NCBI GenBank assembly: GCA_949299755.1
Contig: CASGBA010000006.1
Coordinates: forward strand, 62,001 to 126,000
Source of the DNA: an uncultured Treponema sp.
Lineage (GTDB): Bacteria; Spirochaetota; Spirochaetia; Treponematales; Treponemataceae
DNA length: 64,000 bases
Direction of reading: 5' to 3'
Below the pieces are notes generated by a model, which was not told the origin of the DNA, made no database searches, and saw nothing but the letters and a program-made list of their open reading frames with translations. The translations under genes were made by a program, and so were the position numbers. Below, one piece after another: positions 1-64,000 of the stretch; within the stretch, counting starts at the first letter, position 1, and each line of letters opens with the position of its first letter.

Positions 1-1444
1 CCAATGTGTTTGCGGTTAGAATAAAAAGAATATTGGAAAGGTCAAAGGGCAAATCAAGGTAATGGTCCCGGAATGCAACATTTTGCTCCGGATCCAAAAC
101 CTCCAGAAGGGCGCTGGAAGGGTCTCCCTGATAACTTGCTCCCATCTTATCCACTTCGTCAATCATAAAAACAGGCGCCCGGGTTTTCACGATTTTAAGT
201 CCCTGAAGGATTTTTCCGGGCATTGCGCCGATATAAGTGCGCCTGTGGCCTTTGATTTCAGCTTCGTCCCTCATGCCGCCCACGGAGAATCTGAAAAAGG
301 GTTTATTCATTGCCCGGGCAACTGAACGGCCCACACTGGTTTTACCCACTCCTGGAGGTCCTACAAGAAGTATTATGGAACCTTTTGTATCCTGCCTGAG
401 TTGCCTTACCGCAAGATATTCAACGATACGTCTTTTAACATCATCCAACCCGAAATGATCTTCATCCAGTATCTTTCTGGATGCCTGGATATCATAGTTT
501 TCCTTCTCCGGTTCACCCCACGGCAGATTTATTATTGTCTCAAGGTAATTCCGTGTAACAATATATTCCCCGGAACTGGGTTCCATCAGGGCAAATTTTT
601 CCAGCTCACTTTCCACCGTTTCTTTAATTTCACCGGTAAAATTAAATGCGTCCAGTTTTTCCTTGAACTTCTGGTAATCAGACGAACGGGCATCAGTTGT
701 CATTCCCAGTTCTTCTTTAATCGCTTTTAATTCTTCCCGGAGGAAATATTCCCGCTGGTTTTTTTCTATGCTTTTATTTATTTCATTTTGAATTTTCTTT
801 TGAATCTGAAGAAGCTCCTGTTCTTTCTTTATGAACACAAGAACCTTTTCCATTCTCAAACGGACATTTGTTGTTTCGAGTATACGCTGCTGATCATATT
901 TATCTATATTCAGAATACTGGCGATAAAATCCGCGATTTTTCCAGGTTGATCAATATTCACCATATTCAAGCGCATCTCTTCGGAAAAAAGCGGATTGTT
1001 TTCGGAAAGCTCCTTCATTTCGCTTAAAAGGGCACGGGTAAGGGCCTTTACTTCAAAAGTGTCGTATTCCTCATCATCAATATAATCCACAATCGCAACC
1101 ATGGGCAGCCTGGGATTAACAGCCTTTCTTATTCTGAACCGCTTCAAGGTGGAAACAAAAACATTTATACCGCCATCGGGGAGGTTTATTTTTTTTACGA
1201 TTCTTGCTACAGTACCCACCTCATACAAATCATCGGTCGCGGGGCTTTCAGTTTCTTTTTTTACAAGGGATATGCCCACAAAACCCGATTCAGAATAAGC
1301 TTCCTCCACGGATTTAACGTCGTCCGGATTATTTACCATAATCGGCATAAAGACACCGGGGAAAACCGGACGGCCGGACAGTGGAATTATAAACAGTTTA
1401 TTGGGAAGAAGTTGTTCAATGGGCACGATGTTACGTTCACTCAT
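1..1444 (-). CDS. lon: ATP-dependent protease Lon, 3'-truncated by the window edge
   Basis: Lon is a cytoplasmic AAA+ serine protease that degrades misfolded and regulatory proteins. About 481 codons are visible, read toward position 1. The N-terminal substrate domain begins MSERNIVPIEQLLPNK. The AAA+ module follows, with Walker A GPPGVGKTS (about 331-357) and Walker B FMIDEVDKM (about 150-175). The last readable residues, LFILTANTLE, match the sensor region of Lon. The rest of the AAA+ lid and the Ser-Lys protease domain lie beyond position 1, so the missing end is due to the window, not a mutation. The ATG at 1444-1442 follows a weak GGTGAT ribosome site. It lies 94 bases downstream of secF and is separated from it by a terminator. 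Confidence 0.97.
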   Translation of the reverse strand, partial: MSERNIVPIEQLLPNKLFIIPLSGRPVFPGVFMPIMVNNPDDVKSVEEAYSESGFVGISLVKKETESPATDDLYEVGTVARIVKKINLPDGGINVFVSTLKRFRIRKAVNPRLPMVAIVDYIDDEEYDTFEVKALTRALLSEMKELSENNPLFSEEMRLNMVNIDQPGKIADFIASILNIDKYDQQRILETTNVRLRMEKVLVFIKKEQELLQIQKKIQNEINKSIEKNQREYFLREELKAIKEELGMTTDARSSDYQKFKEKLDAFNFTGEIKETVESELEKFALMEPSSGEYIVTRNYLETIINLPWGEPEKENYDIQASRKILDEDHFGLDDVKRRIVEYLAVRQLRQDTKGSIILLVGPPGVGKTSVGRSVARAMNKPFFRFSVGGMRDEAEIKGHRRTYIGAMPGKILQGLKIVKTRAPVFMIDEVDKMGASYQGDPSSALLEVLDPEQNVAFRDHYLDLPFDLSNILFILTANTL

Positions 1445-1492
1445 GTTTTAAATATCACCATAAATATATTAAAAGTCAAACGTACAAAAACA

Positions 1493-1519
1493 CAAAAAAC
1501 GGCGCGTAATCCGCGCCGT
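1493..1519 (-). terminator. Rho-independent terminator after secF
   Basis: Read on the minus strand, an 8-bp GC-rich stem (ACGGCGCG / CGCGCCGT, loop of 5) is followed directly by TTTTTTG. It lies 20 bases past the secF stop, so it ends the yajC-secD-secF transcript before lon. Confidence 0.85.
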
Positions 1520-1538
1520 CAATGTACAGCCAATGCAG

Positions 1539-2777
1539 TTACAAGCTTTCGCCGATTCGAACCGGTTTCTTTTGATCCTGCTTTATCAGCCCTTTATCCT
1601 TGCGGAAACGGCCCACAAAACTTATGAATGCGCTTGCGATATAAATTGTGGAATAAACACCGCTGATAAGACCTACAATAAGAGCAAGCGCAAAATTCTT
1701 TATATCCCCGGAAGTGAAGAAATAAAGAGACAGAACAGCCAGCATGGTCGTTATTGTAGTGATAAGGGTTCTTCCCAAACATTCACTTTGGGACAGGTTC
1801 AGGATTTCCGTCAGATTTTTATCCGGATGAAGTCTCTTGTTTTCCCTGATCCTGTCAAATATAACAACTGTGTCATTTATTGAATACCCGACTATGGTTA
1901 AAACCGCCGCCAATGTAGTCGAATTAAACTGCATCCGGGTCCAGACAATAAACGCAACCATTATCAACGCATCGTGGATAATGGCAAGAACCGCACCGAA
2001 GGCAAAATCCCAGCGGAACCGGATTGAAGCGTAAATGAGTATCAGGAACAGGGCACCTACTACAAGAAGGACAGCCTGTTTCGCCAGGGAAGCTGAAAAC
2101 CGGGCACCAACAAAATCGGAGGAAACAACAACAACGGAATCCTCTCCAAAATGATTGACAAGGGCATTTTCCAAACTGGAAGCCAATACGGAACCAGCTT
2201 GTTCAACGGAACCGTCATCGCTTAATCTTATCTGGAAAGTGCGGTCGGAAGGCTCCCCCACACTTTGTACTGAAACTTCTTCAAATCCAGAAAGGGCATC
2301 GCGTACCTCATCCACAGAAATCTGTTCCATGCTCATGGAAACATAATGGAAAAAATACGGGGTTTCAGAAAGACGGGTGAGCTTCGAAGAGTCAACAAAA
2401 ACGGAATCCATGGGGACACTGGCGGGAGCCAGGGATTCAGCTGTGACACCAGGAACCTCTTTTACCGCCTCAATGAACAGACCCGCAGAAGGATATTGGG
2501 AGAACGGGAATGAATAGGTTTTATTATCCCCGCCAATACCGGTAACAACCAAATCAATCTTATTCTGGGAAAGAGAAACAGCCACAGACTGGCTACCGTC
2601 ATATGTAAGAGAAAAAGCCGCGGGGGCTATCCTGATTTGCTCGATTAAACCAGCCTGAAAGTCAATACCGAAGTTAATTCCTTTTATAAAAAGCCCTGCA
2701 ATTCCGCAGGCAATTATAACAACACTCAGAATCACCATCGGAAGAAAAAATTTACTGAATTGAATAACACGTTTCAT
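1539..2777 (-). CDS. secF: Protein translocase subunit SecF
   Basis: SecF is an inner-membrane subunit of the SecDF-YajC complex, which uses the proton or sodium gradient to pull exported proteins out of SecYEG. The 412-residue product has the family layout: a first membrane helix (residues 11-33), the GINFGIDFQAG motif just after it, a large periplasmic domain, then five helices in the C-terminal half including the conserved IVGYSINDTVVIFDRIREN segment. It is longer than the roughly 320 residues of the E. coli protein, mainly in the periplasmic part. Its ATG overlaps the secD stop (TAATG), implying coupled translation. Confidence 0.97.
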   Translation of the reverse strand: MKRVIQFSKFFLPMVILSVVIIACGIAGLFIKGINFGIDFQAGLIEQIRIAPAAFSLTYDGSQSVAVSLSQNKIDLVVTGIGGDNKTYSFPFSQYPSAGLFIEAVKEVPGVTAESLAPASVPMDSVFVDSSKLTRLSETPYFFHYVSMSMEQISVDEVRDALSGFEEVSVQSVGEPSDRTFQIRLSDDGSVEQAGSVLASSLENALVNHFGEDSVVVVSSDFVGARFSASLAKQAVLLVVGALFLILIYASIRFRWDFAFGAVLAIIHDALIMVAFIVWTRMQFNSTTLAAVLTIVGYSINDTVVIFDRIRENKRLHPDKNLTEILNLSQSECLGRTLITTITTMLAVLSLYFFTSGDIKNFALALIVGLISGVYSTIYIASAFISFVGRFRKDKGLIKQDQKKPVRIGESL

Positions 2778-4510
2778 TACTTAACCCTCCAGCTGATACT
2801 GATTTTTTCCTTTTTCATCACATCCGTGCCGAAATCAAACATAAGCCGTGAAACAAACAGGGCGGTGAATACAGAGGAAACTACACCGATAGCGAGAGTT
2901 ACCGCAAAACCTTTTATCGGACCGGTTCCAAGCTGCGAAAGGAAAATCGCCGCAATGAATGTCGTAATGTTAGAGTCCATAATCGCCCAGAAAGCATGGT
3001 CAAAACCGGCGGCAATAGCCGCTCCACGGGATTTATTCAACCGAAGCTCTTCTTTAATACGCTCAAAAATAACTACGTTGGCGTCAACGGCCATACCGAT
3101 GGTTAAAATCATACCGGCGATTGAAGGCAATGTAAGTGTTAAATTGAATGCGGAAAGAACACTGAACATGATGAACATATTCAAGAACTGGGCAACAAAA
3201 GCATTAAATCCGGCCCCCTTATAGTATATAAGGAGGAAGATGAGCACCGCACCGAGACCCGCTTCGAGGGCATGGATACCCTGCCAAATCAAGGTATCCC
3301 CCATGCTGGCACCTATGACCTGTTGGTTTTCAAGTTCCAGGGGAACATCAAGAACAGCGGTACGCAGGACAACCTGCAAATTCTCAGCTTCATCGGCGGA
3401 GAACCCGGAAATTTGAACCGCACCATCGGTAATAGGCTCCCGGATAGTGGCCATTGATTTTATTTTTCCGTCTGAAACAATGGCCAAAGCCTTCCCCCTG
3501 TTTTCCGTGGTAAATTTACCGAAAATATCGGTTCCCTCCGAATCAAGACGGAAAACAACCGTGGGTCTGCCTAATTCATCCCTGCTGGTCTGGGAACTCT
3601 GGATATGGCGTCCCTCCAGTGCAATGTCCTTTTTTATTGCGGCGAAGTCTACCCTTTCATCTATACCGTAATCGTCTTTTGTGTAAACACCAAGAACCTG
3701 GCAATCCTCGGGAATCACAGATGGATCCAGAAGATTATAATCCGCATCAAAGGTTGTCGCGGGATGAAGGGCATAATAAGACTTAAAAAGGGTTGTCGCA
3801 TCTGAATCCACCAGATGGAAAGAAAGCATACCCTTTCCGGAAATAATGGAGTTTATCCTGTCAGAATCAGCCGTGCCGGGAATTTCAATATAGATGCGGT
3901 CTTCACCCTGACGGCGCACAACCGGCTCGGACAATCCGAAACGGTCAATACGGTCGGAAAGGGTTTCCAAAGCCTGGGACATGGCACTGTCCTTAAAAGC
4001 CTGGACATCCTGGACGGAATCCCCTGCGGAGGCAAGGGCCGCGTCCAAATCGGCTTTAATGATAACACTCATACCACCGGAGAGATCCAAACCCAGTTTA
4101 ACAGCGTTTTCCTGGGTATGCTTTATTTTCAGGATGTCCTGCCTGTAATTTTCCTCGGCCACAGCCATTACATCGGCTTCATTCCCGAAAGCGGACAAAA
4201 CGTCAGCAGCCGTCCAAATTTCCGGTATTGTCCGGCCGGTGGATTTATACCTTTTTTCAGCAACCTTTATGATTGCGTCAAAATTTCCAGGCAGCGCTTC
4301 GGAAGAAGAGGCTTTCGCCTGATCAATCAAATAGCGGACATCATTGGAGGCCATGTTCATCGCATAGTCTTTGATCCTTTCCCTGGAACCCACAGCAAGA
4401 GCCTGATCCTCTTTCGGGGTCATAAAATACCATTTAGCTGTAGGCCATAAAAAGGCAAAACAAATAGCCAATACAACAATGATGAGCGCAAAACGGCTTC
4501 GTTTATTCAT
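2777..4510 (-). CDS. secD: Protein translocase subunit SecD
   Basis: SecD partners SecF in the membrane complex that assists late steps of protein export. The product has one N-terminal membrane helix, the GLDLSGGMSVIIKADLDAAL signature of the P1 region, a periplasmic head, and the C-terminal helix bundle with GMAVDANVVIFERIKEEL. The ATG at 4510 is preferred because the TTG 12 bases upstream is part of its own ribosome site (TTGGAGC). The length of 577 residues is normal for the family. It is second in the yajC-secD-secF operon, 73 bases after yajC, and its stop overlaps the secF start. Confidence 0.97.
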   Translation of the reverse strand: MNKRSRFALIIVVLAICFAFLWPTAKWYFMTPKEDQALAVGSRERIKDYAMNMASNDVRYLIDQAKASSSEALPGNFDAIIKVAEKRYKSTGRTIPEIWTAADVLSAFGNEADVMAVAEENYRQDILKIKHTQENAVKLGLDLSGGMSVIIKADLDAALASAGDSVQDVQAFKDSAMSQALETLSDRIDRFGLSEPVVRRQGEDRIYIEIPGTADSDRINSIISGKGMLSFHLVDSDATTLFKSYYALHPATTFDADYNLLDPSVIPEDCQVLGVYTKDDYGIDERVDFAAIKKDIALEGRHIQSSQTSRDELGRPTVVFRLDSEGTDIFGKFTTENRGKALAIVSDGKIKSMATIREPITDGAVQISGFSADEAENLQVVLRTAVLDVPLELENQQVIGASMGDTLIWQGIHALEAGLGAVLIFLLIYYKGAGFNAFVAQFLNMFIMFSVLSAFNLTLTLPSIAGMILTIGMAVDANVVIFERIKEELRLNKSRGAAIAAGFDHAFWAIMDSNITTFIAAIFLSQLGTGPIKGFAVTLAIGVVSSVFTALFVSRLMFDFGTDVMKKEKISISWRVK

Positions 4511-4583
4511 TTTTTGCTCCAACTCGTTTTATTATCTTTAATGATGGATCATGGCAACAAAATGCCATTTCCGATGAAATCAG

Positions 4584-5042
4584 TTATTTTTGCTCCTGCC
4601 CGGCGGCTTCTTCCGGTTTTTCAGATCCGGCTTCAGTCCCGGAGGGAACAGCGGCGGCTTCCCCTTCCTTGTTGTTTTCGCCGGAATCCTTTATTTTCTT
4701 GTCAGCCTTAGCCGCCTTCTTGGAATTTTTTTCCGGTTCATCCACCACAACGGAGGCTATGGCATTACGGCTGAATTCAATCTTGCTTCCGTCTTCAACC
4801 TTGATGACTATTGTCTTTTCAGCTTCACGTACTGCGGAAACTTCACCATGGATTCCGCCTATCGTAATGATTTTGTCGCCTTTTTTAAGGGCGTTAATCA
4901 TCTTTTCAGTCTCTTTCTGCTTTTTGTTCTGGGGACGGATGATAAAAAAGTAAAAAATCACGAAAATCAGGGCAAACATCAGTATCGTCATGTAAGACGA
5001 ACCAGCCTGGGGTTGAGCCTGTAAAAAGGGAATAAAATTCAT
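4584..5042 (-). CDS. yajC: Preprotein translocase subunit YajC
   Basis: YajC is a small single-pass membrane protein found with SecDF. The 152-residue product has a membrane helix at about residues 17-36 (YMTILMFALIFVIFYFFIIR), followed by the family hallmark RPQNKKQKE and the GDKIITIGGIHGEV segment. The last 45 or so residues are a low-complexity Lys/Glu/Ala tail (PEKNSKKAAKADKKIKD onward) that is absent from short YajC proteins and is probably disordered. It is the first gene of the yajC-secD-secF operon and diverges from pgk. Confidence 0.95.
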   Translation of the reverse strand: MNFIPFLQAQPQAGSSYMTILMFALIFVIFYFFIIRPQNKKQKETEKMINALKKGDKIITIGGIHGEVSAVREAEKTIVIKVEDGSKIEFSRNAIASVVVDEPEKNSKKAAKADKKIKDSGENNKEGEAAAVPSGTEAGSEKPEEAAGQEQK

Positions 5043-5211
5043 TAGACTTCACTTCCTTAAAGAAAAATATTATAACCCGGACAGACTATCACGGAGGACA
5101 GGGGGCAGTCAAGATTACGGAAAGAGCATAATATATCAAAAGAACCACTGTATCAATAAAGGCAAGTGTGATATATTAGAAGCATAACTGACTAAATTCC
5201 GGAGGAAACAT
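5043..5211. other. Divergent intergenic region between yajC and pgk
   Basis: This 169-base AT-rich gap must hold the promoters of yajC (minus) and pgk (plus). The pgk ribosome site CCGGAGGAAACAT lies just before its ATG. No promoter matched consensus well enough to call, and no structured RNA was seen. Confidence 0.5.
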
Positions 5212-6480
5212 ATGATTAAAACGGTAAAAGATGTGGATTTGAAAGGGAAACGCATCATAATGCGGGTTGACTTCAATGTTCCGATGAAAGACGGAGAGGT
5301 ACAGGATGACACACGTATCCGGGCTGCCCTCCCCACCATCGAGTACATCCTTTCCCAGTCACCGCGCTCCCTTGTTTTGATGAGCCATCTGGGAGACCCC
5401 AAAAAAGACGTGAAAAAAGCCCAGGAAAAAGCTGAGAAAGCCGGAAAAACTTTCACGGAAGAAGACAAAGAAAAATTCATCAACGGGAAAAACAAAATGA
5501 AACCCGTTGCGGAATATCTTTCAAAACTCATTGGCAAACCGGTGGTTTTCACAGGCGGATGCCTGGGACAAAAATCCGCTGTGGACAGCCTTCCAGAAGG
5601 CGGAATCCTCATGCTTGAAAACACACGCTTTGAAGACGCTGAGACAGCCAAAGATACAGCCGCCCAGGAACCCATGGCCAAGGAACTGGCTTCCTATGGC
5701 GACATTTACGTAAATGACGCCTTCGGTACAGCCCACAGAGCCCATGCTTCCACAGCGACAATCGCCAAATTCATGAATGTAAAGGTCGGCGGTTTCCTTA
5801 TGGAAAAAGAAGTGAAATACCTGGAACCGATGCTGAACAATCCCCCCAAACCCATGACAGCCATAATCGGAGGGGCAAAGGTTTCTTCAAAAATAGCTGT
5901 TCTGGAAAGTCTCCTGAAAAGCGCTTCTTCCCTTATCATCGGAGGCGGGATGGCTTACACCTTCCTGAAAGCCCAGGGACACACAATCGGAAAATCCCTT
6001 GTTGAAGACGACTTTATAGACACAGCTAAAAGCCTTCTTTCCAAGGCCGCCGAAAAGGGAGTGAAAATCCTGCTTCCTGTGGACCACCTTGGAGCTGAGG
6101 AATTCAGCGCGGACGCAAAGGCTGTCCCCGTCGATGGGATTGACATTCCGGATTCACTGATGGGTATGGACGTGGGTCCGAAAACCCTCGCCCTGTACAA
6201 GGATGTTATCCTTGCATCCAAATCCATTGTATGGAACGGCCCTGTGGGTGTCTTTGAATTTGAAGCTTTCTCAAAGGGAACAGCGGAAGTAGCCCACCTT
6301 GTGGCGGAAGCCACAGGGAAAGGCGCTGTAAGCGTTGTGGGTGGCGGTGACTCTGTGGCTGCCGTCAATAAATTCAACCTGGCGTCAAAGATGAGCCATG
6401 TTTCCACCGGCGGCGGCGCATCCCTTGAATTCCTTGAAGGCAAAACCCTTCCCGGAATAGCCGTACTCGAAACAAAGTAA
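5212..6480 (+). CDS. pgk: Phosphoglycerate kinase
   Basis: Pgk makes ATP in glycolysis by moving a phosphate from 1,3-bisphosphoglycerate to ADP. The N-terminal signature [19 protein letters not shown] is present, as are [10 protein letters not shown], the ENTRF segment, the GGAKVSSKI nucleotide-site motif, WNGPVGVFE and the C-terminal GGGDSVAAV and [13 protein letters not shown] loops. The 422 residues include a short charged insertion at about residues 64-90, just after LGDPKK, which accounts for the slightly larger size. The start follows a strong GGAGG. It appears monocistronic, with a terminator 20 bases after the stop. Confidence 0.98.
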
Positions 6481-6495
6481 GGCTTGCCAAGACCT

Positions 6496-6530
6496 AAAAA
6501 AACGCCGGCGTTAAACCGGCGTTTTTTTTT
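6496..6530 (+). terminator. Bidirectional terminator between pgk and the hydrolase gene
   Basis: An 8-bp stem (AACGCCGG at 6501-6508, CCGGCGTT at 6516-6523, loop of 7) is followed by a run of T to 6530. An A-run lies on its left side, so it can also stop transcripts of the convergent lipoprotein gene. Confidence 0.9.
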
Positions 6531-6548
6531 CACAGGCCCCCTGTCCCG

Positions 6549-7463
6549 TCAATCAGCGAAGCTGGTTATAAAATCCGCATAAGCCTGCAACGCTTCGGGA
6601 TGGTTCAACAAATCCACGTGAATCATACCGGAAACTTCCAGATAATCCACGGTGTAGCCCTTATTTTTCATAAGGGGAACATACACGTCCGAATGGACTT
6701 TTTTGCTTACCGATTCATCCGCATCCCCTGCCACGAAGAAATAAGGTACATCGGGCAAATTGTCTACAAAATTCATGGGGTCATGCTGCTTAACCGCTTC
6801 CGCGACACCGCAATCATAATAATTATAAGCCCTGTATATGGTGGCGGCACAGTCTGGACGTTCCGTGCAATGATATGCCAGATTTGTGACCGGGCAATTC
6901 AGGGCGACCCCTGCAACATCATGTTTCCCGTACCGGGCGTAATTAAGGACGCCCATTCCGCCCATGCTTCTGCCGAACAAAACCAGAGGTATATCTTCAG
7001 ACAACCCGTATTTCCCGTATACAGCATCAAGAACCTTATCAATAGTATCGATTGTCTCATAACTCATCCAGTTCCACGGGCCGCTATAAGGCCGGACAAC
7101 CAAAACACCTTTTTCGCCCAACATTGTATCCTGAAGCTCAGGGGATGTTTTATATCCGTGTCCCGCATTCAACCCCTGCACATCAAGGGCCACCGCTTTC
7201 ACGGGCATAACGCATTGAGCTTCATTTACCCATGCATAAGTGCCCAAAGTGTTTTCATCAATGGTAAAGACCCTTTCCAGTTCAGCGCTGGACGGGGTTT
7301 TTATATCTCCCGCAATATTTTCGTTGGCAAGCGACATGGCTCCGTCTTCTTTAATATTTCCGGAAGTGTTTTCCGCCGGAATTGATGTACAACCGAACAG
7401 CCAGTATACACTGAAAATTATTGCGCAGAAAATTCCTGTTTTGCAATTGATAAATTTATTCAT
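6549..7463 (-). CDS. Lipoprotein alpha/beta hydrolase
   Basis: This is probably a surface or periplasmic serine hydrolase anchored by lipid. Translation is placed at the ATG at 7463, which has a perfect AGGAGG seven bases before it. That leaves a 304-residue product with a type II signal peptide and lipobox (LFGC, Cys about residue 25). The nucleophile elbow is GRSMGG (G-x-S-x-G). An acid in AGDADES and a histidine in GMIHVDLLNHPEA could complete the triad. The fold resembles prolyl-oligopeptidase or acyl-esterase types, and the substrate cannot be told from sequence. It converges with pgk and stands alone. Confidence 0.85.
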   Translation of the reverse strand: MNKFINCKTGIFCAIIFSVYWLFGCTSIPAENTSGNIKEDGAMSLANENIAGDIKTPSSAELERVFTIDENTLGTYAWVNEAQCVMPVKAVALDVQGLNAGHGYKTSPELQDTMLGEKGVLVVRPYSGPWNWMSYETIDTIDKVLDAVYGKYGLSEDIPLVLFGRSMGGMGVLNYARYGKHDVAGVALNCPVTNLAYHCTERPDCAATIYRAYNYYDCGVAEAVKQHDPMNFVDNLPDVPYFFVAGDADESVSKKVHSDVYVPLMKNKGYTVDYLEVSGMIHVDLLNHPEALQAYADFITSFAD

Positions 7464-7733
7464 TTGTTTCCTCCTGATTACACTACTAGTCCAATGAAAT
7501 GAGAACAAAAAATAAGCAAAAAAAATCCGCTTTAAGAAAAACGACATAGACTAAATCATGCTACACATCAGCCTCCCCAGCAAGCACCATGCATGTTTTA
7601 TTCCGGAAAATAATCGATTATTTATTACTTGCCTGTATTTTAGGCCTCTGTTTTCCGCATGTCTATGTTACAAGATATAAATATTTCAATATTTTACTGT
7701 TATACAAGACAAAGATGAGTGTAAAACGGGACT
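7464..7733. other. 270-base AT-rich intergenic region with inverted repeats
   Basis: The gap lies upstream of the lipoprotein hydrolase gene. It holds a perfect 16-bp palindrome (AAATAATCGATTATTT, 7608-7623) and a distant inverted pair ACATAGAC / GTCTATGT flanking it. A weak promoter-like match on the minus strand (TTGCTG, 17 bases, CATGAT) lies between the palindrome and the gene. No coding potential was seen. Confidence 0.4.
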
Positions 7734-8441
7734 TTATCTGACGATGGAAATATATCCGTCCGCATCCAGGAAAAGGCTGTATTCCACACCGGGCTCGAAG
7801 GAACGGATTTTCAAGCGCTGGACAGAAAAGGCTTTCAGCAAACCGGGGAACAGCCTTTCCATTTTTACCAGACCGAAGATATCCGCCAGAGAATCCCTCT
7901 CCTTTCTGGAAATTTCATGGAGCAGGTAAATAAGAGGAAACCCTTCCAAATCATAATAAGGCAGAAGATTCAAGGCAGAACGGGATCCGGAATCGTCAGA
8001 ATAGAGAAGGACCGGGAAAACCAGCATGGATGCTGAATCCCGGAATTCGTCCGAAACATCATTTTTCCCTATCCATTTCAAAAAATCAAAAAAAGAGAGG
8101 GGATTTGTTGGAAGAGTGAGAACAATACAGTCCAAGTTCAGTGCCCACCCGCTCCAGGAACGTTCAATGGTCCCCACTGGATTACCGTCCGGAGTGGAAA
8201 ATGTAAGTCTGGCACTGATGGTATCGGAACTGCGGCCGAAAACAGTTATATAAACCGGCAACCGTATACCACCACTTTCTTTACGCATAATCTGCAAAAT
8301 CTTGGAAGATGAAATTGTGTTGTAAACAGAAAAAATGTGGATTACAGAAAAAACTCCGAGAAAAATCCATATTAAAACAGGCGGAATCAGAATAAAGCGT
8401 AAAAACGATTTTTTATGTCCTGCGAAGGAATCTTTTTTCAT
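7734..8441 (-). CDS. Conserved hypothetical single-pass membrane protein
   Basis: I do not recognise the 235-residue product. It has a basic N-terminus, then one strong membrane helix (residues 15-37, FILIPPVLIWIFLGVFSVIH), and a soluble remainder, probably outside the membrane, with alternating beta-type segments. There are no obvious catalytic motifs or cysteine clusters. Its ATG overlaps the ligA stop by four bases (ATGA), so it is the last gene of the ligA operon and probably translated by coupling. It may be a spirochaete-specific envelope protein. Confidence 0.75.
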   Translation of the reverse strand: MKKDSFAGHKKSFLRFILIPPVLIWIFLGVFSVIHIFSVYNTISSSKILQIMRKESGGIRLPVYITVFGRSSDTISARLTFSTPDGNPVGTIERSWSGWALNLDCIVLTLPTNPLSFFDFLKWIGKNDVSDEFRDSASMLVFPVLLYSDDSGSRSALNLLPYYDLEGFPLIYLLHEISRKERDSLADIFGLVKMERLFPGLLKAFSVQRLKIRSFEPGVEYSLFLDADGYISIVR

Positions 8442-10507
8442 GTATCAATTCCCAGCTCCATTTGCATATTGTTACCGGATTTTTTACCGGAAGATAAAAG
8501 GGCTTTATCTGTTTTTTTTTCGGAAGAAGACACAGTTTTCTCCGCTTTTTTCACAAGTTCCAAAAAATCATTTTCACTTAAAACAGGGATTCCCAGTTCC
8601 GCGGCCCGTTTGTTTTTTGAAGAGCCGGATTCAGGATTATTCGTAACAAGATAAGACAGATCTTTTGTGACGGAGCTTTTAGCCTGCCCTCCCAAATCCC
8701 GGATGAGTTTTTCGGCCTCCTGTCTTTTCATGGACAAAAGCTCACCGGTAAAGCAAAAACTTTTACCCAAAAAAGCTCCTCCGGCCGTAACAGGAGTTGT
8801 AATTGTTATGCCGGAAACTTCAACAACCTTTTCCATTTCTGGCCGGAGTTTTTTTAATGCCGAAAACAAATCTCCGGCCAGAACCGGCCCGAACTGGTAA
8901 ACGGCCGCGAAATCCTCAGCGGAAGCATTGAAAAATTTGTCCAGGCTGTCGAACCCTGACTGCACAAGTTTGTCGGTCATCGTCTCGCCTATGCCTTCAA
9001 TGTCAAAGCCGGCAATAAAAGCGGACAGGGATATTTTCTTTTTCGAGTGGAGGGAACGGAGAACCTTCGCCGCACTGATTTTCCCCATTCTGTCTATATC
9101 CGCAAGCTGTTCCACAGTCAAAGTATACAAGTCACTTATAGAACGTACCATGCCCTTTTCAAAAAGCCGCCGCAGTAAATTTTCGCCGAAATCCCGAACC
9201 GATAAAACCGAAATCCATTTTTCAAGTCTGTGCAGAATAAGTTTCGGACATTCGTCGTTCGGACAATAAAGACGTGTTCCCTCATTACACAATTCAGTCT
9301 GGCACACAGAGCATTTTTCCGGTACCGGTATTTCCGACGCATCGGGGGGATTTTCCACCAAGGCTATTATCTTGGGTATTATTTCCCCGCGTTTTGTGAC
9401 AAGCACATGGCTACCGATTTTCAAGCCCAGATCTGAAATTATATTTGGGTTAGCAAGACTGGCCCGGCGCACGGTTGTGCCGGCAAGACGCACAGGATCT
9501 ATCTTCGCCACTGGAGTATAGGTAGCCCCGGACTCACTCCATTCCACCTCCCTTAAAACACTTACAGCCTCCTCAAGACTGAATTTGAATGCGATTTGCT
9601 TTTCAGGACGGGAACGGCTTAAATCGGCGGGATCAATTTCCATACCCTTTACAACAAGACCGTCAATATCATAATCAAGGGACGGCCTTATTTCCATAAC
9701 GTGGGAACGGTAATTCACAACATCCTCCGCTCCGCCGCACACCTTAAATGGCACTGTTGTAAAACCACAACCGGCAAGCCAGTTTATCTTTTCCATTTCG
9801 TCCGCAAAGGGGGAGTAACCTGTAAAGGGACTTCCGGGCATACCGGAGGCGGCGTCATAGCAGATAACGGTAAGCTTGGAACAATCCGCCCCGTCCTTCC
9901 TTTTCATCAAGCCGTTGGCCGCATTTCTGCAATTCGCCTTATCGCTGAAAAAACCGCGGTGGACGGAACGGGTCATAATCACTTCGCCGCGGACTCCACC
10001 GCTGAAAGGATGCATACCCGTGGGACCGTATTCACCGGGAAGTGTTTTTACCACACCGGCCATCTGGGAAACGTTGAAGGTGATATCATCCCCTATCCGT
10101 CCGTCCCCCCTCGTCACACCTTTTATGAATTCGCCATTTTCATATTGAAGCTCGATGCTGGCTCCGTCCAGTTTATATTCCACAATGAATTCGGAGAACT
10201 TCATCTTTGCCGCCCAGGCGTAGAATTCACCGGGATCCGCCGCCTTATCCTGACTTCCCATGGGAATCAGATGGTACTCTTTCGGGAATCCGTCTCCGGC
10301 TTCCGAATTAATTTCAGAGAACAGCGGATTTTCCGGATCCAGCTCCCTTAATTTATCCCACAGCGAATCGAACTCAGAATCCGTGATTTCCGGAACCCCG
10401 TTGTAATAAAGCTGCTGATGATGTCTTATAAGTTTTTCCAGAGCCCGGGCATTGTCCGGTATACGGAAAACCATGTCTTTTTTCTGTCCGTCTTTACTGT
10501 CAGCCAA
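8438..10507 (-). CDS. ligA: NAD-dependent DNA ligase
   Basis: LigA seals nicks in DNA using NAD+. In order it shows an N-terminal Ia domain (YYNGVPEITDSEFDSLWDKL), the adenylation site YKLDGAS with the catalytic lysine, TRGDGRIGDDIT, RGEV, the OB fold, a four-cysteine zinc site (CSVC...CPNDEC), helix-hairpin-helix segments and a C-terminal BRCT domain (FCFTGELLSMKRQEAEKLI), then a charged tail of about 30 residues. A TTG start at 10507 is preferred because it sits five bases after GGAGGA; no ATG nearby has such a site. The adenylation domain is more divergent than usual (YHLIPMGSQDK where HxxPMLSL is common). Confidence 0.95.
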   Translation of the reverse strand: MADSKDGQKKDMVFRIPDNARALEKLIRHHQQLYYNGVPEITDSEFDSLWDKLRELDPENPLFSEINSEAGDGFPKEYHLIPMGSQDKAADPGEFYAWAAKMKFSEFIVEYKLDGASIELQYENGEFIKGVTRGDGRIGDDITFNVSQMAGVVKTLPGEYGPTGMHPFSGGVRGEVIMTRSVHRGFFSDKANCRNAANGLMKRKDGADCSKLTVICYDAASGMPGSPFTGYSPFADEMEKINWLAGCGFTTVPFKVCGGAEDVVNYRSHVMEIRPSLDYDIDGLVVKGMEIDPADLSRSRPEKQIAFKFSLEEAVSVLREVEWSESGATYTPVAKIDPVRLAGTTVRRASLANPNIISDLGLKIGSHVLVTKRGEIIPKIIALVENPPDASEIPVPEKCSVCQTELCNEGTRLYCPNDECPKLILHRLEKWISVLSVRDFGENLLRRLFEKGMVRSISDLYTLTVEQLADIDRMGKISAAKVLRSLHSKKKISLSAFIAGFDIEGIGETMTDKLVQSGFDSLDKFFNASAEDFAAVYQFGPVLAGDLFSALKKLRPEMEKVVEVSGITITTPVTAGGAFLGKSFCFTGELLSMKRQEAEKLIRDLGGQAKSSVTKDLSYLVTNNPESGSSKNKRAAELGIPVLSENDFLELVKKAEKTVSSSEKKTDKALLSSGKKSGNNMQMELGIDT

Positions 10508-10521
10508 AGGTTCCTCCAATA

Positions 10522-11259
10522 TCAGTTACCGGTTTCTTCCGGGCGTTTTTTTCTGAACACCAACTCGTATATACCATGACTTTGTGCCTTGCCTTTTTTT
10601 TCAAAGGCCGTTTCAGGCCGCCAGACCTGGGCAGGGGCGAAACCGTCATAAACATTTTCCAGCAAAGGGGAAGCGGAAAGCTCCGAACAGGCTTCCTCTC
10701 CATAAGACTGCCAGTCTGTAGCCATAAACAGGTATCCGCCTGGTGCCATTTTTCTGGCGATTAAATCTGTCCTGGGTCTTATCATGAGCCGCCTTTTATG
10801 ATGGCGTTTTTTAGGCCAGGGATCGGGGAAAAAAACATGAAAGGCGGAAACAGAGTCATCGGGTATCATATTTTCGAGAATACTTATGGCATCGTATTCA
10901 ATAATCCGTAGATTTGAAAGCCCGAGCCTTTCTATTTCACCAAGGAGTTTCCCAACGCCCGGTTTATGAACCTCAATACCTATGTAATTTTTTTCTGGAT
11001 TTTCAGCGGCTATCATGGCTGTAGCCCGCCCCATTCCAAACCCTATTTCAATTACAACAGGATTCACATTTTCAAAGACATCGGTGAAATTGATTATTGA
11101 ATTCTGAAAGGGTATACACCACCGGGCGGAATGGACGGCATAAGATTTTTTCTGGGCTTCCGTCATTCTTCCGGTTCTAAGAACGTAGGTATGGATGTGG
11201 CGCATATTGTTTTCCGCCATGCCTGCCGGTAGCGGTTCACTATGTTCATTCATCTGCAT
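10522..11259 (-). CDS. trmB: tRNA (guanine-N7-)-methyltransferase
   Basis: TrmB methylates G46 in the variable loop of tRNA using S-adenosylmethionine. The SAM motif [15 protein letters not shown] is followed by [15 protein letters not shown] and the family signature [19 protein letters not shown]. The product is about 245 residues, slightly longer than average at the N-terminus. Three ATGs lie close together (11265, 11259, 11253). I chose the middle one by spacing to a weak AGG. All of them overlap the 3' end of the upstream lipoprotein gene, so the two are coupled. Confidence 0.95.
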
Positions 11260-12028
11260 TATCATAACCTAAAGAAACGGGAAACAACAATACCCCCGCG
11301 GATCCGGAATTATTTCCGGCATAACACTGTACACTTCTCAATCTGGAAACAAATTCCTTTCCGGCGGATTTTAATTCTTTTTCCAACATTGAAAAAGGAA
11401 CGGAGGCAACCCTGCCGTTGAATAAATCCGGGGAAACAAAAAAACTGTAAAAAGGCATTCCCTCGCCGTCAAGAAGAAAAAGCACAATCACCGTAAAATC
11501 CCCGGGAGATTCCGGAACCGTGATAAAAATTTCCTTGTTCCCGGAATCATCCACGGACAAGGAGACAGGAGCGACCTCAGGAAAAACGGTCTTTTCCAGT
11601 GAGAAAGATGAGGAAGCCTCATTCCCGGCTAAATCCCGGACAATCAGGTAATAGGAACCTTCCGGGAAAAAAAATCCCTCTCCGGAATAAACAGGAGAAA
11701 GGGAGGGATTCCCTATCCACAGGGAATCTTTCTTTTTACCAGCCGGGGAAACCACGACAGCTTCCAAAGCCGGCAAATTCCACTCTATTCCGGTTCCTGT
11801 ATGGGTAACGGTCATGGAACCGAAATTCCCGGGATCGGCACCGCTTTTAAATAAAACAAAAACAGAAAGCTTTTCCGAGAAATTTCCAGAACTGTCCTGC
11901 ACCGACAGGATGCGTACATCGGAACGGAGAATTTCGGGGTTATCGGCTGCACAACCGGAAAAAAACAAAAAAAACACCGAAACCAGCGAAAAGAGATACC
12001 AATATTTCCCGGACATAAATTGATTCAT
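11246..12028 (-). CDS. Putative lipoprotein of unknown function
   Basis: The 260-residue product starts with a lipoprotein signal (hydrophobic run ending in FFSGC, Cys about residue 26). The mature part contains segments such as [20 protein letters not shown] and [18 protein letters not shown], which resemble beta-sandwich modules like those of Ig-like or big-domain proteins. No enzyme motif is seen. It starts one base after the stop of the HATPase-like gene and overlaps trmB, so it is an internal gene of that operon. Confidence 0.75.
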
Positions 12029-12029
12029 T

Positions 12030-13196
12030 TTAAAATACGAAGGAAAGATTTATAACCGTAAGATCCGAATCCCTGAATTGATTTGCGTTGGATTCAAAAC
12101 GAACATTAACTTTGTCGCATGCTTCACTTAAATACGAAAGATAATACATGCCTAAACCTGTGTCTTCCCCTCCTTCGGGGATTTCCTTGTAAAAGTCAAT
12201 CAGAGATTTTTTCTTCAGGTCGGCATTTTTTTTGTCGTTGATACTTTCTTTTACGGCTTCACTCTGCTCTTCCTTATTGTACAGGGTTATTTGCAATTTC
12301 CCCTGGGTTCCTATGGAAGTGCTTCCCCCGCCTAATTTCCATGACAGGAATACGAGCTCATGTTTACGCTCCAGCTCACTGACAACTTTTTTCCGGATAT
12401 TAGGATCAAACATAATTGTATTCATATCCAGGGAACCCTTATACATGGCTTTGGCTTCTTTCCGTATATTCGAGTTCTCCGCATTAATTACAAGTTCCAT
12501 CAACATCAATGAAATATATTCAGCTATCTTTGCCTTATCCATATATTCCGTGAGACTGGAACGGATTGTTTTCAAAATGCTGTCAAAATTCGGGGCATCT
12601 TTGAATTTCGTGATGATGAACCACACAAAAGGCCTCAAATTCATCAGGAATTTCTCGCTCAGCAAAAGCTGGATGTTTTTCTCTTCCGGAAGCAGGGATG
12701 TGTTTTTATTTATAAAATTATATAGAGGGGAAAGGATTTCCCTCCGGGTTTCGTGTATAAACTGCTCATTTTTCACAAGGACAGAACGGAGGAAATTCTC
12801 TTTTATACGGGTTTTTTCGTCTATAATATTGGCCGGATTCAGCCGGTTCCATTTCTTTATGACATCGCTGGCAAGAACCTGATGGAAAATGTAATTATCA
12901 TACTGCCTGTACAAAACAGAATAAACTATCAGTTTGGATAAATCCATGATTTCCTGTCTTGACGACACAAATTCCGGCTTGGAAATCTCTATTTTTGAAA
13001 TATAGTCTATCAATAAAAGCCTTTGGATTGAAGCGGGAGAAAATTCATCCAAGGAAATTCCGTATTCTTCCACATTGTCCGCGAGTTTAAACCTTAGAAG
13101 CTTTTTATTCTGCCGGATAAAGAACGAAGATCCTTCCTGAGTAAGGATAATCTTCAAAGGCAGACTTAAAATACTTTTTCTCTCCCCGGATGCCAT
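12030..13196 (-). CDS. HATPase-fold (histidine-kinase-like ATPase) protein, function unknown
   Basis: The 388-residue cytoplasmic protein has no membrane helix. Its C-terminal third shows an N-box-like ELVINAENSNIRKEA and a later GLGMYYLSYLSEACDKVNVRF, which resemble the ATP-binding boxes of the GHKL/histidine kinase fold. There is no dimerisation-phosphoacceptor histidine motif. It could be a phosphatase regulator or anti-sigma-like ATPase rather than a kinase; the assignment rests on motif spacing only. The start follows GGAGG. It is the first gene of the operon with the lipoprotein, trmB and ligA. Confidence 0.6.
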   Translation of the reverse strand: MASGERKSILSLPLKIILTQEGSSFFIRQNKKLLRFKLADNVEEYGISLDEFSPASIQRLLLIDYISKIEISKPEFVSSRQEIMDLSKLIVYSVLYRQYDNYIFHQVLASDVIKKWNRLNPANIIDEKTRIKENFLRSVLVKNEQFIHETRREILSPLYNFINKNTSLLPEEKNIQLLLSEKFLMNLRPFVWFIITKFKDAPNFDSILKTIRSSLTEYMDKAKIAEYISLMLMELVINAENSNIRKEAKAMYKGSLDMNTIMFDPNIRKKVVSELERKHELVFLSWKLGGGSTSIGTQGKLQITLYNKEEQSEAVKESINDKKNADLKKKSLIDFYKEIPEGGEDTGLGMYYLSYLSEACDKVNVRFESNANQFRDSDLTVINLSFVF

Positions 13197-13257
13197 TAAT
13201 CCTCCAGTCTAATAGGTTATATACTAAAAACTCAATTTATGCAACTTTTATTTTTGC

Positions 13258-13286
13258 TTGACAATAACCCTTTATCGGCATATTTT
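13258..13286 (+). promoter_or_regulatory. Sigma-70-type promoter for the membrane protein and dinB
   Basis: TTGACA (13258-13263), a spacer of exactly 17 bases and TATTTT (13281-13286) lie 38 bases before the ATG of the downstream gene. Confidence 0.8.
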
Positions 13287-13323
13287 AAATAAAATTGGAA
13301 ATATATTGAAATAAGCCGTAACA

Positions 13324-15498
13324 ATGTTCTTATTGGTGATTTTATCCTTTCTTCTGTATTTTTTTTGCCCGCCGGTTTACGGCGCGGAAAATGAAATCAT
13401 GCCCTTCGGGGAACAAAAAGGCTTTAATTTTGTAATAGCTGTACCAGAAACCCCGGGAAATTCCAATTCCGTCCATTTTTCACAGGCTGTTTCCTTTTTC
13501 AGTGAGGCTGAAAAAAACGGGAAGCTGCCGGATGCAAGAATTTCCGTTATTTTGTCCAAAAATGATTATTCCCGGCTTCCTGATACCCTGCGCCCGGCCA
13601 CACCGGAGGGAGCGGCGGGGATAATTTCCCTCTTGGAGCAGGATTCTTCCGGTCTGGTAATCCTTATCTTGCCGGAAGAAGAACCAGGCGTGACCACAGT
13701 AAAATGCGGGGTAAAATACGAAACATCCCCGCCTGAATTGCTGACCGCAGTGGTCAAGGCCATGGATGAAAGCGGTATAAACTGGAACCTTGAGGAAAAC
13801 AGACTTGAGCTGTACAGAATCGGATGGATAAGGGAAAACCATATTTTGTCCGCCTATTTAAACGGCGGAATACCCGCTGTGGCCATCTGCACCGGAGAGG
13901 ACATTTCCTCCGTTTTGCTCCGTACAGTGGAAATACTTTCCACAAGCAAAGGGACGCCTGTATTTTCAGACCATCATTACATACTGCTGACAATCCCTGA
14001 AATAATGCGTACAACCTTGTATAAGATTTCCCGGTTTGTGTACAGGAACATAAACTTCCCGCCGGACAACAGGCAAACAGAAACAGGCAAGGACGAATCA
14101 TTCAACGGACAGATTTATCCAGAAGGACGTTTTTTCCTCGTAGGAGAAGGGCTTCTGGTAGCCGTTGTTATTTTCTGTTCCTCTGTATTTTTGTTTTACC
14201 TGTGTTTGCTCTCGTTTTTACATCCGGAAACAAGAAGAAAGAAACGCAAGGAACTGCTTCTGGTACTTCCCTATCCCTTTTTATATTCAGCATTCAATAT
14301 AATGGCCCTTTATGCGGGGGAACAAACAGCATCCTTTCTTTTTTCTGTCCGTTTTGGAAAACCCGATGCCTGGATACTTCTTCCCCGGGCAGCTTTTTTT
14401 ACAAAATTAAGCATTACATTTCTACTTACGGCCTCGTTTACAGCCATAAAAAACTCCTTCCTTTTTCCAAGGAATCCGCAGATTTTAGGATATATTGCCG
14501 CCCTTTCAAGTTTTGTGAATATTTTCATTTTCTCCGTCATTGAATTTTCCCTGGCCCCTTATTTCATACTATGCTTTTTATTCGCTTTGATTTGTGTATA
14601 CTCAAAAAATAAAATACTGCAAATTATTTTCACGATTTTATACGCATCTGTTTTTTTACATTTTTATATCCAGATTTTCCAAAGGAACACAGCGGCCCTT
14701 TCTATGTTGTACAACGGTACAAACGGATGGAATATTTGGACAGCATTCTTTGCGGTTCCAATACAGCTTATGATTTCCCGAATAATTATTAACAGAAGCC
14801 ATACTACCGGTATAGCAGGGAAACCGCCTGGATCCGCATTCACTATGGAAATTCAGCTCACAAGGATATTCAAAACAGACAAAAAGCTGAGAATATATAT
14901 ACCAGTTCTACCGGTCTTCGCTTTTTTCCTCGTTCTCGTTTCAATTTCAACAGTTTTTTTCGCCCGGGGATGGAGCGACAAAAAACCGCTTAGAATAACC
15001 TTGGATCAAAGTATAACAGATGAGGGTATACATATTAAAACAGACGGACCCGCTAATCCGGGGAAACTCCGATTTAAGGAAACCATAAACAATAACCTGC
15101 CGCCTTTTTCGGACATTACCCCGGAAGATCTGCTGGATGTAAATTTCACATCTCGAATGTTTTTGGACAGAAAAGTATATGAACTTATAGTACGTCCTGA
15201 GATACCGGCAAGAAGGATAGACGTTTTGATTTCGGCGCCGGAAGGGATTGCCGTACAAACCGCATCCCTTCCATTTAAATTTGAGGAAGGGGGATCTTCC
15301 GCACTTTTTACATCAGGAGAGAATCCCGATGTGCCGCTACACGTCAACTTTATAACAGGAAACACAGGGACGCTTTATGCGGAAATTTCTTTTTGGAGCA
15401 TTGAAAATCCATACGGTTTTGTAATAGATCAAAGCGACATAATCACTGAGCCTCTTTTGTTTGTACGCCATAAAATAACACTGACAGACGGAGATTAG
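13324..15498 (+). CDS. Large multi-pass membrane protein, function unknown
   Basis: The 724-residue product has a signal peptide (to about VYGAEN, residue 23), an exported domain of roughly 250 residues, about seven or eight membrane helices between residues 275 and 510, another at about 531-550 (PVLPVFAFFLVLVSISTVFF), and a C-terminal exported domain of about 170 residues. The layout recalls membrane-bound peptidase-like or GPI-transamidase-like proteins, but I see no metal-binding motif. The ribosome site is weak, but the promoter just upstream supports the start. Two bases separate its stop from dinB. Confidence 0.75.
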   Translation: MFLLVILSFLLYFFCPPVYGAENEIMPFGEQKGFNFVIAVPETPGNSNSVHFSQAVSFFSEAEKNGKLPDARISVILSKNDYSRLPDTLRPATPEGAAGIISLLEQDSSGLVILILPEEEPGVTTVKCGVKYETSPPELLTAVVKAMDESGINWNLEENRLELYRIGWIRENHILSAYLNGGIPAVAICTGEDISSVLLRTVEILSTSKGTPVFSDHHYILLTIPEIMRTTLYKISRFVYRNINFPPDNRQTETGKDESFNGQIYPEGRFFLVGEGLLVAVVIFCSSVFLFYLCLLSFLHPETRRKKRKELLLVLPYPFLYSAFNIMALYAGEQTASFLFSVRFGKPDAWILLPRAAFFTKLSITFLLTASFTAIKNSFLFPRNPQILGYIAALSSFVNIFIFSVIEFSLAPYFILCFLFALICVYSKNKILQIIFTILYASVFLHFYIQIFQRNTAALSMLYNGTNGWNIWTAFFAVPIQLMISRIIINRSHTTGIAGKPPGSAFTMEIQLTRIFKTDKKLRIYIPVLPVFAFFLVLVSISTVFFARGWSDKKPLRITLDQSITDEGIHIKTDGPANPGKLRFKETINNNLPPFSDITPEDLLDVNFTSRMFLDRKVYELIVRPEIPARRIDVLISAPEGIAVQTASLPFKFEEGGSSALFTSGENPDVPLHVNFITGNTGTLYAEISFWSIENPYGFVIDQSDIITEPLLFVRHKITLTDGD

Positions 15499-15500
15499 GA

Positions 15501-16697
15501 ATGTCCCCTCCCCCTTATTTTTTCCATGTGGACTTGGACGCTTTTTTCGCTTCCGTGGAACAACTGGATCATCCGGAATACAGGGGAAAACCTGTGATTG
15601 TTTCCGGGATGGGGAAAAGAGGTGTCGTTTCAACTTGCTCTTATGAAGCACGACGGTTCGGGGTTCACTCCGCCATGCCAAAACTAAAAGCCATGCAATT
15701 GTGTCCGCATGGAATTTTTCTTCCTTCGAATATGCCCCGTTATTATGAAAAATCAAAAGAAGTGATGGAAATATTCTGCCGTTATTCCTCCGATGTGCAA
15801 CGGATGTCGGTAGATGAAGCTTTCCTGGATATGACTGGAACTGAAAAACTGTTCGGTCCGGTGGAAGAAAGCGCAAGAAAATTAAAAAAGGAAATTTTTT
15901 CCGGAACAGGACTGTCCGTATCAGTGGGGGTGGCCCAAAATAAATACATCGCGAAAATCGCTTCCGGATTCAGTAAACCAGATGGACTGACAATAGTTTT
16001 GGACAAGGACGTAAAAGCTTTTATGGAATCCCTTCCCTTGAAAGATCTGTGGGGTGTGGGAAAAAAAACAAGGGAAAGACTGGAAAGCGCCGGTTTGAAG
16101 GACACAAAAACCATTGCCAACGTATCGGAAAATTTATTGAAAAGTCTTTTAGGGGAAGCATCCGGCCACTTTTTGTATTCAGCGGTAAGGGGGATAGATC
16201 CTGGATTCTTTTCAAACGTTCCGGCGGAAAAATCCATAAGCAACGAAAAAACCTTTGAGCATGACATATACGATTACGATATCCTTGAAAACATTCTCTT
16301 TGATTTATCACAGGAATTGAGTTACAGAATGTTTGAAGAGAATGTTACGTCACGTACAGTGAATATAAAAATCCGTTACGGGGATTTTAGAACTGTATCC
16401 GCACAAGCAACAGTGGATGATCCGGTAAATGATTCCCAGGATCTTTTCCAAAGATTGAAAATGCTTTTGGCAAAAAAATACGAGAAAGGAAACCCCGTAA
16501 GGCTTTTGGGGGCAGGATTGCAAAACATAACCCAGGGACGTTTCCCCGCGCAAAAAGAACTTTTTGAATCCGGCAGGGAAAAAAAACGTTCTGTGGAGGA
16601 AGCTGTTTATAATTTAACTAAAAAAATGGGGAAAAAAATCGTCACCAAGGCAAGGCAGCTCAACACACACGCTGATACGGATGACAAAAAATATTAA
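15501..16697 (+). CDS. dinB: DNA polymerase IV (Y-family)
   Basis: DinB is an error-prone polymerase that copies past DNA damage. The palm carries the catalytic acids in FHVDLDAFFASVEQ and RMSVDEAFLDMTG. The steric region STCSYEARRFGVHSAMP is typical. A helix-hairpin-helix (LWGVGKKTRERLESAGL) and a little-finger domain follow, giving a normal 398 residues. The ribosome site (TTAGGA) lies at the stop of the preceding gene, so the two form an operon. No LexA-like box was identified upstream. Confidence 0.97.
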   Translation: MSPPPYFFHVDLDAFFASVEQLDHPEYRGKPVIVSGMGKRGVVSTCSYEARRFGVHSAMPKLKAMQLCPHGIFLPSNMPRYYEKSKEVMEIFCRYSSDVQRMSVDEAFLDMTGTEKLFGPVEESARKLKKEIFSGTGLSVSVGVAQNKYIAKIASGFSKPDGLTIVLDKDVKAFMESLPLKDLWGVGKKTRERLESAGLKDTKTIANVSENLLKSLLGEASGHFLYSAVRGIDPGFFSNVPAEKSISNEKTFEHDIYDYDILENILFDLSQELSYRMFEENVTSRTVNIKIRYGDFRTVSAQATVDDPVNDSQDLFQRLKMLLAKKYEKGNPVRLLGAGLQNITQGRFPAQKELFESGREKKRSVEEAVYNLTKKMGKKIVTKARQLNTHADTDDKKY

Positions 16698-16815
16698 CAC
16701 TTCCAATCCGATAAAAAACAAATAAAAAATCTGTCCGATCCCTGAATTCTTTGTGATTCCTGTAAAAGCTTTTCCGTGAAAACAGGTAATTTTTTTGCTG
16801 TGTTTCTTTCTCTAT

Positions 16816-18879
16816 TCATTCAAGAGGGGCAAAATACCCGCATTCATCCCTTCCGGATCTATTCATAAGATAAACTTCAACTTCGACAGGAAGGTAAGCC
16901 TCCCCGAAATTGGAAGACATCAGGGATTCAAATGAAAGGGAATAAAACCCGTTGGGGCTTTTCAAAATGTCACTGACTATCTGAGACAAACCCTCGGCCC
17001 TGTAAACATACCAGGAACCGCCGCCTGTAAAATCGGCGATGTAATTATATTCGTCAGGAAGGGAACCCTGACGCAAATTAACGGCATAAAAAACAATGCC
17101 GTTGTTCTGTAAATAAGCTGTAAGAGAGTCCAGACCGTAATGGGAAAATCCGTCGGGAGAAACTTCACCTGAAGAAAGATATATTACCGCCCGCCGCGGG
17201 GAAGCGTTTATAAGGCCATTTACCGCAAGTCTCAATCCCAAATCAAAACGCCACCGGGAAGAAGCTTCCGCCTTCGGGATAAATTCATCCCACCAGGAAT
17301 TCAGGGGATTACCGGATCCCTCCAAAACCGGAATTTCACCGGCGGAAATAACAGTCAAGGTGCCTCGTCCGCCCATAGCCTGGGAAATTTCCTGCAAGGC
17401 GGAACGGATGGCAGGAAGATACGTATCGGATCCTGCGCTGCGGTCTATAAGGACAGTGACGTCACATTCATCATTGGCAAAACCGGCCCCGGCCAACCTG
17501 AAATTGGAAGCAGGACGCTTGTCTTCTGTCAGGATAAAATTCCTGTCTTTAAGTCCGGTGATCGGATGCCGGTTTCTGTCTTCCACACGGACATCCACTG
17601 TCACGAAAGGAAATTTATCAGCATTAACTCTTTCAATTTGAACAAAAAGACCTCCTGCAAGATCACTCATTCTTGATGCTATCTGGATGCAATCCCCCTC
17701 ATAATCCGCAAGCAGGATATTGCCGTTTACATCGGGAACCGCTGTAATGATTCTTACAGGGGCATTCCCAAGATTTGCGGCATCAGATACAGCTCCGGTA
17801 ACAGGATCAATAATTACAGCCCTGTTTTTTACGGCGGCAATTAATTTCCCTCTCCAACTCCGCATGGATTCTATCCCCGGAAGGGATCCGGATGGGAGCA
17901 AGGTTGAAATATAGTTCCCGGAAGTATCAAAAGAGTAAACCGCCCCGGAAACAGAATCCGCCGTGTAAACCATCCCGTTGAGGCAAGCCACACCGGACGG
18001 GGCATAAAAACGTGGGCTTCCGGAAGTACCGTCACCAAAAGAAAACAGAGGTTCAAAACCACTGTTAAAAACAGAGATACGGGCATTACCGAAATCAGAA
18101 ACATATATATTGCCTGACTCATCTTCAGCCATATACTGGGGACCGAGGAACTGTCCCTCTCCCCTTCCCTTTGAACCGAAGAAGGAAAGATAAAATCCGT
18201 TTTTATCCAAAACGGACACCCTGTCCGCAGCAATCTCCGATACAAGGATATTCCCCCCGGAGGTATACAGAATATCAAAGGGTCTGTCGAATCCGCTGAC
18301 GGGACCCCGTACACGGGCGGTTATCATGCCATTAACGTCAAATCGGACAAGCTCATTGGAGCCATAAGCGGCAGCCCAAAAAGAGCCATCCGTCGAAGGC
18401 AACAAAGATACAGGCTGTGAAAAAAACCTGGTTTCCCCCTGCAAGGAGGATATACTTCCAGTCTCAACATATCTATCGGAAAAATCAAAGGGAGAGCGGA
18501 TGGTCCGCCTTTCCCGGACAGTTTCAATCCTGTTTTGAAGAAGTTCGGAACCGTATCCGGATTCCACTGCGAATTCCCAATGCTGCAGGGCGGTTCCTTC
18601 AGAACCGCTGCGGAAATATGCCCTGCCAAGCCAGTCAAGGATGAGAGGATTCCCCGGAACATAGGAAAGGGCTTTTTCAAAAACCATAAGGGAATCATTA
18701 AAGGAGCCCCTGTAATAAGCCTGGACACCTTTGCGGAATTCCTCCTCCGCAATCAATTTATCCGCTGAAGAAGGCTCAGGGATGGAAACCTGGGACTGGG
18801 GAAAAACCGTGAGGGCTAAAAATAATGTAAAAAAAGCAAAAAATAATTTCGGGAAATGCTTAGTAAAATCGCCTTTCAT
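16816..18879 (-). CDS. Exported TPR / NHL-repeat / von Willebrand A protein
   Basis: The 687-residue product starts with a signal peptide (to about FPQSQV, residue 30). Next come one or two TPR units (about 45-115), a beta-propeller of NHL-type repeats (about 145-385, e.g. FLGPQYMAEDESGNIYVSDF and GNARISVFNSGF), and a VWA-like domain (from about 460, VTVLIDRSAGSDTYLP, with the DxSxG metal-site variant DRSAG). It probably acts as a scaffold or binding protein in the periplasm or on the surface. It is the last gene of the galK-like/surE/TPR operon, 20 bases after the TPR gene. Confidence 0.8.
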   Translation of the reverse strand: MKGDFTKHFPKLFFAFFTLFLALTVFPQSQVSIPEPSSADKLIAEEEFRKGVQAYYRGSFNDSLMVFEKALSYVPGNPLILDWLGRAYFRSGSEGTALQHWEFAVESGYGSELLQNRIETVRERRTIRSPFDFSDRYVETGSISSLQGETRFFSQPVSLLPSTDGSFWAAAYGSNELVRFDVNGMITARVRGPVSGFDRPFDILYTSGGNILVSEIAADRVSVLDKNGFYLSFFGSKGRGEGQFLGPQYMAEDESGNIYVSDFGNARISVFNSGFEPLFSFGDGTSGSPRFYAPSGVACLNGMVYTADSVSGAVYSFDTSGNYISTLLPSGSLPGIESMRSWRGKLIAAVKNRAVIIDPVTGAVSDAANLGNAPVRIITAVPDVNGNILLADYEGDCIQIASRMSDLAGGLFVQIERVNADKFPFVTVDVRVEDRNRHPITGLKDRNFILTEDKRPASNFRLAGAGFANDECDVTVLIDRSAGSDTYLPAIRSALQEISQAMGGRGTLTVISAGEIPVLEGSGNPLNSWWDEFIPKAEASSRWRFDLGLRLAVNGLINASPRRAVIYLSSGEVSPDGFSHYGLDSLTAYLQNNGIVFYAVNLRQGSLPDEYNYIADFTGGGSWYVYRAEGLSQIVSDILKSPNGFYSLSFESLMSSNFGEAYLPVEVEVYLMNRSGRDECGYFAPLE

Positions 18880-18899
18880 ATTTTTCCGCAGCTACTCCA

Positions 18900-19568
18900 T
18901 TACACTCGTGAAATTTCTTCAAAATGCTCTTCAATAATCTTATTGCCCGGCAGTTTTTCCCGGGCCCGTTTCAAATAAGTTCGGGCTTCCTTGTCGAATC
19001 CCAGCTTGTAATAAACCCATCCCAGGGAATCAAGATAAGCGGGGTTTTCAGGATTTTCACCAAAGGCCTTTTTGCAAAGGGAAAGAGCCCTCGTTAAATC
19101 CTTGCCCATGTCAGCCAGAACATACCCCAATCCGTTAAGGGCGGTGCTGTTGGATTCATCCAATTCCAGGGCTTTCTCATACCATTCCAAGGACTCATCA
19201 ACTTTCCCAAAACTGTAGGCAATGAATCCTAAAGAAGAAAACACCTGGGGTGACTCATAGCCGGAATCTATCAATTTTTTCAATTCAAAGTCCGCAAGCC
19301 TTGTCCTTCCGGTGAAAATATATAAAACAGCCAGGGTCAGCCGGCACTGGTAAACCCGGGCTAAATCCGTATCGACAGTAACCACCTGTTCCAGATAAAC
19401 AAGGGCATCCTCATGCTTCCCAAGTCTGGCAAAACACAAGCCTATAAAATAGGCTAATTCCGAACTTCCCCCGGACTCGGAAGAAGGAATCCCGAGAAAA
19501 ACGGACAAAGCCCTGTTATATTCCCCCATTTTGTACAGGCGCACGCCTTCTTTCATTGAATCCGTCAT
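18900..19568 (-). CDS. TPR-repeat protein
   Basis: The ATG at 19568 is preferred: it sits behind GGAGGGAAA and overlaps the surE stop by four bases (ATGA), giving 222 residues. The protein has no signal peptide and is built of tetratricopeptide repeats, for example SLEWYEKALELDESNSTALN (about residue 136) and AYLDSLGWVYYKLGFDKEAR. TPR proteins bind other proteins. The neighbour downstream also begins with TPR units, so the two may work together. Confidence 0.85.
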   Translation of the reverse strand: MTDSMKEGVRLYKMGEYNRALSVFLGIPSSESGGSSELAYFIGLCFARLGKHEDALVYLEQVVTVDTDLARVYQCRLTLAVLYIFTGRTRLADFELKKLIDSGYESPQVFSSLGFIAYSFGKVDESLEWYEKALELDESNSTALNGLGYVLADMGKDLTRALSLCKKAFGENPENPAYLDSLGWVYYKLGFDKEARTYLKRAREKLPGNKIIEEHFEEISRV

Positions 19569-20440
19569 TTTCCCTCCCCGGTTAAAACAGTTCCGCACAA
19601 AGCACATGAATCCGGCATAAAAAGATTGTTCTCATCCTGTAAAAAAGACACAGGTTGCACGGAAACAGAAGAAACAGAAATAAAGCCATCCCGGACTGCA
19701 TCCCAGTCATCCTCCGGAACAGAAAGGGTGTTTATGGAACCTCCCTCAAAAACGCATTCAAAAGGTTTTTTCTTCGTTCCGCACAAGTTAACCGTCCCTG
19801 ACTTTCCCCTGCCTCTGTCCACGGAAGAAATACGCATGGAATCATGATACACCCTGCGGCACAGGGTTGTCATTCTGAAACCCTGATATTTTTCAGAAGA
19901 CAGTGCATTTATATTCATAAAAACATCTTCGCTGCACAACCGCATCAAATTCTCAAGATTAAGGACAGCAAAATCCGCCAGCCCACCCCATAAAAAGGGC
20001 TTGTCATTCCGTGGAAAGGGATTTTCGGCAGGTTGCCCCGGAGAACCGCCGGTTTCCTCCGTAACAAGGCTTACAGCGATTCCCGGAATACCGTAAATCG
20101 CCGCCTGTCTTGCTGCGGCAACTGTTCCGGAAAAAAGTACATCCGTCCCCAAATTAGCGCCCTGGTTTATTCCTGAAAGCACAACATCGGGGGCCGTGGG
20201 AAGAAGTCCGCTCAAGGCGGCTATGACGCAATCCGCCGGCTTGCCGGAACAGGCAAAGGTTTGGAACTCAGTTTCAATAATTTCCAAGGGTTTAGACAGT
20301 GAAATTCCGTGGGAAACCCCGGAACGGTTTTTTGACGGGGCAACAATCCATACATCGTGATTTCTTTTTTTTAATGAAAGCACAAGGGCTTCCAAACCGG
20401 GAGCCCCAACCCCATCATCATTTGTAACTAAAACACGCAT
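19565..20440 (-). CDS. surE: 5'/3'-nucleotidase SurE
   Basis: SurE is a metal-dependent phosphatase acting on nucleoside monophosphates. The N-terminal MRVLVTNDDGVGAPGLEALV carries the paired aspartates of the metal site. SGVSHGISLS, ACSGKPADCVIAAL, VLSGINQGANLG and YSGTVAAARQAA-like (here FSGTVAAARQAAIYG) follow in normal order. The start at 20440 is chosen because the family begins at MRVLVTNDDG and a GGGTGGG precedes it; an upstream in-frame start would add eight residues. The C-terminal 60 or so residues are longer than in E. coli SurE. Confidence 0.96.
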   Translation of the reverse strand: MRVLVTNDDGVGAPGLEALVLSLKKRNHDVWIVAPSKNRSGVSHGISLSKPLEIIETEFQTFACSGKPADCVIAALSGLLPTAPDVVLSGINQGANLGTDVLFSGTVAAARQAAIYGIPGIAVSLVTEETGGSPGQPAENPFPRNDKPFLWGGLADFAVLNLENLMRLCSEDVFMNINALSSEKYQGFRMTTLCRRVYHDSMRISSVDRGRGKSGTVNLCGTKKKPFECVFEGGSINTLSVPEDDWDAVRDGFISVSSVSVQPVSFLQDENNLFMPDSCALCGTVLTGEGK

Positions 20441-20477
20441 ATCCCACCCAATTATCAATATCAATTATACTGCAACA

Positions 20478-21647
20478 TTATAATATAACCGCAGCCGCTG
20501 AGGGGGTTACAGTATAAAAAGACGGTTTAAAACCAAAAATACGCTCATAATCCTCCAACTTTGACACAAACCCGGAAAAATTATCAGACCGCATTACCGC
20601 ATAGGCGCATCCCCCGAAGCCCCGGCCGGTTAACCGTGAACATATCAGGTCAGGTTTTTCAGGTATTATGAATTCCTGCACACGCTTCACAATCCAGTCA
20701 ATTTCAGGACATGAAATTTCAAAATGATCCCTCAACCCTTCATGGGAATGGAGGACTGCCTTTGAAAATCCTGCATAATCTTTCTTTTTCAGGAGACGCA
20801 GGGCATCATCCACCCTGGTGGCCTCATTCAAAATAAAAGCGGCCCGCCGGCGAACGGATTCAGGAATTCCCGGAATTTCGTTGAGGGAAGCTTCATCCAT
20901 TGCGGAAAAATCCGCCGGCACATCCTTGGAGGCACGCACTATCTCATAAGCCCGGATGCACTCCTGTATACGCAAATCCAGCTCTTCCCGGGCAAGGATT
21001 CTTGGAACCTTGGAATCAACCAAAACGATAGAATAGGAATTCGTCGGGAAAGAGCTCACCTCGTATGAATTATTGCGGTAATCGGTTTTTATGCAATAAC
21101 CCTTTTTGGAGTAAAGGGCGCAGAAAATGTCAGCCCTATGGGTATGGGTATTCAAAAAATGAGTATTCGCCCTTTCCAGGATTGAAATGAGGGTTTTATC
21201 CTGCATTTTTCCACGCCGTCCTGCGCAAAGAAAGCGTCTCAGCACGAGGGCCATACCAACCTTCATGGCATTCGGGTTCCCGAAACCTGAATCCGGAGGA
21301 ATTTCCGACAAAACAGTGATATTTAAGCCGGGAACATCCTCCCCGTACTCCACAAAAGAAGCTATGACAGCTTTTAAGGAATTTACCCAACGGTCTTCCT
21401 TCCTGTATTTTAGGTTGGAAGCTGAAATTTTCTTCCTTTCCCCTGTCCGGACCGAAAAAACCCTGTATCCGGAATCATCCCGGGGTGAAATTGAAATAAA
21501 GAGCCTGAAATCGATGGCCATGGAAAGGGTGTTCCCCCCTGCAAACCAGGTATGCTCGCCCAACAAGTGGAAGCGTCCGGGAACAGATGCCGCGACTGCG
21601 GGTTCACAACCGTATTCCGCTTTATGGCATTCTCCAATTCTTTCCAT
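20478..21647 (-). CDS. Galactokinase-like GHMP kinase with altered motifs
   Basis: The product (389 residues) matches galactokinase in length and order. Motif 1 is GRFHLLGEHTWFAGG, motif 3 is LTGRGFGGCAYAVM, and a candidate catalytic aspartate lies in HRADIFCALYSKKGYCIKTD. Two places differ from true GalK. The GEHTDY signature reads GEHTWF, losing the aspartate that contacts galactose, and the PxGxGLSSSA phosphate loop reads PPDSGFGNPNA. It may phosphorylate another sugar or be a non-catalytic relative. No clear ribosome site precedes the ATG. It heads the operon with surE and diverges from lnt. Confidence 0.75.
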   Translation of the reverse strand: MERIGECHKAEYGCEPAVAASVPGRFHLLGEHTWFAGGNTLSMAIDFRLFISISPRDDSGYRVFSVRTGERKKISASNLKYRKEDRWVNSLKAVIASFVEYGEDVPGLNITVLSEIPPDSGFGNPNAMKVGMALVLRRFLCAGRRGKMQDKTLISILERANTHFLNTHTHRADIFCALYSKKGYCIKTDYRNNSYEVSSFPTNSYSIVLVDSKVPRILAREELDLRIQECIRAYEIVRASKDVPADFSAMDEASLNEIPGIPESVRRRAAFILNEATRVDDALRLLKKKDYAGFSKAVLHSHEGLRDHFEISCPEIDWIVKRVQEFIIPEKPDLICSRLTGRGFGGCAYAVMRSDNFSGFVSKLEDYERIFGFKPSFYTVTPSAAAVIL

Positions 21648-21689
21648 ATTAAAACATAATAGAGGTTATATTGAAACAATTCAAGAAAA

Positions 21690-23357
21690 ATGAGTAAAAT
21701 GAAGAAAATTATGTCTTTTTTTTCCTTGTTTTTTTGTGCGGCTCTGTCTTCAGTTATACTTTCACTTGGAATTCCCAACGAAATCTTCCTTTCGGGATCC
21801 GCACTTCTGGGAATATTTTCACTGGCACCCCTTTATGTTTCCCTAAGGGAATCCCGTTCTTTTAAGGAAGCAGGAATTTTATGCGGAACCCATATCGGAG
21901 TGGTGCATCTTCTTTCAAGTTTTTGGCTGGCAAATTTCAAAGACTTTGCGGTTTTTACCCTTGGGGCATCCACAGCCGCATATTTCGGACTGGGGGTTCT
22001 AATGGGCTGGTGTTTTTTCACTGTGCTGCACTCAAAGGCCGTCATAAGACCCTTTTCATTTGCCGCCTGCTGGGTGTGCTGGGAATGGCTCAAATCCACA
22101 GGTTTTCTAGCTTATCCCTGGGGAACTGTTCCCATGACAAGCCTTTCCCTCCATCTTTTTATCCAGATAGTGGATATTACCGGAATATGGGGCATCTCAT
22201 TCATGTTTGCGGCGGTTTCAGCCTTTTCCGCGGAATTTTTATACCCGGATAAAAAAAATACAAAAAAACTCCGCCCCCTTGAATCCTCAGGAAATACAGG
22301 ATGGAAGGAACAAATTCCCGGAATGGTTTTTCTGGTCTGCTTATTTTTTTCATGCTGTGTGTACGGGATATACGCCCTGTCCAGAATCCCGTTATCTGAA
22401 ACAAGTTTCACAGCCTCTGTTATCCAGCAAAATTCCGATCCCTGGGGTGAAGGCGGAAATATTTCCAAATCCCTCAAGGATATACAGGATTTAACCAGGG
22501 AAGCGGTTTCTGCCATGGAGGAAAGTACAGGCAGAAAACCACACATTGTTTTATGGAGTGAAAGCTCCCTGCCCTATCCGTATAATATTCACAAAGAATA
22601 TTACAACTTTTTCCCACGGGGAGACGACTTTATTTCCTTTATGAAGGAAATAGACGTGCCACTTTTTACGGGCACCCCTTATATCACGGTAAATAACGGA
22701 CGGGAAAGGGCTTACAATGCCGTAGCGCTCATAAATCCCGACGGGAATTTGGAAAATTGGTATGCGAAAATGCAGCTAGTACCCTTTGCGGAATACATTC
22801 CCTTTACAGAATATAAAATTGTCTCCAAATTTTTTGACAGCCTGATAGGTTTTTCATCGGGATGGGAGCCGGGATCGAAAAAAACTGTTTTTAACATTAA
22901 AGTGATGAATGAAAACGGAGAATCAGAGGAAATTCCATTCACTGCGCCCATATGTTTTGAAGACGCCTTTCCCGGGGTTACATCCCGGCTCCACAATGAG
23001 GGAGGACAGGTTCTGATAAATCTGACGAACGACTCCTGGTCAAAAACAGCCAGCGCGGAATACCAGCATTTTGCGGCGGCTTATTTCCGGGCCGTGGAAT
23101 TGCGGACAACCCTTATACGCAGCACCAACGGAGGTTTTACCGCCGTGGTTTCCCCGGCAGGTGAAATTCTTTGTTCCCTGCCTATTTTTGAAAGAGCCTT
23201 CTTGAATGCGGAAATTCCAGTCTATCCCCATTTCCAAACCTTTTACGCTGTTTTCGGGGACTGGGCCGCACTCCTTTCCGCGGTGTGCGCCATTTTATCC
23301 GCCACTGTGGTTTTAAAAAACGAAAAAAAATCCAATTATCGCAGGAGGAGTTTATGA
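21690..23357 (+). CDS. lnt: Apolipoprotein N-acyltransferase
   Basis: Lnt adds the third acyl chain to lipoproteins at the inner membrane. The N-terminal half has about six membrane helices. The C-terminal nitrilase-type domain shows the expected Glu-Lys-Cys centre: glutamate in LWSESSLPYPYN, lysine in YAKMQLVPFAEYIPF, and cysteine in PICFEDAFPG. A final membrane helix lies near residues 523-545. The 555 residues are slightly longer than E. coli Lnt. The stop overlaps the bioY start (ATGA). At least two lipoproteins are encoded in this window. Confidence 0.95.
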   Translation: MSKMKKIMSFFSLFFCAALSSVILSLGIPNEIFLSGSALLGIFSLAPLYVSLRESRSFKEAGILCGTHIGVVHLLSSFWLANFKDFAVFTLGASTAAYFGLGVLMGWCFFTVLHSKAVIRPFSFAACWVCWEWLKSTGFLAYPWGTVPMTSLSLHLFIQIVDITGIWGISFMFAAVSAFSAEFLYPDKKNTKKLRPLESSGNTGWKEQIPGMVFLVCLFFSCCVYGIYALSRIPLSETSFTASVIQQNSDPWGEGGNISKSLKDIQDLTREAVSAMEESTGRKPHIVLWSESSLPYPYNIHKEYYNFFPRGDDFISFMKEIDVPLFTGTPYITVNNGRERAYNAVALINPDGNLENWYAKMQLVPFAEYIPFTEYKIVSKFFDSLIGFSSGWEPGSKKTVFNIKVMNENGESEEIPFTAPICFEDAFPGVTSRLHNEGGQVLINLTNDSWSKTASAEYQHFAAAYFRAVELRTTLIRSTNGGFTAVVSPAGEILCSLPIFERAFLNAEIPVYPHFQTFYAVFGDWAALLSAVCAILSATVVLKNEKKSNYRRRSL

Positions 23358-23941
23358 CCTCAAATCCACGGAAATCCTATTCTGTAATTGCAGGGGCTTT
23401 ATTCCTGTGCCTTTGCTCCGCCCTGCAAATTGAAAGCAAAACAGGACCGGTCCCCATAACCTTCCATAATGCGGCGGCAATCCTGCTGGGCATTCTGCTG
23501 GGTCCCGCCGGAGGTGCCGGAGCCACAGGGCTTTTCCTTCTGGCAGGAACGGCAGGGATTCCCCTTTTCCCGGGATGGACAGGCGGCTTTACGGTTTTTA
23601 AGACAGTCACAGGAGGATACCTTGCCGGATATTTCATAGGGGCGGTTGTTTCCGGACTTTGCACTTTAAAGTTAAAGGATAGTGATAACGGGATCAAGGC
23701 TTTTCCCGCCATATTGCACGGTTGTATAAGCGGAATTTTGTGTTCATTTATCCCGGCGGTTTTAGCCTGTAAAAATATCCTGGAAATATCTCTTGGGCAG
23801 GCAGTTCTCCATGCTTTTGTACCCTATATCCCGGCTGAAGCGGTGAAGTTTGCCGTTATCATTGCAGCGGCCGGAGTATTGAGGCAGAAAGTTTATTCTT
23901 ACATCACAGGGAACCCTGTTTCCATGGAAAAAGACGGGTGA
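23354..23941 (+). CDS. bioY: Biotin transporter BioY
   Basis: BioY is the substrate-binding membrane subunit of an ECF-type biotin uptake system. The 195-residue product has about six helices with the family pattern GPVPITFHNAAAILLGILLG and GTAGIPLFPGWTGGFTVF. The ATG at 23354 follows a perfect AGGAGG and overlaps lnt by four bases. No BirA-type operator or energising ATPase genes are nearby, so it must share a general ECF module encoded elsewhere or work alone. Biotin is needed by OadA, encoded further along. Confidence 0.95.
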   Translation: MTSNPRKSYSVIAGALFLCLCSALQIESKTGPVPITFHNAAAILLGILLGPAGGAGATGLFLLAGTAGIPLFPGWTGGFTVFKTVTGGYLAGYFIGAVVSGLCTLKLKDSDNGIKAFPAILHGCISGILCSFIPAVLACKNILEISLGQAVLHAFVPYIPAEAVKFAVIIAAAGVLRQKVYSYITGNPVSMEKDG

Positions 23942-23999
23942 ATTTTCCCTTCATGAGATGGAAAAATATTATTTTTTTTATATTCATGCCTTTCTTTTA

Positions 24000-24028
24000 T
24001 TGCATAACACTGTAAATAGTGATAGAAT
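24000..24028 (+). promoter_or_regulatory. Promoter of the nrdR-nrdD-nrdG operon
   Basis: TTGCAT (24000-24005), exactly 17 bases, then TAGAAT (24023-24028). The spacer is occupied by an NrdR-box-like site, so repressor binding would block RNA polymerase directly. Confidence 0.7.
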
Positions 24029-24080
24029 AACAGCCGACAATAAATAACAACCCTATATATGGTGACACTGTATATAGTAG
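24007..24080 (+). promoter_or_regulatory. Three NrdR-box-like operators
   Basis: Three 16-bp sites resemble the NrdR consensus ACACWATATATWGTGT, each with 13 of 16 matches by eye: ACACTGTAAATAGTGA (24007-24022), ACCCTATATATGGTGA (24050-24065) and ACACTGTATATAGTAG (24065-24080). The first fills the promoter spacer, and the other two lie head to tail in the leader, 15 bases apart. They imply that NrdR represses its own operon when dATP is high. Confidence 0.75.
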
Positions 24081-24096
24081 CTTAGGAGAATATCCC

Positions 24097-24573
24097 GTGA
24101 GATGTCCCTATTGTGGCGGTTTTAACGACAGGGTTCTCGAATCAAGAACATTGGCGAACGGTGCAACGATCCGCAGAAGAAGGGAATGCATTGACTGCGG
24201 ATACAGGTTTACCAGTTACGAGAAAATCGAAGACCGGCAGCTGATGGTTGTAAAGAAAGATGGAAGGCGGGAACCCTTTGACAGAGGGAAGCTGGGAAGG
24301 GGAATAAGCCGGGCCCTGGAAAAGAGGCCTTTTTCCACTGACATGATTGAAAACCTTCTGAACGAAATAGAAGATTTGGCTGTCATGGAAGGAAAAAAGA
24401 ACGGGGAAATAGCCAGTTCACAACTGGGGGAAATTGTACTGAGAAAACTTTATTCCATGGACAAAGTGGCATACATAAGGTTCGCCTCAGTGTACAGACA
24501 TTTTGAAAATTTGGAAGAATTTATTTCAGAAGTGAAAAAAGCGGAGGGAGGAAATAATGGTGGAGAATACTGA
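24097..24573 (+). CDS. nrdR: Transcriptional repressor NrdR
   Basis: NrdR senses ATP/dATP and represses ribonucleotide reductase genes. The zinc ribbon MRCPYCGGFNDRVLESR...CIDCGYRF is followed by the ATP-cone (VVKKDGRREPFDRGKLGRGI and RFASVYRHFENLEEF). The 158 residues are typical. A GTG start is used, seven bases after TAGGAGA. The last 17 bases overlap nrdD, which binds the pair into one operon. Operator-like boxes upstream suggest autoregulation. Confidence 0.97.
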   Translation: MRCPYCGGFNDRVLESRTLANGATIRRRRECIDCGYRFTSYEKIEDRQLMVVKKDGRREPFDRGKLGRGISRALEKRPFSTDMIENLLNEIEDLAVMEGKKNGEIASSQLGEIVLRKLYSMDKVAYIRFASVYRHFENLEEFISEVKKAEGGNNGGEY

Positions 24574-26689
24574 TCCGAACACTTCACAGAATGTGTTCCC
24601 TGAATGGAAGTATTTTCTTGGAACTTCAAAGGATCCGGAAACGGCCTCGTTCATCAGGAATATTGTAAAGCGGTCTGGGGATATTACGGGATACGACCGC
24701 ACAAAAATTGAAAAGGCCATCAACAAGGCTATTGAAGCGGTTGAGGGTGAAGGTGATATTGAAAGAGCCAGAAAACTTACAGACAATGTGGAAGAAGACC
24801 TGCGCCTTATGATGGCCGGCCGTCACGCCCATTCCATTCCTGCCATTGAGGAGATCCAGGATATAGTCGAAAACGTTTTAATAAAAGCCCAGCTTGTAAA
24901 CGTTGCCAAAGCTTATATCCTTTACAGGGCCCGTCACGAGGCGATACGGGACACCCAGAAGCTTTTGCTCGATATAGATGAAACCATGAATGGCTATTTG
25001 AGCCAGTCAGACTGGCGGGTAAAAGAAAACGCCAACGTCAACTTTTCCCTCGGCGGTTTGATTCTCCACAATTCCGGCACAATAACAGCAAACTACTGGC
25101 TGAAAAATATTTACCCGGAAGAAGTGGCGGAAGCCCACCGCAGCGCGGCCTTTCACATACACGACCTGTCAATGTTCTCCGGTTATTGTGCCGGCTGGTC
25201 AATCCGCCAGCTTGTAACAGAAGGCTTGGGAGGCGTTCCCGATAAAATCACCTCAAAACCGGCGAAACACCTTTCCACGCTTATACAGCAGATTGTGAAT
25301 TTCCTAGGCATCATGCAGAATGAATGGGCGGGAGCCCAGGCTTTCAGCTCCTTTGACACTTACCTTGCCCCCTTTGTGCGCAAGGATAAACTGACGGAAA
25401 AAGAAGTCAAGCAATGCCTGCAAAGCTTTATTTACGGTGTTAACACCCCCAGCCGCTGGGGTTCCCAGGCTCCCTTTACAAACATCACCTTGGACTGGAA
25501 CTGCCCGGAAGACCTGGCGAAAAAACCGGCTGTTGTAGGCGGACAGGAAATGCCATTCACCTACGGAGACTGCCAGCCTGAAATGGATTTGATAAACAGG
25601 CTGTTCATCGATTTGATGATTGAAGGTGATGCGGCAGGAAGGGGATTCCAGTATCCTATCCCCACATACAACATAACCAAAGACTTCGACTGGTCAAGCC
25701 CCAACGCAAAGCTGCTCTTTGAAATGACAGCCCGTTACGGCACACCCTATTTCCAGAATTTCATCAATTCGGACTTGAACCCCAACGATGTACGCTCAAT
25801 GTGTTGCAGGCTGCAGCTTGACAAAAGGGAATTACGCAAACGGGGAGGAGGTTTGTTCGGTTCGGATGAATTCACCGGCTCAATAGGCGTCGTAACCATC
25901 AATATGCCCCAGATAGGGTATCTGGCGAAAACGGAGGCCCAGTATTTTGCCAGGCTGGACTTTCTTATGGAACAGGCTAAAATCAGCCTCGAACTGAAGC
26001 GCAAGGTTATAAGCCATCTTCTGGAAGGAGGACTGTTCCCTTATACAAAACGCTATCTTTCGAATTTGAATAACCATTTTTCCACAATAGGAATCTGCGG
26101 TATGAATGAGTCATGCCTCAATTTCCTTGGAGTGGACATAGTTGACCCGAGGGGAAAAGCTTTCGCAGAAAAGGTTTTGCTCCATATGAGGCAAAAGCTG
26201 GCCGATTTTCAGGAAGAAACCGGATCCCTTTTTAATTTGGAAGCAACACCGGCGGAAAGCACTTCCTACAGGCTCGCCCGCCATGACAAGAAACATTACC
26301 CGGATATAATCACATCCGGCGTGGATGATCCTTTCTATACAAACTCGAGCCAGCTTCCGGTTAATTTCACAACGGATGTATTTGAGGCCCTTGACCATCA
26401 GGACGCCCTTCAAACAAAATATACGGGAGGAACGGTTTTCCATGTGTTCCTTGGCGAAGCCATAAAGAACTGGGAAGCGTGCCGGGATTTGGTGAAAGCG
26501 ATTGCGTATAATTACAGGCTGCCTTATTTCTCGATTTCACCCACATTCTCTGTCTGCCCTGTCCACGGATATTTGAACGGGGAACAATTTGAATGCCCCC
26601 AGTGCAAGGAAGAGAAAAAAGCCGCCCTTGCAAAAAAACTGGCGGAACTCGAAGAAGAAAAGGCTGAAGCTGTAAAGGCCATAGGTTGA
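24557..26689 (+). CDS. nrdD: Anaerobic ribonucleoside-triphosphate reductase, large chain without the glycyl-radical loop
   Basis: This class III enzyme makes deoxyribonucleotides without oxygen. The 710 residues contain an N-terminal ATP-cone (DRTKIEKAINKAIEAVEGEG), the ten-stranded barrel (NANVNFSLGGLILHNSG, YGVNTPSRWGSQAPFTNIT), a finger-loop cysteine in GICGMNESCLNFLG, paired cysteines in RSMCCRLQLD and the C-terminal zinc site (CPVHGYLNGEQFECPQC). It then ends with a Lys/Glu-rich helix and a TGA. The RVxGY glycyl-radical motif, normally in the last 50 or so residues, is absent from this chain and is found in the next gene, in the same frame, 27 bases further on. Confidence 0.93.
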   Translation: MVENTDPNTSQNVFPEWKYFLGTSKDPETASFIRNIVKRSGDITGYDRTKIEKAINKAIEAVEGEGDIERARKLTDNVEEDLRLMMAGRHAHSIPAIEEIQDIVENVLIKAQLVNVAKAYILYRARHEAIRDTQKLLLDIDETMNGYLSQSDWRVKENANVNFSLGGLILHNSGTITANYWLKNIYPEEVAEAHRSAAFHIHDLSMFSGYCAGWSIRQLVTEGLGGVPDKITSKPAKHLSTLIQQIVNFLGIMQNEWAGAQAFSSFDTYLAPFVRKDKLTEKEVKQCLQSFIYGVNTPSRWGSQAPFTNITLDWNCPEDLAKKPAVVGGQEMPFTYGDCQPEMDLINRLFIDLMIEGDAAGRGFQYPIPTYNITKDFDWSSPNAKLLFEMTARYGTPYFQNFINSDLNPNDVRSMCCRLQLDKRELRKRGGGLFGSDEFTGSIGVVTINMPQIGYLAKTEAQYFARLDFLMEQAKISLELKRKVISHLLEGGLFPYTKRYLSNLNNHFSTIGICGMNESCLNFLGVDIVDPRGKAFAEKVLLHMRQKLADFQEETGSLFNLEATPAESTSYRLARHDKKHYPDIITSGVDDPFYTNSSQLPVNFTTDVFEALDHQDALQTKYTGGTVFHVFLGEAIKNWEACRDLVKAIAYNYRLPYFSISPTFSVCPVHGYLNGEQFECPQCKEEKKAALAKKLAELEEEKAEAVKAIG

Positions 26690-26695
26690 TATATA

Positions 26696-26779
26696 AATAT
26701 TTTTTGGGAGGAAAATATGAGAACCATCGAAGAAATCAATATTTTTTGGGAGGAAAATATGAGAACCATCGAAGAAATC
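26696..26779 (+). repeat. Perfect tandem duplication, 2 x 42 bp
   Basis: Positions 26696-26737 and 26738-26779 are identical. Each copy holds GGGAGG, an ATG (26717 and 26759) and the codons for MRTIEEI. As 42 is a multiple of three the duplication is in frame, so the gene has two ribosome sites and two possible starts 14 codons apart. Confidence 0.97.
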
Positions 26780-27199
26780 AATGCGGATATTGAACGCACA
26801 AAAGAGGAACTTGAAAACGTACATGGAACACAGACAGAAGTGTATGCAAGGATTGTAGGATATTATAGATCCGTCCGGAACTGGAACAAAGGTAAACGGG
26901 AAGAATATAACCACAGAAAACTTTTCGTACCCAATGCTGAAGAGACATCGGAATATATTTCCGGCAAAGGTAACTGCCTCATTGAAAACGACAGCTCCTG
27001 CTGCGGCGGGAATGCCGCGGCGCCCGGCGCTTTTTCCTCAGGCGCCCGGCGCTTTTTCCTCAAAGGAAGAAAAAACCCCGGTAAGGTACGAGCTTTTTTC
27101 CAGGACAGCCTGCCCCAATTGCCCGCCTGTAAAGGACTTCTGCGCCAACTCCTTCTCCAACGGGAAGATTATAGATGTGGACACCGAGACAGGATTTGA
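26759..27199 (+). CDS. Separate glycyl-radical subunit of NrdD (frame broken in its C-terminal half)
   Basis: The chain starts MRTIEEINADIERTKEELEN, a likely coiled coil, then TEVYARIVGYYRSVRNWNKG, which is the glycyl-radical loop (glycine in RIVGYY) that ends ordinary NrdD proteins. A linker with two cysteines (SSCCGG) follows. A 22-bp duplication at 27019-27062 then shifts the frame, so the rest to 27199 is out-of-frame read-out. The start at 26759 is the second of two duplicated ATGs; 26717 would add 14 residues. NrdG, encoded downstream, should activate the glycine. No in-frame stop lies between the NrdD TGA and this ATG, but the strong GGGAGG supports a separate gene. Confidence 0.8.
   Translation: MRTIEEINADIERTKEELENVHGTQTEVYARIVGYYRSVRNWNKGKREEYNHRKLFVPNAEETSEYISGKGNCLIENDSSCCGGNAAAPGAFSSGARRFFLKGRKNPGKVRAFFQDSLPQLPACKGLLRQLLLQREDYRCGHRDRI
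27019..27062 (+). repeat. Perfect tandem duplication, 2 x 22 bp, causing a frameshift
   Basis: Positions 27019-27040 and 27041-27062 are identical and GC-rich at their left ends. Because 22 is not a multiple of three, the second copy shifts the reading frame. Removing one copy joins the glycyl-radical segment to the thioredoxin-like segment in one open frame. Confidence 0.97.
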
Positions 27200-27344
27200 C
27201 GAAGCCAAGAAGAAAAACATCCTTTCCACCCCCACCGTGATTTTTTACTCTGAGAACGGGGAGGAAATCTTCAGGGCCCATTCCGTGCAGGACATAAAAA
27301 ACGCTCCTGTGGAATTGGACATGAGGGCATCTGTTTCAGCCTGA
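27063..27344 (+). pseudogene. Thioredoxin-like C-terminal domain, out of frame with its N-terminal part
   Basis: Read in the frame that ends at 27344, the sequence encodes YELFSRTACPNCPPVKDF, a thioredoxin/glutaredoxin-type strand and CxxC site, then a NILSTPTVIFYSENGEEIF segment with the cis-proline of the fold. No start codon with a ribosome site precedes it, and the frame joins the glycyl-radical gene only if the 22-bp duplication is removed. It probably supplied electrons to the reductase. It may be silent here unless frameshifting, slippage or loss of one repeat copy occurs. Confidence 0.75.
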
Positions 27345-27383
27345 AGTGAATAATAGAACCACACAAGAAGCGTAAATCAGTCC

Positions 27384-28127
27384 ATGACACAATTACGTGC
27401 AGGGCTCCAAAAAACTTCACTGGTAAATTATCCCGGTCGCATCGCTGCGGCCGTATTTTTGCCGGGATGCAATTTGCGGTGCCCTTATTGCTACAACAAA
27501 GAACTGGCGGAAGCCGATGTTGCGGCTGGTCCAGGAGAAAACGCTGTACAGGAATATTTCTCCATCGACGAAATAATGGGGCACATGGAAAAAAGAGCCG
27601 ACGTGCTCGGAGGGCTGGCGATTTCCGGAGGGGAGCCGCTCCTCTCCCCTGCCCTGGAGCCTTTAATCCGGAAAGCCAGGGAACTGGGCTTAGCCGTAAA
27701 GATAGACACAAACGGAACCCTGCCGGACAAGCTGGAAGCCCTCATAAACGACGGTTCCCTCCGTCCGGATATGATTGCAATGGACATAAAAACCAGTCCC
27801 CAAAAGTACAACCGGCTGTGTCCGGGACAATCCTTTGACGCCGGCGGAAAAGTCATACGCTCAATAGGCATATTAAAAGCCGCCGCTGAAAAAAAACAGG
27901 TGGCGGTGGAATACAGGACTGTCCTGGTTCCGGAACTGGTCACCGGGGATGACATCAGGGAAATATCCATCCTGCTGCCCTCCGGTGCGGACTGGAAATT
28001 CGCAGGCTTTTCCCCGGGAGGATGCATAAACCCCCAGTGGGACAACATCCAGCCATATACAAGGGAAGAAACAGAAAAAATAATCAGCATAGCCCGCAGG
28101 AAGGTTCCCGGGGCCGCTTTACGTTGA
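27384..28127 (+). CDS. nrdG: Anaerobic ribonucleotide reductase activating protein (radical SAM)
   Basis: NrdG uses a [4Fe-4S] cluster and S-adenosylmethionine to create the glycyl radical in the reductase. The radical SAM motif CNLRCPYC is present near residue 32, followed by GLAISGGEPLLSP and KIDTNGTLP. The 247 residues fit the longer NrdG/PflA-type family (pyruvate formate-lyase activases are similar in size, but the operon points to NrdG). The ribosome site is weak. It closes the nrd operon. Confidence 0.92.
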   Translation: MTQLRAGLQKTSLVNYPGRIAAAVFLPGCNLRCPYCYNKELAEADVAAGPGENAVQEYFSIDEIMGHMEKRADVLGGLAISGGEPLLSPALEPLIRKARELGLAVKIDTNGTLPDKLEALINDGSLRPDMIAMDIKTSPQKYNRLCPGQSFDAGGKVIRSIGILKAAAEKKQVAVEYRTVLVPELVTGDDIREISILLPSGADWKFAGFSPGGCINPQWDNIQPYTREETEKIISIARRKVPGAALR

Positions 28128-28174
28128 GATTTCAGCGGGTTCAAAACTGTTGACATTGAACAGGTTTTCCATAC

Positions 28175-29116
28175 TCAGCTTTTCTCGATGAAATCATCGA
28201 CCCGGGTTATCATTTTCCGGATATCCGTAAGGTCCGCGCTGAGCATAACGGAGGTTCTTTCACCCTGTTTGTTCCCGCCGGTGACAGAACCAACCGTATC
28301 AATCCATATTTCCGACAGCTGAAGTTTTGCCGCTGTTTCTCCCCCCGCCAGAGAAACAGCTTCCGCCACCTTCCTGATACCTTCAGCCGTAGCTTCGGCC
28401 ACAGACACAATTTCCGCAGCCCGGCCTTCGGCTTCGTTTATCATCCTCTGTTTCTCGCCCTCACTTAAATTCACGCATTCCTCGTAGGCGGCCTGGGACA
28501 GGTTAATCTTTGTTTCCATTTCACCGACGGACCTCGCAATCTCCGCCCGCTTTTCCCGCTCCGCACGCATCTGGGCTTCCATCGCATCCATAATCGAGTC
28601 GGAAACCTTTATGTTCTGGATTTCGTACCTGGTCACCTTCACTCCCCAGCGGTCGGAAGCCTCGTCTATAGCCCGGACAACGGCGCTGTTAATCTGCTCC
28701 CTGGCCTCAAAGGTATTGTCAAGCTCCAGCAAACCGACAACCGAGCGCATGGTGGTCTGGGCAAGAAGCACAGTGGCGTATTGGTAATTCTCAATACCGT
28801 AGCTCGCCTTCTTTGGATCCATGACCTGAAGGTAAAGGACGCCGTCAATCTGGACGGGAACATTATCCTTGGTGAAACAATCCTGGGACGGCACATCCAC
28901 AGCCTGCTCTTTCAGGGTTTGGGTGTACCTCACCTTGTCAATAAACGGAAAAAGGATATGGAAACCGGCTTCAAGGGTTTTGTTGTATTTGCCGAGCCGC
29001 TCCACAATCAACGCAGTCTTTGTGGGAACAATGCGCACACAGCGGAAAAGGGTGATTATGAAAACCAGGGCAACAAAACCGAAGAAAACAAACAAGGGTA
29101 TAAAGGCATAGTTCAT
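28175..29116 (-). CDS. SPFH/stomatin-family membrane protein (paralog 2)
   Basis: The 313-residue protein has an N-terminal membrane helix (residues 5-27), an SPFH/band 7 domain starting VERLGKYNKTLEAGFHILFPF, and a long charged coiled coil (AQMRAEREKRAEIARSVGEMETKINL). Such proteins form large rings in membrane microdomains. Its ATG overlaps the stop of the upstream paralog (ATGA). It ends the nfeD-SPFH-SPFH operon. Confidence 0.93.
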   Translation of the reverse strand: MNYAFIPLFVFFGFVALVFIITLFRCVRIVPTKTALIVERLGKYNKTLEAGFHILFPFIDKVRYTQTLKEQAVDVPSQDCFTKDNVPVQIDGVLYLQVMDPKKASYGIENYQYATVLLAQTTMRSVVGLLELDNTFEAREQINSAVVRAIDEASDRWGVKVTRYEIQNIKVSDSIMDAMEAQMRAEREKRAEIARSVGEMETKINLSQAAYEECVNLSEGEKQRMINEAEGRAAEIVSVAEATAEGIRKVAEAVSLAGGETAAKLQLSEIWIDTVGSVTGGNKQGERTSVMLSADLTDIRKMITRVDDFIEKS

Positions 29117-30021
29117 TTTGTCACTCCCGCATTTTTAATGATTTCGGAAACAGCCGCAATCTGGCTCAGTTCTTCCGGGTAAATGCTGACATCACATTTC
29201 TCCAGTACATCCCTGAATCTTGCCATGTATCCTTCCGCAAGCCTGATAGCCATGGCGGTTTTTCCTCCCGGCACGGAAAGAGCCTGGGAAATCATCCTCA
29301 AACCTTCCGCACTGGCCCTGCTTGTTATTTCGATGGATTTCGCGTTTCCTTCCGCCAGGTTTATGCGCCTCTGTTTTTCTCCCATGGAACGGTTTATCGC
29401 ATCCTGTTTTTCACCCAGGGAAACATTTATAAGAGCCTCTTTTTTTCCTTCGCTGGAAAGAATGTCAGCCCGCTTAACCCGTTCCGCACGCATCTGGCTT
29501 TCCATAGCCTCAAGGATGGCCGCATTGGGGGATATGTCCCTGATCTCATAGCGTGTCACCTTGACACCCCAATTCACGGAAGCCTCATCAAGGGCACGGA
29601 CAATATTGTCGTTTATCGCTTCCCGGCCGCAAAAAGTCTTGTCAAGAACAAGCTTACCGATTTCGCTGCGCATTGTGGTTTTCGCCAGCTGGGAAACAGC
29701 AAATCGGTAATTATCAATACCGTAACTGGCTTTTACCGGATCCAACACCTGGATATAAAGAACACCGTCCACCTGCACCTGAACATTGTCGGATGTTATG
29801 CACAACTGGGGATCCACGTCTATGGCTTCTTCCTTTAAATTCTGTCTGTAAGCAATCATATCTATAAAGGGAAATAAAAAATGAAGCCCGGCATTCAAGG
29901 TTTTGGTGTACTTTCCCAGTCGTTCAACCACAAAAGACTGCTGTTCAGGAATAACCACAGCTGTTTTAAATAAAATAACAACAAAAAGAATAACCACAGC
30001 ATAAGTGAAAAAAACAAGCAT
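29113..30021 (-). CDS. SPFH/stomatin-family membrane protein (paralog 1)
   Basis: This 302-residue protein is a close relative of the next one, with the same order of membrane helix, SPFH domain (VERLGKYTKTLNAGLHFLFPF) and coiled coil (QMRAERVKRADILSSEGKKE). It carries a run of repeated SLGEKQDAINRSMGEKQRRI units. It starts 12 bases after the NfeD gene behind GAGGGAATAA. Tandem paralogs suggest a hetero-oligomeric ring. Confidence 0.93.
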   Translation of the reverse strand: MLVFFTYAVVILFVVILFKTAVVIPEQQSFVVERLGKYTKTLNAGLHFLFPFIDMIAYRQNLKEEAIDVDPQLCITSDNVQVQVDGVLYIQVLDPVKASYGIDNYRFAVSQLAKTTMRSEIGKLVLDKTFCGREAINDNIVRALDEASVNWGVKVTRYEIRDISPNAAILEAMESQMRAERVKRADILSSEGKKEALINVSLGEKQDAINRSMGEKQRRINLAEGNAKSIEITSRASAEGLRMISQALSVPGGKTAMAIRLAEGYMARFRDVLEKCDVSIYPEELSQIAAVSEIIKNAGVTK

Positions 30022-30033
30022 TTATTCCCTCCC

Positions 30034-30528
30034 TCAAATTTCAGTTTTCCCCGCCAATTTTTTTGAATCAAGCGGTGAAATAATATAAGTCAAACCGTCC
30101 CTTCCACAAACCAAGGCTGATTCTCCTGCTTTTATTTCTCCGGAGTCAGGAACACTCTTGGCAAGAACCGCTGTCCAGGTTGTCCCCCGGAAACGTATCC
30201 GACCGGAAACAACCTGGGAGACAGGCTCCACAACTTCGCAGGTTTCCCCTACGCCGTACTCATCTGTGGCAGTATCTTTTTTCTCAAAAACAGAACCGTA
30301 AAAGGTTTCTTTGAATTTTTTCCTCAAAAATACAATGGACAAGGATGAAAACAAGACAAACAACAGCATCTGCAACCATACAGTGTCATGTACAAAAGGA
30401 ATAAGAGAACATAGGGCTGTCACCAAGGCCCCTACCCCAAAAAAGAAAATAACAAAACCAGGAATAAGCATTTCCAAGCCGATACAGGCGACGCCTGCCA
30501 CAGCCCAGAAAAACCAATAATCAAACAT
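30034..30528 (-). CDS. NfeD-family membrane protein, short form
   Basis: The product has three or so membrane helices (FFWAVAGVACIGLEMLIPGF onward) and a C-terminal OB-fold domain (GRIRFRGTTWTAVLAKS). It matches the short NfeD type without the protease domain. Start at 30528 is chosen for the AGGAGG seven bases upstream; 164 residues. NfeD genes almost always sit next to stomatin-type genes, as here, and the proteins are thought to act together in membrane quality control. Confidence 0.93.
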   Translation of the reverse strand: MFDYWFFWAVAGVACIGLEMLIPGFVIFFFGVGALVTALCSLIPFVHDTVWLQMLLFVLFSSLSIVFLRKKFKETFYGSVFEKKDTATDEYGVGETCEVVEPVSQVVSGRIRFRGTTWTAVLAKSVPDSGEIKAGESALVCGRDGLTYIISPLDSKKLAGKTEI

Positions 30529-30566
30529 ACAACCTCCTGCTAAAGTCAAGCGAAAATAAAAGCACT

Positions 30567-31109
30567 TTATATCCCGTTATGGAACACCGGCTGCATTACA
30601 GTATGGAGATGGGTGACAGCAACCGCAATGGCATCAGCCGCATGATCTGGTTTAGGAATCTCTTGCAGTCCCAAAAGAAATTTCACCGCCTCCTGGACAG
30701 ACCTTTTATCAGCCCTGGCCAAGCCGGAAACAGTCTGCTTTATGGTATTCGGGGCGTATTCAGCGGGCACAATACCGTGTTCTGCCAGACACAGGGAAAC
30801 GACCCCCCTTGCCTCGGCAACACTTAGGGCACTTGTCACATTTTTAGCAAAATATAGGGTTTCTATACCGGCTTCTGTCGGAGAGAAAGCTTCCACCACA
30901 CGGGAAAGCTCTTTATAAATAAAAAGAAGCCTCAAAGGATGGGGAGTCCCTGGAGTTGTTTCAATAACCCCGTATTTTACAAGCTTACAGCGGTTCCGGA
31001 AAAAATCAACCACTCCGAAACCGCAGGAAGCTAAACCGGGGTCTATTCCCAGAACCCTGCGAACAGGAATCCCGGGCTCCGGAACATCCAGACAATCGGA
31101 TTTCCGCAT
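30567..31109 (-). CDS. ruvC: Holliday junction endonuclease RuvC
   Basis: RuvC cuts four-way junctions late in recombination. The acidic active site is visible: aspartate in LGIDPGLASCGFGV, glutamate in GIETLYFAKN, and two aspartates in KPDHAADAIAVA. The product is 180 residues. An ATG at 31109 is preferred to the TTG one codon earlier. It lies 23 bases after yebC, a common pairing. Confidence 0.96.
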   Translation of the reverse strand: MRKSDCLDVPEPGIPVRRVLGIDPGLASCGFGVVDFFRNRCKLVKYGVIETTPGTPHPLRLLFIYKELSRVVEAFSPTEAGIETLYFAKNVTSALSVAEARGVVSLCLAEHGIVPAEYAPNTIKQTVSGLARADKRSVQEAVKFLLGLQEIPKPDHAADAIAVAVTHLHTVMQPVFHNGI

Positions 31110-31132
31110 CAACCTATCCTTGAAAAAGCAGA

Positions 31133-31873
31133 TTATTCAGCCTCAAATCCTTCCGGAATATCAATATTGGAATAGACGTTCTGAACATCATCGTCTTCTT
31201 CCAGTTTATCAATCAATTTTAAAACTTTTCGGGTTGTATCTGCATCCAAGGAAGAATAAGTATCAGGAACCATCTCGATACCGGCGGAAACAGACTCATA
31301 TCCTTTTGCCTGCAACGCCTCGAAAGCGGATTCAAAGGCAGAAGGATCCGTGGTGACAGTGATAATTCCGTCTTCATTGGACACATCATCCGCTCCAGCC
31401 TCAAGGGCGGCTTCCATGATTTCATCCTCACTTACAACGGAAGCATCATACTCAATGACACCTTTCCGGCTGAACATATAAGAAACGGAACCTGTGGCTC
31501 CCAGGTTTCCTCCGTTTTTGCCAAAAAGGTTACGGACATTGGCGGCCGCACGGTTTTTATTATCAGTGAGAACATCCACCAGAATAGCAACTCCACCGGG
31601 ACCGTACCCCTCATATGTGAGTTCCTCATAGGTAGTGGCTCCCAGCTCACCGGTGCCCTTCTTTATGGCTCTTTCAATATTGTCTTTCGGCATATTGGCG
31701 GCGCGGGCTTTTAAGATAGCTGTACGCAGGCGGGGGTTTGCATTGGGGTCACCACCACCCATACGGGCCGCAATGGAAATTTCTTTGATAAATTTAGTGA
31801 ACATCTGACCACGTTTAGCGTCAGCCGCACCTTTGGCATGTTTAATGGTTGCCCATTTACTATGTCCTGACAT
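31133..31873 (-). CDS. yebC: YebC/PmpR-family protein
   Basis: The 246-residue protein has the family start [20 protein letters not shown], then [15 protein letters not shown] and [21 protein letters not shown]. Members act as DNA-binding regulators or as aids to ribosomes stalled on proline stretches; sequence alone does not separate these roles. AAGGAGTTAAT precedes the ATG. It is co-transcribed with ruvC. Confidence 0.96.
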
Positions 31874-31913
31874 ATTAACTCCTTGAATTATTGTCCCATA
31901 CTACAAAATACAC

Positions 31914-31950
31914 AAAAAACTGTCAACCGGCGGTAACCACCGGCGACAGT
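31914..31950 (-). terminator. Terminator after the small Cys-rich gene
   Basis: On the minus strand a long stem (ACTGTCGCCGG pairing with CCGGTTGACAGT, one mismatch or bulge) is followed by TTTTTTG. It sits about 50 bases past the stop at 32000. Confidence 0.85.
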
Positions 31951-31999
31951 CTTTGCAGTTGAGAAAATCCGCTTTTAGCAAAAAACAGACCGCAATAAA

Positions 32000-32224
32000 T
32001 CAGGGACGGCCGGCGGAGCAGCCTTTTTCCAGAACAGAAATAACTTCCTGTTCATACCATTCGGTTGAATAGGGGAAATGTCCGCGGATAACAGGGCGGA
32101 GCTTAAAATCAATGGCATCTTTACAATTTTCACATATATCGAATTCACGAATATGGAAATAGTTTCTGTTTTTTACAGGTTCAACAATTTCTTTTTTGCA
32201 TACATCACAATACAAGGCTTTCAT
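32000..32224 (-). CDS. Small zinc-ribbon-like protein
   Basis: The 74-residue product has two cysteine pairs, YCDVC (residues 6-9) and ICENC (31-34), spaced as in a zinc ribbon. A short tail (GHFPYSTEWYEQEVISVLE) follows. I do not recognise the family; it may be a small nucleic-acid or protein binder. GGAGTTGTT precedes the ATG. It is bounded by its own terminator and diverges from the neuB-like gene. Confidence 0.75.
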   Translation of the reverse strand: MKALYCDVCKKEIVEPVKNRNYFHIREFDICENCKDAIDFKLRPVIRGHFPYSTEWYEQEVISVLEKGCSAGRP

Positions 32225-32321
32225 AACAACTCCTGTTTTTTCTTTGTATTATAAACATAGTTTTGAAGCAAAATCCTTACAGAAACCGCTTCTGGTAGAA
32301 TCATATCCCATCATAAATAAT

Positions 32322-32350
32322 TTGTCGAGCATTTTTTTTTATGATAAACT
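32322..32350 (+). promoter_or_regulatory. Possible promoter of the neuB-like gene
   Basis: TTGTCG (32322-32327), 17 bases with a T9 run, then TAAACT (32345-32350). The predicted transcript start lies at or just before the ATG at 32358, so the message would have almost no leader if that start is right. Confidence 0.4.
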
Positions 32351-32357
32351 TCATAAT

Positions 32358-33536
32358 ATGAAAAAAGATACAAAAAAACAGTTTTTTTTTGAAGCATCAG
32401 GATCCCTGTTCAGCAGGGAAAAAATGCTGGTTATAGCTGAAATCGGAACTTCCCACGGTGGAAGCATGAAAAAGGCGGAAGAGCTCATAGCGGCCGCGGC
32501 GGAAGCCGGAGCGGACTGCGCAAAGTTCCAGATGGTTTTTGCCGATGAAATCCTCCATCCCAATTCAGGGCTGGTAGATTTGCCCGGGGGAAAAATCCCC
32601 CTGTACGAACGCTTTAAAAGCCTGGAAATGCCTGAAACCTTTTTCGCCAAGCTGAAAGCCGCCTGCAAACGCCGGGGCTTGATTTTCCTCTGTTCCCCTT
32701 TCGGTTTGAAAAGCGCGAAAATTCTTCAAAAACTCAACCCGGAGATTATAAAAATAGCTTCACCGGAATTAAACCACTTTCCCCTGTTAAAAGAATGCGC
32801 GGGATATAACATTCCAATGATTCTCTCCACAGGGGTTTCCACGTTTAAAGACATAAAACTTGCCTTGGAAACAGTAAAAAAAGTGAAAAACAAGCTGATT
32901 TTGCACTGCGTAACATCGTATCCCGCACCGGAGGAAGACTATAACTTGAAAAGTCTGGAATTTTTAATGGAAAAGACATCCCTGCCCTGCGGTGTGAGCG
33001 ACCATTCCCTGGATCCCTTTTTAATTCCGGCCACAGCCTGTGCCTTCGGAGCCTGTGCGGTGGAAAAACACATTTGTCTTTCAAAAAAAGACGGGGGATT
33101 GGACGATCTTGTGGCTCTGGATCCCGTACAGTTCGCCGGAATGGTAAAAGTATTACGGCAATGTGAAAAAATGGACCGGGAAGAAATATTAGCCGGACTG
33201 GAAATAAAATACGGGAAGCAAAAAATCAGGAAAATATCCGGAAAAAAGCGTAAGGTTCTGGCTGATTCAGAAAAACAAAATTATGGAAGAACCAACCGTT
33301 CCCTCCATTACATGAGGGATATAAAAAAGGGGGAACGGTTAAACCCAGGGGATGTGGCTGTTTTAAGGACAGAGAAAATACTTTCACCGGGAATTTCTCC
33401 GGCTTATCTTACCAGGCTGAAGGGAGCCGTCCTGAAAAAAGATGTGAAAAACGGTGACGGTGTACAGATAAAAGACTTTGAAAAACTGTCCGGGAAAAAA
33501 TCACCGGTTCCCAAGAAGGCCGGCAATTCTCCTTAA
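32358..33536 (+). CDS. NeuB-family sialic/nonulosonic acid synthase
   Basis: The family condenses phosphoenolpyruvate with an N-acetylated sugar to make nonulosonic acids used on surface glycans or flagella. Present are IAEIGTSHGGSMKKAEELI, AGADCAKFQM, FLCSPFGLKSAKIL, KIASPEL, LHCVTSYPAPEEDYNL, GVSDHS and VEKHICL, followed by a C-terminal SAF (antifreeze-like) domain starting RSLHYMRDIKKGERL. About 392 residues from 32358. A second ATG at 32424, behind CAGGGAAAAA, is possible and fits the family start better. The last 36 bases overlap the convergent coaX gene. No neuA or neuC lies nearby. Confidence 0.9.
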   Translation: MKKDTKKQFFFEASGSLFSREKMLVIAEIGTSHGGSMKKAEELIAAAAEAGADCAKFQMVFADEILHPNSGLVDLPGGKIPLYERFKSLEMPETFFAKLKAACKRRGLIFLCSPFGLKSAKILQKLNPEIIKIASPELNHFPLLKECAGYNIPMILSTGVSTFKDIKLALETVKKVKNKLILHCVTSYPAPEEDYNLKSLEFLMEKTSLPCGVSDHSLDPFLIPATACAFGACAVEKHICLSKKDGGLDDLVALDPVQFAGMVKVLRQCEKMDREEILAGLEIKYGKQKIRKISGKKRKVLADSEKQNYGRTNRSLHYMRDIKKGERLNPGDVAVLRTEKILSPGISPAYLTRLKGAVLKKDVKNGDGVQIKDFEKLSGKKSPVPKKAGNSP

Positions 33537-34298
33537 ACCGTATAGTGTTAGTTTTTCATCATAGTCCTGGAATTCTGAAGTTATGGGTTTTAGGACACTA
33601 TTCAGTCCTCCGGTGGCAACCACATGAATATCATCCGGGAGAATTCTTTCCTTGGAGGCTATTTCCTTTTTCATCCTTGAAACCAATCCTTCAACAAGGC
33701 CGCTGTAACCAAGAACAATCCCGGATTGTATCGAGTGGATTGTGTTGGTACCCAGGGCAGAGGGCGGAGTTTCCAAAGGCACGGAAGGAAGCTGGGCAGT
33801 GTTGTTAAAAAGGGATTTTACGGCTGTACCAAGCCCGGGAGCAATGGCGACACCCAGGACATCGCCCTTTGAGCCTACAGCGATAAAGGAAAGAGCGGTT
33901 CCGAAATCAACGGCAATACAGGCACTTTTATACCGGGCATAGGCTTCGGAAGCGTTGCAGACAAGATCCGTACCTATTTCGTGTACGGACACTTCCGGGA
34001 TTTTTATCTCCAGTTTATCAAAGACCTGGTAATTTAACAGCACGGGTTTTTGCCCGGTGATATTCTGGATGGTGCGGATAAAAGGTCCTATTAAGGAAGG
34101 CACTACGGAGCTTATTATTGAAGAATCAATGGAAGCTCCCTTCACTCCGGAATCCCGGAAAAGGGAAAGAAGAATCGAGGTGTATTCATCAGCGGTGCGC
34201 CGGACATCGCTGAAAATACGCCAGGAATGAACCACAGTTTCGCCCTCGAAAATTGCGACAACAGCGTTTGTATTTCCGATATCAACTGCCAGAAGCAC
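33501..34298 (-). CDS. coaX: Type III pantothenate kinase
   Basis: CoaX performs the first step of coenzyme A synthesis. The ASKHA fold is shown by LLAVDIGNTNAVVAIFEG, GTDLVCNASEAYARY, CIAVDFGTALSF and GVAIAPGLGTAVKSLF. The 265 residues are typical. A GTG start lies five bases after a very strong GGAGGAGG, and no ATG is available. It diverges from hisS with only 50 bases between the two starts. Confidence 0.96.
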   Translation of the reverse strand: MLLAVDIGNTNAVVAIFEGETVVHSWRIFSDVRRTADEYTSILLSLFRDSGVKGASIDSSIISSVVPSLIGPFIRTIQNITGQKPVLLNYQVFDKLEIKIPEVSVHEIGTDLVCNASEAYARYKSACIAVDFGTALSFIAVGSKGDVLGVAIAPGLGTAVKSLFNNTAQLPSVPLETPPSALGTNTIHSIQSGIVLGYSGLVEGLVSRMKKEIASKERILPDDIHVVATGGLNSVLKPITSEFQDYDEKLTLYGLRRIAGLLGNR

Positions 34299-34348
34299 CG
34301 GTTCCTCCTCCTATTGAAAAAAAAACTCAGCGCAGGTATGATATCAGC

Positions 34349-35662
34349 ATGCCGCAGATTATACAACCCAGAATTTTGAAAGGGTTCCGGGATTTTCTTC
34401 CGGAACAGGAAATACCGAGAGCTGTTCTCATTGAAAAATTGACCAAGACATTCAGGGGTTTTGGTTTTGTTCCGATAGATACTCCCGCCCTGGAATATTC
34501 CGAGATACTTCTGCGAAAAAGCGGCGGGGAAACGGAGAAACAGGTTTTCCGCTTCAATGACAACGGCGGAAGAGATGTGGCCCTCCGCTTTGACCTGACT
34601 GTGCCCTTCGCCAGATTTGTGGCGGAACACAAAGATGAAATATATTTTCCGTTTAAGCGTTATCATATTGCCAAAGTTTGGCGGGGAGAAAAACCCCAAG
34701 CCGGACGTTACAGAGAATTCATACAGTGTGACTTTGACACAGTAGGAGCTGACACTTCTGGAAGTGATTTTGAAATACTCAGCATGATAAAAGCAGCCTT
34801 CGATGAAATAGGGGTTCCAGGCATAACGGTGAAAATTTCACACAGGGGCGTATTCAACAGGTTTTTGGAGAGACTTTCCCTTTTGGATAAAAGTGAAGAA
34901 ATACTGCGCCTGACAGACAAGGTTTTGAAGATATCCAGGGAAGAACTGGAAACACAGATGGACGGACTCACAAATTCAAATGAAAAAACGAAAGCTGTAT
35001 TAAGCTACATTGAATCCGCCCGCTCCGCCTCACCCAAGGATTTTGAGAAAACCCTAGAGAAAATGGAGGAAGCGGCCGGAGGGCCGGCCTCCGATACAAA
35101 GAGATTGCGTGAAATTTATGAATGCATAAAAGCTGAGGGGATTCAGGACTCTTTTGTTTTGGATCCTTCCATAACCCGCGGACTTGATTATTACACCGGC
35201 ATAGTTTACGAAACATTCCTGAATGAACTTCCCTCCATAGGTTCCGTATGTTCAGGCGGACGTTACGACAATCTTACCGGGTTATATATGAAAGGCGAAA
35301 TTTCCGGCGTGGGAGCTTCCATAGGGTTGGACAGACTTATCGCCGCCCTTGAACAGACGGGAAATAACAAAAAAACACCGGGATTCACGGAAGCGGTTGT
35401 TTTTTGTTCCGAAAACGATAAAACATCCGACAGGTATAAAGTGGCGGGAATATTACGAAAAAAGAACATTTGCTGCGAGGTTTTTCCGGAACAAAAAAAA
35501 CAGGGATTCCAGTACACATGGGCTGAAAAAAAAGGGATTCCCTGGGGTATATTTTCAATCGGAGAGTCAAAATGCATATTGAAAAACCTGGGCACAAGGG
35601 AAACCTTCGAAAACATAACCGTTGAAGAAGCGGCGGAAATTATCGGTAAAAAAAGGAATTAA
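34349..35662 (+). CDS. hisS: Histidine-tRNA ligase
   Basis: HisRS charges tRNA-His. Class II motifs are clear: motif 2 VWRGEKPQAGRYREFIQCDFDTVG, the histidine-specific LDYYTGIVYETF, and motif 3 GVGASIGLDRLI. A C-terminal anticodon-binding domain follows. The ATG at 34349 is chosen because the family starts here (IQPRILKGFRDFLPEQ); an upstream in-frame extension would run into coaX. Length 437 residues. Confidence 0.97.
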   Translation: MPQIIQPRILKGFRDFLPEQEIPRAVLIEKLTKTFRGFGFVPIDTPALEYSEILLRKSGGETEKQVFRFNDNGGRDVALRFDLTVPFARFVAEHKDEIYFPFKRYHIAKVWRGEKPQAGRYREFIQCDFDTVGADTSGSDFEILSMIKAAFDEIGVPGITVKISHRGVFNRFLERLSLLDKSEEILRLTDKVLKISREELETQMDGLTNSNEKTKAVLSYIESARSASPKDFEKTLEKMEEAAGGPASDTKRLREIYECIKAEGIQDSFVLDPSITRGLDYYTGIVYETFLNELPSIGSVCSGGRYDNLTGLYMKGEISGVGASIGLDRLIAALEQTGNNKKTPGFTEAVVFCSENDKTSDRYKVAGILRKKNICCEVFPEQKKQGFQYTWAEKKGIPWGIFSIGESKCILKNLGTRETFENITVEEAAEIIGKKRN

Positions 35663-35677
35663 AACGGACTTAGGGGT

Positions 35678-37039
35678 TTACACCGTATCATCGCTGTCAA
35701 TACCGTATTCGTTGAGTTTCCGGTGGAGCGTTTTTCGCCCTATTTCCAGCATATCAGCTGTTTTGGATTTATTTCCGTTATTGGCGGCCAGTGTTTGAAG
35801 GATGACTTCCTTTTCCGCATCCGCAACTGTTGTTCCCAGCGGGATTTTTATGCACTGGCCTTCATGTCCGGGCAGTATTCCCGGAGGCAGATCGTCAGCG
35901 GTGATAATGTTTTTTTCAGCCATAACAACAGCGCTTTCAATGCAGTTTCTAAGCTGACGGACATTTCCGGGCCAGTCATAGGAATACAGTATATTCCTCG
36001 CCTTGGGATCAATACCTTCTATTTTTTTCTGGTTTTCGTTTGAAAATTCTTTTATGAATGAAGCGACCATCATCGGAATATCGTCTTTTCTTTCCCGTAA
36101 TGGAGGGACATGTATTCTGACTACATTAAGTCTGTAAAACAAATCCTCCCTGAATCTTCCGGCCTCAACCTCTTTTTCCAGGTTTTTATTAGTGGCGGCA
36201 ATAATCCTTACGTCAACCTCTATGGTTTCTTCACCTCCAACCCGCTCAAACTTTTTTTCCTGCAAAACACGCAATATTTTTATTTGTACCTGCTGGTTGA
36301 TTTCCCCTATCTCATCAAGGAAAATAGAACCTCCGTCCGCCAATTCAAAACGGCCCCGTTTTCTGCTTACAGCGCCGGTAAACGCTCCTTTCTCGTGTCC
36401 GAAAAGCTCACTTTCCAACAAAGATTCAGCCAAAGAAGCGCAATGCACTTTTATAAAAGCGGAATCCTTCCGAGGAGAAAGATTATGCAGTGCATTTGCT
36501 ATAAGTTCTTTACCGACGCCGCTTTCCCCGGTAATAAGAACAGACGCCTTTGTGGGAGCGACCTTTCTAAGCACATCAAAATTTTTCATCATGGCGGGTG
36601 ATTTTCCAATAATATGCTCAAAGGTTTTCTTACTGGCCAGCTCAGCTTCAAGCTCCCTTTGCTGGAGAATCATTTCACGGTTACGCAAAGCCCGCTTTAC
36701 CAAGAGTGACAACCGGTCAAGATTCAAAGGCTTTGTCAAAAAATCATAAGCCCCCGCACGCATGGCATCAACTGCGGTTTCCACGGAACCATGTCCCGTT
36801 AAAACTATGACAGGAACCCCCGGATAATCGGAGACAACTTTAGAAAGAACCTCTTCCCCGCTTACCACCGGCATACGCAAATCTGTTATAATAAGGTCAA
36901 CCTCATGGGCGGCGGCATAATCCAATCCGCTTTTTCCGTCAGCCGCTGTCGCCACATTATATCCGTCCATTTCCAGGGCAGTCGCCAAACCTTCCCGGAT
37001 ATTCTGCTCATCATCAATAACTAAAATATTGAATTTCAC
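35678..37039 (-). CDS. NtrC-family sigma-54-dependent response regulator
   Basis: In order: a receiver domain (phosphoacceptor Asp in LIITDLRMPVVSGEE), a sigma-54-activating AAA+ domain (Walker A GESGVGKE, the GAFTGA loop, and GSIFLDEIGEI), and a Fis-type helix-turn-helix (NKSKTADMLEIGRKTLHRKL). It should activate sigma-54 promoters when phosphorylated. Length 453. It is coupled to the upstream kinase gene by an ATGA overlap. Its target genes cannot be told from this window. Confidence 0.96.
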   Translation of the reverse strand: MKFNILVIDDEQNIREGLATALEMDGYNVATAADGKSGLDYAAAHEVDLIITDLRMPVVSGEEVLSKVVSDYPGVPVIVLTGHGSVETAVDAMRAGAYDFLTKPLNLDRLSLLVKRALRNREMILQQRELEAELASKKTFEHIIGKSPAMMKNFDVLRKVAPTKASVLITGESGVGKELIANALHNLSPRKDSAFIKVHCASLAESLLESELFGHEKGAFTGAVSRKRGRFELADGGSIFLDEIGEINQQVQIKILRVLQEKKFERVGGEETIEVDVRIIAATNKNLEKEVEAGRFREDLFYRLNVVRIHVPPLRERKDDIPMMVASFIKEFSNENQKKIEGIDPKARNILYSYDWPGNVRQLRNCIESAVVMAEKNIITADDLPPGILPGHEGQCIKIPLGTTVADAEKEVILQTLAANNGNKSKTADMLEIGRKTLHRKLNEYGIDSDDTV

Positions 37040-38217
37040 GCAAAGCCTCCATTAAATTCCGGAAGAAGTTTTTTTGCCTCCCTGATAACAGGCAAAGCTA
37101 TGCTGAAACATACACCTTCCCCCTGAAGGGAACAAACCTGAATGTCCCCCCTGTGTTCCTTTATTATTTTATAAGCGACAGGCAACCCCAAACCAGTTCC
37201 GTCTATTTTAGTCGTATAATAGGGTTCAAAAATATGTGATATTTCTTCAGGGGAAATGCCCGGCCCGTCATCCTGAATCTGAATAATTACAGAATCTTCC
37301 TTAAATTTCGTACGCAGGATAATGGAACCGGAACGGCCATCCCCTATCGCTTCCTGGGAGTTTTTTATAAAATTAAGGAAAACTTGACGCAACTTTTCCT
37401 CATCTCCTGAAATCATCGGAATTGTATCATCCAACTCCAGAGAAAGGGTTATTTTTTTTGACTTTAATTCCTCGGAAACAAAATCTGCCACATCTTTTAT
37501 TACAGAATTTACCGCCAATGGAACAGCAACAAGCTTTATTGGCCGTACCGCTGTAAGAAAATTTACAATTGTTTTATTCAATCTGTCTATTTCATCGGAA
37601 ATAACTTTCAATGATTTTTTCACGTTTTCATCACCGGACAAATCGGAAGCGGATATTTTTTTCTGTAGCAGCTGGACATAAATACTGATGGAGGCCAACG
37701 GATTTTTTATTTCATGGGCAACGGAAGCCGCAAGATTCGTAAGACTCGCCAAGCTTTCAACCCTCCTGTTTTTTATCTCTTCTTTTTTTGCTTCCGTGAC
37801 ATTTTGAATTGTTATTATATTCCCGCTTATTTTTTTTTCCAAAACCAAGGGCATAATTGAAAGACTAAGATAAACAGACATATTTCCTGCTGTTATACAA
37901 AAAATCCTGTCAGAAGCATTGTTTTCATTTGTAATTGTCTTATTTACAAATTCCGATATCTCCTCATTTTTTATATATTCCCAAACAGGTTTATCAGAAG
38001 AAGCTTCAGAAAAACGACCGGCGAAATGATGTACGGCAGCTTTATTGTAAACGATAACTGTTCCCGGCACATCACAAATTATAACACCCGTTGACAGAGA
38101 ATCCAGAGCGCCGGCAAGAATTTCATACTCTTCCTCAAAAGATAAAAGAAATTCCTTCAGTTGAAGAAAAGTCATTTTGTCGGTTTTCTTTAATGCCCGT
38201 TTTATAAAATCCCGCAA
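37036..38217 (-). CDS. Cytoplasmic sensor histidine kinase (NtrB type)
   Basis: No membrane helix is seen. A PAS-like sensor (LDSLSTGVIICDVPGTVIVY) is followed by the H-box VAHEIKNPLASISIYVQLL and the ATP-binding domain (FLNFIKNSQEAIGD, DDGPGISPE, GTGLGLPVAYKII). I place the start at a TTG (38217) six bases after AAGGAG, giving 393 residues; an ATG at 38283 would overlap the upstream gene by 23 bases and has only GGAG at close spacing. It phosphorylates the partner NtrC-like regulator encoded directly downstream. Confidence 0.9.
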   Translation of the reverse strand: MRDFIKRALKKTDKMTFLQLKEFLLSFEEEYEILAGALDSLSTGVIICDVPGTVIVYNKAAVHHFAGRFSEASSDKPVWEYIKNEEISEFVNKTITNENNASDRIFCITAGNMSVYLSLSIMPLVLEKKISGNIITIQNVTEAKKEEIKNRRVESLASLTNLAASVAHEIKNPLASISIYVQLLQKKISASDLSGDENVKKSLKVISDEIDRLNKTIVNFLTAVRPIKLVAVPLAVNSVIKDVADFVSEELKSKKITLSLELDDTIPMISGDEEKLRQVFLNFIKNSQEAIGDGRSGSIILRTKFKEDSVIIQIQDDGPGISPEEISHIFEPYYTTKIDGTGLGLPVAYKIIKEHRGDIQVCSLQGEGVCFSIALPVIREAKKLLPEFNGGFA

Positions 38218-38260
38218 AATTTTCTCCTTAACAGCATAACCGGTAAACCGGAGTATTGAT

Positions 38261-39538
38261 TCACAAACATGAACGCATTTCATGCTCCAATCTGGACAGA
38301 GAGGCGGAAGGAGATAAATTAAAAACGGAGGTCCCGTCATAAGCCTTCTTAACCGCTGCAATCCATTTACGGTAAACATCCGTTTCCAATGGAGTTAATG
38401 AAGAAGAACGTAACGACTTCCTTATCAAATCAATTATACCGGATAAAAAAAGTTTCCACACAGCATCCGGTTTAAATTTATTGAGCCGAGAAGAAATTTC
38501 CTGAAGGGAAATTCCTTCTCGGGTTTCCACGCCGGAAACAATTTCGCACAACCCGGAGAAAGTTTCCCGACTGGAATCAAAACCCTTGCCATCCATCTGT
38601 TTACATAAAAGTGAAAAAAGAAAACTTTTGGCGCAGGACAAAGCTTCGGAAGGTTTCACTGGAAGAAATTTATCCAAAAACCCAGTCAAGGTTTCACCCT
38701 CTTCGGGAACCATCCTAAAAACCCGGCGAAGTATTTCATTTTCGGATGCAGATGATCTTTGCACGAAAGAATAATTCCTGACACGGGAAAGAATTGTCGG
38801 CATAACCGCACCACGTTTGACAGCGGTTAAAACAAAAAACACATTTTCCGGAGGTTCTTCCAGAATTTTAAGGAAAGCATTTCGTGAAGCATCCTGCATG
38901 GTTTCAACATTTTCCACTACAAGGACTTTAGCTTTACCGGCAGGTTTAATGCGCAACCAGGAAGAAACGCTGCGGACATAATTTACCGGTACCGCTGAAT
39001 ATAAAAAATTATCCTCCAGTTTAACTGAATAATCTATTATGGAATCTACAAGTTTTTCCAAGGCTTCTCTTTCAGGCAGGGGATATAAAGGGGATAATTC
39101 TTCCAACGCATCATTTAATGAGGAAAGGACTGGCGATGCTTTGGAAAAACGCCCGTCGTCTGCCTCAGCAAAAACCGGATGAAACCTTAGAGTCAGCTTA
39201 CGCACCGAACGGATAAAAAGATACCGGGCTGCAAGTACCGGAGTATCCGCTGACAAAAAAGCGGAAGCAGCGGCTTTTATTTCCAGAACACAGGAACGAG
39301 CCCCCATAATAAGGGTATCCACAGAATTCAATTCCTTGTGTTTTAAGCATGAAGCGCAGGAACAAGTCCAGTCTCCCTTTCCCTCTTCACAGGATATAAC
39401 ACGGGCGAGTTCCAATGCGGCAGTAAGTTTTCCGGAACATCTTGGACCGGAAAATAAGATTGAAGGAGGAAGCCTGCCGGCTGTTATATCAGAAATTAAA
39501 ATATCCGATGAGGGCTGGGCAATCAAATTTTCAAACAT
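38261..39538 (-). CDS. DNA polymerase III delta'/gamma-type clamp-loader subunit
   Basis: The AAA+ fold is shown by SILFSGPRCSGKLTAALELA (Walker A, last residue Leu instead of Thr), a cysteine cluster (CEEGKGDWTCSCASC) as in gamma and delta', VLVVENVETMQ, and FLKILEEPPENVFFVL with SRVRNY in place of the usual SRC motif. The altered Walker A and sensor motif suggest the non-hydrolysing delta' (HolB) role. An ATG at 39538 starts the conserved MFENLIAQ; a TTG 12 bases upstream is possible. 425 residues. Confidence 0.88.
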   Translation of the reverse strand: MFENLIAQPSSDILISDITAGRLPPSILFSGPRCSGKLTAALELARVISCEEGKGDWTCSCASCLKHKELNSVDTLIMGARSCVLEIKAAASAFLSADTPVLAARYLFIRSVRKLTLRFHPVFAEADDGRFSKASPVLSSLNDALEELSPLYPLPEREALEKLVDSIIDYSVKLEDNFLYSAVPVNYVRSVSSWLRIKPAGKAKVLVVENVETMQDASRNAFLKILEEPPENVFFVLTAVKRGAVMPTILSRVRNYSFVQRSSASENEILRRVFRMVPEEGETLTGFLDKFLPVKPSEALSCAKSFLFSLLCKQMDGKGFDSSRETFSGLCEIVSGVETREGISLQEISSRLNKFKPDAVWKLFLSGIIDLIRKSLRSSSLTPLETDVYRKWIAAVKKAYDGTSVFNLSPSASLSRLEHEMRSCL

Positions 39539-39592
39539 AACTAATTCCAATTTTTATAATATCATTCATAATATAATTTAATCATAACCTCA

Positions 39593-40081
39593 TCATAAAA
39601 ACCCCTGTAAAACATGAGGTGTTTTAGCTGTAAGGGGTCTGAACATAGCCGCAAAAAAACTGTCTGAAAGCAAAAAAGAAACATCAAAAAAAGGTTGATA
39701 ACATAAAATTACAACAATAACAGCGGATAAAAGAAGTCCCTCCGCAATTCCAAGAAAAAAACCCAGAGCCCGGTCAAAATTGCGCATGGATTCATTTTCA
39801 AAGGCTCTGTTTACTATACGCTGTATTATTTTTATTACAAAATACACCACAATAAAAATCATGAGGAAAGAAATTATAGCCGACAAAGCGTTACTGTCCG
39901 TGAGTTTTTCCACCACAGGAGTAAGAGGCCTGAAAAAAAGCACAGCGGCAATTCCTCCCCCTATAACAGCGGTTTTAGAAAAAAACTCATCCACAAAACC
40001 TTTGATGGTACAACGCACAACAAAAATCAAAATAACCAAAAATAAAAAAATATCGAAACTGGCAAAAGAAAAAGTTGTCAT
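39593..40081 (-). CDS. CvpA-family membrane protein
   Basis: The 162-residue product has four membrane helices: DIFLFLVILIFVVRCTIKGF, AVIGGGIAAVLFF, AIISFLMIFIVVYFVIKII, and GIAEGLLLSAVIVVILCY. This is the CvpA/colicin V production fold, linked to envelope homeostasis. Its ATG overlaps the murG stop (ATGA), so the two are coupled. Confidence 0.9.
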   Translation of the reverse strand: MTTFSFASFDIFLFLVILIFVVRCTIKGFVDEFFSKTAVIGGGIAAVLFFRPLTPVVEKLTDSNALSAIISFLMIFIVVYFVIKIIQRIVNRAFENESMRNFDRALGFFLGIAEGLLLSAVIVVILCYQPFFDVSFLLSDSFFAAMFRPLTAKTPHVLQGFL

Positions 40082-41229
40082 TCAGTTTTTCCTTTTGAAA
40101 CTTTCATTAAAATCTCCGCGGCTTTTTCAGAACTGCGCATACCGTCCCGGGATTCTGCTCCGCCAAGTTCCAGTGCTGCCGCCGCCATGGAATTAAGAAG
40201 ATCCCTGCCGGATTTTTCATCCAAAATGGAATCCACTGCCTCTTTAAGTTTTTCCCTGGAAACATTTTCACCGGAAAGAACCATGGCGGCACCGCGTTTC
40301 TCAAACCAGGCGGCATTTTCAAGCTGATCCCCACGGGAAGAACCTTTTTCCAGGGGAATAAGTATCATTGGTTTTCCGGCAGCCGCGCATTCCCATACAG
40401 CGCCGGCACCGGACCGGGAAACCACGATTGTGGCATAAGCAAGGACATCAGGCATTTCCTTTGAAATAAAATCAACAGGAAAATATCTTTTTTGAGCCTT
40501 GAAATTATCAGCTGAATCCAGTATTTCCCGTGGAAGTTTTGGAATTTTACCGCCGGTTTGATGGACAACGATGAATCTGCCGCAAAAATCCCGTAAGCAG
40601 CCATAAATAAGTTCGTTTAAACTTTCCGCTCCGGAGCTTCCACCCAACACAAGGATAACCGGATCGGAAGAATCAATTCCTAAAAAAGAGCGGCCCTTTT
40701 CCGGGGATGCGGAAAAAAAGCCGTCCCGGATGGGATTCCCGGTCACAGTACATTTGTTTTTTACAACGCTTGGGAAAAAATTTGCGGTTTCATCATAAGA
40801 AAGCAAAATTCTGCTGGCCACCCGGGAATTGAGCTTTGTAGCCAAACCAGGGGAAAAATCGCATTCATGGGTAACAACAGGTATCCCCAAAAATTTCGCC
40901 GCATAACATGGCGGGACACTCACAAAACCGCCTTTTGAAAAAAGCACATCCGGTTTTAATTTTTTCAGGAGAAAAAGAGAAGAAAAAAAACCGCCTATAA
41001 TTTTAAAAACATCAATAAAATTCCACAGGCTGAAATACCTCCTCAATTTACCTGAAGGAACACTGTAAAATTTAATACCAGCCGTCTCCACTATTTCCCT
41101 GTCCCTCCCGGCGGAAGAACCTATCCAGGAAATATCAGCTAAATTTTTTTTTATAAGGATTTCGGCAACAGCGATTCCGGGGAAAATATGCCCGCCGGTG
41201 CCTCCACCGGTAAAAACCATGTTTTTCAT
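40078..41229 (-). CDS. murG: UDP-N-acetylglucosamine transferase MurG
   Basis: MurG adds GlcNAc to lipid I to make lipid II for the cell wall, on the inner face of the membrane. The N-terminal FTGGGTGGHIFPGIAVAE, the THECDFSPGLATKLNSR segment (HEQN in most bacteria, here HECD), TGNPIR, LVLGGSSGAESLN and SRSGAGAVWECAAAGKPMILIPL are in order. Length 383. The ribosome site is weak. The operon continues into cvpA. Confidence 0.96.
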   Translation of the reverse strand: MKNMVFTGGGTGGHIFPGIAVAEILIKKNLADISWIGSSAGRDREIVETAGIKFYSVPSGKLRRYFSLWNFIDVFKIIGGFFSSLFLLKKLKPDVLFSKGGFVSVPPCYAAKFLGIPVVTHECDFSPGLATKLNSRVASRILLSYDETANFFPSVVKNKCTVTGNPIRDGFFSASPEKGRSFLGIDSSDPVILVLGGSSGAESLNELIYGCLRDFCGRFIVVHQTGGKIPKLPREILDSADNFKAQKRYFPVDFISKEMPDVLAYATIVVSRSGAGAVWECAAAGKPMILIPLEKGSSRGDQLENAAWFEKRGAAMVLSGENVSREKLKEAVDSILDEKSGRDLLNSMAAAALELGGAESRDGMRSSEKAAEILMKVSKGKTE

Positions 41230-41280
41230 GGCGACATTCTACCACGTTGGCGGAAACTTGAAAAGCTGGAACAAGCAAAG

Positions 41281-42183
41281 TCAAGGGTTGAACAAACGGC
41301 AAAGTTCATCATTATGAAAAAGCTTGGCATAACCTGCAGCGGACATTCCAAGGGCGTCAGGAATGGACGGATCCGCTTTGTAGTCCATAAGCAGACGGCA
41401 GGTGTCCACATCCCCCCTTCCGGCAGCGATGCAAACCGCCGTCTGGGAATCCCTTCCCCTTATGTTGGGATCAGCTCCGTTTTCCAGAAGGAAAGCGGCT
41501 AAATCGGTTCTTTTAGTATGGACTGCGTCCATGAGAGGGGAATATCCCCTGTCTCCGGAAACAGCGTTTATGTCAGCGCCGGCATTCAGAAGCATTCCCA
41601 CCACCTCTTTGGAACCGCCCCGGACAGCAAGTGTGAGAACGGAATTCCCGCGCATATCTTTCAAGTTTGCATCAAATCCTGCTTGAAGGAACAAAGCTGT
41701 TTCCCCCGCATTTCCATCTTCAGCACACTTGAAAAAATTCTCGGCAAAACAGGAAACTCCCATGGCCAAAAGCCTTGCCCGGGCCGCAGACACCCCCTCT
41801 TCTTTTTTTAGCCTTTCTGTTTCAGTCCGCAAAAAAGAAGAAAACTCGCCGGCTTCCACAAAAGTTGCGGCGGATTTAAACCGGTCAGGGACAGGAAGCT
41901 GAACCCCGGCATTAATGACCACAGCCCGCAAATTCCTGCCGAGACAATATCCTGAAAAAAATATAAATACGCAAAGATGCTCCAACCCGCAGGAATCTTC
42001 GGAAAAAATAAAAATCAAATGGGTTGTGTCATCAGGGAAAGGTAAAAACTGTTCCTGGATTGTTTTTTCAGAGTCAGAATAAATTTCTTTAAGTGAATAA
42101 AGACAGGAAGCGCCATCGAGTTCATTGCAAACTGCGTCAAGGGAAGCTTCACATTCAGATGTATAAAAAACAACGGCTTTCAA
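41281..42183 (-). CDS. Ankyrin-repeat protein with a TIR-like N-terminal domain
   Basis: The C-terminal half (about residues 150-300) is four or five ankyrin repeats, such as GNSVLTLAVRGGSKEVVGML and DRGYSPLMDAVHTKRTDLAA. The first 130 residues have the alternating pattern of an alpha/beta nucleotide-binding fold (AVVFYTSE, HLIFIFSEDSCGLEHLCVFI, LGRNLRAVVINAG), which resembles TIR-type domains. That likeness is inferred from pattern only. No signal peptide, so it is cytoplasmic. It is 51 bases before murG in the same direction. Confidence 0.7.
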   Translation of the reverse strand: MKAVVFYTSECEASLDAVCNELDGASCLYSLKEIYSDSEKTIQEQFLPFPDDTTHLIFIFSEDSCGLEHLCVFIFFSGYCLGRNLRAVVINAGVQLPVPDRFKSAATFVEAGEFSSFLRTETERLKKEEGVSAARARLLAMGVSCFAENFFKCAEDGNAGETALFLQAGFDANLKDMRGNSVLTLAVRGGSKEVVGMLLNAGADINAVSGDRGYSPLMDAVHTKRTDLAAFLLENGADPNIRGRDSQTAVCIAAGRGDVDTCRLLMDYKADPSIPDALGMSAAGYAKLFHNDELCRLFNP

Positions 42184-42225
42184 TTAAAATCCCGAAACCT
42201 GTCCAGAACAGACCACATAAACGCC

Positions 42226-42257
42226 GGAATTCCAACAGGAATTCCTGTTGGAATTCC
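42226..42257. repeat. Perfect 32-bp palindrome next to tRNA-Phe
   Basis: The sequence reads the same on both strands over 32 bases with no loop, built around three GGAATTCC-like blocks. It sits five bases past the 3' end of tRNA-Phe. There is no T-run on either side, so it is not a standard terminator. Confidence 0.9.
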
Positions 42258-42262
42258 CGTAC

Positions 42263-42335
42263 TGCCGTCGGACAGAATCGAACTGTCGACACAAGGATTT
42301 TCAGTCCTTTGCTCTACCAACTGAGCTACAACGGC
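42263..42335 (-). tRNA. tRNA-Phe (GAA)
   Basis: A 73-base cloverleaf: acceptor GCCGTTG/CGACGGC (one T-G pair), D arm GCTC...GAGC, anticodon arm AAGGA-CTGAAAA-TCCTT with GAA, variable loop GTGTC, T arm GACAG-TTCGATT-CTGTC, discriminator A. CCA is not encoded. Confidence 0.97.
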
Positions 42336-42347
42336 AAAAGCGTGTTT

Positions 42348-42376
42348 AATATAACTTTCCGGGAAAAAAATGTCAA
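42348..42376 (-). promoter_or_regulatory. Promoter of tRNA-Phe
   Basis: On the minus strand: TTGACA (42376-42371), exactly 17 bases, TATATT (42353-42348), 12 bases before the tRNA. This is close to the sigma-70 consensus. Confidence 0.88.
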
Positions 42377-42451
42377 TACCTTGACGAATATTGTGTTTTT
42401 TAAAATCAACGGTTATACTTTATCTGGTCATATATAATCTGGAGGAGCAAA

Positions 42452-43354
42452 ATGAAAAAAATAATTCTTACAGTTTTAGCTTTGGGTTTGTTTTTTACAA
42501 CATATGCGCAAACCGCCTCTGATTTAAAATCAAAATTCACAGGTAATCTGGAAAACTTCCTTGGAGATATAAATAAAAACCTTCCGGATAGCGCTGTATC
42601 TGGAGGGACATGGTCCGACGCCTATATAGGGCAGCTTATAGGATTACCGCCCCATTTCGGGATAGGGGTTTCATGCGGATTTTCCCGTTTTCCCATCCAA
42701 AGTCTTATGGATGCAGCCGAACAGGTAGGTGCGTCCATTGACACGCCTGGATGGCTTGGCAAGGACAGTATTCCGGCTATTAATCCCGCTGTTGAGCTCC
42801 GTATAGGCGGTTTTATGCTTCCTTTTGACGCAGGAATGCGATTCAGTATGCTTTCCTTGAAAAACTTTTTCAACCTGGATATAAAATACCTTTCCTTTTC
42901 ATTTGATGCCCGGTATGCAATCATACAGGAAACAGTTATCCTGCCTGATTTAATTGTGGGATTAGGCTGGTATTATGTTTCAGGGGACATTAATTATGAT
43001 TTTAATGCGGACAGTCTGGCGGATAAAGCCGGATTCACGATACCTGCCTCCGCAAACAAAACTGAAAAACTTAGCGTGGATTTCAAAACCAACGTATTTG
43101 AAGCCCGGGTTCAACTTTCAAAATCCCTTTTGATTTTTACCCCCTACCTGGGGTTAACCGGTTATTATGCCATGTCTGAAAGCTCCTATGATATTGTAGA
43201 TGAAAGTAAAACATTAAAGGATTCCTATTTCGGTTCCAGAATTTACGGAGGACTTTCCTTTAACATAACTTTTATAAAGCTTGATTTGTCAGGGAGTTAC
43301 AATTTCATAACCGGAAACTGGGGCGGAAACATCGGCGCAAGATTCCAGCTTTAG
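42452..43354 (+). CDS. Probable outer-membrane beta-barrel protein
   Basis: The 300-residue product has a signal peptide (MKKIILTVLALGLFFTTYAQ). The rest is rich in amphipathic strands with alternating hydrophobic residues and Gly or Tyr turns, for example VELRIGGFMLPFDAGMRFSM and LSFSFDARYAIIQET. It ends with aromatic/Leu strand GGNIGARFQL, consistent with a barrel. No specific family is recognised. GGAGGAGCAAA precedes the ATG, with a TATAAT 15 bases further upstream. Confidence 0.75.
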   Translation: MKKIILTVLALGLFFTTYAQTASDLKSKFTGNLENFLGDINKNLPDSAVSGGTWSDAYIGQLIGLPPHFGIGVSCGFSRFPIQSLMDAAEQVGASIDTPGWLGKDSIPAINPAVELRIGGFMLPFDAGMRFSMLSLKNFFNLDIKYLSFSFDARYAIIQETVILPDLIVGLGWYYVSGDINYDFNADSLADKAGFTIPASANKTEKLSVDFKTNVFEARVQLSKSLLIFTPYLGLTGYYAMSESSYDIVDESKTLKDSYFGSRIYGGLSFNITFIKLDLSGSYNFITGNWGGNIGARFQL

Positions 43355-43419
43355 GAAATCGGGGACGGTTCTACCTGTGCCGGAAATCAAAACGGAATTT
43401 GTTTCCGGAAATACCGCGG

Positions 43420-43962
43420 CTAAAGATCCAGTGCAAGAATCAAATCAACTTCACTGCGTGGAAGAGAAAGTATTTTTGCGATTTCATCAGGCGAAATATC
43501 CTTTTTGGCAAGCATGACAACCTGTTCCCGGACAGGAATCTCCGGTACGATGAAACCGGACCTTAAATCCGCACCGGAACGGGCTTTTTCCGCGGCGGCG
43601 GCGTTTTCGGTGATTTCCCGGCGCGTATAAACCGACTTCCTTTCCGAACCGCGGGAAGAGGAGCCGGAGGATAAAACAGAGTCTGCCACAGAAACGGATT
43701 TTTCCCTTTTTTCAATTTCCGAAGCCGCCAAAAGAATCCTTTTGTCGGCAGTTGAAATAAGGCTGCGCAAAGAGGCTGTCCTGTCTTCAATCAGGGAAAC
43801 ATCCATATCTATTTCGTGCTGTAAATCCTTGTATAAAAGATTCAACTCGCTTTCTATATCACGCAACAAACGTTTCGGAGAAAACCTGATTTTCAGTACT
43901 ATGAAAAAAAAGACAAAAAGAAAAATATTCACAACAAGAAGAAGAACGGCTATTTTCAGCAT
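43420..43962 (-). CDS. Membrane-anchored coiled-coil protein of the flagellar-type cluster
   Basis: The 180-residue protein has one N-terminal helix (IAVLLLVVNIFLFVFFFIVL), a coiled coil (LLYKDLQHEIDMDVSLIEDR), a Ser-rich linker and a C-terminal helix-turn-helix-like tail (LAKKDISPDEIAKILSLPRS). The same build is seen in small proteins near FapA in flagellated bacteria. Its role is unknown. It follows the linker protein gene by 11 bases. Confidence 0.8.
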   Translation of the reverse strand: MLKIAVLLLVVNIFLFVFFFIVLKIRFSPKRLLRDIESELNLLYKDLQHEIDMDVSLIEDRTASLRSLISTADKRILLAASEIEKREKSVSVADSVLSSGSSSRGSERKSVYTRREITENAAAAEKARSGADLRSGFIVPEIPVREQVVMLAKKDISPDEIAKILSLPRSEVDLILALDL

Positions 43963-43973
43963 ATCAATTATAA

Positions 43974-44324
43974 TTATATTGAAATATCAATTTTGTTTCC
44001 GACTCCGGAAGCAAGTAAATTCCCGTTTTTGTCCTCCGGATTTTCCTGTCCGTCATTTTCCTCCAGACTGCCGCCAGTATTATCTTTCTTTTTTTCAGTT
44101 TCAGCATCCTGCCCAGAACCGTTTCTTTCGGAAACCTTGCCTGTAAATTCATTTTCAGTTTCCGGCCCCTGGACGGTTTTAGCCTTTGCCTCGGCAGCCT
44201 TGCGCCCATCGGCGTCCGAAGCATCCTTCGCCTGCTGGGTGGCAGCCTGTTGGGATAAAACAGACTTTCCAACTTTGTCCATTTGCGTGTACAAAGTTTG
44301 CAAATCAATTGGAAGTATACCCAC
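43974..44324 (-). CDS. Small hydrophilic protein between the coiled-coil gene and fapA
   Basis: The 116-residue product starts MGILPIDLQTLYTQMDKVGK, a likely helix, and continues as a low-complexity Lys/Glu/Asn/Gly region that is probably disordered. A GTG start at 44324 lies inside the fapA end (20-base overlap) and follows GAGGG. I do not recognise a family; its operon position suggests a flagellar or regulatory accessory. Confidence 0.7.
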   Translation of the reverse strand: MGILPIDLQTLYTQMDKVGKSVLSQQAATQQAKDASDADGRKAAEAKAKTVQGPETENEFTGKVSERNGSGQDAETEKKKDNTGGSLEENDGQENPEDKNGNLLASGVGNKIDISI

Positions 44325-46272
44325 TTGGAACCCTCTTCATATCTTCATCAGGACCCTGATACTTTCCATACCTGATCAATCCATTCTCAAGATAGAACGT
44401 GGTTGCCTTGCAGTCAGAACGGACCTCTTCAACAACATCCCGTATAATAATTTTCACCCCGGCAAAAACCTTCGCCGAAGCGGAAACCTTTCCTTTCATC
44501 TTCAAAGTACTTAAATGATCTTGGATTTGATTTATTTCAGCATCAATTTCTTCAATCTCATTTTGCAGGACATATTTACGCTCCCCAAGTTTTTTCAGAT
44601 TTTCTTCCTTCTCTTCTGAGAATTCCGCCTTTTGTTTTTTCTGATTGAGGAGTGTGGTATAATTCAGCTGAACTTCTCCCAGTTCTTTTTCCGCTTTTTG
44701 CTTTTCCAGGTTGAGCTCATCCAGTCTTTCTTTACTATGTGGATCAAAGCCCACTGAAAAAACAGTCTCACTTCCACCGCCCAAACTTCCAAGGGTTTTT
44801 GCGTGTATTTCCTCAGCGGCGGTCAAATTACCACCGATTATGGCGGCCCTTTTACCCTGACACAGGATTTTCCGGTTCGCCAACACCTGCGAATTGATGA
44901 TACCGTCGGAAACAATAACAAACTCGCCGGCTTCTATTTTTGTGTTTTCTATAAAACGTGCCCAGATTGATTTTCCCGCATGGACAACACCTTCCCCCTT
45001 GCCGACGATTCCCTGTCCCACAACAATATCCCCTTCAGCATCCAAATGGGATTTTCCGACAGATCCGCGTACCTCTATATTACCGGTCGCTTTTACTGTA
45101 AAGCCGTCTTCCACACTACCGTTTATGTACACAGTTCCAAGGAACATAATATTACCGGTCTTAAGGGATACATCTCCTTCGATATTCAGAACAGGTTCCA
45201 CGTTTATTTTGTTATTCAACATCAAAACCTGTCCATTCAATGCGGCAAGAATTGTAACACCGTCTTCCGCCAAACGGGTGTTTTTTCCAAGGGGAAGAGG
45301 AATATCTTTTCCGTTTTTCGCCTCAAGATATTTTCCTGTAACTGTCTTGCCTCCCTTTCCACGCTTAGCCTCGATTTTTCTTGCGAGGGGCTGACCTTCA
45401 ACAACATTTTGAATAATATTCAATTCTTTGAAATCAACCTTTCCCTCAGCGGTTTCCTTCAATTTAACCTTTGTCCTGTCTACCTCAAATTCATATTCAA
45501 TGTAAGCGTTGTCTCCGTCTTTAGGTTTAACCCCTTCAGCAACAAGATATTGCTGCTTATATACAGGGGAATCCACAAAGGCGTTTATTTTCTCTTCATC
45601 GATACCCTCTGTAACCCTGTTATTCTGCAAAAAAGCTATAATCATGGCGGAAGACAAATCAGCCCCACCTGGTCCGGGAGGTGTAACATAAAGCCAAGCC
45701 TTCATTTCCTGGTCTGTTATATCCACACTCATAATTGGATTATTTGCCGGATTATAATCATAAGGAGCCACTCGCATATAATTCCCTGCTTGTTTTTCAA
45801 CAGCGGTTTTAACTATTTCTTCATCCGCATTCTGTACGTTCCGCTCACGCAACCGGCTCTTCGCTTCCTTAAACGTGACGGGGCTGCCGTTTCCGGAAGG
45901 TGGAACAACTTTAATATACACACCGTCTGTACCAAAAAAAACAAAAGCCGCTCCATCCTTGTCGGGAATAACCTCCTCCGCCTTTTGTTCTTCAAGCTCT
46001 TCTTTTTCAACAGCTGCTTTCTCTTCGGAGGAAAGTTTTTTTACGCTTTGATAAGCGCGTATTATCCATGGCTTTTTGGTTAACGCAAAAAAACCGTTGA
46101 CCCCACGTTGAATCACCTCGTAATCAATATTCCTTACGGAAACGGACAGTTCAACCGCAGCATTTGCCATGGCTTCCTCAAGACTATCAGCGGAAACCTC
46201 CACAAAAACCCTGGCCTTATCATCCTCATAAAGCCGTTCCATTTCCCTCCGGATTTTTTCCAAAGTGACCAT
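44305..46272 (-). CDS. FapA-like (DUF342) protein with N-terminal Jag domain
   Basis: The 655-residue cytoplasmic protein begins with a Jag_N-like region (FVEVSADSLEEAMANAAVEL). It then has a linker, the FapA module (about 180-470) with a right-handed beta-helix (GDVSLKTGNIMFLGTVYING, GTVYINGSVEDGF, GNIEVRGSVGKSHLDAEGDI), and a coiled coil (KQKAEKELGEVQLNYTTLL). FapA-type proteins have been linked to cell polarity and flagella. It starts three bases after the whiG stop. Confidence 0.9.
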   Translation of the reverse strand: MVTLEKIRREMERLYEDDKARVFVEVSADSLEEAMANAAVELSVSVRNIDYEVIQRGVNGFFALTKKPWIIRAYQSVKKLSSEEKAAVEKEELEEQKAEEVIPDKDGAAFVFFGTDGVYIKVVPPSGNGSPVTFKEAKSRLRERNVQNADEEIVKTAVEKQAGNYMRVAPYDYNPANNPIMSVDITDQEMKAWLYVTPPGPGGADLSSAMIIAFLQNNRVTEGIDEEKINAFVDSPVYKQQYLVAEGVKPKDGDNAYIEYEFEVDRTKVKLKETAEGKVDFKELNIIQNVVEGQPLARKIEAKRGKGGKTVTGKYLEAKNGKDIPLPLGKNTRLAEDGVTILAALNGQVLMLNNKINVEPVLNIEGDVSLKTGNIMFLGTVYINGSVEDGFTVKATGNIEVRGSVGKSHLDAEGDIVVGQGIVGKGEGVVHAGKSIWARFIENTKIEAGEFVIVSDGIINSQVLANRKILCQGKRAAIIGGNLTAAEEIHAKTLGSLGGGSETVFSVGFDPHSKERLDELNLEKQKAEKELGEVQLNYTTLLNQKKQKAEFSEEKEENLKKLGERKYVLQNEIEEIDAEINQIQDHLSTLKMKGKVSASAKVFAGVKIIIRDVVEEVRSDCKATTFYLENGLIRYGKYQGPDEDMKRVPSGYTSN

Positions 46273-46275
46273 AGG

Positions 46276-47064
46276 CTAAATGATTCCTCTTTTTATATTT
46301 GTAAGCTTGGAACGCAGGCGCTCATTGGCTTTTGAATGAAGCTGGGAAACGCGTGATTCTGTTACTTTTAAAACCTGCCCTATTTCCCGCAGGGTTAAAT
46401 CCTCGTAATAGTAAAGAACCAGCACCATTTTCTCTTTTTCAGGAAGTTCGTTTATTGCTTCCGCAATAACCCGTTTCATTTCATCCCGTTCAACAATGAC
46501 ATCAGGCTTCATCGAAGCGGGAGATTCCAGACTGTCAGCGATGGAAATATGCTCGGAATCATCCCCTGTACGGCGGGTATCATCTATGGAAACAATGCTG
46601 GAAACAGATGTTTTAAATCGCATTTGCTGGTATTCTTCTTCGCTGACACCAAGGGCGGAAGCAATTTCAGAATCAGCGGCGGCACGGCCCAAATTTGACT
46701 CGAGCCTGGCCACTGTGTCCTCAATTTCCCTGGTTTTCTGCCGGACAGATCTTGGGACCCAATCTATGGAACGCAACTCATCAAAAATTGCCCCCCTGAT
46801 TCTGGTTACGGCATAAGTTTTGAATTTTACGTTTTTTTCAGCGTCAAATTTATCTATGGCATCAAGAAGCCCAAAAACACCGAAGCCGACAAGGTCATCA
46901 AATTCCACCGAATCAGGCATACCCACGGCCAGTTTCCCGGCAACGTATTTTACCAAGGGAGCATACTGTTTTATAAAGAATTCACGAATTGAAGGAGATT
47001 TAGTTTTTTTATACTCTATCCACAATTCATCTTCTGTCTTTTGCTCCAAAAAAGCATTCCCCAT
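46276..47064 (-). CDS. Flagellar/WhiG-type sigma factor
   Basis: FliA/WhiG sigma factors (sigma-28) direct late flagellar genes. Region 2 shows VEFDDLVGFGVFGLLDAIDKF and KTYAVTRIRGAIFDELRSIDWVPRSVRQ. Regions 3 and 4 follow, ending with EKMVLVLYYYEDLTLREIGQVLKVTESRVSQLHSKA. The ATG at 47064 follows AGGGTGG; a GTG nine bases upstream lies within that site. 262 residues. Confidence 0.96.
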   Translation of the reverse strand: MGNAFLEQKTEDELWIEYKKTKSPSIREFFIKQYAPLVKYVAGKLAVGMPDSVEFDDLVGFGVFGLLDAIDKFDAEKNVKFKTYAVTRIRGAIFDELRSIDWVPRSVRQKTREIEDTVARLESNLGRAAADSEIASALGVSEEEYQQMRFKTSVSSIVSIDDTRRTGDDSEHISIADSLESPASMKPDVIVERDEMKRVIAEAINELPEKEKMVLVLYYYEDLTLREIGQVLKVTESRVSQLHSKANERLRSKLTNIKRGII

Positions 47065-47085
47065 TAAATCCACCCTATATTTTAT

Positions 47086-47898
47086 TTACTCTTTCGAGAG
47101 CACAGTCCTAATTGCTTTAGCCATTGTTTCGGCTTCCATTCCGGGATTTTCACCGAAAGAGGAGCCTCCTCCGGAAGATAAACCCGTCCCGGAATCCGCT
47201 TTGTAAGAAGACCCCTCAAAATCCTGGCCTTCTTCCGTTTCCCCGGTATTCATAAAATCCGCTACATCCGGCAGAACATCAAGGCCATCTTGGGAAGCAG
47301 GAATATCCCCGCCTTCCGGAGCCACCGGAATTGCAGGAGACTCCGGTTTTCCGTCACCGGGAACCATTTCAGAAAAAACAACCTCTCCGGCATATTCTTC
47401 CCCGCCGGAGGTACTGTCCTCTTCCCTGGTTGTTTCTTCCACATCTTCCTCAGAAAAATCAGGCACATTATTCCCGCCGGCAACAGCATCGGCGATGGAC
47501 TTCTCCCCCCCGGAAAGGGCTGAGGATGAATCAGCACTGTCCGCCGATCCATTACCGGATGCAGTTCGCTCCTGGTTGTTCCGCATAAAATCAGCTTCCG
47601 GAATTCCACCGGCGGGATATACCGGCGGTACTTCATCCTGGTCGCCGATTGTAACATCCAGGGAAGATCCGACTCCCGTTCCCATGTTTCCCGGGGAAGC
47701 GGCGGCTTCTTCAAAAATTTCCGGCAAAAACCGGCGCAAAACAGCATTGAGACCGGCCGCCAGAGCCGCAAAAACAACACCGAAAATAAGAGCCCTGACA
47801 AAAACCAAGGATAAGGAAGCACCGCAAAACAAACCGACAAGGAAGGATAGTCCGAAACCTGCCGCACCACAAGACGCATAAATTTTAGGTCCGAACAT
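47086..47898 (-). CDS. Membrane protein with long acidic tail, upstream of the sigma factor
   Basis: The 270-residue product has two adjacent N-terminal membrane helices (AAGFGLSFLVGLFCGASLSL, ALIFGVVFAALAAGLNAV). A tail of about 200 residues rich in Gly, Ser, Glu and Asp follows, almost surely disordered. It ends in a short helix (GMEAETMAKAIRTVLSKE). It is first in the sigma-factor operon, behind GGGAGGTGTGA. It resembles proteins found in the same place in other treponemes by layout; function unknown. Confidence 0.75.
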   Translation of the reverse strand: MFGPKIYASCGAAGFGLSFLVGLFCGASLSLVFVRALIFGVVFAALAAGLNAVLRRFLPEIFEEAAASPGNMGTGVGSSLDVTIGDQDEVPPVYPAGGIPEADFMRNNQERTASGNGSADSADSSSALSGGEKSIADAVAGGNNVPDFSEEDVEETTREEDSTSGGEEYAGEVVFSEMVPGDGKPESPAIPVAPEGGDIPASQDGLDVLPDVADFMNTGETEEGQDFEGSSYKADSGTGLSSGGGSSFGENPGMEAETMAKAIRTVLSKE

Positions 47899-47917
47899 TC
47901 ACACCTCCCACCCTTAC

Positions 47918-47946
47918 AGACTATGCTAAAAAAGCACTATAGTCAA
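47918..47946 (-). promoter_or_regulatory. Possible promoter of the sigma-factor/fapA operon
   Basis: On the minus strand: TTGACT (47946-47941), 17 bases, TAGTCT (47923-47918), 20 bases before the ATG. The -35 is good, the -10 weak. Confidence 0.5.
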
Positions 47947-47994
47947 GTTTTTTTGCTGTCTCTTCAATTATAGCCTTTTTTTTAAAAATAACCA

Positions 47995-48030
47995 TAAAAA
48001 AAGCATCTGTCTCCAAATGGAGACAGATGC
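47995..48030 (-). terminator. Terminator after oadB
   Basis: A perfect 12-bp stem (GCATCTGTCTCC / GGAGACAGATGC, loop of 4) is followed on the minus strand by TTTTTTTAT. It lies 31 bases past the oadB stop and ends the 15.7 kb minus-strand metabolic block. Confidence 0.95.
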
Positions 48031-48060
48031 CTTGTTTAAGCGTCCAAAAAGATATGGGGA

Positions 48061-49437
48061 TCAGCTGGCATAAGTTGCGATAAATACGCCCGCAGCAACC
48101 GCCGTGCCGATTACGCCGGAAACATTGGGCCCCATGGCGTGCATCAGCAGGAAGTTGGAAGGATCATACTCCTGTCCGACTTTATTGGACACACGGGCAG
48201 CCATCGGGACGGCGGAAACCCCGGCGGAACCAATCAGCGGATTGATTTTCTCCCGCAGGAACAGGTTCATGAATTTCGCCATCAGAACGCCGCCCGCAGT
48301 CGCTACCGCAAAGGCAAACAAACCGAGCAGAATAACGCCCAGCGAGCTGGGGTTCATGATTTTCTCCGGCGTCATCTGGGATCCGACGCCAAGCGACAGC
48401 AGGATCGAAACAATATTCAGCAGTTCGTTTTCCATGGTTTTGGACAAACGGTCCACGACGCCGCACTGTTTCACAAAATTACCGAACGCAAGCATACCGA
48501 TCAGCGGTGCAGCCGGCGGAATCAGCAGGATGGCCAGAAGCAAAAGCGAAATCGGGAACAGAATCTTCTCCACGCGGGAAACGTGGCGGAGCTGTTTCAT
48601 TTTGATTTTCCGCTCTTTTTCCGTCGTCAAAAGCTTCATAATCGGCGGCTGAATCATCGGTACAAGCGCCATATAAGAATATGCCGCCACAGCAATAACC
48701 GCCATCATGGGTTTCGCAAGCTTGGAAGCCACATAAATCGACGTCGGGCCGTCCGCACCGCCGATAATGGCAATCCCGCAGGCTTCGAACATATTGTATT
48801 CGACGCCGGGCAGCAGATTCATCAGCGCAACACCGAACAGCGTCACAAATACGCCGAGCTGCGCCGCACCGCCGAGGATTGCCGTTTTCGGATTTGCAAT
48901 CAGCGGACCGAAATCCGTCATGGCGCCGATCCCCATAAAGATGAGCATCGGGAAAAACTCGTTTCCGACACCGGCGTCATAAATGATTTTGAGCATACCG
49001 TGCTCGCCGTACATTCCGCCGCCGGGGATATTGACCAGAACCGTACCGAATCCGATCGGAATCAGCAGCAACGGTTCAAAACCCTTGCCGGCGCCAAGAT
49101 AAATCACCAAAAAGCCGATCAGAATCATCACCAGTCTGGCCCAACCGGGAACGATGGTTGTTTTTTCCGGATCCACCAGATCCTGGACTTCCTCTTCCCC
49201 GTTGATGATGGCATTCAAACCCGTGGTTTCCGCCGTATTCACCAGGAATTCGCCGACTGAAATGGTCGGGACGTCTTCGGATCCCCGGATCGGAACGTCC
49301 ATATGGAATATGGACGGACGCGAACCGTCGTCACCGCTGGCGAACACCGTGCCCGCCAGCGAGTACACCAAGGCAACAGCGAGAACCGCAACCGTGATGC
49401 TGAGAATCTTTTTGCTGGATTTCCCGTTATTTAACAT
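48061..49437 (-). CDS. oadB: Na+-pumping oxaloacetate decarboxylase, beta subunit
   Basis: The beta subunit is the membrane channel that couples decarboxylation of carboxybiotin to sodium export. The 458-residue product has a signal-like N-terminal helix, an exported loop, then about nine helices. Family motifs are GIGAMTDFGPLIANPKTAIL, the IIGGADGPTSIYV loop with the ion-site aspartate, and SAGVSAVPMAARVSNKVGQE. Related methylmalonyl- or glutaconyl-CoA decarboxylases share this subunit. The OadA partner has an oxaloacetate-type domain order, which favours oxaloacetate. AAGGTGG precedes the ATG, nine bases after oadA. Confidence 0.94.
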   Translation of the reverse strand: MLNNGKSSKKILSITVAVLAVALVYSLAGTVFASGDDGSRPSIFHMDVPIRGSEDVPTISVGEFLVNTAETTGLNAIINGEEEVQDLVDPEKTTIVPGWARLVMILIGFLVIYLGAGKGFEPLLLIPIGFGTVLVNIPGGGMYGEHGMLKIIYDAGVGNEFFPMLIFMGIGAMTDFGPLIANPKTAILGGAAQLGVFVTLFGVALMNLLPGVEYNMFEACGIAIIGGADGPTSIYVASKLAKPMMAVIAVAAYSYMALVPMIQPPIMKLLTTEKERKIKMKQLRHVSRVEKILFPISLLLLAILLIPPAAPLIGMLAFGNFVKQCGVVDRLSKTMENELLNIVSILLSLGVGSQMTPEKIMNPSSLGVILLGLFAFAVATAGGVLMAKFMNLFLREKINPLIGSAGVSAVPMAARVSNKVGQEYDPSNFLLMHAMGPNVSGVIGTAVAAGVFIATYAS

Positions 49438-49446
49438 ATATCCACC

Positions 49447-51513
49447 TTACTGAATTTCAGCCAGTACCTGACCGGCTGTGATCGCCGCACCGGGAGCCAC
49501 AAGGAAATGCACCTTTCCGGCAGACGCCGCTTTGATTTCCAGTTCCATTTTCATGGACTCAATGATGATGACCGTCTGTCCGGAAACAACCGGGGAACCT
49601 TCCGCAACCGCATGTTTTAGCAGCGTACCGGCAACCGGAGCCGGAAGCGGGGCGCCGCCCGCAGACACGGCAGCCTGCGGGGCAGGCGCGGCCTGGGGAG
49701 CAACGGGCTGCGGGGCGGGAGCTGCCTGCGGGGCAGGCGCGCCGCCGCCGATTCTGCCCAGCAACTGGCCGGCGGAAATCGCCGCACCCGGCGTCACGGA
49801 ATACGAAACCGGACCGTCAGCCGTGGCTTTAACTTCCAGTTCCATTTTCATGGACTCAATCATAATCACCGTATCGCCGGATTTCACCTGGGAACCGGCA
49901 GGCGCGACAAGCTTCAGCACAGTACCGGCAACCGGAGCGGTAATATCCGCACCGCCGGCAGAAGCCGGGGCGGCAGGCGCAGAAGCAGGTGCAGCGGAAG
50001 GCGCTGCAGAAGCGTCCTTGAAGGCGACGGAATAGGAAACGCCGTCCACCGTGAGCGCGCCATCCGAAGAAGTGACAGCATAATCACGGCCATTCACCGA
50101 AACCACGTATGATCCGCCGGCAGAAGAGGCGGCTTTGCTGACCACGAAGGAATCGGAAGAAACCGGACCCTTGGCGCGGTCCTGGAAGAATTTCGGCGCA
50201 ACCTTGGGGAACATCGCATAGGTCAGCGTGTCCTCTTCGGAGCCGTCGCCGCCGGCAGCCTTTGCTTCTTCCACCATCTTTTCCCATTCGTTGGGGATGA
50301 GGTCGGCGGGACGACATTCAACCGGCGCGTCCATATTGTTCTGCTTCAGCGCTTCTTTCAGCAATTCTGCGTTTACCGGCGCCGGCGTCTTGCCGTACTT
50401 GCCTGTAACCAGATCGCGCGTTTCCTGTGTCAGGCGGGCGTAGCGGCCGAACAGAACGTTAAACACCGCCTGCGTACCGACAATCTGGCTGGTGGGCGTA
50501 ACCAGCGGAATATAGCCGCAGTCCTTCTGCACCACCTGAATTTCCTTGAGCACATCGTCAATTTTATCGGAAGCGCCCTGCTCTTTCAGCTGGTTTTCCA
50601 GATTGGAGAGCATTCCGCCTGGTACCTGGGAAGCAAGGATACGCGTATCGGCGCCCAGGAAGCTGGATTCAAATTTGGCATATTTTTTGCGGACATCGCG
50701 GAAATAAGCGGCGATTTCCAGCAGCGTATTCAAATCCAGACCGGTATCCATGTCGGTACCTTTCAGCATCTCCACCACCGTTTCCGTGGGGCTGTGCGAC
50801 GTTCCCATCGACATAGACGAAATTGCGGTATCCAGAATGTCCGCGCCGGCCTCTGCGGCTTTCAGCAGCGTAGCCACGGACAAACCGGTTGTGGCGTGGG
50901 TATGGATTTCCACCGGCAAATCCACCTTGGCTTTGATGGCTTTCACCAGATCATACACTTCAAACGGTTTCAGCAAACCGGACATATCTTTTATACAAAT
51001 TGAATCCGCGCCGAAATCCGCATAGGACTTGGCCAAATCCGCGTAAATTTCTTTTGTGTGGTACGGCGTGGTGGCGTAGGAAATCGCCATCTGTACGTGC
51101 TTGCCGGTTTTTTTCGCCGCATCCGTCGCGCGTTTCAGGTTACGGGGATCATTACAGGCATCGAAAATACGGAAAACGCCGATACCGTTTCTGGCGGCAG
51201 CTTCCACGAAATGATCCACAACATCATCGGCATAATGACGGTAACCAAGAAGGTTCTGTCCCCTCAAAAGCATCATGATAGGGGTTTTAGGCAAGGCTTT
51301 GTGAAGGGTACGAAGCCGTTCCCACGGATCCTCATTCAAAAAGCGGATGCAGGAGTCAAATGTTGCCCCGCCCCAGCCTTCCAGACTCCAATAGCCGATG
51401 GAATCCAGCTTGTCGCAAATCGGAAGCATATCCGCCGTTGTCATGCGGGTAGCATGCAGGCTCTGATGCGCATCCCGTAAAACCAAATCCGAAATTTTCA
51501 CTTTCTTTCCCAT
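49447..51513 (-). CDS. oadA: Oxaloacetate decarboxylase alpha subunit with two biotin domains
   Basis: OadA moves carboxyl from oxaloacetate to biotin. The carboxyltransferase domain starts VLRDAHQSLHATRM and carries the metal-site histidines in VEIHTHATTGLSVATLLKA. A conserved OadA/pyruvate-carboxylase domain follows (about 300-470). The C-terminus then has two complete biotinyl domains, each with IESMKMELE: biotin lysines at about residues 556 and 655, joined by an Ala/Pro-rich linker. A single domain is the norm. The length of 688 residues exceeds the usual 590 or so for that reason. AAGGAG precedes the start; 12 bases follow oadG. Confidence 0.96.
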   Translation of the reverse strand: MGKKVKISDLVLRDAHQSLHATRMTTADMLPICDKLDSIGYWSLEGWGGATFDSCIRFLNEDPWERLRTLHKALPKTPIMMLLRGQNLLGYRHYADDVVDHFVEAAARNGIGVFRIFDACNDPRNLKRATDAAKKTGKHVQMAISYATTPYHTKEIYADLAKSYADFGADSICIKDMSGLLKPFEVYDLVKAIKAKVDLPVEIHTHATTGLSVATLLKAAEAGADILDTAISSMSMGTSHSPTETVVEMLKGTDMDTGLDLNTLLEIAAYFRDVRKKYAKFESSFLGADTRILASQVPGGMLSNLENQLKEQGASDKIDDVLKEIQVVQKDCGYIPLVTPTSQIVGTQAVFNVLFGRYARLTQETRDLVTGKYGKTPAPVNAELLKEALKQNNMDAPVECRPADLIPNEWEKMVEEAKAAGGDGSEEDTLTYAMFPKVAPKFFQDRAKGPVSSDSFVVSKAASSAGGSYVVSVNGRDYAVTSSDGALTVDGVSYSVAFKDASAAPSAAPASAPAAPASAGGADITAPVAGTVLKLVAPAGSQVKSGDTVIMIESMKMELEVKATADGPVSYSVTPGAAISAGQLLGRIGGGAPAPQAAPAPQPVAPQAAPAPQAAVSAGGAPLPAPVAGTLLKHAVAEGSPVVSGQTVIIIESMKMELEIKAASAGKVHFLVAPGAAITAGQVLAEIQ

Positions 51514-51525
51514 AGTGTCGGCTCC

Positions 51526-51765
51526 TTACGTTTTATCCTTCACCGCGGCCGCGATGGCTGCCACAACCGCCGTATCCTGTGCTGTTCCTGCCGCAGGCGC
51601 AGCGGCCGGAGTGTCTTCCGCTTCTTCTTTGTCCCATCCGAAGGCTTTCACCAAAAAAGCGACAATCTTCATAAAACAAATCAGAATGATGAGGAAGGAA
51701 AACACGACGCACATTCCCAAAACGGTCAGAATTCCGCTCTGACCCAGCATTTCAGGTATTGTCAT
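51526..51765 (-). CDS. oadG: Oxaloacetate decarboxylase gamma subunit
   Basis: OadG is the small membrane subunit that helps assemble the decarboxylase. The start at 51765 follows TGGAGG, giving 79 residues. It has one membrane helix (ILTVLGMCVVFSFLIILICF) followed by an Ala/Pro-rich tail. No C-terminal His cluster for zinc is present, unlike some OadG proteins. It is first in oadGAB, behind its own promoter. Confidence 0.88.
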   Translation of the reverse strand: MTIPEMLGQSGILTVLGMCVVFSFLIILICFMKIVAFLVKAFGWDKEEAEDTPAAAPAAGTAQDTAVVAAIAAAVKDKT

Positions 51766-51793
51766 AAAACCTCCAAACAATCTGTCCCGTTTA

Positions 51794-51822
51794 ATCTTAA
51801 CGTAATTTTTTTTATTATTCAA
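51794..51822 (-). promoter_or_regulatory. Promoter of oadGAB
   Basis: On the minus strand: TTGAAT (51822-51817), exactly 17 bases, TAAGAT (51799-51794), 29 bases before the oadG ATG. It allows oadGAB to be transcribed separately from the upstream fumarate-reductase genes. Confidence 0.65.
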
Positions 51823-51893
51823 CGGGAAAAACAGTAATTGGAAGTAATTTTAGGGATTAAAATTCGAAGTATCGGGTGAAGACAGGGAAAGAG

Positions 51894-51932
51894 CTGCCGG
51901 AAAAGAAAATACACGACTCCCTTTTCCGGCAG
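51894..51932. other. 12-bp stem-loop between the [2Fe-2S] gene and oadG
   Basis: CTGCCGGAAAAG (51894-51905) and CTTTTCCGGCAG (51921-51932) form a perfect stem with a 15-base loop. No clear T-run follows on the minus strand, so it may be an mRNA processing or stability element rather than a full terminator of the upstream operon. Confidence 0.6.
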
Positions 51933-51961
51933 ATGAAAACAGGATTAAATCTGCCCCTGTT

Positions 51962-52216
51962 TTATTTTTTAATACGATTCAGAATACGCTCTTCAAAAAA
52001 AGCCGGGAAATTTTCCCGTGTAATGCCGGTTACCATTTCCCCGTCAACCTTCATGTTGACACCTCCGGAAGCACATTCCCCAAAACAAATTGAGCCTGAA
52101 ATATCAACTTCTTTTTCCAGTCCGTTATCGGCAACAGCTTTCTGGAGCATAGCCAGAATATCTTTGGAACCCCGGACATGGCAGGAACTGCCCAAACATA
52201 CAGCCACATTAATCAT
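51962..52216 (-). CDS. Thioredoxin-like [2Fe-2S] ferredoxin (NuoE-like)
   Basis: The 84-residue protein has the four-cysteine pattern of NuoE-type domains: CLGSSC (residues 7-12) and CFGEC (44-48). Such domains carry electrons in NADH-linked hydrogenases and related complexes. It starts behind GGAG and sits downstream of the fumarate reductase genes, so it may be an extra electron carrier for the Flx-Hdr module. Confidence 0.88.
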   Translation of the reverse strand: MINVAVCLGSSCHVRGSKDILAMLQKAVADNGLEKEVDISGSICFGECASGGVNMKVDGEMVTGITRENFPAFFEERILNRIKK

Positions 52217-52252
52217 AATAAAACTCCGTAAAAAAAATACTTTTAAGCCGGT

Positions 52253-52558
52253 TTAATTTTCAGAGGAAGCCGCCCTGTCCTGATTCCGCTCAATACTCTT
52301 ATTGCGGAAATAAAGACATATATCAGTGGCAACCATAATTAAATTCGGCCAGTAAAATATAAATGCAAGATTGAAGCTTCCGGTCATAAATTTATTTATA
52401 AGACCGCAAATATAACCAATTTCTATAAAGCACATAAATAAAAGGCTTTTTCCTTTCGTAGACCGTGAACGGTATGAACGCAGGATAGAAAGAGGCCAGG
52501 ATATTCCGAAACAGATTATCATTGCTGTTTCAAAAAAAGAAGCTACTGTCATTTCCAT
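52253..52558 (-). CDS. Small three-helix membrane protein, PQ-loop/SemiSWEET-like
   Basis: The 101-residue product has three membrane helices and the segment SWPLSILRSYRSRSTKGKSL. This matches the PQ-loop pattern (P..I..R+S.G.S) with WP in place of PQ. Such half-transporters dimerise to move small solutes. Given its place right after frdA, a dicarboxylate transporter is a possible but unproven role. It has no histidines placed for haem, so it is unlikely to be an Frd membrane anchor. GGAGG precedes the ATG. Confidence 0.65.
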   Translation of the reverse strand: MEMTVASFFETAMIICFGISWPLSILRSYRSRSTKGKSLLFMCFIEIGYICGLINKFMTGSFNLAFIFYWPNLIMVATDICLYFRNKSIERNQDRAASSEN

Positions 52559-52598
52559 AAATTCAAAATCCTCCGTAATAAAAACTTTTCAATTCCGG

Positions 52599-54218
52599 TT
52601 ATTTTAAAACGTTACCGGCACGGGGATTCCCGTGGCTATAGGAAGGCAAAAGCCTTGGCGAAATCTCAGGATCAGCGATACCCGCCGCCTTCCGTTCCTC
52701 CGCAAACCTTTTTACGTGTTCCAAAGAAAGTTTTCCCGTGGATGCATTTTTGGATGCGGCGGCGGCACTTAATCCGGCGCTTCTTCCGAAAACAATGATA
52801 TCAAGAAGAGAATTTCCCATCAAGCGGTTACGCCCGTGGATTCCACCAACCGCTTCTCCGGCCACAAAAAGGTTGGGAACCGCGGACATACAATCCGCGG
52901 AAATATCTATGCCTCCGTTCTGGTAATGCAGGGTCGGATAAACAAGGATAGGCTCTTTCCGGATATCAATTCCGTATTTGCCGAACATACGCATCATGGC
53001 GGGAATCCTTTTTTCGATGGTTCCCTCTCCGTTTTTCAACTCAATCATCGGTGTATCAAGCCACAAGCCCTTTCCGCCGGGAGTAGTTAAACCTTTGTTT
53101 CTCTCACCGCATTCACGGATAATTGAGGCGGCGGAAACATCACGGGTTTCCAATGGATGCATGAACACTTCCCCGTCCCGGTTTATAAGTTTTGCGCCGA
53201 GGGAACGGACTTTTTCCGTTACGAGGGCTCCGTAAATCTGTTCCGGGAAAGCGGCTCCTGTAGGATGGTACTGGAGAGTATCGGGATACAACAGCTTCGC
53301 CCCGGCACGGTAAGCCAAGACCAAACCGTCCGCAGTGGCACCGTAATGATTTGAGGTGGGGAAACCCTGATAATGGAGACGCCCGGCGCCACCTGTGGCA
53401 ATAACCACAGTTTTAGCCCTGGCTATTTTTATTTCCTTTGTTTCCATGTTAAGAAGGACGGCCCCGGCGGCTTTCCCTGTCTCGTCCAGGATAAGCTCGA
53501 TGGCGGCGGTGAAGTCAATCACTGGGATTCCCCTGTTAAGAACCTCATCCCGGAGGGTACGCATAATTTCAGCGCCGGAATAATCCTTTGCGGCGTGCAT
53601 ACGTTTACGGCTGGTTCCACCTCCATGGGTTGTTATCATCGTTCCATCAGGGGCTTTGTCAAATTCAACACCCAAATGATTCAGCCACAGGATTGCGTCA
53701 GGGGCTTCGGTTACAAGCTTTTTCAAAAGCTCAGGTTTGGCAGCAAAGTGACCGCCTCCGAAAGCATCCAGATAATGCTGGGCCGGAGAATCATTGGGCT
53801 TATCCGCCGCCTGGATTCCGCCTTCAGCCATCATCGTGTTGGCGTCACCGATACGGAGCTTTGTCACCATAACAACCTTCGCCCCCGCCCCATGGGCTTC
53901 GATGGCGGCACTGGAACCTGCCCCGCCGCCACCTATGATGAGCACATCGGCGTCATAATCGGGGGAGGACAAATCCACAGGATAGTTTTCTATCCGGCTT
54001 TTACCCTGGAGAAGGGAGGCAAGCTCTATGGGAACTTTTTCCCCTTTGTTCGGTCCCATTTTCAATTCAGCGAATTCGCTTTTCTTATAGTCAGGATGGA
54101 AAGCGGCCAGAAGGTTGTCCTTCTCTTCAGCTGTCATTCTGCGGGGTTCCATGGCGGCATTGGAATTGCGGTTTGCCGCAACTTTCTTCATGGATTCAAG
54201 CATTTCATCTGTATACAT
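52599..54218 (-). CDS. Fumarate reductase-type flavoprotein
   Basis: The enzyme should reduce fumarate to succinate. After an unusual N-terminal extension of about 88 residues come the FAD motif DVLIIGGGGAGSSAAIEA, catalytic-region segments QYHPTGAAFPEQ, TEKVRSLGAKLINR, ETRDVSAASIIREC and HYQNGGIDIS, and the C-terminal GRNRLMGNSLLDIIVFGRSA. The histidine that binds FAD covalently in FrdA/SdhA is replaced by Asn in DANTMMAEGG, so FAD is probably non-covalent, as in L-aspartate oxidase and the soluble thiol:fumarate reductases. Length 539. No FrdC/FrdD anchor is encoded. Confidence 0.88.
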   Translation of the reverse strand: MYTDEMLESMKKVAANRNSNAAMEPRRMTAEEKDNLLAAFHPDYKKSEFAELKMGPNKGEKVPIELASLLQGKSRIENYPVDLSSPDYDADVLIIGGGGAGSSAAIEAHGAGAKVVMVTKLRIGDANTMMAEGGIQAADKPNDSPAQHYLDAFGGGHFAAKPELLKKLVTEAPDAILWLNHLGVEFDKAPDGTMITTHGGGTSRKRMHAAKDYSGAEIMRTLRDEVLNRGIPVIDFTAAIELILDETGKAAGAVLLNMETKEIKIARAKTVVIATGGAGRLHYQGFPTSNHYGATADGLVLAYRAGAKLLYPDTLQYHPTGAAFPEQIYGALVTEKVRSLGAKLINRDGEVFMHPLETRDVSAASIIRECGERNKGLTTPGGKGLWLDTPMIELKNGEGTIEKRIPAMMRMFGKYGIDIRKEPILVYPTLHYQNGGIDISADCMSAVPNLFVAGEAVGGIHGRNRLMGNSLLDIIVFGRSAGLSAAAASKNASTGKLSLEHVKRFAEERKAAGIADPEISPRLLPSYSHGNPRAGNVLK

Positions 54219-54245
54219 AAACGTCTCCTCAGCATCAATTTAAAA

Positions 54246-54920
54246 TCACTGCTCGATTTCGCGGGTATTATACAACTCTTTTATTTCATCGAGCGGTTTC
54301 TGCATAAGCGACTCTATGAGCTTCGTAAAATCGCCGTTCTTGATTTCAGCGACCCGGTCAATAAGGTGCTTGCACTCAGGGGCGATATATTTTCCGTTAA
54401 GCCGCCTGGCCAGCAAAGCCACCTGGGGATGGGAAATTCCGGCCGGACATCTGGATGAACAAATCCCGCACATAACGCAGTCAAAGGATTCTTCCGCGCA
54501 TTTTTCGTATTCAGCCCGCTGGGCATAGGCAATGTACTGCATTACATTCAAACCCTGGGGACAAGCCTTGGTACAGGCGTTGCAACCTATGCAGCTGTAA
54601 ATTTCAGGGTAAAGCTGCATCATTATCTGCTCGGTGGGGGCGATTTTTTCTATGTCATACACAGCCTTCACCAAAGGGAAAAAGGGAAGCGTAGCCACAT
54701 ACATATTGTCCTCTACCTTGGTCTGACAGGCGAGACACATTTTCAGTTCCCGGTCCCCGGCAATACGGTATATTGTGGCGCAGGCACCGCAGAATCCGTT
54801 ACGGCATCCGCATCCGCGCACGAGCTGGTACCCGGCATATTCCATCGCATTCATGATTGTAAGATTGCCGGGAACTTCATATTTTTTTCCAAAAAGAAAA
54901 ACAGAAACCATTCCTTCCAT
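54246..54920 (-). CDS. Fumarate reductase-type iron-sulfur protein
   Basis: The 224-residue protein has an N-terminal [2Fe-2S] domain (CGCRNGFCGAC with CLAC) and two four-cysteine clusters (CIGCNACTKACPQG, CVMCGICSSRCPAG). Both look like [4Fe-4S], in contrast to the [3Fe-4S] site of respiratory FrdB. It therefore resembles TfrB or HdrC more than membrane-bound FrdB, and lacks the HdrB-like end of TfrB, which here is supplied by hdrB. GAGGT precedes the start; it lies 27 bases before the flavoprotein gene. Confidence 0.88.
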   Translation of the reverse strand: MEGMVSVFLFGKKYEVPGNLTIMNAMEYAGYQLVRGCGCRNGFCGACATIYRIAGDRELKMCLACQTKVEDNMYVATLPFFPLVKAVYDIEKIAPTEQIMMQLYPEIYSCIGCNACTKACPQGLNVMQYIAYAQRAEYEKCAEESFDCVMCGICSSRCPAGISHPQVALLARRLNGKYIAPECKHLIDRVAEIKNGDFTKLIESLMQKPLDEIKELYNTREIEQ

Positions 54921-54955
54921 AATTGTTACCTCGTTTACTTAATTCTTCTTTCCGA

Positions 54956-55783
54956 TTAGTACTCGTCGGGAAGCTCATCAAGCTGATCAAATCTAAAAAC
55001 AGGCCCGTCTTTGCAGACATATTTGGGACCTATATTACACCGGCCGCATTTTCCTATGCCGCATTTCATCCTGAGCTCCATTGTGGTATAAACCTGGTCT
55101 TCCTTGAAACCAAGCTCTTTCAATGCGGCAAGGGTGAACTTAATCATTATGGGCGGTCCGCACATCAGGACGGTCTTTCCTGTGTCGGGGTTAAGCTCCT
55201 TCACATAATTCGGTATAAATCCCACATGTCCGTCCCAGTCGGGCTGTTCGTTGTCAATGGTCAGGTTAACTTCCATGGAGGAATCCTTCAGCCATTCATC
55301 CAGGATTTCATGATAGTCAACCAAATCAGCCTTTGACCTGGCACCGTAAATAACCTGGATTTTGCCGTAATTCCCCGCCTTAGCCCTCACATAGTTTATG
55401 ACGGAATGAAGGGGTGCAAGACCGATTCCGCCGGCAATAAACAGCAAATCCTTTCCCTGCAAATCGCTTTCCACAGGGAATCCGTTGCCGTAGGGACCTC
55501 TCACGGTTATCTGCTGGCCAGGCTCGGCGGAATGGAGCCAGCTGGTAAGGTGGCCGCATTTTTTTACGCTGAATTCCATATACTCTTTAACAGTGGGGGA
55601 AGAAGTAATTGAAATCATCGCCTCCCCCACACCGGGAACAGAAAGCATGGCACACTGGCCGGGGATATGCTCGAACATTTTGTTTCCATCGGTGGAAACA
55701 ACCCTGAAGGTTTTTACGTCGGGAGTATCCTGCCGGATATCCGTTATGACACCCACCCGGGGTATCAAGGCTTCTTTTTCCAT
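54956..55783 (-). CDS. flxA: FlxA-type NAD- and FAD-binding subunit
   Basis: FlxA-type proteins take electrons from NADH. A ferredoxin reductase FAD domain, NAD domain (LLFIAGGIGLAPLHSVI, VLMCGPPIMIKFTL) and C-terminal [2Fe-2S] site (KCGIGKCGRCNIGPKYVC) match PyrK/AsrB/sulfhydrogenase gamma proteins. The place next to FlxD and HdrABC makes FlxA the best label. 275 residues. The ATG overlaps the upstream stop (TGATG). Confidence 0.9.
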   Translation of the reverse strand: MEKEALIPRVGVITDIRQDTPDVKTFRVVSTDGNKMFEHIPGQCAMLSVPGVGEAMISITSSPTVKEYMEFSVKKCGHLTSWLHSAEPGQQITVRGPYGNGFPVESDLQGKDLLFIAGGIGLAPLHSVINYVRAKAGNYGKIQVIYGARSKADLVDYHEILDEWLKDSSMEVNLTIDNEQPDWDGHVGFIPNYVKELNPDTGKTVLMCGPPIMIKFTLAALKELGFKEDQVYTTMELRMKCGIGKCGRCNIGPKYVCKDGPVFRFDQLDELPDEY

Positions 55784-56844
55784 CAGCTACCTTCCTTTTT
55801 TGAAGAGGCCTCGGCTGCAAGCGCACGGGAAACCTTTATGATATTCATAGAAATAGGACATTTGATAAGGCAACGTCCGCAACCGACACATCCGTAAACG
55901 CCGTCATTGTTGGCGGGGAAATACACCAGCTTGTGCATGAACCGCTGGCGGAACCGCTCCAACTGGGTGGGACGGGGCTGTCCGGCAGACATTTTCGTGA
56001 AGTCGGAATACATACAGCTGTCCCAACAGCGGAAGCGCTTTATGCCGGAACCGGTGTCAAAGTCACGGATATCATAACACTGGCAGGTGGGGCACACAAA
56101 GGTACAGGTTCCGCATCCAAGACAAGCCTCTGAAAGCTCTGCCCAAAGGGGGGAGGAAAACACCGCTTTAAGGTTTTCCTCGGAGAAAGCATCCGTTTCC
56201 GGAAAAAGCTTCCGGTTTTTCCCGAGGGCCTCCTCTATTTCCTTTTTAGCCGCCGCAACCTTTTCGCCGCAGTCCTTTTCACCGCAGGGAACCAAATCGG
56301 CGCAATTCTTCGCGGCTTCCTCAAACAAAGCCTTTCCCTTTTCCGTCCTGGGCTCAATATAAAGGCTGTCGCCGTAAACCCAGCAGGCCGCGTCCCCTTC
56401 AGGATCGGCGGCGTCAATGTCCAGCTGGGAACAAAAACAGGTATGGGCCGGATTCCGGCAGGCAACGGAAATAATCACGCCGTGCTCCCGCCGGTTTTTA
56501 TAGTATGTGTCAACAGGCTCGGAAAGGAAAACCCTGTCCAGAATGGAAAATGACCTGACATCGCAAGCCCTTACCCCGAAAACAGCGAAATCCTCATGTT
56601 CATCCCGGGTATCTATCACCTCAACGGAATTCCTGTCGAACTTCATGTCAAAAAGGTTTTCAGTCTGGGGGAAAAAGAAATCCTTGGCGCTCCTGTTGGT
56701 ATTAAGGGCGGAACTCCAGTTTTTACCCTCGCTCCACAATTCATAACGGGCTCCGCCATCGGAATCCACCGGAATATACAGTTTCCGCAGGGATGAAAGG
56801 GCTTTGAAAAAGCCGCCGGTTTTATCCAAGGGAAGTTTAAGCAT
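55783..56844 (-). CDS. Flx iron-sulfur subunit, AsrA-like
   Basis: The 353-residue protein carries CLGCGTCTFVCPTCQCYDIR, CWDSCMYSDF and CVGCGRCLIKCP, giving two [4Fe-4S] sites as in anaerobic sulfite reductase subunit A and hydrogenase beta chains. The start at 56844 follows AAGGAGGG and leaves a gap of one base after the upstream gene; an upstream in-frame extension would overlap it by 100 bases and is not used. It is flxB or flxC; which of these names applies is not certain from sequence. Confidence 0.85.
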   Translation of the reverse strand: MLKLPLDKTGGFFKALSSLRKLYIPVDSDGGARYELWSEGKNWSSALNTNRSAKDFFFPQTENLFDMKFDRNSVEVIDTRDEHEDFAVFGVRACDVRSFSILDRVFLSEPVDTYYKNRREHGVIISVACRNPAHTCFCSQLDIDAADPEGDAACWVYGDSLYIEPRTEKGKALFEEAAKNCADLVPCGEKDCGEKVAAAKKEIEEALGKNRKLFPETDAFSEENLKAVFSSPLWAELSEACLGCGTCTFVCPTCQCYDIRDFDTGSGIKRFRCWDSCMYSDFTKMSAGQPRPTQLERFRQRFMHKLVYFPANNDGVYGCVGCGRCLIKCPISMNIIKVSRALAAEASSKKEGS

Positions 56845-56845
56845 T

Positions 56846-57766
56846 TTAATTACCCTCCTTTGCCGCAGCCGCGGAACGGGTATAAACCACTGACGGTTCC
56901 TCATCATCCGTAGAGAAAATGTTGAGAGGCGCCTTTGTTTCAGTATCCTCACCGGCTTGGAAAGTACCGTAAATTTCGTTTATATCCTTTATGAATTTAC
57001 GGTTAAGAAGATGAAGGGGGATTTGCTGGGGGCAAACCCTGGAACATTCCCCGCAATCCGTGCACCGGCCGGCCACATGAAACGCACGGATTATATGGAA
57101 CATATTTTCCTCAAAGGAATCCGCCGCGGCTTTCTGGGAAATGCCGGAATCCGGGTTGTCAAAAACACAGAGTTCGCAGGAACAAGCCGGGCACACATTC
57201 CGGCATGCGTTGCACCTGATGCAACGGGAAAGCTCACCCCTCCAGAATTCATAGCGCTGTTCCGGAGTCATTGCTTCAAGCTCAGCGACCTTGGTAAAAC
57301 GTCCGCTATCCTTAACTTCCCCGTCTTCGCCTATAAGCTCGTCGAAAACAACGTGTTTTGTGCTTTTACATACGCCGCATCTTTCTTCAAACCTGGCGTC
57401 CTCTATTGTACCGCCTTCAGGCACATCCTTGAACTCGTGGCAGGGAATTCCGATTACATAAACGTTTTCCCGTATTATCCTGTGTTCCTTCACAAGTTGA
57501 TTGAAGCTGTAAGTATCACAGGGTTTCAGGAAAGCTAGGATTTTACCCTCTTTTTTGGACTGGGCAATTAAATACTTGGAAAGGTTCGCCCCGCAGAATT
57601 CATTGTACACAAAAGAAGTGTCAAGCTCCCCTGCGTTTGAAAAAATACCTGGCGTGACATCGTATCCGAAAATACCCTTTTTCCATCCGATTACACGGTT
57701 TACAGTATTGGAGGCAAGAAGGGATTTCGCGCGCTCCAACATTTCTTTTTCTATTCCTTCCTGCAT
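56846..57766 (-). CDS. Flx iron-sulfur subunit, FrhB/FdhB-like
   Basis: The 306-residue protein combines a segment like FrhB/FdhB (ILAFLKPCDTYSFNQLVK, YVIGIPCHEF) with two [4Fe-4S] sites (CIRCNACRNVCPACSCELC, CTDCGECSRVCPQQIP). It probably passes electrons between FlxA and the HdrA core. GGAGG precedes the ATG, which overlaps flxD by 16 bases. It is the second member of the flxB/flxC pair. Confidence 0.85.
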   Translation of the reverse strand: MQEGIEKEMLERAKSLLASNTVNRVIGWKKGIFGYDVTPGIFSNAGELDTSFVYNEFCGANLSKYLIAQSKKEGKILAFLKPCDTYSFNQLVKEHRIIRENVYVIGIPCHEFKDVPEGGTIEDARFEERCGVCKSTKHVVFDELIGEDGEVKDSGRFTKVAELEAMTPEQRYEFWRGELSRCIRCNACRNVCPACSCELCVFDNPDSGISQKAAADSFEENMFHIIRAFHVAGRCTDCGECSRVCPQQIPLHLLNRKFIKDINEIYGTFQAGEDTETKAPLNIFSTDDEEPSVVYTRSAAAAKEGN

Positions 57767-58215
57767 CTTAAATCCTCCAGCCTTCTGTTTTTACCAAGAG
57801 AAGAAACTGTCTTGACAAAATCATTCATTGTCGCCGCGAATTTCGCGCCTTCCGCTGCGGAAACCCACTCAACCCGTGTCCTTTCTTTTTCAATGCCGAG
57901 AAAATCCAACATTGAAAAAAGAAGTGTCATACGTCTTCTTGTGAAATAATTTCCGCTTGTATAATGGCAGTCCCCGGGATGGCAGCCACAGAGGATAACG
58001 CCGTCAGCACCCCTCTGGAAAGCCCGGAGCACAAAAACCGGATTAACACGGCAGGAACAGGGGACACGTATGATTTTCACATCCGCCGGATAATCCAGAC
58101 GGTTAGTTCCGGCAAGGTCTGCACCGGCGTAAGAACACCAGTTGCAGCAAAAAGCCAGGATACGGGGCCGGAATCCTTCCGGCCGGGAATCGGCAGTATT
58201 TTCCGTTATCGGCAT
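57751..58215 (-). CDS. flxD: FlxD/MvhD-type electron-transfer subunit
   Basis: MvhD-type proteins link an electron donor to HdrA. The 154-residue product shows the family cysteines in FCCNWCSYAGADLAG, RVPCSCRVNP and LCGCHPGDCHY and the RRM segment. The start follows GGAGG and overlaps hdrA by ten bases. The companion Flx genes downstream identify the donor as NADH rather than hydrogen. Confidence 0.93.
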   Translation of the reverse strand: MPITENTADSRPEGFRPRILAFCCNWCSYAGADLAGTNRLDYPADVKIIRVPCSCRVNPVFVLRAFQRGADGVILCGCHPGDCHYTSGNYFTRRRMTLLFSMLDFLGIEKERTRVEWVSAAEGAKFAATMNDFVKTVSSLGKNRRLEDLRCRKE

Positions 58216-60212
58216 ATCGCATCAACCTCCGCCATAATTTGAGAATTGGAGAATCCTTTAAGATCCATGGCACCGGAAGGACAGGCAACTGTACAGGCTC
58301 CGCATCCCTGGCATACTGCCTCATTGACAGTGGCCACACGCCTTATAAGAGTCGTCCGGTTGGGACCCCGGAATTCCTTATCCACATAAGTGATTGCTCC
58401 GTAGGGACAAACTTTTTCACAAGAGGAACATCCGTTACACATCATTTCATCGGGATGGGCGATGCACGGGTTTCCGGTAAGTTTATCCTTGGACAAAAGC
58501 CCGATAACCTTTGAGGCGGCGGCGCCCGCCTGGGCCACCGTTTCGGGAATGTCCTTCGGACCCTGGCAAGCCCCGGACAGGAACACACCGGCAGTGGGGC
58601 TTTCGACAGGCCGCAATTTAGGATGGGCTTCCGTAAAAAAGTCATTTGTATCCATACTGGCTGTAAGCATTGTAGCCAAGGGTCTGGCAGTTTTATCCGG
58701 TTCAATGGCAGCTGCCAAAACCACCAAATCGGCGGAAATATGAAGCTGCTTGCCTTCGATTAAATCCGAGCCTTGAACGGAAAGGGTTCCGTCCGGCATG
58801 GGAGCTACTTTTCCCACCATACCTTTTATGTAGTGTACACCGTATTGCTCCACAGCCCGCCTGTAAAATTCATCGAAGTTTTTACCTGGGGTTCTGACAT
58901 CAATGTAAAACACATACACATCCGTGTCAGGATATTTTTCCCGGGTAAGCATGGCGTGCTTTGCCGTGTACATACAGCATATTTTGGAGCAATATTCCTT
59001 TCCGCCTTTCGAACAGGGAGGAGACTCACGGCTTCCCACGCACTGGACAAAAACAATGGTGTGGGGATGCTTTCCGTCCGAAGGCCTCAGAAGAGTTCCG
59101 CTGGTGGGGCCGGCCGCATTGGTAAGCCGTTCAAATTCCAGGGAAGTTATAACGTCCTTACTCTGGGAATAGGCGAATTCATCGTAATTTTCAAGACTTA
59201 TCGGATTGTATCCCGTAGCCACAACAATAGCCCCGTATTGTTTTTCGATGAATTCATCTTCCTGTTTGTAATTAATGGCACCGGTTCCACAAACCTTCGA
59301 GCACACACCGCATTTGCCGCTTTTCAACATCATGCAATAATTGGGATCAATGACAGCAACCTTCGGGACTGCCTGGGCAAAGGGGATGTAAACTGCGGAA
59401 CGGTTATTCATTCCCAGGTTGAATTCGTTGGGAACCTTCCGCTGGGGGCATTTTTCGGTGCAAATACCGCATCCGGTACATTTCGTCTCATCAACGTACC
59501 GGGCTTTTTTCCTGATGGTGACTGTAAAATTACCCACAAACCCTTTTACAGCGGAAACTTCGCTGTAAGAATAGATGTGGATTTTTTCGTTCTGGGCACA
59601 GTCAACCATTTTCGGAGTAAGAATACAAGCCGCACAGTCAAGGGTCGGGAAGGTTTTGTCAATCTGTGTCATCTTTCCGCCGATGGTTGGCTGCTTCTCC
59701 ACAATATCAACTTCAAAACCTGCATCCACTATATCAAGGGCAGTCTGGATGCCGGCTATTCCACCGCCGATTACAAGGGCGCGTTTTGTTACCGGTGACT
59801 CCCCGGCCTTCAGGGGTGCGTTAAGCTGAACCTTTGCTATCGCCGCCCGTCCGAGAACAACCGCCTTTTCCGTGGCGGTAGGCTTGTCCTTATGAATCCA
59901 CGAGCACTGCTCGCGGATGTTAGCCACTTCAACCATATATGGGTTGAGTCCGGCTGAAGAAGCCGCCTTTCTGAAAGTGGCCTCATGCATACGGGGGGAA
60001 CAGGAACATATCACCGCGCTTGTAAGTGAATGCTCTTTTATAGCGTTTTTAATAATATTCTGTCCGGCTTCGGAACACATATATTGGTAATCTGTCGAAA
60101 AAACAACACCAGGCTCTTTGCCCAGGGTTTCCGCAACAGCCCGGACATCAACAGTGCCCGCAATGTTAGTACCGCAATGACATACAAATACGCCGATTCT
60201 CTGCATATTCAC
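58206..60212 (-). CDS. hdrA: Heterodisulfide reductase subunit A
   Basis: HdrA holds the bifurcating flavin in known Hdr complexes. The 668 residues contain an N-terminal cysteine site (FVCHCGTNIAG), an FAD fold (ALVIGGGIAGIQTALDIVDA), TFPTLDCAACILTPKMVDC, inserted cluster sites (CTGCGICTEKCP, CGVCSKVCGTG), QCVGSR, and two C-terminal [4Fe-4S] motifs (CNGCSSCEKVCP, CQGCGACTVACP). A GTG start follows AAGGACGG; an ATG two codons later is also possible. It begins nine bases after hdrC. Confidence 0.96.
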   Translation of the reverse strand: MNMQRIGVFVCHCGTNIAGTVDVRAVAETLGKEPGVVFSTDYQYMCSEAGQNIIKNAIKEHSLTSAVICSCSPRMHEATFRKAASSAGLNPYMVEVANIREQCSWIHKDKPTATEKAVVLGRAAIAKVQLNAPLKAGESPVTKRALVIGGGIAGIQTALDIVDAGFEVDIVEKQPTIGGKMTQIDKTFPTLDCAACILTPKMVDCAQNEKIHIYSYSEVSAVKGFVGNFTVTIRKKARYVDETKCTGCGICTEKCPQRKVPNEFNLGMNNRSAVYIPFAQAVPKVAVIDPNYCMMLKSGKCGVCSKVCGTGAINYKQEDEFIEKQYGAIVVATGYNPISLENYDEFAYSQSKDVITSLEFERLTNAAGPTSGTLLRPSDGKHPHTIVFVQCVGSRESPPCSKGGKEYCSKICCMYTAKHAMLTREKYPDTDVYVFYIDVRTPGKNFDEFYRRAVEQYGVHYIKGMVGKVAPMPDGTLSVQGSDLIEGKQLHISADLVVLAAAIEPDKTARPLATMLTASMDTNDFFTEAHPKLRPVESPTAGVFLSGACQGPKDIPETVAQAGAAASKVIGLLSKDKLTGNPCIAHPDEMMCNGCSSCEKVCPYGAITYVDKEFRGPNRTTLIRRVATVNEAVCQGCGACTVACPSGAMDLKGFSNSQIMAEVDAICR

Positions 60213-60221
60213 AACCGTCCT

Positions 60222-60620
60222 TTATTTTGCGTATTTACGGAATGCCGTCACAAGAGCCTGCTGGGGGATGTCTGTTCCGTTACTGTCCGCAAGGATTTCC
60301 GGAATCTGCTCAGGCTTAAAATGATTTCCCCCCTGCTGCCTGACCACAGCCAGTCTGACGGCTTCCACAAGTTTAGCCGGTTCCACATTGCGCGGACACC
60401 GGTCCACACAGGCAAAACAGGATAAACACATAAAAAGAGAAGGAGAATTAAGAAGAGGGGTTATATTACCGGATTCAACCATGGCAACAAATTGATGGGG
60501 ATGATATTCCATCTCATCATATGCCGGGCAGGTTCCGGAACATTTACCGCACTTCATGCATTTACGGGGATTAACCCCACTGATGCGGACAAGCATTTCA
60601 GATGTAACTTTCCCGTCCAT
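60222..60620 (-). CDS. hdrC: Heterodisulfide reductase subunit C
   Basis: The 132-residue protein has two [4Fe-4S] motifs, CMKCGKCSGTCPA and CLSCFACVDRCP, in the HdrC arrangement. It bridges electrons from HdrA to HdrB. The ATG is one base after the hdrB stop, and hdrA follows nine bases after its stop. Confidence 0.95.
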   Translation of the reverse strand: MDGKVTSEMLVRISGVNPRKCMKCGKCSGTCPAYDEMEYHPHQFVAMVESGNITPLLNSPSLFMCLSCFACVDRCPRNVEPAKLVEAVRLAVVRQQGGNHFKPEQIPEILADSNGTDIPQQALVTAFRKYAK

Positions 60621-60621
60621 A

Positions 60622-61437
60622 TTACGCCGCTCCTTCGGAAACTATGTTCACATTCACGCCTGGAACACCAAGAGCCGCTGCCAGCAACTCCGTGAAATAA
60701 TAAACAGGAAGGGAACCGTCTCCGCTTTTTTTCAGATTATAGAGACAGAGGGGACAAGCTGTGACAAGACAGGATGCCCCCGCCCCGCCGGCGGATTCAA
60801 GGACGGCCGAAGCTTTTTTTCCGGCGAATTCCTCTTTCTCCAGGGTAGCGTATCCGCCGCAGCATTCATTCCTCATGGGATAAATAACCGGATCAGCGCC
60901 TATGGCCCGTATAAAATCCTCAATGATTTTCGGATTTTCCCCGTTGTCCATTTGGAGGACTGAGGCGGGGCGCAACAGGAGGCAACCGTAATAGGCGCTG
61001 ATTTTTTTCCCTGTAAAAGGCGCTGTTACAGCGGAGGCAACCTTGTCAAAGCCCACCACATCACGCAGCACTTCAAGATAATGGAGAACCTTTGTTTCCC
61101 CGTGGTAAGGGTTTTCAAGGGCGAGGTAATTATTCGCCCGCAGGGACATATCGGGATTCACCCTTATTTCGTTGTTCACCTGCTTGATTACATTGTGGCA
61201 GGCGGAACACAGGGTCACAAGATCCCTGCCCTCTTCCCTTGCGGACACAAGGGCGCGCACAGAGGAAAGCTTTGTGGCGATTTCATCCTGCGCCATGGGA
61301 TAAGCCCCGCCGCAGCACTGCCATTCCTTGATTTCCTCAAGCCCGACGCCCAGCTTTTCCATTGCCAGCCGGCCGCACCGGTCAAGCTCCTTTGCCTTTG
61401 TTTTAAGCGTACAGCCAGGATAATAACTGAAAGTCAT
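60622..61437 (-). CDS. hdrB: Heterodisulfide reductase subunit B
   Basis: HdrB carries the non-cubane clusters that cleave a disulfide in methanogens. Two CCG domains are intact: QCCGGAYPM with CSACHNV, and ECCGGYATL with [10 protein letters not shown]. The 271 residues are typical. Spirochaetes lack the methanogen thiols, so the natural partner here is unknown; a protein or small-molecule disulfide, or direct contact with the fumarate reductase, is possible. The ATG overlaps the fumC stop (ATGA), coupling it to the fumarase gene. Confidence 0.95.
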
Positions 61438-62810
61438 ACCATTTGCTCCGGATGAAATACTTCGTCAAATTTCTCCGCGGAAAGGAAACCGAGCTGGACG
61501 CAGGCTTCCTTGAGGGAAATATTTTCTTTGAAAGCTTTTTTCGCCGTCTTTGCGGCATTCTCGTATCCGATATAAGGATTGAGGGCTGTAACCAGCATAA
61601 GGGAGTTGTGCAGGTTATGATGCATTTTTTCCCGGTTGGCTTTAATCCCCACAGCACAGTTATTGTTAAAGGAAACAATTGATTCGGCGAGAAGCCGGGC
61701 AGACTGCAAAAAGTTGTAAATGCACACGGGCATGAAAACGTTCAGCTCAAAGTTACCCTGACTGGCGGCCATTCCCACCGCCACATCATTGCCCATAACC
61801 TGAACCGCAACCATGGTAACAGCCTCACACTGGGTGGGGTTAACCTTTCCCGGCATAATGGAAGAGCCGGGTTCATTTTCAGGGATTGTGATTTCCCCCA
61901 ACCCATCCCTTGGACCGGAAGCAAGCCAGCGTACATCATTGGCGATTTTCATCATGTCGCAGGCCAGAGCCTTTAAGGCGCCGTGGGCAAAGACAAGCTC
62001 ATCCTTGCTGGTAAGGGCATGGAATTTATTCGGCGCAGTGATGAAGGATTTCCCGGTCAGGGAAGAAACGGCATCGGCAACTTTCTCCGCAAACCCTGCG
62101 GGAGCATTCAAGCCGGTTCCTACGGCGGTGCCACCCAGGGCAAGCTGCTTTAATTCGGGAAGAACCTTTTTCAGCATTTCCACGTCTTTTTCCAGGGAAG
62201 AACGCCATCCGCTTATTTCCTGGGAAAAGGTTATCGGAGTGGCATCCTGCAAATGGGTGCGGCCGCTTTTGACAACCCCCTCATGCTCTTTTTCCAGCCT
62301 TTTGAATGTGGAAACAAGCGTATCCACAGCAGGAAGCACCTTGTCTTCTATTATAATGGTTGCCGCTATGTGCATTGCCGTAGGGAATGTGTCGTTGGAA
62401 GACTGACTCATGTTAACATCATCATTGGGATGGAGCAGTTTTTTTCCGGCGATTTCATTTCCACGGTTGGCGATAACCTCATTGGCATTCATGTTCGACT
62501 GGGTACCGCTTCCGGTCTGCCATACAACAAGTGGAAAATGCTCATTGAGGGAACCTGAAATAACCTCGTCACAGGCGGTGGAAATGGCATTGAGTTTCTC
62601 AGCTGTCATTTTTTCAGGTTTAAGTGAATTATTGGCAATGGCTGCGGCCTTTTTCAAAATCCCGAAAGCATGGGTTATTTCCCGGGGCATGGTTTCAATA
62701 CCTACGCCTATCCTGAAATTCTCATGGCTCCTTTCAGTCTGGGCCGCCCAGTATTTATCGGCAGGAACCTTAACCTCGCCCATGGAATCATGTTCAATTC
62801 TATAATCCAT
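61434..62810 (-). CDS. fumC: Class II fumarase
   Basis: FumC interconverts malate and fumarate without an iron-sulfur cluster. The superfamily signature [16 protein letters not shown] is present, with [17 protein letters not shown] and [20 protein letters not shown]. The start at 62810 is chosen because the upstream TTG belongs to its ribosome site (TTGGAGATTTTT). 458 residues. Its stop overlaps hdrB, and malate dehydrogenase lies 28 bases upstream, so malate can be made and dehydrated by adjacent gene products. Confidence 0.97.
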
Positions 62811-62838
62811 AAAAATCTCCAATTCCTAAAACAGAATA

Positions 62839-63789
62839 TTAAAATTTAAGGTTGGAAATAACATCCTTCAAGGCCGCGGCACTTTTCTGAAGCTTCACTA
62901 TTTCATCTTCTTCAAGGGGAGCGGAAATTTTTCCGTGAATACCGTTGCGGCCCACAATTGAAAGGGTGCTCAAACACACATCGTCAATACCGTATTCACC
63001 ACGCATCATGGCGGAAACAGTCATTGTGGTGTCCATGCCGCTGAAAATACACTTGCAGATATGGCAGACAGAAACCGCCACCGCATAAAAAGTGGCGCCC
63101 TTTCTTTGAATGATTTTACCGCCGGATTTGCGGATATAGGTTTCAACTTCTTCGTGCACAAGAGGGGGAAGGATTTTCCTGTCTTTTTCAGACAGACAGG
63201 CTCTGTATTCATCAATAGGTATATTTGAAACATTGGCAAGGGACCAGGGCACAAAGGAGCTGTCACCGTGTTCGCCGAATACATAAGCATGGACATTCTG
63301 CTGGCTGATGGAAAAATATTCCGAAAGCCTGGCTCTGAGACGCGCTGTATCAAGGATGGTACCGGAACCGATGACATGGCCATCAGGAAGACCCGCTGTT
63401 TTATAAAACTGGTAAGTCAGGATATCCACAGGATTGGCCACAATAAGATATATAGCGTTCGGAGCGAATTTCGTTATTTGGGGGATAATCTGACCGGTGA
63501 TGTTGACATTTGCCTGGGCAAGGTCCAGACGGGATTGCCCGGGTTTTCTCGCCAATCCGGAAGTCAAAATGACAATATTGGAGTCTTTCGCATCCTCATA
63601 ACTTCCCGCATAAATTGAACAGGGCGGACAAAAAGGAGTTCCCTGACGGATATCCAAAGCCTCGCCCAAGGATTTTTCGACATTAATGTCAATCATCACG
63701 ATTTCTGAAGCGGTCCCCTGTACTGCCATGGTATAAGCAATTGTGGAGCCTACACTTCCCGAACCTATGATAGTAACTTTGTTTCCCAT
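62839..63789 (-). CDS. mdh: Lactate dehydrogenase-like malate dehydrogenase
   Basis: The 316 residues follow the LDH/MDH fold: NAD loop IIGSGSVGSTIAYTMA, catalytic-loop region GLARKPGQSRLDL, NPVDILTY, GTILDTARLR and VFGEHGDSSFVPWS with the active histidine. Overall it looks like LDH, but the residue that reads the substrate side chain (Gln in LDH) is Arg here (ARKPG), the malate dehydrogenase state. With fumC directly downstream, malate dehydrogenase is the better call. AAGGGG precedes the ATG. It heads the operon. Confidence 0.85.
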   Translation of the reverse strand: MGNKVTIIGSGSVGSTIAYTMAVQGTASEIVMIDINVEKSLGEALDIRQGTPFCPPCSIYAGSYEDAKDSNIVILTSGLARKPGQSRLDLAQANVNITGQIIPQITKFAPNAIYLIVANPVDILTYQFYKTAGLPDGHVIGSGTILDTARLRARLSEYFSISQQNVHAYVFGEHGDSSFVPWSLANVSNIPIDEYRACLSEKDRKILPPLVHEEVETYIRKSGGKIIQRKGATFYAVAVSVCHICKCIFSGMDTTMTVSAMMRGEYGIDDVCLSTLSIVGRNGIHGKISAPLEEDEIVKLQKSAAALKDVISNLKF

Positions 63790-64000
63790 GTTCTTACCCC
63801 TTGTATAAAAATCTTTATATTAATGAACCATGCGTTATACTACACTTTTTTGCAGCCTTAGGGAAGTATTCTATACAAATTTATTGATAAAATTTTATTT
63901 ATTATTGTTTTTGAATCATGTTTATCAAAATTTTCATAGAATATCCCTAGTAAATTTTGTACTATCAAATCCGCATTAAATCAAGCTGAAAATACAATAA
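63790..64000 (-). promoter_or_regulatory. Upstream region of the mdh-fumC-hdr-flx-frd operon
   Basis: This very AT-rich stretch lies before mdh and runs off the window. It contains the inverted half-sites TTGATAAA (63884-63891) and TTTATCAA (63921-63928), 29 bases apart, which might bind a regulator. No promoter could be named with confidence. Confidence 0.35.

Follow-up and report, generated by a model that had tools for sequence, protein, structure and literature searches.

A fumarate reductase flavoprotein with a conserved N-terminal extension, probably belonging to a soluble and quinone-independent system, in an uncultured Treponema

The closest described relative of the system reported here is the "succinate operon" of Pseudoclostridium thermosuccinogenes, in which Flx-Hdr is encoded together with a fumarate reductase. 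Bifurcation to ferredoxin has been proposed for this operon, whose genes rose together by about 4-fold when CO2 was limiting (PMC7282089, citing for the operon Koendjbiharie and van Kranenburg 2019, a preprint). That NADH drives fumarate reduction with coupled reduction of ferredoxin has only been proposed for this type, and our search of the literature for a bifurcating fumarate reductase, or for one in Treponema, found nothing closer. The mode of FAD binding is of importance for the direction of catalysis in this superfamily. Covalent attachment raises the potential of FAD, and soluble fumarate reductases and L-aspartate oxidase, which hold FAD non-covalently, reduce fumarate and are unable to oxidise succinate (PMC9557727).

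The window analysed here is a stretch of 64,000 nucleotides from an uncultured Treponema sp. (contig CASGBA010000006.1, assembly GCA_949299755.1). It carries, on the (-) strand throughout, a gene block of the P. thermosuccinogenes type, an operon that unites FrdA and FrdB with fumarase, HdrABC and FlxABCD. The block starts with a malate/lactate dehydrogenase-type protein (62839..63789, named by sequence reading and often present in the block) and a class II fumarase (61434..62822, named by sequence reading alone and conserved in the block). These are followed by an HdrB-like protein (60622..61437), an HdrC-like 2x[4Fe-4S] protein (60222..60620), HdrA (58206..60212, 668 aa), an MvhD/FlpD-like [2Fe-2S] protein (57751..58215), a FlxC/D-like 4Fe-4S dicluster protein (56846..57766) and a FlxB-like 4Fe-4S protein resembling sulfhydrogenase beta or AsrA (55783..56952). 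A FlxA-like FAD/NAD(P)-binding oxidoreductase with a DHODB_Fe-S domain (54956..55783), a FrdB-like iron-sulfur subunit (54246..54920, 224 aa) and, as last gene, frdA (52599..54218) complete the block. HdrA is the candidate subunit for bifurcation at FAD and is matched by HdrA proteins of solved structure (E 8e-210), among them 5odc_A over its length. The block is also found in Ruminococcus flavefaciens and other gut Clostridia, and the order MDH, Fum, HdrB, HdrC, HdrA, MvhD, FlxCD, FlxB, FlxA, FrdB, FrdA is common to most gut loci retrieved. By its published description, the P. thermosuccinogenes operon agrees in gene order and includes fumarase, Flx-Hdr, a pair of fumarate reductase genes and a hypothetical protein; it differs in host lineage, which here is Treponema-like. 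The system belongs to a published, still unproven kind.

Downstream of frdA are genes for a small PQ-loop-like membrane protein of 101 aa (52253..52558, (-) strand; a weak match below cut-off) and for an 84-aa thioredoxin-like [2Fe-2S] protein (51962-52216), each present in 14 of 90 loci. Further downstream (48061-51822) are oxaloacetate decarboxylase-like genes, named by sequence reading as biotin protein, small gamma and membrane beta subunits, which are rarely common to relatives.

FrdA (539 aa) starts with ATG, and the AGGAG-like sequence ahead of this codon, GCTGAGGAGACGTTT, is a plausible ribosome-binding site. Its FAD fold begins at residues 88-91, and HMMER aligns it with E. coli SdhA and FrdA from residue 86-91 on. 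FrdA matches PF00890 (FAD_binding_2) with 237 bits, being the only protein in the genome with a match over the whole length of this profile, and retains the substrate-site and catalytic set H318, T334, E335, R338, R359, H431 and R465. The FAD_binding_2 domain and the substrate-site His, Thr, Glu and Arg place it in the FrdA/SdhA superfamily. The best match in a PDB fold search was E. coli FrdA (5vpn, E 1.4e-26), and the AlphaFold2 model of the whole protein, built with a 55-sequence alignment, reached a mean pLDDT of 79 and a pTM of 0.83. The fold, the catalytic residues and the partner iron-sulfur subunit are shared with E. coli FrdA/SdhA. On the other hand, the C-terminal SdhA/FrdA domain (Succ_DH_flav_C) gave no profile match in FrdA and is absent from the alignment as well, and the two also differ in the N-terminal extension, in a cysteine of FrdB and in the flavinylation site.

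At this last site D125-A126-N127-T128 aligns, with no gaps in the vicinity, with R-S-H-T of the E. coli proteins, so that Asn127 (codon AAC) falls in the column of SdhA His45 and FrdA His44 (45 counting the first Met). The first-pass annotation had noticed an Asn in place of the FAD-binding His and had read it as a mark of flavoproteins with non-covalent FAD that sets the protein apart from respiratory enzymes. The comparison supports this reading: in this column SdhA types carry His and E. coli NadB carries Ser, and both the flavocytochrome-c-type paralogues and clostridial NadB have Asn. With N127 in place of His, FrdA falls outside the respiratory complex II flavoproteins with covalent FAD. 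Asn127 is also ordinary, this position being occupied by Ser or Asn in further lineages known for non-covalent FAD. From the residue itself, those of its relatives and the published behaviour of such enzymes (PMC9557727), FrdA is therefore predicted to hold its FAD non-covalently and to work one-way, as a fumarate reductase. NadB and flavocytochrome c fumarate reductase resemble it in having a non-His residue here and in being soluble, but lack FrdB and Hdr partners and such an extension.

A scan of species genomes found at least 580 stretches encoding FrdA relatives, of which 80 loci were retrieved, from Ruminococcus flavefaciens, Blautia, Oscillospiraceae, other Clostridia and Treponema. Of 90 family rows, 89 have Asn127, as do 30/30 rows of a Bacillota set reaching down to 57% identity (one of which, L132, comes from the same genome as L089 of the first set), and the residue is therefore not there by chance. 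Seven relatives from the window's own class keep both Asn127 and the extension. The one exception among the 120 rows compared, L109, has His at the site and is an observation that speaks against a soluble enzyme with non-covalent FAD. It reads GDAHTMM, with codon CAC, in a FrdA encoded from 7996 onward in a single MAG, and the change is either natural or a product of faulty assembly. In the tree, FrdA groups with an uncultured Treponema, at a weak support of 80/13, and with three genomes from its own family. As this group is nested within a clostridial clade, frdA may have passed between gut clostridia and Treponema-like bacteria.

The second feature singled out in the first-pass annotation, some 88 residues ahead of the FAD fold without a counterpart in FrdA, proved to be residues 1-87 (53958..54218, (-) strand), which in the alignment are missing from FrdA, SdhA and NadB alike. 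No match to residues 1-90 was obtained in Pfam (E<=5) or among PDB sequences (E<=10). The extension is nevertheless found in all full-length relatives of FrdA, with V13, R17, H41-P42-D43, G55, N57, G59 and L70 invariant in 55 rows. In the whole-protein model it is mostly helical, with block-mean pLDDT of about 80-95. Residues 1-88 folded alone from the single sequence gave a pLDDT of 63.7 and a pTM of 0.23, values that make no fair contrast with the former, as only the whole-protein model had an alignment. The extension is a real, previously undescribed part of FrdA.

Asn127 and the extension had been suggested to provide docking to Hdr-Flx. The extension is indeed conserved in every Hdr-Flx operon seen, and its model confidence is good. 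Yet it is equally present next to a hydrogenase-Hdr module (L045), next to Hdr proteins without FlxA/FlxB (L043, L044, L047, L167, L168, L170, L173 and L175) and at loci lacking a full Hdr set in the vicinity (L162-164, L166, L171, L172, L177-181 and L194; L177 has HdrB and HdrC only). Four genomes with extended FrdA (G531, G221, G447 and G217) gave no HdrA in a search that matched 18 others; of these four, G531 consists essentially of a single 2.65 Mb contig. MvhD was likewise not found in the four genomes, in a search without positive control, and the weight therefore rests on HdrA. As the extension does not fade where Hdr-Flx is absent, and Asn127 persists without Flx or a full Hdr set nearby, docking to Hdr-Flx is unsupported and, as the main role of the extension, was rejected; we regard it as very unlikely. 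Most likely the extension is a built-in part of the FrdA subfamily that packs on FrdA itself or on FrdB, the intrinsic or FrdB-facing role being favoured because FrdB adjoins FrdA in nearly every locus (one exception, L178, is a second copy in G241). The Hdr-less relatives show that FrdAB can use other donors, and the operon therefore does not prove a fixed complex.

Three observations on the relatives may be added. In L045 (9732-19887) a [NiFe]-hydrogenase-like pair, named from sequence reading, forms a single run with HdrCB, HdrA, MvhD, FrdB, FrdA and fumarase-subunit-like genes, with no Flx, possibly a hydrogen-driven version. L178 and L180 have an extended FrdA close to MmgE/PrpD- or PrpF-like genes and L181 has one close to an isocitrate dehydrogenase-like gene, in one case with FrdB lacking; these proteins perhaps act on other substrates. 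The best HdrA match in each of G403, G427, G183 and G230 contains one in-frame TGA and is a candidate selenocysteine HdrA.

The TfrA model, which covers residues 88-499, is the best NCBIfam match of FrdA, and as in methanogen TfrAB the system includes a CCG protein, HdrB, with both CCG (noncubane cluster) motifs intact and kept in 80/80 cases. FrdAB could then be a thiol:fumarate reductase, with Hdr-Flx reducing a disulfide and the dithiol in turn reducing fumarate. However, the TfrA score of 338.9 bits (a comparison by profile only) is far below the cut-off of 718, HdrB is a separate gene, FrdB (224 aa against a profile of 488 positions) lacks the fused CCG domain of TfrB, and extended FrdAB exists where no HdrA is found, which together make this route improbable. 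The intact CCG motifs would still allow electrons to pass from Hdr to Frd by a disulfide/dithiol step.

It is even less likely that FrdAB is respiratory, or fed by another soluble donor, with the Hdr-Flx genes serving a separate reaction. The relatives in Hdr-less genomes must use some other donor, but here a long conserved gene block joins FrdAB with Hdr-Flx. No UbiA-type prenyltransferase for quinone synthesis was found in the genome (99.2% complete), as against 14/14 control genomes, though quinone might be taken up, and no membrane subunits like E. coli FrdC/FrdD were seen in the block. The third cluster of E. coli FrdB/SdhB, as of quinone-linked enzymes, is of the [3Fe-4S] type. FrdB has a [2Fe-2S] motif and two CxxCxxCxxxC motifs, and its third cluster is not of that type: four Cys are present there in 103/103 rows, the fourth being C151, where the E. 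coli proteins have V/I.

The conserved block, the missing UbiA, the four-Cys FrdB, the RnfC and [FeFe] hydrogenase carried by the genome and the published P. thermosuccinogenes operon all support the view that FrdAB is probably a soluble, quinone-independent fumarate reductase with non-covalent FAD, fed from NADH via Flx-Hdr with concomitant reduction of ferredoxin, and with an extension that belongs to the FrdA subfamily and is no dock specific for Hdr-Flx. In such a system FlxABCD would oxidise NADH, and MvhD would pass the electrons on to the flavin of HdrA, where the pair would be split into two branches. One would lead through HdrC, HdrB, FrdB and FrdA to fumarate, and the other would reduce ferredoxin for later use by Rnf or hydrogenase. 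The lower potential expected of a non-covalent FAD would suit one-way fumarate reduction in fermentation.

A bolder reading, for which we would give somewhat less than even chances, is that the extension defines a subfamily of soluble quinone-free fumarate reductases and mediates FrdA-FrdB assembly. Interchangeable donor modules (NADH-Flx-Hdr, hydrogenase-Hdr and others) would then pass electrons straight to fumarate, which would be the terminal acceptor in flavin-based electron bifurcation, with no disulfide intermediate. The relatives offer a clean test set, in which extended FrdAB is found together with NADH-Hdr or hydrogenase-Hdr and also where Hdr is absent. Soluble FrdAB is probably the enzyme with which many gut bacteria form succinate from NADH. 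If the coupling holds, making succinate without quinones would let rumen and gut bacteria conserve energy via ferredoxin and Rnf, and would bear on their balance of NADH, hydrogen and succinate.
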